From Clostridia bacterium (GTDB taxonomy: Bacteria; Bacillota_A; Clostridia; Oscillospirales; CAG-272), in NCBI GenBank assembly GCA_017468115.1, contig JAFUJS010000028.1, positions 1-21,608 of the forward strand: DNA of 21,608 bases. The letters are read 5' to 3'. Positions 1 through 21,608 of this stretch are shown here, piece after piece. The position numbers were made by a program, and so were the translations under genes. Each line of letters opens with the position of its first letter. The first letter of the stretch is position 1. Below the pieces are notes generated by a model. The model did no database searches. It was given only the letters and a program-made list of their open reading frames with translations, and was not told the DNA's origin.

Positions 1-1
1 C

Positions 2-619
2 ATTAATCCGTTCCGTTATCGTGGCTATTACCAAGATGAGGAGACAGGCTTCTACTATCTCAATAGTCGTTACTACGACCCACAGGTTAAACGCTTTCTT
101 AATGCCGATGACCCATCATACCTGGGTGCAAATGGCGATTTGCAAGCATATAACCTGTACGCTTATTGTTCGAATAATCCAGTTATGGGATATGACCCAT
201 TGGGAAGGTGGACAATTTCATTTGCACTTTCTTTTTCGATAACATTTTTTGATGTTTTTGGAATATCTATTTCGGCATTTGTTACTTTGGATGAAGAAGG
301 CAATGTTGCGTTACAGACTTCTTATGCAGATATAACGCAAAATGGTGGTGTTGGCTTGCCTGCAGTAAATTTTTCAAGTAACATATTTGTCACTAAAGAA
401 AAAAACTATCGCAAATTAGAAGGACAAGGAATAAGCATAAGTGGTGGATACGAAAATTTTGGTGGAGAATTGTTATTTTCTACGGATGAATCATTTAGCG
501 GAATAGGTTTTACACTTTTTAACTTTTTTGGCGATTCGTTGTTTGATGTCAATTTCAATGTATTGCTAACTAATACAAGAACTTCATTGGTGCTTGCGGA
601 GGGATGGAAATGGAAATAA
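2..619 (+). CDS. RHS/YD-repeat protein, C-terminal part with variable tip domain (5' end outside window)
   Basis: The reading frame is open from the window edge, so this is only the C-terminal ~205 residues of a larger protein. The first ~70 residues are a textbook RHS core end: RYRGYYQDEETGFYYLNSRY, then YDPQVKRFLNADD, then YAYCSNNPVMGYDPLGR. RHS proteins form a beta-barrel cage that holds a variable C-terminal domain released at or near this DPxGR boundary; many such tips are toxins used against neighbouring cells. The tip here is ~137 residues, starts with a hydrophobic Phe-rich stretch and continues as Gly-, Ser- and Phe-rich strands (GQGISISGGYENFGGELLF). It has no Cys or His and no nuclease motif I recognise. 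The next gene overlaps its end, as expected for a toxin/immunity pair. The RHS identity is firm; toxic activity is inference. The codons are more AT-rich than in the metabolic genes downstream, consistent with horizontal acquisition. Confidence 0.88.
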   Translation: MNPFRYRGYYQDEETGFYYLNSRYYDPQVKRFLNADDPSYLGANGDLQAYNLYAYCSNNPVMGYDPLGRWTISFALSFSITFFDVFGISISAFVTLDEEGNVALQTSYADITQNGGVGLPAVNFSSNIFVTKEKNYRKLEGQGISISGGYENFGGELLFSTDESFSGIGFTLFNFFGDSLFDVNFNVLLTNTRTSLVLAEGWKWK

Positions 620-1217
620 AAAAGATATTCGCATATCCACAATTGATGTATGGTTACATTTGCTCATGGTTGACCATAATTGTTTTCGCTGTAATCGGCA
701 TGGTTTGCTTTAACGCTACTGACGAGTGGCTGGTGATTTTTCCTGTATTTGTTGTAATAGCCATGACGCTATTTACCATTTTCAATTTTTTTAGTTTTTC
801 AAAAATGATGAAACGATTGAGATTAAGTTCGGTTGGAATAAAATACAACAGAGGAAAACAAGAAATCGTATGGAGAGAAATTACTAAAATAGAAAAAGAA
901 AGCGTTGTCATAAGTGCTCTGTCTAAGATTCCATATAACAGCCTGGAAAAGAAAATAAAAAAATTGGCACCGGCTCAATCGAAATACGCCCATATGTTCA
1001 CATTTACGATAAGTGTGGCAAGCATATTTGGTTTTCTATGACCGATAAAAATATGAAAACGCTGATTGATTTTGCTCAGAGTCAAAACGACTTGATTGAC
1101 GATTTGATAGAATATTACACTGAGAAAAAGGAAAACGGAGAGCTTCCACCCCATTGGGAAGAAGTTGGTTTGTTCAAAAAGAAACTTGTGGAGACAGGGG
1201 ACGATGGCGTGTCTTGA
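610..1217 (+). pseudogene. Membrane protein with PH-like domain, candidate RHS immunity gene, frameshifted at an A7 run
   Basis: A GGAGGG site (598-603) lies 6 bases before the ATG at 610, so 610 is preferred to the ATG at 604. The gene overlaps the RHS stop by 10 bases. The N-terminus carries two membrane segments (about residues 14-35 and 42-65), followed by a segment resembling bacterial PH-like domains (IKYNRGKQEIVWREITKIE). The starting frame closes at 1039-1041 with an unconvincing tail. The -1 frame is open from 939 and continues with plausible protein (KIGTGSIEIRPYV, YDKCGKHIWFSMTDKNMKTL, LPPHWEEVGLFKKK) to the TGA at 1215-1217. The switch fits the run of seven A at 957-963, as if one base were lost. 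The restored product would be ~200 residues. The context suggests immunity to the RHS tip, but no family was recognised. The last residues (VETGDDGVS) are encoded by the GAGACAGGGG repeat. Confidence 0.6.
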
Positions 1218-1279
1218 CAATGGAGACAGGGGCAACAAGTAGAGACAGGGGACGAGACAGGGGACGGTTCCTTGTCTCC
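1191..1279. repeat. REP-like GAGACAGGGG repeat cluster with inverted partner
   Basis: GAGACAGGGG occurs four times (1191-1200, 1223-1232, 1242-1251, 1254-1263), mostly followed by AC. The last copy continues into GGTTCCTTGTCTCC, whose end pairs back with GAGACAGGG through one G-T wobble to form a hairpin (1254-1279). Palindromes built from GAGACA...GGGGACGGTTC...TGTCTC are a recurring intergenic repeat in Clostridia and resemble REP elements mobilised by RAYT (Y1 transposase) proteins; that assignment comes from memory of the motif. No transposase gene is present here. Confidence 0.6.
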
Positions 1280-1317
1280 TGACCCTTCAGATTCTTAAAA
1301 TTTTTATATTCACAAGC

Positions 1318-1347
1318 AAAAAGTGCGACCCTGTGTCGCACTTTTTT
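1318..1347 (-). terminator. Intrinsic terminator after the GH2 gene (can work in both directions)
   Basis: A 12-bp stem (AAAAAGTGCGAC, 1318-1329, with GTCGCACTTTTT from 1335) closes a 5-base loop and has T on one side and A on the other. It begins 1 base past the GH2 stop on the minus strand. Read on the plus strand it would also stop transcripts coming from the RHS locus. Confidence 0.85.
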
Positions 1348-1348
1348 G

Positions 1349-3022
1349 TTATATCTTTAATTTTTCGGCTATTTCAATAAGTCTTTCCTTGCTTAGCTTG
1401 CAGACTCTTCTGTCGTAGGTCAAAATTCCGTTTGTTTCGTCCTCTACGTCGGAAAGCTGGGTGTAGATTGCGCCGCAAAGCCCTTCCTTTATAAGAGGAA
1501 TTATTTCCTTTTCGTAAAGCTCTACAAATGCATCCTCGAGCTTGTCTCGCTCCTTAAAGAAGCGATAGCCGTAGGTGTCCTTTACGTTTGCCACGTGGTT
1601 TTCTTCCTTGTAGGAATAGCCGCCAAACTCGGAAAGAACAACGGGCTTATCATACTTGCCCTTTAGCTTAACAGGCTTAAAGTACACGTGCAGGCTTTCT
1701 ACCTGTGTTTTGTGTCTGCCAAACCAGCCGGAATTTGTGTCAACAAATCTGGAGGTGTCCTGCTCTAAAAGAGTATCATACATTTTGTCGCTTTCAAACT
1801 GACCCCAGCCCTCATTAAAAATTGTCCAATAGCAAATAGAGGGGTGGTTATATAGCTGTGTAACAGTCCTTTTCATAAAGTGCTTAAAATACTTTTTCTG
1901 GCTTTCGGTCCTTTTAACCTCGGGCAGATTTTTAAGCCCTATGGTAGGCAGGGCAGTATCGTGGAAAAAGCTGTATTTTCCGTTGTTTACCATGTCCTGA
2001 AAAACTATCATGCCCTGTCTGTCGCACTCATAGTAGAACCACTCAGGCTCAATTTTTATATGCTTCCTTAGGGTGTTAAAGCCAAGCTCCTTCATTTTCG
2101 CCACATCCTGCCTGTATAGGTCAGGGGTGGCAGGAGTATAAATTCCATCGCTGAAGTAGCCCTGGTCCAAAACACCGTGGAAGAAGTATGGCTTATCATT
2201 CAAGCAAAGTCTTTGTATACCGTCTACCTCTTTTACAGTAAGTGTCCTTAGGGCAAAATAGGATTCAATCTTGTCCTGTCCGCACTCTAGGATAAAGTGG
2301 TAAAGATAAGGGCTTTCAGGCGACCATAGCTTAGGATTTTCAATGTCAATGTGGCATTTGCCGCTTTCTACCGGATAAGTCCTGCCATTTTCCAAAAGAG
2401 TGAGCGTACCGCACTCGACGCCTCTTACCAAAATGTCGCAAAAGTCCAGCCCTGTGTCGATAAATAGCCCGTTCATATACTTACTTGGCACGCTTTCAAG
2501 CCAAACGCTTTGCCAAATCCCCGAAACAGGGGTGTACCACATGCCGCCACGCTTAAAGCATTGCTTTCCATAGGGCATAGCCTGTCCCCTTTGGCTGTCA
2601 ACCACCTTAAGGGTAAGCTGGTTTTCTCCCTCTTTAAGATAGTCTGTAATATCAAAGGAAAAGCTATAATAGCCACCTACATTAAAGCCGACCATTTTGC
2701 CGTTTACATACAGGTCGCAGCTTCCGTCAACGGCGCCAAAATTTATTATAACCCTGTCCCTCTTAAAGCCATCGGGAAGAGTAAAGCTTTTTTGATAGGT
2801 AAGGGGTGTGCCGTCAGGGAAAACCCTGTTTACCCCCGACAAAATGCTTTCGGGTGGGTATGGCACCAAAATCTCTCTTTCCTCGCCACAGGCGCAAAGC
2901 GTCCACCTGCCGTTTAAGGAAAGGAAGGAGTCTCTTTTTAGCTGTGGACGGGGGTAAAGGTCGTACTCGTTACCCTTGATACTTTCCCCTTGGGTGGTTA
3001 GTAAATGCTTAATTTCCTTCAT
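1349..3022 (-). CDS. Glycoside hydrolase family 2 protein (beta-glycosidase)
   Basis: 557 residues. An N-terminal jelly-roll sugar-binding domain (about 20-180; WRWTL-type start as LNGRWTL, later GGMWYTPVSGIWQSVWLE) is followed by an Ig-like domain (~185-265) and a TIM barrel (from ~270; FFHGVLDQGY, LGFNTLRKHIKIEPEWFYY). The GH2 acid/base is E404 in YWTIFNEGWGQF and the nucleophile is E465 in VVLSEFGGYS. Beta-glucuronidases carry an Asn-x-Lys motif near GIFTRDRKPK; the matching place here reads SDVEDETNGILTYDRRV, without it, so glucuronide specificity is unlikely. A beta-galactoside, mannoside or related substrate is possible. No signal peptide is seen, so it should be cytoplasmic. Its start overlaps the end of the MFS gene by 14 bases and has a GAGGAAGAG site; the transporter probably imports its substrate. 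Confidence 0.9.
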   Translation of the reverse strand: MKEIKHLLTTQGESIKGNEYDLYPRPQLKRDSFLSLNGRWTLCACGEEREILVPYPPESILSGVNRVFPDGTPLTYQKSFTLPDGFKRDRVIINFGAVDGSCDLYVNGKMVGFNVGGYYSFSFDITDYLKEGENQLTLKVVDSQRGQAMPYGKQCFKRGGMWYTPVSGIWQSVWLESVPSKYMNGLFIDTGLDFCDILVRGVECGTLTLLENGRTYPVESGKCHIDIENPKLWSPESPYLYHFILECGQDKIESYFALRTLTVKEVDGIQRLCLNDKPYFFHGVLDQGYFSDGIYTPATPDLYRQDVAKMKELGFNTLRKHIKIEPEWFYYECDRQGMIVFQDMVNNGKYSFFHDTALPTIGLKNLPEVKRTESQKKYFKHFMKRTVTQLYNHPSICYWTIFNEGWGQFESDKMYDTLLEQDTSRFVDTNSGWFGRHKTQVESLHVYFKPVKLKGKYDKPVVLSEFGGYSYKEENHVANVKDTYGYRFFKERDKLEDAFVELYEKEIIPLIKEGLCGAIYTQLSDVEDETNGILTYDRRVCKLSKERLIEIAEKLKI

Positions 3023-4376
3023 TGAAGCTCTTCCTCTTTTCTAAATAATCAACAAAGAAGATAGTACCAACAAGCAAAAAGGCAAGCACCAGCGCCACAA
3101 CAAGAGCGCCCAGGAAAATGTTTTCGTTTGGAATAAAGCGGACAACACCGTCCGTGTCGGTAAATTCCTTAGCACCTGTAAGCACGGCAGAGCCGATAAT
3201 AGGACCAACAATGCCGGGTATTAGCACCTGACCCACAATTCTAAGTCCTTGGAACATACCTGCCTTGTTTTCGGGTGTGTTATCACGTATAACTGCGCCA
3301 AAGACAGCATTACCGGAAAGATAGCCGCACATCATAAGGAGTGAGCCGATAAAGATAAGAGCAGTAATACCGCTGTTAAAGAACAAAAGAACGTAGCCCA
3401 CCGAAAGCAAGCCAAGGCTTGGAATAATTGACTTGTTAAAGTGGAGCTTGTCGTAAATTCTGCCCCAAATTACGGTAAACACCGCCGCCAAAATAATGGC
3501 AGGCACCATAACAAGCACATAGCCGTCCCCAAGAGGGGTTGCCTTTTGGTAATAGATAATCAGATAAGGCATAAATACCTGTATGGAAATGCCGAAAACT
3601 GTAAAGAGAAGCAGGTAAATATAAAGCTTAGGATTTGCTTTTACAACAGATGGCTTAAAGCCGTAAATAATGTTCTTAAAGTAGTTTTGATTGTCCTCGG
3701 TTGATTGCTTAGGCTCCTTAATCAGGAAAAAGCCCACAATACCGATAACTATAACGATAGCGCCAATAACCGCAAAGATTATGGACCAATAGGTGTCTGT
3801 GGAAATAATGCCCTCTGCGCTTGGTGTCTTTTCGTGCTTTGGCAAAAGCATAGCGCCGCCAAACACAACCAAAATAGCCATAAGCGGCATCATTGCATTA
3901 ATGCCCTCTGCCATACCGCGGTTTTCTGCTGTGGTAGAGTCGGTAAGCCAAGCGTTAAAGCAGGCATCGTTTGCAGAGGAGCCGAAGAAGGTCATTATAC
4001 AGTCAAGCACAATAGTAATTGTGATGCAAAGCGCAGAAACAGAAGTAACTGTCGGGAAAATAGCGCCGATAATGTTTTCTCTTACCAGCATAAATGCAAG
4101 TATAGACACACCCCACAAAATATAGCCCACGCAGATAAACACCTTGCGCTTGCCCAGCTTGTCGGAAAGGGCGCCTATGAGAATTGTGGTAAGTGTGGCA
4201 ACCACGCTGGATGCGGCAACCATAGCCATGATGCTGTCAGCCGACGCACCGAACATTTCATAAATGAATACATTAAAATACATATTTTCAACAACCCAGG
4301 CAATTTGCCCAACAAGGCTGAAGATTATAAGAGTAGCAAGAAGCTTGCCACCCATTTTAGTCCTTTTCTTTTCCAT
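3009..4376 (-). CDS. MFS sugar transporter (GPH-like symporter family)
   Basis: 455 residues with about 12 hydrophobic segments. The start is the ATG at 4374-4376 (MEKKRTKMGGKLL), which has an AAAGGA site 7 bases upstream; a longer reading to 4421 would add residues over the promoter. The loop between helices 2 and 3 carries the MFS signature GALSDKLGKRKVF. The length and overall pattern match transporters of the glycoside-pentoside-hexuronide type that import oligosaccharides or glycosides with a cation. The gene overlaps the downstream GH2 gene by 14 bases, so the pair should be translated together: uptake of an intact glycoside followed by cytoplasmic hydrolysis. The substrate cannot be read from sequence. 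The transporter class is firm; the GPH subfamily is likely. Confidence 0.85.
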   Translation of the reverse strand: MEKKRTKMGGKLLATLIIFSLVGQIAWVVENMYFNVFIYEMFGASADSIMAMVAASSVVATLTTILIGALSDKLGKRKVFICVGYILWGVSILAFMLVRENIIGAIFPTVTSVSALCITITIVLDCIMTFFGSSANDACFNAWLTDSTTAENRGMAEGINAMMPLMAILVVFGGAMLLPKHEKTPSAEGIISTDTYWSIIFAVIGAIVIVIGIVGFFLIKEPKQSTEDNQNYFKNIIYGFKPSVVKANPKLYIYLLLFTVFGISIQVFMPYLIIYYQKATPLGDGYVLVMVPAIILAAVFTVIWGRIYDKLHFNKSIIPSLGLLSVGYVLLFFNSGITALIFIGSLLMMCGYLSGNAVFGAVIRDNTPENKAGMFQGLRIVGQVLIPGIVGPIIGSAVLTGAKEFTDTDGVVRFIPNENIFLGALVVALVLAFLLVGTIFFVDYLEKRKSFNEGN

Positions 4377-4408
4377 AAAGTAGTCCTTTCGGGAGTTTTT
4401 ACAAGTAT

Positions 4409-4437
4409 AGTATAACACCAATTGCCCAAATTTACAA
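4409..4437 (-). promoter_or_regulatory. Sigma-A-type promoter of the MFS-GH2 operon
   Basis: On the minus strand, TTGTAA (4432-4437) is followed after exactly 17 bases by TATACT (4409-4414). The MFS start codon is about 32 bases downstream of the -10. No clear operator is visible around it. Confidence 0.7.
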
Positions 4438-4440
4438 CAT

Positions 4441-4470
4441 AAAAAAAGGGGACAGAGCTGTCCCCTTTTT
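4441..4470 (-). terminator. Terminator of the YitT gene
   Basis: AAAAAGGGGACAG (4443-4455) pairs perfectly with CTGTCCCCTTTTT (4458-4470), with A- and T-runs on both sides. It directly follows the YitT stop codon on the minus strand and separates that unit from the MFS promoter. Confidence 0.85.
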
Positions 4471-4471
4471 C

Positions 4472-5608
4472 TTATACAATTCTAAAGCCCTTGCCGAGAA
4501 TGTCGGTGGAGTTTGTAATAATAGTAAACGCCTGCGGGTCGTTTTGTCGAAGATGCTTTTTAAGTGTCGCAGCCTGCTGACGGCTGAGCACGGTAATAAT
4601 CATCTTCTTGTCGTCGTGTGTAAAGGAGCCACGGCACACAGAAACGGTAGCGCCCCTGTGCAGATGATTGTTGATAAAGGCGCAAAGCTCCTCGTCCTTA
4701 TCTGTAACCACAATAAAGCACTTATTCAGGTTGATGCCGTCGATTACCGTATCAACAATGAAGGACTTGATAACAAGGCCGCAAAGCGAGAACAGAGCAA
4801 TCTTAACACCGAAGGCAAAGCCACCCATAACCGCCAGCACCACGTCAGTAATAAGAAGGGCGGTGCCAATGTTTACATTTGTAAATTTCTTAAGAATCAT
4901 AGCGATAACGTCAGTGCCGCCGGAGCTTGCGTTTTGGCTGAACAAAATCGCACTACCGATAGCAATGCCGCCGATTGTGAAAAGAAGCTCCAAAAACGGC
5001 TCGCCACCCTCTCCCATATTTGAGGTTAGGGTCCAAAGTCCCTCGTTAAACGCATGGTCGTAGGCAGGGGTACCCTCAATGGCTGTCTGCTGTGCCGCAT
5101 ACTGACCTGTAATTCTTTCAAGAAGCTGTACCTTTTCCCAAACGAGAGAGGCAACAGACAAAAGAATGGTGGAGTAAATGGTTTTAATAGCAAACTGCTT
5201 ACCGAAAATGATAAGAGCAACAATAAGAAGCACCACGTTGGCAATAGCCATAAACTGGGACTCTGAAAAGTTAGGGAAATAGTGGGAAAGCACAACCGAA
5301 AGGGACGAAACGCCGCCAACGGTAAAGTGGTTAGGGAACTTGAAGAAGTACACACCCGCCGCCACAAAAAGCGTACCCACGGTAATAATTATGTAGGACC
5401 AAATTGTTTTGAGAATCTTGCCGCCAATTGTTTTTGGCTCGTTATTAGGGTCGGAAAGCTCCTTGATAGGCTTCAATACCTTTTCGTAAAGCTTACCCTT
5501 TCTTTGTACCCTTGAAATAGAGGAAATTACCTTTTGCGGGTCGTCAACCTTCACGGTTTCGGGCTTATTTAGGTCAATTTCATTTTCAATATTTTGATTT
5601 TCTTCCAC
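4472..5608 (-). CDS. YitT family membrane protein (DUF161 plus DUF2179)
   Basis: 378 residues starting at a GTG (5606-5608) with AAGGAG (5617-5622) 8 bases upstream. A polar, Asn/Glu/Lys-rich cytoplasmic tail of ~65 residues, longer than in typical YitT proteins, precedes the membrane domain. The domain shows the YitT pattern AAGVYFFKFPNHFTVGGVSS and, later, NASSGGTDVIAMILKKFTNV. A loop of about 40 residues (around RITGQYAAQQTAIEGTPAYD) separates helices. The C-terminal DUF2179 domain covers about residues 300-375 (CRGSFTHDDKKMIITVLSR, ending NSTDILGKGFRIV). The role of YitT proteins is not settled; a small-molecule transport or sensing function is only suspected. It is transcribed alone from its own strong promoter. 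Confidence 0.9.
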   Translation of the reverse strand: MEENQNIENEIDLNKPETVKVDDPQKVISSISRVQRKGKLYEKVLKPIKELSDPNNEPKTIGGKILKTIWSYIIITVGTLFVAAGVYFFKFPNHFTVGGVSSLSVVLSHYFPNFSESQFMAIANVVLLIVALIIFGKQFAIKTIYSTILLSVASLVWEKVQLLERITGQYAAQQTAIEGTPAYDHAFNEGLWTLTSNMGEGGEPFLELLFTIGGIAIGSAILFSQNASSGGTDVIAMILKKFTNVNIGTALLITDVVLAVMGGFAFGVKIALFSLCGLVIKSFIVDTVIDGINLNKCFIVVTDKDEELCAFINNHLHRGATVSVCRGSFTHDDKKMIITVLSRQQAATLKKHLRQNDPQAFTIITNSTDILGKGFRIV

Positions 5609-5649
5609 GACGAAAGCTCCTTGAAGAGAAAATTTTTTATTCCATCTAG

Positions 5650-5678
5650 ATTATAATATGGTAAAGTAGTTTTGTCAA
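5650..5678 (-). promoter_or_regulatory. Consensus sigma-A promoter of the YitT gene
   Basis: On the minus strand, TTGACA (5673-5678), a 17-base spacer and TATAAT (5650-5655) match the housekeeping consensus at all 12 positions. The GTG start lies about 41 bases downstream of the -10. Confidence 0.9.
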
Positions 5679-5713
5679 CATCAAAAGAGAATACTTTAGC
5701 GTGTTAATAGAAA

Positions 5714-5736
5714 GTGGCTCTCAAACCGAGAGCCAC
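5714..5736 (-). terminator. Terminator hairpin after the aquaporin gene
   Basis: GTGGCTCTC (5714-5722) and GAGAGCCAC (5728-5736) form a perfect 9-bp stem with a 5-base loop, 8 bases beyond the aquaporin stop. The minus-strand tail (TTTCTATT) is only moderately T-rich, so termination may be leaky. Confidence 0.7.
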
Positions 5737-5743
5737 AGATTAT

Positions 5744-6430
5744 TTATTCAACCTTTTTCTTATCGAGCACCATATAAACCAAAGCCGCAATAGCTGCGCC
5801 TGCCAAAGGACCGATTATAAAGATCCAGATTTGGGAAAGAGCAGTAGCATCGCCGGCAATAGCCTGAACGATTGCAGGACCGATTGAACGGGCAGGGTTT
5901 ACAGATGTACCTGTTAGGTTTACACCGAGAAGGTGAACTAGGGTAAGTGCAAGACCTATAACCACGCCGGTTACGGACTTGTTTTCTGTTTTTGATGTAA
6001 CACCTAAAATTGCCATTACAAATACAAAGGTGAGAACAATTTCAGCCAAAAGTGCAACAAAGAGAGCACCTGTTTCGTTGTATTGGAGAACTAAAATTGC
6101 CTGCGCCGCATTGCAGCCAAGCACCTGGAAGTCGGTTGTGAAAAGACCAAGAACCACAGCACCTAGGGTCGCACCGAGAATTTGAGCTATAACGTAGCCT
6201 GCAAAATCTGTTGCGTTCATTTTCTTGGTAATGAGCATTGCAAGAGAAACGGCAGGGTTGATGTGGCAGCCGGAGATGTTACCGATGGAGTATGCCATAG
6301 CAACAATAACCAAGCCGAAGGCAAGGGATGTTGCAACAAGGTCAACCCCGGAAAGAACAGCAACGCCACAGCCGAACACAACAAGCACAAATGTACCGAT
6401 AAGCTCTGCAATATACGCCTTAAAATTCAT
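5744..6430 (-). CDS. Aquaporin (MIP family, water-type)
   Basis: 228 residues and about six membrane segments. The ATG at 6428-6430 is chosen because GAAAGGAG sits 8 bases upstream; six further in-frame codons upstream lack a site. Both pore half-helices are intact: NPA at 58-60 (GCHINPAVS) and at 178-180 (GTSVNPARS). The residue after the second NPAR is Ser, not the Asp of glycerol facilitators, and His166 in the fifth helix plus Arg181 match the narrow filter of AqpZ-type water channels. A glycerol-permeable variant cannot be excluded. It stands alone, divergent from the isocitrate dehydrogenase gene. A -10-like TATAAT lies at 6474-6479 (minus), but no good -35 is seen at the right distance. 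A cre-like site lies just downstream of that -10. Confidence 0.92.
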   Translation of the reverse strand: MNFKAYIAELIGTFVLVVFGCGVAVLSGVDLVATSLAFGLVIVAMAYSIGNISGCHINPAVSLAMLITKKMNATDFAGYVIAQILGATLGAVVLGLFTTDFQVLGCNAAQAILVLQYNETGALFVALLAEIVLTFVFVMAILGVTSKTENKSVTGVVIGLALTLVHLLGVNLTGTSVNPARSIGPAIVQAIAGDATALSQIWIFIIGPLAGAAIAALVYMVLDKKKVE

Positions 6431-6454
6431 GAAAAAATCTCCTTTCAATTTTTC

Positions 6455-6472
6455 GTAAGCTCACGCTTACAA
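6455..6472 (-). promoter_or_regulatory. cre-like operator / inverted repeat in the aquaporin leader
   Basis: GTAAGC (6455-6460) and GCTTAC (6465-6470) form an inverted repeat. Read on the minus strand, TTGTAAGCGTGAGCT (6458-6472) matches the CcpA cre consensus WTGNAANCGNWNNCW at all but one specified position. It lies between a -10-like TATAAT and the aquaporin ribosome binding site, where a bound repressor would block elongation. Confidence 0.4.
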
Positions 6473-6532
6473 GATTATATTACCACTAAATGGAAATTTA
6501 TTTAAGTAGGAATCAAAATTTTATACACCCTC

Positions 6533-6561
6533 TTGAAAAGTTAATCGGACTGGTATATAAT
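6533..6561 (+). promoter_or_regulatory. Sigma-A-type promoter of the isocitrate dehydrogenase gene
   Basis: TTGAAA (6533-6538), a 17-base spacer and TATAAT (6556-6561). The start codon at 6593 is about 31 bases past the -10, leaving a short leader with AGAGGA. Confidence 0.82.
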
Positions 6562-6592
6562 TAAAATATCTTTTTTGAAAAGAGGAACTGAA

Positions 6593-7810
6593 ATGGAAAA
6601 AATTAAAATGACAACACCCCTTGTTGAAATGGACGGGGACGAAATGACAAGAATTATATGGCAAATGATTAAGGATGAGCTTCTTTTGCCATTTGTGGAT
6701 TTGAAAACAGAGTACTACGACCTTGGCTTGCCCGAGAGGGAAAGGACAAAGGACAAGGTTACCTTTGATGCGGCATACGCAAACCAAAAATACGGCGTTA
6801 GCGTAAAGTGCGCCACAATCACTCCAAACAAGCAAAGGGTTGAGGAATATAACCTTTCCGAAATGTATAAAAGCCCTAACGGCACAATCCGTGCAATCCT
6901 TGACGGCACAGTTTTCCGTGCCCCAATCATAATTGACTCAATTAAGCCTGCTGTTCGCAACTGGAAAAAGCCAATTACCATTGCAAGGCACGCCTATGGC
7001 GACGTTTACAAGGCAACAGAGTATAGACCCGAGGGCGAGGGTAAGGCAGAGCTTGTATTTACCGACAAAAACGGCAACGAAAGCTTCCGCCAGACAATTT
7101 ACGACTTTGAGTGCCCGGGCGTTTTGCAGGGTCAGTACAATAAGGACACCTCAATTCGCTCCTTTGCACATTCCTGCTTTAAGTATGCAATCTCTACAAA
7201 GCAGGACCTTTGGTTCTCAACCAAGGACACAATCTCAAAGCAGTACGACCAAACCTTTAAGCTCATTTTCCAAGAGATTTACGAAAACGACTACAAGGCT
7301 GAATTTGAAAAGCTGGGCATTACCTATTTCTATACACTCATTGACGATGCGGTTGCAAGAGTTATCCGCTCCGAGGGTGGCTACATTTGGGCGTGCAAGA
7401 ACTACGACGGCGACGTTATGTCCGATATGGTCTCCACAGCCTTCGGCTCCCTTGCTATGATGACCTCTGTGCTTGTTTCTCCCGACGGAAAGTATGAGTA
7501 CGAGGCTGCCCACGGCACAGTTACAAGGCACTACTATCGTTACCTGAAGGGCGAGGATACCTCAACAAACCCAATGGCAACAATTTTCGCTTGGAGTGGT
7601 GCTCTTCGCAAGAGGGCAGAGCTTGACGGTCTTTGCGACCTTGCAAAATTTGCAGATAAGCTGGAGGAAGCATGCCTTGACACACTAAACGACGGTGTTA
7701 TGACAAAGGACCTGGTTGGTCTTGTTTCAGAGGGCTTTGAGGCTAGGGCAGTAAACACAATTACCTTCATTAAGGAAATCCGCGCAAGGCTTGAAGGCAA
7801 GCTTGCATAA
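6593..7810 (+). CDS. icd: NADP-dependent isocitrate dehydrogenase, eukaryote-type
   Basis: 405 residues. It catalyses oxidative decarboxylation of isocitrate to 2-oxoglutarate with NADPH formation, in the cytoplasm. The start is the ATG at 6593 (AGAGGA at 6581-6586); an upstream TTG at 6575 has no site. The protein belongs to the dimeric subfamily best known from eukaryotes, not the E. coli Icd type. [13 protein letters not shown] opens the fold. The substrate residues S94, N96, R100, R109, R132 and Y139 fall at the same numbers as in human IDH1 ([26 protein letters not shown]). The metal-site Asp stretch ([30 protein letters not shown]) and the NADP loop ([12 protein letters not shown]) are complete. 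It is a single-gene unit. It would supply 2-oxoglutarate for glutamate synthesis and hence amino donors and acceptors for aminotransferases. Confidence 0.96.
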
Positions 7811-7842
7811 TGCGTTGGCGGACGTCTATATACAAAAAGCAT

Positions 7843-7895
7843 AAAAAAGAGTGCGTATTACACCCTCAAAAAGGGCGCATACGCACTCTTTTTTT
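7843..7895 (+). terminator. Terminator of the isocitrate dehydrogenase gene
   Basis: AAAAAAGAGTGCGTAT (7843-7858) pairs perfectly with its complement at 7879-7894, with an inner CCCT/AGGG pair (7863-7866, 7872-7875) and a terminal T-run. A- and T-tracts on both sides make it a strong, possibly two-way terminator. Confidence 0.9.
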
Positions 7896-7933
7896 ATGTG
7901 CACTCGACTTTCAAAGGGTTGTCGCTAAAAAAA

Positions 7934-7977
7934 CTCATTTTTTGGTGGTCAAAATGCCCAAAAAATGAGGGGGGGGG
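7934..7977. repeat. 12-bp inverted repeat followed by a G9 tract
   Basis: CTCATTTTTTGG (7934-7945) and CCAAAAAATGAG (7958-7969) are perfect inverted copies around a 12-base loop. The outer G of the right arm begins a run of nine G (7969-7977). It has no T-tract and follows a complete terminator, so it does not look like a terminator. It lies ~50 bases upstream of the promoter of the large secreted-protein gene. This, the terminator before it and the promoter boxes after it account for most of the 327-base gap 7811-8137; no gene is seen there. Confidence 0.6.
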
Positions 7978-7987
7978 TAGAACGAAT

Positions 7988-8057
7988 TGTGCATTTGTCC
8001 AAAAATTTATTGGTTAACGTAAAATTCGTTGACTTTTAACCTGAAACAGACTAAAAT
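7988..8057 (+). promoter_or_regulatory. Promoter of the secreted beta-helix/peptide operon with upstream box
   Basis: TTGACT (8029-8034), a 17-base spacer and TAAAAT (8052-8057). The spacer begins TTTTAACCTG-like sequence shared with the promoter at 21135. An upstream box TGTGCANNTGTNCAAAA (7988-8004) recurs 41 bases ahead of the -35 in both regions. The leader is ~74 bases and ends in AGGAAAGGA before the ATG at 8138. Confidence 0.72.
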
Positions 8058-8137
8058 ATCGCATGGTGCAAAAGAAGGAATGATTCAAATTTTATTGACT
8101 TGTGGCATCAATTTATATTCAGGAAAGGAAATAAAAA

Positions 8138-11100
8138 ATGAACAAAATGAAAAAGATGGTTGTTATTCTTTGCGTTGCGCTGGTTACCATGCTTCTTATG
8201 GCTACAACCGCATTTGCGCAAACAACCGTAACAACCGAGGAAGAGCTTTCCGCAACGCTCCAAGCAGGCGGAGAGGTAGCACTGGGCGATGATATTGTAA
8301 TCAACAGTATGATAACAATACCAAGCGGTGTAGAAGTAACACTTGATTTGAACGGTCATAATATTACAGTTGCCGACAGCACAGGCGACCATATTTATGC
8401 AATTGACAACAATGGCACATTAACACTTAAGGACAGTGTTGGTACAGGTTCAATTTCAGCTCGTGGAATGTATAACCATGGTACTATGACAATTGAAAGT
8501 GGTAATTACGTAGGATTGGATTCCACAGGCGGCGCACCTGTATTCAACTATGGCAAGGTTACCATCAACGGCGGTGTGTTCAATGGTAGCGCATACACAT
8601 TGAATAACCAATCCGGTAGCGAAATGGTAATTAACAATGCAACCGTTAAGGGAACAGGCGGCATTTACAGTAACGGCGTAACTCTTGTAATTAACGGTGG
8701 TACATTTGAGGCAACAGGCTCAGGCAAACACAATCTATATATGTACAACTCTGACGTTACTATAAACGGCGGTAAATTCCACCACTCAGGTACAACATCA
8801 AATGTTTATCCTGCGGGCACAACATCAGTAGTTACAATTAAGGGCGGAGAATTTACAGTAGCTGACGGTTACTATTTAATCGATTCAACAGATACTCCTA
8901 CACTTAACATAGAAAACGGTACCTTTACAGGTATGGCACGCTTTAACGGAAGCATGGCAACTACCATTACAGGTGGTACATTTGATTTCTACAGCGGTAC
9001 ATATTTGGCTACAAACGCAACTATGACAATTTCAGGCGGTACATTCACATCTGATAGCTCCAAGACATTTGCAGAAAAATATCTTGCAGAGGACTATAAG
9101 CTTGACGATAACGGCACAGTAATAATTAAATATGTTGTTAAGGTAAATGGCACAGGTTACGCTACATTTGAAGAGGCTCTTACAGCTGCAAGCGCCTTGA
9201 TAGGTGATGTAACAGTAGAAATTTACGACAAGGTAACCTTAAGTACATCCTTGGCAGGCAGCTATGATTCTATCACCTTTGTCGGAAAGGACACAGATGC
9301 TGAAATTTACCTTGATGTTCAAGGCTATATCACAGCAACAGGTAAGAAGGTTGCATTTGATAGCTTGACACTCAGCAAGTCTGAGGGTGGATTCATAACT
9401 GATGCAGGCTTTATGAACGTTGCATTCGGTGTATACGACGTAGTGAGCGTTGATTACACAGGCTGCACATTTGCTAACGGTGCATATGCATCATCAGGAG
9501 TAGTTACATTTGAGGGCTGTACCTTCTATCGTTCACATAATAAGTACGGACTTTGGGCATACGGAAATGCAGATATAACTGTTAACAACTGTGTTTTTGA
9601 TGACTACCGCGGCATTAAGATGTATGCTGAGGGCGCAGCAAAGGTAACAGACTTAACAGTTACAAATACTGACTTTAGCGCAGTAAACGACAAGCCGGCA
9701 ATCGTTCTCACATATGGCGAAAGCGTTACACTTTTAGGCAATAAATATTCATCTACAGGTGTATTCGAGCTTGATAAGGACGGCGCTCCAAACGGAACAG
9801 CTATTGAGGCAGATATTGCAGACATTTCTTGTATGAACGATAACTACGCTGACTGCGGCGTTATCGTAGACGGCAAAATCTATGTAACACTTGCAGACGC
9901 AGTTGCAGCAAACGCAGTTACAGGCGACAGCACAGTTACACTTATGTATGATTCAACAGAAGTAATAGAGCTTCCTGAGGGAACAACTCTTGACAAAAAC
10001 GGTCATACTGCTGACAGCGTAACAGTAGCAGAGGTTAAGCCTGTGAATGTAAGCACATATGAGGAGCTCGTAGCTGCTCTTGCAAATGGAAAAAGCGTTA
10101 TTTTTAATAACGATATCGTAGCAACCGGCGCAGTAAGCGTATCCGGAAGCGAGCTTGAAATAGACCTTAACGGAAAGACCTTAACACTTACAGTTGGCGG
10201 TAACTACTTTAAGGCTGACGCAAACGTAATAATCAAAAACGGTACAGTAACCATCACAGGCTGTGTAGCTTCCGGTGACTGCATTGTGGGCATTGGAGAT
10301 TACAGCACAGTAGGCACACTTACACTTGACAACGTAGACGTAGTAGGTGACGGATATAGCTCAGCTTACGCAGTATTCTATGTTTACGGCACAAGCACAC
10401 TTAACATTGTAAACGGCTCCAGCGTAAACCTTGCAAATGATAATGCGGCTTATTCCGACGGTACACATTCAGGCGGCTTTATCAAATGTAACAGCACAGT
10501 AAACGGCAAGGTTAACATTTCTAATACAGAAGTTACTCTTACAAATGCTCAGATTGGTATTCTTGACGGTACAGTAGTTCTTGATACTGTTAAGCTTACA
10601 ATCAGCGGCGGTGACAATGCAATCAACCAGTCCGCACTTACAATTAAGAATTCCGAAATAACAATTTCCGATTGTAACGGCAGAGCTATTACACCTTGCT
10701 ATGGCGACGTAATAATCGAAAGCTCCAAGCTCACCCTTTCCAAGTGTACAGAGGGCGAAATCCGCTTCAAGAAAAACGTTACCGTAACTATTGACGAAAA
10801 TTCAACTATTGAAGAATGTACAATCTATGCTGACTCCTTGGCAACATCTGCAAAAATAAACGATGTAACTGTTGTTGGCACAGAGACAAGCATGGCAAAG
10901 GTTACCGTTTCCGAGGGAACAGTAACTATCAAGGAGCAGCCTAAGGGCAATACTCCACACGGCTATACAACTGCAACAACCATTTGGGGACAAACATGGG
11001 GTAATGCAACACAAAGCTACGTGATTAAGATTTATGCGGCTGACGGTACACTTATGGGTACTACAACATTGAACACAAATCTTGATGTTCCGATGGACGG

Positions 11101-12520
11101 CGACGTTGAGGTTACATGGCATATCTCTCTTGACCCTGCATCAGACACTGATGAATATTGGATTCAGGAGTGGTTTGTAGCTCCAAGCATTGACGTAAGG
11201 CCTACAAAGGCTGTGCTTTGCATTGACGGTGTTGACGTAAGCGAAGGCACAATTAAGCTTAACGGTCCTGACGACTTGAACATGATTTATGCCGCTGAGG
11301 TTGACGAAAACGGCAAAATCACAGAATACTGCACTATTGACAGTTTTGTAAGCAAAATAGGCGACTTGAAGGACAGAAGAATTTTGGTTCTTCGCGATGT
11401 AACTGTATCTACTGCTAAGATAAGATGCGTTGAGCTTATCTCCGGCGTAGAGGGTGGTGTAACCATTACAGATACCGACTACGAAAACTGGATTGATTTT
11501 GACTTCGTTACTGTTGGTCAAGGCGTTACTGTAAACGTTGGAAATCCATATTCAGGCGATAGCGAAAACGTAATTCTCGGTACTTTAATCGCAGAAGAAA
11601 TCTACTATCACTCTGCTAATGCAATAACAACCATCAAGGACGGCGGTAAGGTTGTTGTAAATGGCTCTGTAATTCTTCGCTATAATGACAGCCCTAACGC
11701 AGGTATTTATATCTACGGTGACGGAAACGACGCAACAATAGAATTTGACTGCGATTATTATATCGGTGCATATTCAGGTACCTTCTATGCTGAAAATGCA
11801 AACATCGAAACAGGCTACTTCCTGCTTAAGAATTCATATGACGATTCAACATACGCTGATATTGCAATGACTCTTAACAATTCTTCACTTAAGGTTGCCG
11901 GCACAACCGACGGTCAGGATAGCTTCATTATTGACGACCAAGCATCGGTGACACTTATAAACGGCGCTTCTATCTCCGATGTAAGAGAATTTAATATTCT
12001 TGCTGATACAAAGCTTACACTCAGCATTGATGAAAGCAGTAAAATCAGCGCAACAAACGTATCAGTTGCACAGGGCGTTCCGTTTGAGGCATCCAAAAAT
12101 GAGGACGGTACATACAGCGTAGCAGTTAAGACCTACACTCTTGAGGACATATTTGTATTCCTTGGCTATTCTAAGCGCGAGGATGATAATTCCATTACAG
12201 CAGGCTTTACAATCGACCACGAAGCTCTTGCAATTTACAAGGCTCAAAACGGTAATGTAAGCATTGATTTCGGCGCGGTATTCGCAATCGGTTCAATTGC
12301 AAACGGCTCATATGAAAAGTCACTTTCCGCATACAAGTCAACAAATAACTATAATGTTATTCTGACAAATGTAAGCGATGCAGAGACTACTGTTGTACTT
12401 TCAATGTATGTTACAGTTGGCAACGAAAAGTACTATGTTACAGAAAACGCTGTAGTAACAGATCCATCACAGGTTGGAGGAATAACCTTCACCACAGCAC
12501 CTAAAAAGGAGGATGAATAA
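8138..12520 (+). CDS. Large secreted right-handed beta-helix surface protein
   Basis: 1460 residues with AAAGGA 8 bases before the ATG. A signal peptide (residues 1-27, cleavage after TTAFA) shows export. Several tandem beta-helix blocks follow: the first (~30-325) is full of turns such as TINGGVF, VINGGTF, TINGGKF, TIKGGEF, TITGGTF and TISGGTF, as in pectate-lyase-like and adhesin folds. New blocks open with related sequences (TTEEELSATLQAGGEVALGD near 30, GYATFEEALTAAS near 335, KIYVTLADAVAAN near 575, STYEELVAALANGKSVIFNN near 638). A segment around 937-1060 containing TIWGQTWGNATQSYVIKIY looks Ig-like, more helix-type repeats follow to ~1320, and a final beta-domain (~1331-1450) contains AETTVVLSMYVTVGNEKYYV. 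No LPXTG, SLH or dockerin motif and no hydrophobic tail is visible, so its cell-wall attachment is unclear. No catalytic residues could be identified; adhesion or glycan binding is inference. Confidence 0.85.
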   Translation: MNKMKKMVVILCVALVTMLLMATTAFAQTTVTTEEELSATLQAGGEVALGDDIVINSMITIPSGVEVTLDLNGHNITVADSTGDHIYAIDNNGTLTLKDSVGTGSISARGMYNHGTMTIESGNYVGLDSTGGAPVFNYGKVTINGGVFNGSAYTLNNQSGSEMVINNATVKGTGGIYSNGVTLVINGGTFEATGSGKHNLYMYNSDVTINGGKFHHSGTTSNVYPAGTTSVVTIKGGEFTVADGYYLIDSTDTPTLNIENGTFTGMARFNGSMATTITGGTFDFYSGTYLATNATMTISGGTFTSDSSKTFAEKYLAEDYKLDDNGTVIIKYVVKVNGTGYATFEEALTAASALIGDVTVEIYDKVTLSTSLAGSYDSITFVGKDTDAEIYLDVQGYITATGKKVAFDSLTLSKSEGGFITDAGFMNVAFGVYDVVSVDYTGCTFANGAYASSGVVTFEGCTFYRSHNKYGLWAYGNADITVNNCVFDDYRGIKMYAEGAAKVTDLTVTNTDFSAVNDKPAIVLTYGESVTLLGNKYSSTGVFELDKDGAPNGTAIEADIADISCMNDNYADCGVIVDGKIYVTLADAVAANAVTGDSTVTLMYDSTEVIELPEGTTLDKNGHTADSVTVAEVKPVNVSTYEELVAALANGKSVIFNNDIVATGAVSVSGSELEIDLNGKTLTLTVGGNYFKADANVIIKNGTVTITGCVASGDCIVGIGDYSTVGTLTLDNVDVVGDGYSSAYAVFYVYGTSTLNIVNGSSVNLANDNAAYSDGTHSGGFIKCNSTVNGKVNISNTEVTLTNAQIGILDGTVVLDTVKLTISGGDNAINQSALTIKNSEITISDCNGRAITPCYGDVIIESSKLTLSKCTEGEIRFKKNVTVTIDENSTIEECTIYADSLATSAKINDVTVVGTETSMAKVTVSEGTVTIKEQPKGNTPHGYTTATTIWGQTWGNATQSYVIKIYAADGTLMGTTTLNTNLDVPMDGDVEVTWHISLDPASDTDEYWIQEWFVAPSIDVRPTKAVLCIDGVDVSEGTIKLNGPDDLNMIYAAEVDENGKITEYCTIDSFVSKIGDLKDRRILVLRDVTVSTAKIRCVELISGVEGGVTITDTDYENWIDFDFVTVGQGVTVNVGNPYSGDSENVILGTLIAEEIYYHSANAITTIKDGGKVVVNGSVILRYNDSPNAGIYIYGDGNDATIEFDCDYYIGAYSGTFYAENANIETGYFLLKNSYDDSTYADIAMTLNNSSLKVAGTTDGQDSFIIDDQASVTLINGASISDVREFNILADTKLTLSIDESSKISATNVSVAQGVPFEASKNEDGTYSVAVKTYTLEDIFVFLGYSKREDDNSITAGFTIDHEALAIYKAQNGNVSIDFGAVFAIGSIANGSYEKSLSAYKSTNNYNVILTNVSDAETTVVLSMYVTVGNEKYYVTENAVVTDPSQVGGITFTTAPKKEDE

Positions 12521-12522
12521 TT

Positions 12523-12666
12523 ATGAAGTATGTATCTCCAAAATATAGTATCGAGTCTATTGAAACCGAGGACATTATGGGAGCGAGCGCAAATGTTACT
12601 CAAACCGAAAACAATACAGACACATCAATGACATTTGATGACCTTATAAATATGTTCACAAAATAA
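12523..12666 (+). CDS. Small peptide, EDIM-x-AS family, member 1
   Basis: 47 residues. It starts 3 bases after the beta-helix stop and has a perfect AAAGGAGG (12505-12512) inside the end of that gene, 10 bases before the ATG, so translation is well supported. The N-terminal half (MKYVSPKYSIESIETEDIMG, then AS) matches the peptide encoded at 21204 at 12 of 22 positions without gaps: Y3, P6, Y8, I10, E14, EDIM 16-19 and AS 21-22 plus the initiator. The C-terminal half is polar and acidic, ends FDDLINMFTK, and differs from the other copy. There is no Cys, signal peptide or membrane segment. A conserved front and divergent tail resemble precursor or signalling peptides, but no processing enzyme is adjacent. 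Function unknown. Confidence 0.8.
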   Translation: MKYVSPKYSIESIETEDIMGASANVTQTENNTDTSMTFDDLINMFTK

Positions 12667-12672
12667 TAGCTG

Positions 12673-12700
12673 AAGGCACAGAGAAATCTGTGCCTTTTTT
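12673..12700 (+). terminator. Terminator of the beta-helix/peptide operon
   Basis: AAGGCACAGA (12673-12682), loop GAAA, TCTGTGCCTT (12687-12696) and a T-run to 12700. It begins 7 bases after the peptide stop, showing that the large gene and the peptide share one transcript. Confidence 0.92.
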
Positions 12701-12752
12701 GCGTCTTAAAATGAATAATTTTTCAAAAAAACGAAAAATGTAGGGAAAAATG

Positions 12753-12782
12753 TTGACATATATAAAACATGTAGTTTATAAT
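12753..12782 (+). promoter_or_regulatory. Promoter of the aromatic amino-acid fermentation operon
   Basis: TTGACA (12753-12758), an 18-base spacer and TATAAT (12777-12782). Transcription should begin near 12789. It is the only good promoter seen before the long co-directional gene run that ends at the terminator at 21005. Confidence 0.85.
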
Positions 12783-12814
12783 ATATTTTAACGTACTAAA
12801 GCGTTTTTCATGGC

Positions 12815-12839
12815 AAAAAGGGAAAAATATTCCCTTTTT
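12815..12839 (+). other. Terminator-like leader hairpin, candidate attenuator
   Basis: AAAAAGGGAA (12815-12824) and TTCCCTTTTT (12830-12839) pair perfectly around a 5-base loop. The hairpin lies ~26 bases after the predicted transcription start and before the first coding frame. The T-run is part of the stem and the GC core is only 3 bp, so it may be a weak terminator, an attenuator or a transcript-stabilising leader. No competing antiterminator was found by eye. Confidence 0.45.
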
Positions 12840-12850
12840 ATTCATTTTAG

Positions 12851-13117
12851 AGCAGGAGAGACAAAAAGGACCCAAGAATATTCGACTACCTAGTGCTTGT
12901 GCTTACCGCAGGACTTCTTGTCCTCTTTGGCTACCACAAAAACGGCTTTACAGGAGGCTTTGGCGAAGCAATCCAGTCGGGGGTTAGCGTTTCTCCGCTG
13001 ATTGGCGTAATTTGTATGTTTTCCTCTCTTGTGGTTACCTTTGTTGTAAGCCTGCTTACACAACCACCGAAAAAGGGAATTATTGACACAGCATTTAACA
13101 AGAAGGTGATTGAATAA
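12851..13117 (+). pseudogene. Remnant of a sodium:solute symporter-like transporter gene
   Basis: The frame is open from 12851 to the TAA at 13115-13117 (about 88 residues) but has no ATG. Two hydrophobic segments (FDYLVLVLTAGLLVLFGY; SPLIGVICMFSSLVVTFVVS) end in SLLTQPPKKGIIDTAF, which resembles the C-terminal end of SSS-family symporters, proteins normally near 500 residues. An AGGAG (12854-12858) lies 8 bases before position 12867, where a start codon would be expected and none exists. This suggests that a deletion fused the original leader to the gene's 3' end. A GTG at 12893 or an ATA at 12878 (AAAAGGA 7 bases upstream) could start a short membrane protein. The stop overlaps the next ATG (TAATG), preserving coupling to paaK. 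The family call is moderate. Confidence 0.5.
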
Positions 13118-14421
13118 TGATTTGGGCAAGGGAAGAAACCCTGTCTAGGCAGGAAATGGACGACCTTCAGCTTGAAAGATTGAAGGAAACAGTAAATAGA
13201 GTATACGAAAAGGTTTTGCCATACAGAAAAAAGATGGACGAGGCAGGCATTAAGCCAAAGGACATAAAAAGCCTTGCGGACTTAAAAAGGCTCCCCTTCG
13301 TTACAAAGCAGGACCTAAGAGATAATTATCCCTTTGGGCTGTTTGCAGTTCCAAAGGAGGACCTTTTAAGAATACACGCATCCTCGGGCACAACAGGTAA
13401 GCCTACCGTTGTTGGCTATACCGAGGGAGATATGCAGGTGTGGACAGAGTGCGTTTCACGTATTGCCTGTGCAGGCGGCGCTGACAAAAACGATGTTGCG
13501 CAGATTTGCTTTGGCTACGGTATGTTTACAGGTGCTCTTGGTCTACATTACGGACTTGAAAATATTGGCGCAACAATAGTTCCCTCGTCAACAGGAAACT
13601 CCGAAAAGCAGCTTATGTATATGAAGGACTTTGGCACAACATTGCTTGTTGCCACACCATCCTATGCGTTAAGGCTTGCAGAGGTTGCAAGGGAGATGGG
13701 TATTGACCCGCAGAGGGACCTTAAGGTTAAAATCGGTCTTGTGGGCAGTGAGCTTTTGACCGACGCAATGCGTGAGGAAATGCACAAGTATTGGGGCAGC
13801 GATATGCTGGTTACCTCTAACTACGGTATGAGTGAGCTGATGGGCCCCGGTGTTAGTGGCGAGTGTGAGTATATGTGCGGTATGCATATAAACGAGGACT
13901 TCTTTATTCCCGAAATTATAAACCCCGAAACCGGTGAGGTTTTGCCTGCCGGTGAGTGGGGCGAGCTTGTTATAACCTGTATTAAGAAGGAGGCGCTACC
14001 TCTTATCAGATACAGGACAAAGGACATAACAAGGCTGATATATGAGCCATGTAAGTGTGGAAGAACTACTGTCAGAATGGAGAACCTCTCCGGCAGAAGC
14101 GACGATATGCTTAAAATCCGTGGCGTTAACGTGTTCCCAAGCCAGATTGAGGAGGTTGTCCTCGGTACAGAGGGTCTTGGTCCACACTATGAAATTATTG
14201 TTGAAAGAGATGGCTATTCAGATAAGCTGACTGTTAGGGTTGAGCTGCTTAAGGCAACCGACTCCTTTAAGGAGCTGGAGGCTATCGAGAGGGCTGTGAG
14301 AAATAAGCTTAAGGTTATGCTTGGACTTGATGCCAAGGTAATGCTTGAGTCCCCCAACACCCTTGCTCGCTTCGAGGGTAAGGCAAAAAGAGTTAGGGAT
14401 TTACGAAAGGAGCAGAAATAA
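13117..14421 (+). CDS. paaK: Phenylacetate-CoA ligase family protein, copy 1
   Basis: 434 residues, an AMP-forming acyl-CoA ligase of the PaaK type. It links arylacetates to CoA with ATP, or runs in reverse on arylacetyl-CoA. The phosphate loop is SSGTTGKPT (89-97), the core motif YGMSE 236-240, RYRTKD 298-303, and the hinge region [17 protein letters not shown] (326-342) leads to the C-terminal domain with GKAKRV near the end. CKCGRT (312-317) is also typical. The ATG overlaps the preceding stop (TAATG), and iorA follows after 1 base. The paralogue after iorB shares all these motifs but differs at many positions, so this is an old duplication. The aryl substrate (phenyl-, hydroxyphenyl- or indoleacetate) is inferred from the neighbours. 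Confidence 0.93.
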   Translation: MIWAREETLSRQEMDDLQLERLKETVNRVYEKVLPYRKKMDEAGIKPKDIKSLADLKRLPFVTKQDLRDNYPFGLFAVPKEDLLRIHASSGTTGKPTVVGYTEGDMQVWTECVSRIACAGGADKNDVAQICFGYGMFTGALGLHYGLENIGATIVPSSTGNSEKQLMYMKDFGTTLLVATPSYALRLAEVAREMGIDPQRDLKVKIGLVGSELLTDAMREEMHKYWGSDMLVTSNYGMSELMGPGVSGECEYMCGMHINEDFFIPEIINPETGEVLPAGEWGELVITCIKKEALPLIRYRTKDITRLIYEPCKCGRTTVRMENLSGRSDDMLKIRGVNVFPSQIEEVVLGTEGLGPHYEIIVERDGYSDKLTVRVELLKATDSFKELEAIERAVRNKLKVMLGLDAKVMLESPNTLARFEGKAKRVRDLRKEQK

Positions 14422-14422
14422 T

Positions 14423-16162
14423 ATGGCAGAAAAGAGAATAATGCTTGGAAACGAGGCTATTGCCCGTGGCGCATACGAGGCAGGAGTTAAGGTTAGCAGC
14501 TCCTATCCCGGCACACCAAGCACAGAAATCAGTGAATTTTTAGCAAAATATGATGAGGTATATACAGAGTGGGCGCCAAACGAAAAGGTTGCCCTTGAGG
14601 TTGCGGCAGGCTCGGCTATTGCAGGCGTGCGCTCTATGGCTTGTATGAAGCACGTAGGACTAAATGTTGCCTCTGACCCTCTATATACCCTTGCATACAC
14701 AGGCATTAACGCAGGACTTGTTATTGTTGTTGCTGACGACCCGGGTATTGCCAGCTCACAAAACGAGCAGGATACAAGAATGATTGCAAGAAGCGCTCAT
14801 TTACCACTTGTGGAGCCGGCAGACAGCAGCGAGGCAAAGGAGTATTTCAAGTACGCCTTTGAGCTTAGCGAAAAATACGATACACCCGTTATTTTCAGAA
14901 CAACCACAAAGCTTTCTCACTCTCAAAGCGTTGTTGACCTGTGTGAAAGAGTGGAGGTAGAGGACAAGGTATACGAAAGAAGCGTGCCTAAGTACGTTAT
15001 GATGCCTGCATCCGCTATCGGCAGACACAAGGTGGTTGAGGCAAGAGAGGACAAGATGGCTCTTGATGCCCCGGACTTCCCAATTAACAGAGTTGAATAT
15101 AACGACAAGAAAATCGGCTTTATTACCTCAGGCGTGCCCTATCAGTATGTTAAGGAGGCTTGCCCTAATGCAAGCGTTTTGAAGCTGGGTGTAATCAACC
15201 CACTGCCTAAGGCTCTTATTGAGGAATTTGTGAAAGAGGTAGAAACGGTTTACATCTTTGAGGAGCTGGAGCCTGTTATCGAGGAGCAGGTAAGAGCCTG
15301 GGGACTTAATGTAAAGGGCAAGGAGCTGTTTACAAAGCAGGGCGAATACAGCGCAAATATGCTTAAAAAGGTGCTCTTTGATGAAGAGGTGTGCGCCTTT
15401 ACTAAGGCAGAGGCACCGGCACGTCCGCCAATTCTTTGTCCGGGCTGTCCACACAGAAGCGTATTTTCCGTTCTTAATAAGCTGAAGATACACGCAGCAG
15501 GCGACATCGGCTGTTATACCCTTGGCGCAGTTGCTCCACTCAGCGTTATTGATACAACAATTTGTATGGGCTCATCTATTTCCCTGCTTCACGGTATGGA
15601 AAAGGCAAAGGGCAAGGAGTACATAAAGAATTGGGTTGCTACTATCGGCGACTCCACCTTCCTTCATACAGGCGTAAACTCACTTATCAATATGGTTTAC
15701 AACAAGTCCACAGGCACAGTTATGATTCTTGACAACCGTACAACAGGTATGACAGGACATCAGGAGCATGCGGCAACAGGCAAGACATTAAAGGGCGAGG
15801 ACACATATGCTATTGACCTGGCAGAGCTTTGCCGTAGCATGGGCGTTCCAAGCGTTATTGAAATCAATGCCTTTGACGTTAGCGGACTTGAGAGCGTAAT
15901 TAAGGAAAGCGTAAAGAGCGACACACTTACAGTTATTATCGCAAAAGCGCCTTGCGCACTTTTGAAGGGTCAGAAATTCCCATTCAAGTGCAAGGTTGAC
16001 AGCGAGAAATGTAAAAAGTGTGGCATGTGCATGAAGATAGGCTGTCCTGCAATGACCAAGGCAGAGGACGGCACAGTAAAAATTGACGAGGCTATGTGTA
16101 ACGGCTGCGGACTTTGCAAGAGCTACTGCAAGTTTGGCGCTATTTCACAGGTTGAGAGATGA
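14423..16162 (+). CDS. iorA: Indolepyruvate ferredoxin oxidoreductase, alpha subunit
   Basis: 579 residues. It oxidatively decarboxylates aryl-2-oxoacids (indolepyruvate, phenylpyruvate, hydroxyphenylpyruvate) to arylacetyl-CoA, passing electrons to ferredoxin; it is cytoplasmic and pairs with IorB. The start MAEKRIMLGNEAIARG is set by AAAGGAG (14406-14412). The N-terminal pyrimidine-binding domain shows YPGTPSTEISEFL. The TPP-binding region has CPGCPHRSVF and GDIGCYTLGA (from residue 360) and later GDSTFLHTG. Two 4Fe-4S clusters close the protein: C530, C533, C536, C541 and C559, C562, C565, C569. The length is close to that usual for the family. It overlaps the iorB leader; the first ATG of the iorB frame overlaps its TGA. 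Confidence 0.96.
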   Translation: MAEKRIMLGNEAIARGAYEAGVKVSSSYPGTPSTEISEFLAKYDEVYTEWAPNEKVALEVAAGSAIAGVRSMACMKHVGLNVASDPLYTLAYTGINAGLVIVVADDPGIASSQNEQDTRMIARSAHLPLVEPADSSEAKEYFKYAFELSEKYDTPVIFRTTTKLSHSQSVVDLCERVEVEDKVYERSVPKYVMMPASAIGRHKVVEAREDKMALDAPDFPINRVEYNDKKIGFITSGVPYQYVKEACPNASVLKLGVINPLPKALIEEFVKEVETVYIFEELEPVIEEQVRAWGLNVKGKELFTKQGEYSANMLKKVLFDEEVCAFTKAEAPARPPILCPGCPHRSVFSVLNKLKIHAAGDIGCYTLGAVAPLSVIDTTICMGSSISLLHGMEKAKGKEYIKNWVATIGDSTFLHTGVNSLINMVYNKSTGTVMILDNRTTGMTGHQEHAATGKTLKGEDTYAIDLAELCRSMGVPSVIEINAFDVSGLESVIKESVKSDTLTVIIAKAPCALLKGQKFPFKCKVDSEKCKKCGMCMKIGCPAMTKAEDGTVKIDEAMCNGCGLCKSYCKFGAISQVER

Positions 16163-16176
16163 GGGGGGCGACGATT

Positions 16177-16737
16177 ATGAATATAATGGTAGTTGGCGTT
16201 GGCGGACAAGGCACACTTCTCACCAGCAGAATTATCGGTAAGACTGCCCTTCAGGGTGGCTACGATGTTAAGCTTTCAGAGGTGCACGGAATGGCACAGC
16301 GTGGCGGTAGCGTTGTTACCTTTGTAAGATTCGGCACTAAGGTTTACGAGCCTGTTTGCGAGGAGGGCACGGTTGACGTGCTTATCTCCTTTGAAAGGCT
16401 TGAGGCGCTAAGATACGCGCACTTCCTAAAGCCGGAGGGCACACTCATTGTAAACGACACAAGAATTGACCCAATGACAGTAGTTATCGGCGCTAAGGAA
16501 TACCCAAAGGATATTCTTAGCACGCTTGCAAAAAACCACAAGCTCTACACCATAGATGCAGGCAGCATAGCAAGGGAAATAGGCAACTCCAAGGTGCTGA
16601 ATACAGTAGTTCTTGGCGCATCCGCAAAGCATATCGGCTTTGAAAAAGAGGATTGGCTAAGGGTGCTTGAGGCAACTGTACCACCAAAAACCATAGAAAT
16701 CAACAAAAAAGCTTTTGAATTAGGATATGAGGCATAA
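16177..16737 (+). CDS. iorB: Indolepyruvate ferredoxin oxidoreductase, beta subunit
   Basis: 186 residues, the gamma-type catalytic partner of IorA. The start at 16177 is preferred because GAGGGGGG (16161-16168) lies 8 bases upstream and the protein then begins [13 protein letters not shown], the conserved first strand and loop (GVGGQG 7-12). An alternative ATG at 16159 would add six residues. [20 protein letters not shown] is the family hallmark. The end [16 protein letters not shown] to [13 protein letters not shown] is complete. The second paaK starts 1 base after the stop, implying one transcript and matched amounts. Confidence 0.95.
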
Positions 16738-16738
16738 T

Positions 16739-18037
16739 ATGATTTGGAATAAAGAAATGGAATGTATGTCCAATGAGGACAAGAAAAAGCTACAAAGCGA
16801 AAGACTTATAAAGCTGGTAAAATATGTTTACGAAAACGTAGAATTTTACCGCAAGAGGATGGATGAGCACGGGGTTAAGCCGGAGGACATTAAGTCCATT
16901 GACGACATTACCAAGCTCCCATACACCACAAAGGACGACCTTCGTGATACATACCCCTTCGGACTGTTTGCCGCTGACCACAAGGATATTGTAAGAATAC
17001 ACGCATCCTCAGGTACAACAGGTAAGGCAACGGTTGTTTGCTACACCCAATACGATATCGACGTTTGGAGCGAGTGCGTTGCACGCTGTATGGCTATGGC
17101 AGGCGTAACAAACGAGGACATTATTCAGGTTGCCTATGGCTATGGACTATTTACAGGCGGTCTTGGCGCACACTACGGCGCTGAAAAGCTTGGCGCTATG
17201 GTTGTTCCAATGAGCACAGGTAACTCAAAGAAGCTGACAACAATGATGGTTGACTTTGGCGCAACCGCAATTGCCTGCACACCATCATATCTTCTTCACC
17301 TTTCCGAGGTTTTAAGAGACGAGGGCAACCTTGACAAAATCAAGCTAAAGACAGCAATTTGCGGAGCTGAGCCTTGGACAGAGAAGATGAGACACGAGAT
17401 TGAAACCCGTCTTAACATCTCCGCCCACGACATATACGGACTTTCCGAGATTATGGGTCCGGGTGTTGCCTGCGACTGTAAGGAGCATGCAGGACTTCAT
17501 ATCTGCGACGACCATTTCTATCCGGAAATCATTGATGCAAAAACTCTTGAGCCGGTAGCAGACGGAGAAACCGGCGAGCTTGTATTTACAACTCTGACAA
17601 AAGAGGGTATTCCTCTTATTCGTTACAGAACAAAGGATTTAACCAGCATCACAAGAGAAAAGTGCGCCTGTGGCAGAACAAGTCCACGTATTTCCCGCTT
17701 TAAGGGAAGAAGCGACGATATGCTTATTATTCGTGGCGTTAACGTATTCCCAAGCCAGGTTGAGGCTGCGCTTATCGAGGTTGAAGAGGTTACACCTCAC
17801 TATATGATGATAGTAGACAGAGAAAACAACCTTGACACTCTTGAAATTCAGGTTGAAATTGATGCAAAATACTACACCGACGAAATTCGTGGAATTGAAA
17901 AGCTAACCAAGAAGATTGGTCAGGTTATTCAAAGCGCCCTTGGCATCAGCGCAAAAATCAAGCTAATGGGTCCAAACTCACTAAAGCGCAGTGAGGGCAA
18001 GGCAGTTCACGTAATTGATAACAGAAAGCTATATTAA
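16739..18037 (+). CDS. paaK: Phenylacetate-CoA ligase family protein, copy 2
   Basis: 432 residues, starting [11 protein letters not shown], like copy 1 (MIWAREETLS). Motifs are intact: SSGTTGKAT (90-98), YGLSE (233-237), [30 protein letters not shown] and SEGKAVHV near the end. The ATG is 1 base after the iorB stop; an upstream AGGATATGAGG region gives a modest binding site. Having one PaaK on each side of IorAB suggests two specificities (for example phenyl- against indoleacetate), two directions, or a heteromer. In a fermenter the reaction may run from arylacetyl-CoA to free acid with energy conservation, but direction cannot be read from sequence. Confidence 0.93.
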
Positions 18038-18050
18038 AGGAGAAAAGGCT

Positions 18051-18479
18051 ATGACAGTAAATCAGGTATCCGTTTTTATTGAAAACAGACAGGGCAGACT
18101 TGGACAGGTGCTTAATGTTTTGAAGGAGAACGACATAAACATTTTGTCAATCAGCTTGGCTGATACAGCAGAATATGGTCTTTTAAGACTTATTGTAAAT
18201 AAGCCTGAGGAGGCAAAGGACGTGCTTCTTAAGGCAGGCTTTTCCAGCCTTCTTACGGAGGTGCTCATAATCAAGGTGCCACACAAAACAGGCGCCTTGC
18301 AGCAAATCCTTGACGTTATTGCTAAGGAAAATATCAGCATTGAATACATGTATGGCTTGAGCGTTGAAACAACAGACGCATCAATCGTTATGAAGACAAA
18401 CGAGCTTGATAAGGCTTGCCAAATTCTCAAAAACAGCCACATCGGCACAATGTCAAGTAAGGAAATTGCATCTCTTTAA
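18051..18479 (+). CDS. Tandem ACT-domain protein, probable aromatic amino-acid sensor
   Basis: 142 residues made almost wholly of two ACT domains: the first from ~4 to 70 (VSVFIENRQGRLGQVLNVL, typical ligand-binding turn), the second from ~72 to 140 (VLIIKVPHKTGALQQILDVI). The ATG at 18051 has AAAGGAG (18036-18042) 8 bases upstream, overlapping the paaK stop; a longer frame from 18015 lies inside paaK. Stand-alone tandem ACT proteins commonly accompany paaK/ior genes. ACT domains bind amino acids, so allosteric control of the ligases or the oxidoreductase is a reasonable inference. No DNA-binding domain is present. Confidence 0.9.
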   Translation: MTVNQVSVFIENRQGRLGQVLNVLKENDINILSISLADTAEYGLLRLIVNKPEEAKDVLLKAGFSSLLTEVLIIKVPHKTGALQQILDVIAKENISIEYMYGLSVETTDASIVMKTNELDKACQILKNSHIGTMSSKEIASL

Positions 18480-18483
18480 TAAA

Positions 18484-19299
18484 ATGATTATAGATTTTCA
18501 TACCCATATTTTCCCTGACAAAATTGCAGGGGCAACAATTAAGGCCCTTTCCGAAAATGCAAGCATACCTGCCCATAGTGATGGCACTATGGCGGGGCTG
18601 CTTTCCTCTATGGAAAAGTCCGGCGTTAATATTTCTATCAATTTGCCTGTGGTAACAAGACCCAAGCAAATGGATAGCATAAACGCTTTTGCACAGCAGA
18701 TAAACAGGGAAAGAGCGACACAGGGTGGTATTATTTCCTTTGCAGGCATCCACCCGGACACAGAGGACACAGACCTTTGGCTTGAAAAAATCAAGGGGCA
18801 GGGCTTTCTTGGAATAAAGCTTCATCCCGACTATCAGGGCGTATTCTTTGACGACCCAAGATATATAAAAATTCTGAAAAAGGCAAAGGAGCTTGACCTA
18901 ATTACCGTTACCCACGCAGGACTTGACGGTGCCTTTGTGGGACAGGAGATAAAATGCACCCCTAGGCGTGTAATTTCAGCTCTTGACAAAATAGGTGGCT
19001 ACGACAGGCTTGTGCTTGCCCACCTTGGCGGAAACGAGCTTTACTCGGAGGTTTATGAGCTTTTGGCAGGAGAGGACGTTTATTTTGACACCTCTTACGT
19101 GCTGAAATCAACCTCAAGGGATGACCTTTGCCGTATGGTAGAAAGGCACGGAGAGGACAAAATTCTCTTTGCCACCGACAGCCCCTGGCAGGACCAGGGC
19201 GAAATGATAGATATTCTTCGTGGCTACGACCTCGGTGCGCTTGCCACAGATAAAATCCTTTCAAAAAACGCAATAAAACTAATAGGTGAAATATGTTAA
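18484..19299 (+). CDS. Amidohydrolase-family metal-dependent hydrolase
   Basis: 271 residues beginning MIIDFHTHIFPDKIAG, 4 bases after the ACT stop. The binding site is weak, so translational coupling is likely. The metal-ligand pattern of the amidohydrolase TIM barrel is visible: H6 and H8 (DFHTH), GIKLHP (K112, H114), H144 (VTHAG), H180 (LAHLGG) and D232 (LFATDSPW). It fits the amidohydrolase-2/TatD-like group, whose members include hydrolases and non-oxidative decarboxylases. No signal peptide is seen. The substrate is unknown; its place between an ACT sensor and an aminotransferase suggests an aromatic or amino-acid-derived compound, but this is not certain. It overlaps the aminotransferase gene by 7 bases. 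Confidence 0.85.
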   Translation: MIIDFHTHIFPDKIAGATIKALSENASIPAHSDGTMAGLLSSMEKSGVNISINLPVVTRPKQMDSINAFAQQINRERATQGGIISFAGIHPDTEDTDLWLEKIKGQGFLGIKLHPDYQGVFFDDPRYIKILKKAKELDLITVTHAGLDGAFVGQEIKCTPRRVISALDKIGGYDRLVLAHLGGNELYSEVYELLAGEDVYFDTSYVLKSTSRDDLCRMVERHGEDKILFATDSPWQDQGEMIDILRGYDLGALATDKILSKNAIKLIGEIC

Positions 19300-20480
19300 A
19301 CGAAAAAATGTATGGCTTAGGCAGTAAGCGTTCAGTTATTCGTGAGATTTTTGAATACTGTAAGGCTCGTGCCAATGAAATCGGGGCAGACAAGGTTTTT
19401 GACTTTAGTATCGGAAACCCAAGCGTTCCTGCTCCAAAGGAAATAAATGATGCAATAGTAGAGCTTGCAAGAAATGAAAGCTCTGTGCTTTTGCACGGCT
19501 ACACCTCTGCGCAGGGCGACCTTGGCGTAAGAATGGCAATTGCCAACGAAATTAACGAAAAATTCGGCGCAGGCGTAAATGAAAACTCCATTTATATGAC
19601 CTGCGGTGCTGCCGCATCACTTACAATTTCATTAAAGGCTCTTTTAAATCCGGGGGATGAGTGCGTGGTTTTTGCCCCCTTCTTTACAGAGTATCGTGTC
19701 TTTGTTGAAAACGCAGGCGGCACTCTTGTTGTGTCAGAGCCTATGGAGAAAACCTTCCAGATTGACACAGAGGACCTGGCAAGTAAAATTACAGAAAAAA
19801 CAAGGGCGGTTATTGTAAACTCTCCAAACAACCCAAGCGGAGTTGTTTACAGCGAGGACACAATCAAGGCTCTTTGCAGGGTTCTTGTGGACAAGCAAAG
19901 GGAATATGGAAATCCAATATACCTAATCGCTGACGAGCCATATAGAGAGCTTGTGTTTGATAACATTAAGGTACCATACCTTATGAATTACTACGATAAC
20001 ACTATCGTTTGCTATTCCTACTCAAAGGCTCTTTCCTTGCCGGGAGAGAGAATTGGCTATATTGCAGTAAGCCCTAAGGCACAGGACAGCCAAAGGGTAT
20101 ACCTTGCTGTGTGCGGTGCAGGCAGAAGCCTTGGCTATGTTTGTGCACCAAGCCTGTTCCAGCAGGTAATCAAGAAAACAATGGGCGCTAAGGTTGACGT
20201 AAATATTTACAAGGAAAACAGAGATATTTTGTATGGCGCACTTACCGAATATGGCTACGAGTGTGTTCATCCGGACGGCGCATTTTACCTCTTTGTAAAG
20301 GCGCTTGAGGAGGATGCCTATAAGTTTTTTGAAAAGGCAAAATCAAAGGAAATTTTGGTTGTGCCCTGCGACGACTTTGGTGTTAGCGGCTATGTAAGAA
20401 TTGCTTACTGTGTAGACAAGGAGCGCATAGTAAACGCACTTCCCGCCTTCAAGGCACTTTACGAGGAGTATAATAAATGA
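19293..20480 (+). CDS. PLP-dependent class I/II aminotransferase
   Basis: 395 residues of fold-type I. The cofactor lysine is K245 in SYSKALSLPGERIGY; other conserved points are NSPNNPSG (176-183), ADEPYREL (D214) and the carboxylate-binding Arg of GYVRIAY near the C-terminus. The start overlaps the upstream stop by 7 bases and has AGGTGA. Given IorAB and PaaK upstream, the likely role is conversion of Phe, Tyr or Trp to the 2-oxoacid used by IorAB, with 2-oxoglutarate as probable acceptor. Aspartate- or alanine-type specificity cannot be excluded from sequence. It also overlaps the next gene by 4 bases (ATGA). Confidence 0.92.
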   Translation: MLNEKMYGLGSKRSVIREIFEYCKARANEIGADKVFDFSIGNPSVPAPKEINDAIVELARNESSVLLHGYTSAQGDLGVRMAIANEINEKFGAGVNENSIYMTCGAAASLTISLKALLNPGDECVVFAPFFTEYRVFVENAGGTLVVSEPMEKTFQIDTEDLASKITEKTRAVIVNSPNNPSGVVYSEDTIKALCRVLVDKQREYGNPIYLIADEPYRELVFDNIKVPYLMNYYDNTIVCYSYSKALSLPGERIGYIAVSPKAQDSQRVYLAVCGAGRSLGYVCAPSLFQQVIKKTMGAKVDVNIYKENRDILYGALTEYGYECVHPDGAFYLFVKALEEDAYKFFEKAKSKEILVVPCDDFGVSGYVRIAYCVDKERIVNALPAFKALYEEYNK

Positions 20481-21001
20481 AGAAAATATTGTTAGTAGCA
20501 TCAGCTATTATACTTGTCTTTGCCTTGCTTTGTAGCTGTGGCAGCACCGTTACATATGAGGAGAAGGTCCAGTATTACAAGGACCAAGGCTACGTTGAAA
20601 TAGGCGGAGTCGAGGAGATAAGAAATAGCTTTTCAAAATCCCTTAATGACCCACAGGCAAGGGTAGAGCCTGAGGGAGCGCCAAGCCTACTTTCCACAAC
20701 GGAAGACCCGGAGGAGCAGGGTGGGCAGATAGAAATCACCACAGGCATAGGAAACAGCTTTTTTGATAAGCTAAGCGGCTTTAGCGGACAGATTAATATC
20801 GCTCTTGGACTTGAGCTTTTTCAGCCGGAGCGTGGTGTTTTGCTAAAGCATACAGATAGCCTGAAGCAAATCAGCGTCGTGGAATTTGCCTCAGAGAAGG
20901 AAGCAGACGACTACTTAAGCACCCACGGGCTTATAGGCATCACCTACGAGCAAGAGGGCAAGGTGGTTACATTCTTCTTTTCGGGAAGTCTTTACTATTA
21001 A
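20477..21001 (+). CDS. Small lipoprotein of unknown function
   Basis: 174 residues. A basic-hydrophobic signal (MKKILLVASAIILVFALL) ends in the lipobox LCSC, with acylated C21, so it is anchored outside the membrane. The mature part begins with a polar stretch (YEEKVQYYKDQGYVEIGG), followed by an acidic linker and a compact C-terminal domain (GQINIALGLELFQ, VVEFASEKEADDYLSTHG). I recognise no family. Its ATG overlaps the aminotransferase stop (ATGA) and AGGAG lies upstream, so it is the last gene of the fermentation operon. A surface role linked to that pathway is possible but unsupported. Confidence 0.85.
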   Translation: MKKILLVASAIILVFALLCSCGSTVTYEEKVQYYKDQGYVEIGGVEEIRNSFSKSLNDPQARVEPEGAPSLLSTTEDPEEQGGQIEITTGIGNSFFDKLSGFSGQINIALGLELFQPERGVLLKHTDSLKQISVVEFASEKEADDYLSTHGLIGITYEQEGKVVTFFFSGSLYY

Positions 21002-21004
21002 AGA

Positions 21005-21031
21005 AAGAAGGCTTTGTGCCTTCTTTTTTTA
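21005..21031 (+). terminator. Terminator ending the fermentation operon
   Basis: AAAGAAGGC (21005-21013), loop TTTGT, GCCTTCTTT (21019-21027) and T to 21031. It begins 4 bases after the lipoprotein stop and is the first clear terminator since 12839. Confidence 0.9.
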
Positions 21032-21093
21032 TCGAAATTTGTAAGGCTGAATTTGTAATTTGCACAAAAAATTTTAGAGCAAAAAACAAAAAA

Positions 21094-21163
21094 TGTGCAA
21101 GTGTACAAAAGTTGTAAAAACCGTGTAAACGCCATTGATTTTTAACCTGGATTATATTATAAT
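21094..21163 (+). promoter_or_regulatory. Promoter of the second peptide locus with shared upstream box
   Basis: TTGATT (21135-21140), a 17-base spacer and TATAAT (21158-21163). The -35 and early spacer (TTGATTTTTAACCTG) match the promoter at 8029 at 14 of 15 bases. The box TGTGCANNTGTNCAAAA (21094-21110) is 41 bases before the -35, the same distance as there. An additional TTGCACA/TGTGCAA inverted pair (21060-21066, 21094-21100) overlaps the box on this copy only. Confidence 0.75.
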
Positions 21164-21203
21164 CTACCTTGTTTTTAAGTAGTTCGGCAAGGCAGGTAAC
21201 AAA

Positions 21204-21356
21204 ATGGCATATTCAGCACCCATATACAAAATAATAACCTTTGAGAGTGAGGACATAATGGCGGCAAGCCCCGGCGAGGATGTTTTCTTTCCCGCAGGCT
21301 TGAATTTTGACAGCGACAGGAGCAGCTCTGTTAACGCAAGCGACATTTTGGGTTAA
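21204..21356 (+). CDS. Small peptide, EDIM-x-AS family, member 2
   Basis: 50 residues, starting about 40 bases after a good -10. The binding site is modest (AAGGCAGG, 21189-21196). The front half (MAYSAPIYKIITFESEDIMA, then AS) aligns without gaps with the peptide at 12523 at 12 of 22 positions. The tail is acidic and Ser-rich (GEDVFFPAGLNFDSD, ending NASDILG) and unrelated in detail. There is no Cys, signal peptide or membrane helix. It has its own promoter and terminator. Conservation of the coded protein despite different surroundings, plus matching promoters, is the main evidence that it is real. Function unknown; see findings. Confidence 0.75.
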   Translation: MAYSAPIYKIITFESEDIMAASPGEDVFFPAGLNFDSDRSSSVNASDILG

Positions 21357-21368
21357 ATATAAAATAAG

Positions 21369-21399
21369 GAAACAGCTTTTTTCGGCTGTTTCTTTTTTT
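21369..21399 (+). terminator. Terminator after the second peptide gene
   Basis: GAAACAGC (21369-21376), 8-base loop, GCTGTTTC (21385-21392) and seven T (21393-21399). It lies between the peptide and the next lipoprotein gene. As no clear promoter follows it, partial read-through may supply that gene. Confidence 0.85.
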
Positions 21400-21486
21400 G
21401 TGAAAAAATTTCCAACCATTTTTCTTTTTTAATTGTCTTATTAGGTGAAGGGGCGAAAAATCGCCACGGAAGGGAGAAAAATAAAA

Positions 21487-21608
21487 ATGAAAAGATTATC
21501 ACTTGTATTCACAGCCGTACTCTTAACACTTTGTATGGCATTATCACTTGTGTCCTGTGCAGGGCTTACCACTCCACCTCAGGACGAAGAGGAGCTTTCC
21601 TACGTTGC
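21487..21608 (+). CDS. Lipoprotein, N-terminal part (runs off the window)
   Basis: Only the first 40 codons are present. AAGGGAG (21470-21476) lies 10 bases before the ATG. The signal (MKRLSLVFTAVLLTLCMA, then LSLVSC) ends in the lipobox LVSC with A after it, giving a lipid-anchored surface protein; the mature part starts AGLTTPPQDEEELSYV. The family cannot be told from this length. A small GGCGA/TCGCC stem (21452-21465) precedes the binding site. It is the second case here of an EDIM-x-AS peptide gene next to a gene for an exported protein. Confidence 0.8.
   Translation, partial: MKRLSLVFTAVLLTLCMALSLVSCAGLTTPPQDEEELSYV

Follow-up and report, generated by a model that had tools for sequence, protein, structure and literature searches.

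The window, that is, the whole 21,608-nucleotide stretch of Clostridia bacterium DNA analysed here, encodes two small peptides that are likely precursors of a clostridial variant of the linear polyphosphorylated peptides (LPPs), peptides of Bacilli whose enzyme set was reported in May 2026 (Popov et al., Nat Commun; PMC13381572), and one common set of enzymes probably phosphorylates and trims the members of the peptide family. Apparently new is the arrangement of these LPP-like RiPPs: the precursors are dispersed over the genome and in most cases linked to an exported protein, with co-variation between the peptide core and the C-terminal domain of that protein. The first-pass annotation of this DNA had left three readings open (signalling, a role in export or folding of surface proteins, and a RiPP-like precursor) and knew of no named system; the LPPs now provide one, and the precursor reading is the best supported of the three by its leader register, its co-occurrence with a kinase/RRE/peptidase set and its linkage to that set in four genomes.

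All features of the window described here lie on the forward strand. The ORFs of peptide 1 (12523-12666, 47 amino acids) and peptide 2 (21204-21356, 50 amino acids) were confirmed, as were the 12 identities previously counted over their first 22 residues in an ungapped alignment (M1, Y3, P6, Y8, I10, E14, E16-M19, A21 and S22). Among the 72 M-start ORFs of 30-100 amino acids in the window they form the best-matching pair, the top pair in 60 dinucleotide shuffles reaching only 7-10 of 22. Peptide 1 starts 2 nt past the stop codon of a gene for a 1460-amino-acid exported protein (8138-12520), with a signal-peptide-like N-terminus by our own hydrophobicity score, and is preceded by a Shine-Dalgarno sequence, AGGAGG, recognized by eye at 12507-12512, just as had been proposed. 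A promoter-like TTGACT-17-TAAAAT (8029-8057) precedes the operon of both genes, and a possible terminator 3' of peptide 1 (stem ggcacag/ctgtgcc plus T run, 12675-12700) was noticed by eye and is unlisted by the terminator scan. Peptide 2 looks like its own transcription unit, flanked by a promoter-like TTGATT-17-TATAAT (21135-21163) and a terminator-like stem-loop (21366-21395). It had been placed before a lipoprotein gene, which is correct insofar as lipoprotein genes flank it on both sides, but this neighbourhood is not conserved in the nearest relative, L001, because that genome aligns across both lipoprotein genes and is without a counterpart of window positions 21002-21355. The stretch TTGAYTTTTAACCTG is common to the promoter-like sites of both loci, the exact 15-mer being found nowhere else in the 619,693 bases scanned; it is at most a candidate mark of a shared regulon, exact copies being confined to these two loci. 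Upstream regions in other genomes revealed no common element besides sigma-70-like boxes and small genome-specific repeats.

A protein search with a single peptide retrieved only the query itself, Pfam and NCBIfam searches with the peptides gave nothing convincing and a PDB search with the peptide profile gave no match. Related gut Clostridia carry up to 22-23 family copies per genome, mostly dispersed, and the four closest relatives by IorA (G001-G004) contain 12, 5, 14 and 12 matches, respectively, at E<=1. Both further copies and synonymous bias, which had been proposed as checks, were thus found, the latter between paralogous copies: the family is under purifying selection, pN/pS lying between 0.04 and 0.20 in each of five sets of same-length copies. 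The tails, said to diverge, do differ between the two window peptides but are nearly invariant among same-length copies of one genome, so that a conserved front with a variable tail, invoked as a precursor trait, fails within a genome. Relative to the leader, core pN/pS is lower in G003 and G001, slightly lower in G002, equal in G005 and higher in G008, and always at or below 0.24, which rules out a hypervariable core within genomes; in the G003 core, 21 pairs together show 193 synonymous and 0 nonsynonymous differences. A C-terminal pattern resembling D[IL]L[FG] was seen by eye in many members.

Judged by sequence, the conserved front matches lasso/LPP-type RiPP leaders in register, with Tyr(-17), Pro(-14) and Ile/Val(-2) followed by Ser(+3). 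Tyr and Pro occur in all 61 unique peptides from the window and ten related genomes (G001-G010), and Ile/Val(-2) and Ser(+3) in 60 each; 33 peptides from more distant genomes, leaving aside one further match without the YxxP anchor, have Tyr (28) or Phe (5), Pro (33), Ile/Val(-2) (32) and Ser(+3) (33). In the window, this register would assign residues 1-19 to the leader of peptide 1 (12523-12579; Tyr3, Pro6 and Ile18 at -17, -14 and -2) and of peptide 2 (21204-21260), the cleavage site being predicted solely from the register. The predicted cores open with GASANVTQT and AASPGEDVF, and Ser22 of each peptide (12586-12588 and 21267-21269) would be core Ser(+3), a predicted phosphorylation site by conservation and by analogy to BsfA and LppA.

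The LPPs of Bacilli (PMC13381572) share with this family the YxxP leader, the conserved core Ser3, an HprK-like kinase (here in most, though not all, peptide-positive genomes), a discrete RRE and a SpI/SipW-like peptidase with conserved Ser/His/Asp, as well as, in some clusters, an NTP-transferase and an ABC exporter; in that system LppK phosphorylates Ser3 and cleavage by SpI is RRE-assisted. The published consensus, YxxPxVLxHQxIxFETxxS, sets Tyr and Ser 18 apart, whereas the spacing here is 19 and the residues between Pro and Ser are others, mostly EDIxxxS instead of xFETxxS; therefore, we class the family as an LPP-like variant rather than as a member of the LPPs. Further differences are the number of precursors (1-3 per LPP cluster), their usual position beside an exported-protein gene and the hosts, gut Clostridia, a name absent from the main text of PMC13381572. 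The phosphorylated lasso peptide Bsf of Bradymonas also has Tyr(-17), Pro(-14) and Ile(-2), a kinase that phosphorylates Ser3 and an RRE protein promoting this reaction (PMC10368454), but it comes with a lasso cyclase and B2, and its Gly1/Asp8 ring residues are missing from the window peptides. In the same work, BsfA was still phosphorylated when Tyr(-17) or Leu(-12) was replaced by Ala, and also in double and triple leader variants, and the leader motif alone is therefore no proof of kinase dependence. Lasso precursors of rumen bacteria such as Ruminococcus flavefaciens have predicted 19-residue leaders like MTYNKPSVEKVASFKDNTM, with Y3 and P6, but differ in a penultimate Thr and in lasso B/C enzymes, and the part of PMC7533575 at hand describes no link to exported proteins. 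A lasso peptide proper was discarded: the leader peptidase B2 (Transglut_core3, PF13471) scored above the cut-off in 0 of 21 genomes, with two weak sub-threshold matches, and the expected Gly1 with Asp/Glu at positions 7-9 of the core is found in neither window peptide (peptide 1 has Gly1 and no acid at 7-9; peptide 2 has acids at 6-7 and Ala1). Our literature search, made mostly among papers outside subscription, returned, beyond PMC13381572 and PMC7533575, only papers that looked unrelated to this family, and we do not claim absence in print.

Among 245 genomes of the class Clostridia, an HprK-like kinase is present in all 23 that are peptide-positive versus 74 overall (p=7e-14, kinship ignored), and in 22 of the 23 it is of the full-length type. 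The co-occurrence held when the peptide profile drew solely on the window and G001-G010 (11/11 genomes) and after removal of the genomes lending rows to the broader profile (18/18). In L248, L252, L253 and L254 the exported-protein gene is followed, in this order, by those for the peptide, the kinase, the RRE and the SpI-like peptidase, a 139-amino-acid ORF intervening between peptide and kinase in L254. Of the 24 kinase loci examined, by models partly built from the same loci, 21 have an RRE nearby, 18 a SpI, 6 an NTP-transferase and 9 an ABC match, 7 of these being exporter-like ORFs of 540-590 amino acids; a peptide adjoins the kinase in 4 of them, corresponding to 4 of the 23 peptide-positive genomes. 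The kinase profile found no match in a PDB sequence search, and the structure model of the kinase resembles HprK/PEPCK with low TM-scores (0.28-0.59). Among solved structures, the RRE matches lasso RREs and LppB (9x8z), with an equivalent of LppB Asn33 in 11 of 11 sequences and, by eye, of Asp70 in 7 and Phe74 in 8, and the peptidase has invariant His and Asp in 13 sequences and Ser wherever the called start is not truncated. The statement that no maturation enzyme is nearby is accurate for the window, but many relatives encode such enzymes elsewhere in the genome. The closest four are the exception: no kinase was detected in G001-G004, nor any stand-alone RRE, G004 having an RRE match only within a 460-amino-acid ORF. 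These four also lack RlmA and TrmA, which adjoin the kinase in G005/G006, so the absence may stem from a loss in this lineage or from a systematic gap. Within the genus, no kinase was detected in 8 of 25 peptide-positive genomes.

The tie to exported proteins anticipated in the first-pass annotation proved real and far stronger than a single window could reveal. An exported neighbour was found at 48 of 59 loci in the window and G001-G010 (8 of the 48 with a cut partner; a duplicate, a fragment and 8 loci at contig edges had been removed) and beside 31 of the 33 distant peptides (in 3 of these the contig end truncates the partner), in 27 of them upstream, the rough baseline being 60 of 1183 genes (0.051). 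Pfam detected no family above the cut-off in the 1460-amino-acid partner, whose final 150 residues (12068-12517) include, by alignment and AlphaFold2 (pLDDT 92), a beta-rich C-terminal domain common to partners in related genomes (16-35% identity) and without a PDB match at E<=0.001. Core identity tracks this domain (r=0.69) and not the partner body (r=0.06), as did none of 2000 within-genome permutations. Reversed gene order did not decide between function and linkage: reversed loci with an ABC permease resemble one another; L155, also reversed, does not fit, and there the link between core and C-terminal domain is absent (0.28 identity), so that core and domain may co-vary through having been inherited together as adjacent DNA. 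Both the upstream neighbour counts and the co-variation with the C-terminal domain rather than the body argue against an ordinary multi-precursor LPP system with products for bacterial conflict or signalling, to which surface-protein neighbours would merely give co-expression. We nonetheless consider this quite conceivable, if short of probable, as one core is produced from many loci per genome, as for a public signal, and the patchy gain and loss of Bacilli LPPs has been tied by the authors of PMC13381572 to biological conflict.

It is unlikely, on the other hand, that the peptides act without modification, as small cytoplasmic proteins aiding translation, folding or export of the adjoining surface protein, and that ancestry or clade effects account for both the leader-like front and the correlation with the kinase. 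Such a role would suit the tight coupling to the exported gene, which, where the partner lies upstream, nearly always ranges from a 29-nt overlap to a 19-nt gap, the intact and selected copies in G001-G003, where no kinase was detected, and the finding of the same or almost the same core behind different partners; the exact lasso/LPP leader register with its conserved Ser(+3), the presence of the kinase in all 23 peptide-positive genomes of the class survey, the four linked clusters and stand-alone copies such as peptide 2, without a partner in the apparent transcription unit, all speak against it. Equally improbable is a spreading recombination cassette that joins the 3' end of the exported gene to the peptide gene, with functionally meaningless adjacency, since, despite the absence of the window cassettes from otherwise collinear L001 sites, the several copies at contig ends, as expected of repeats, the co-inheritance of core and partner C-terminus and the lack of that match at the reversed L155 locus, the arrangement is found again beside other exported proteins in distant genomes of the class and the purely synonymous divergence of the G003 core implies more than recent copying.

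Returning to LPP-like precursors, we infer a pathway in which a PqqD-like RRE would bind the YxxP leader, the HprK-like kinase would phosphorylate core Ser3 (residue 22), a SpI/SipW-like serine peptidase would cut the leader off near residue 19, and the NTP-transferase and ABC exporter, where present, would finish and export the core. Given that most precursor genes adjoin exported-protein genes, the peptide is probably co-produced with a surface protein and would act with it outside the cell, perhaps via the C-terminal domain of the partner. It is tempting to speculate, though only tentatively, on a mode of surface display in which a translationally coupled phosphopeptide, possibly sugar-decorated and made by one shared enzyme set, binds or joins that domain outside the cell, e.g. 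as an anchor to surface polysaccharide; because, within a genome, loci of the main class all encode almost the same peptide, it would then be a species-specific attachment tag.

A set of small hypothetical proteins in gut Clostridia thus gains a family. Since 20 of the 24 kinase loci examined have no precursor adjoining, our results suggest that gene-cluster mining would miss most precursors of this family. According to PMC13381572, what LPPs and the related phosphorylated paeninodins do is unknown; the association of LPP-like precursors with exported proteins, which several lineages of the class display, directs attention to the cell surface.

The two small ORFs of the window, at 12523-12666 (peptide 1, 47 aa) and 21204-21356 (peptide 2, 50 aa), share 12 of 22 N-terminal residues without gaps, as the first-pass annotation had claimed; no other pair of the window's 72 small ORFs scores as high, and 60 shuffled windows gave 10/22 at most. 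With the central gene IorA as yardstick, the nearest relatives are Clostridia MAGs of ruminant gut origin. In the closest locus (L001, 96% identity) the flanks align with the window, with no counterpart to 7796-12710 (exported protein and peptide 1) or to 21002-21355 (peptide 2 alone). Since another locus, L006, also carries behind its icd gene an exported protein, with a C-terminal domain related to that of the window partner (35% identity), and a peptide related to the window's (52% over 42 aa), sequence comparison suggests that the first site predates the window species. TTGAYTTTTAACCTG occurs exactly before both peptide transcription units (window 8029 and 21135), with no other exact copy in 619,693 bases scanned. 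Elsewhere in the window, a 74-aa ORF (12893-13117) matches the end of a 555-aa L001 ORF, by its look presumably a solute symporter, about 1.4 kb of which is missing in the window; the gene order of 13117-18037, which we take to be an indolepyruvate oxidoreductase-like pair between two phenylacetate-CoA-ligase-like genes, is shared by the majority of the first 33 relatives; and the ORF at 140-619 starts with an RHS-core-like PLGRW motif, being possibly, we assume, the end of an RHS-type protein.

Taken on their sequences, the peptides constitute a real, large and selected family, unexpectedly one that is tied to exported proteins. A two-row profile matched all 12 related genomes at E<=10, weakly in G011 and G012, and a 25-row profile gave at E<=1 12, 5, 14, 12, 22, 3, 2, 8, 1 and 2 matches in G001-G010, respectively, plus two weak ones in each of G011 and G012. 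The search for further copies yielded matches at E<=0.001 in 25 of 29 genomes of the genus (up to 22 per genome). In a 245-genome sample of the class, a broader 22-row profile, some of whose rows derive from five genomes of that sample (G005, G029, G063, G083, G228), recovered the family from 23 genomes, with as many as 23 copies in one. Same-length copies within one genome (>=60% identity) display synonymous bias, with pN/pS of 0.04-0.20 in five groups, and the cores (the part after the predicted leader, residues 1-19) of the seven G003 copies differ by 193 synonymous and 0 nonsynonymous changes summed over 21 pairs. Therefore, the peptide genes look translated, and the variable tail previously proposed does not hold within a genome. 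One copy, in L113 (G005:C90), has an in-frame stop.

The location beside an exported-protein gene extends beyond the window. From 69 profile hits in the loci fetched for the window and for G001-G010, one duplicate (L006 and L159 are one place), one fragment of a stop-containing copy and 8 hits at contig starts were set aside; a gene with a signal-peptide-like N-terminus, as called by our own simple hydrophobicity score, precedes the peptide in 32 of the remaining 59, a contig-cut ORF precedes it in 8, an exported gene follows it in 8 and 11 do not fit. Among 33 peptides from distant genomes (leaving out one extra hit without the YxxP anchor), the peptide has an exported gene before it in 27, a cut gene before it in 3 and an exported gene after it in one, and 2 do not fit, against a rough baseline of 60 in 1183 genes taken from 80 loci around one gene.

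Counting from the Tyr, Pro at +3 and Asp at +14 are invariant in the 61 unique peptides that come from the window and G001-G010, and Ile/Val at +15 and Ser at +19 are each found in 60; the 33 distant peptides, anchored on Tyr (28) or Phe (5), have Ser at +19 in every case, Ile/Val at +15 in 32 and Asp at +14 in 31. Assuming cleavage after residue 19, the register would be Tyr(-17), Pro(-14), Ile/Val(-2) and Ser(+3), equal to the positions given in the available text of PMC10368454 for the lasso precursor BsfA, whose Ser3 is phosphorylated by its kinase with the help of an RRE (PqqD-like leader-binding) protein; leader length and Y3/P6 are also those of predicted Ruminococcus lasso leaders in the available part of PMC7533575. 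Phosphorylation was kept in BsfA with a single Ala at Tyr or Leu and in double and triple variants (PMC10368454, same text), thereby weakening the argument from the leader motif alone.

In a PF05402 search, every genome from G005 to G012 yielded a short stand-alone RRE-like ORF, adjoined by a kinase-like gene in 7 of the 8 (the exception being G010) and, in 6 of these 7, also by a signal-peptidase-like gene. The RRE matched in the PDB the lasso RREs TbiB1 (2e-5) and PbaB1 (0.0016) and the LPP RRE LppB (0.006). The kinase hit no Pfam family and showed weak similarity to HprK-related kinases in NCBIfam; its predicted model (pLDDT 92) best matched HPr kinase and PEP carboxykinase (E 2.6e-5), the TM-scores on the model being low (0.28-0.59). 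At E<=1e-10 it was found in 74 of 245 class genomes, including all 23 peptide-positive ones (Fisher p=7e-14, uncorrected for kinship), in 11/11 of the genomes that are peptide-positive by the profile built on the window and G001-G010 peptides, and in 18/18 after dropping profile row donors. The full-length type is present in 22 of the 23, G045 having only a longer one; this second HprK-like type (about 290-320 aa) occurs in L237, near an RRE and an ABC exporter, and in other class genomes. Four loci (L248, L252, L253, L254) share the order exported protein, peptide, kinase, RRE and SpI/SipW-like peptidase, L254 with a 139-aa ORF between peptide and kinase; L248 and L253 add an ABC exporter and an NTP-transferase, L252 the NTP-transferase and L254, whose contig ends soon after, the exporter.

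The available text of PMC13381572 describes, as published in May 2026, the gene set for linear polyphosphorylated peptides (LPP) of Paenibacillus, where LppK phosphorylates core Ser3, and cleavage by LppS depends on the RRE; it reports 1-3 precursors per cluster and also capsule loci, the role of LPP being given as unknown; the main text, as available, does not contain 'Clostridi', 'surface', 'secreted', 'extracellular' or 'orphan'. Because our family differs from LPP as described there in spacing, consensus, genome dispersal and its exported partner, we call it an LPP-like variant. Since a similar NTP-transferase is linked in lasso systems to hexose addition on phosphorylated Ser (PMC9266682, available part), a sugar on the predicted phosphopeptide may be guessed by analogy. 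That the peptides are LPP-like precursors is well supported. Against this reading count the 8 genomes of the genus with peptide only (kinase and peptide 17, neither 4, kinase only 0; p=0.02) and the window's four closest relatives, G001-G004, where no kinase, stand-alone RRE, RlmA or TrmA was found. These four genes are neighbours in other genomes.

The peptide core co-varies with the partner's C-terminal domain. In a set of 39 peptide/partner pairs, identity between cores tracked identity over the final 110 residues of the partner (r=0.69), not over its body (r=0.06), a core/C-terminus correlation reached in 0 of 2000 within-genome permutations of the peptides; same-genome pairs with core identity >=0.9 have partner bodies of just 0.22 mean identity, as in unrelated pairs. 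In the window partner the last 150 residues are predicted to form a beta-rich domain (pLDDT 92), for whose model the PDB gave no hit at E<=0.001. L155, the only main-class locus with reversed gene order that is complete, lacks the core/C-terminal-domain match, so the correlation may be due partly or wholly to linkage between adjacent stretches of DNA. Our leading guess is that the peptide acts jointly with the surface protein.
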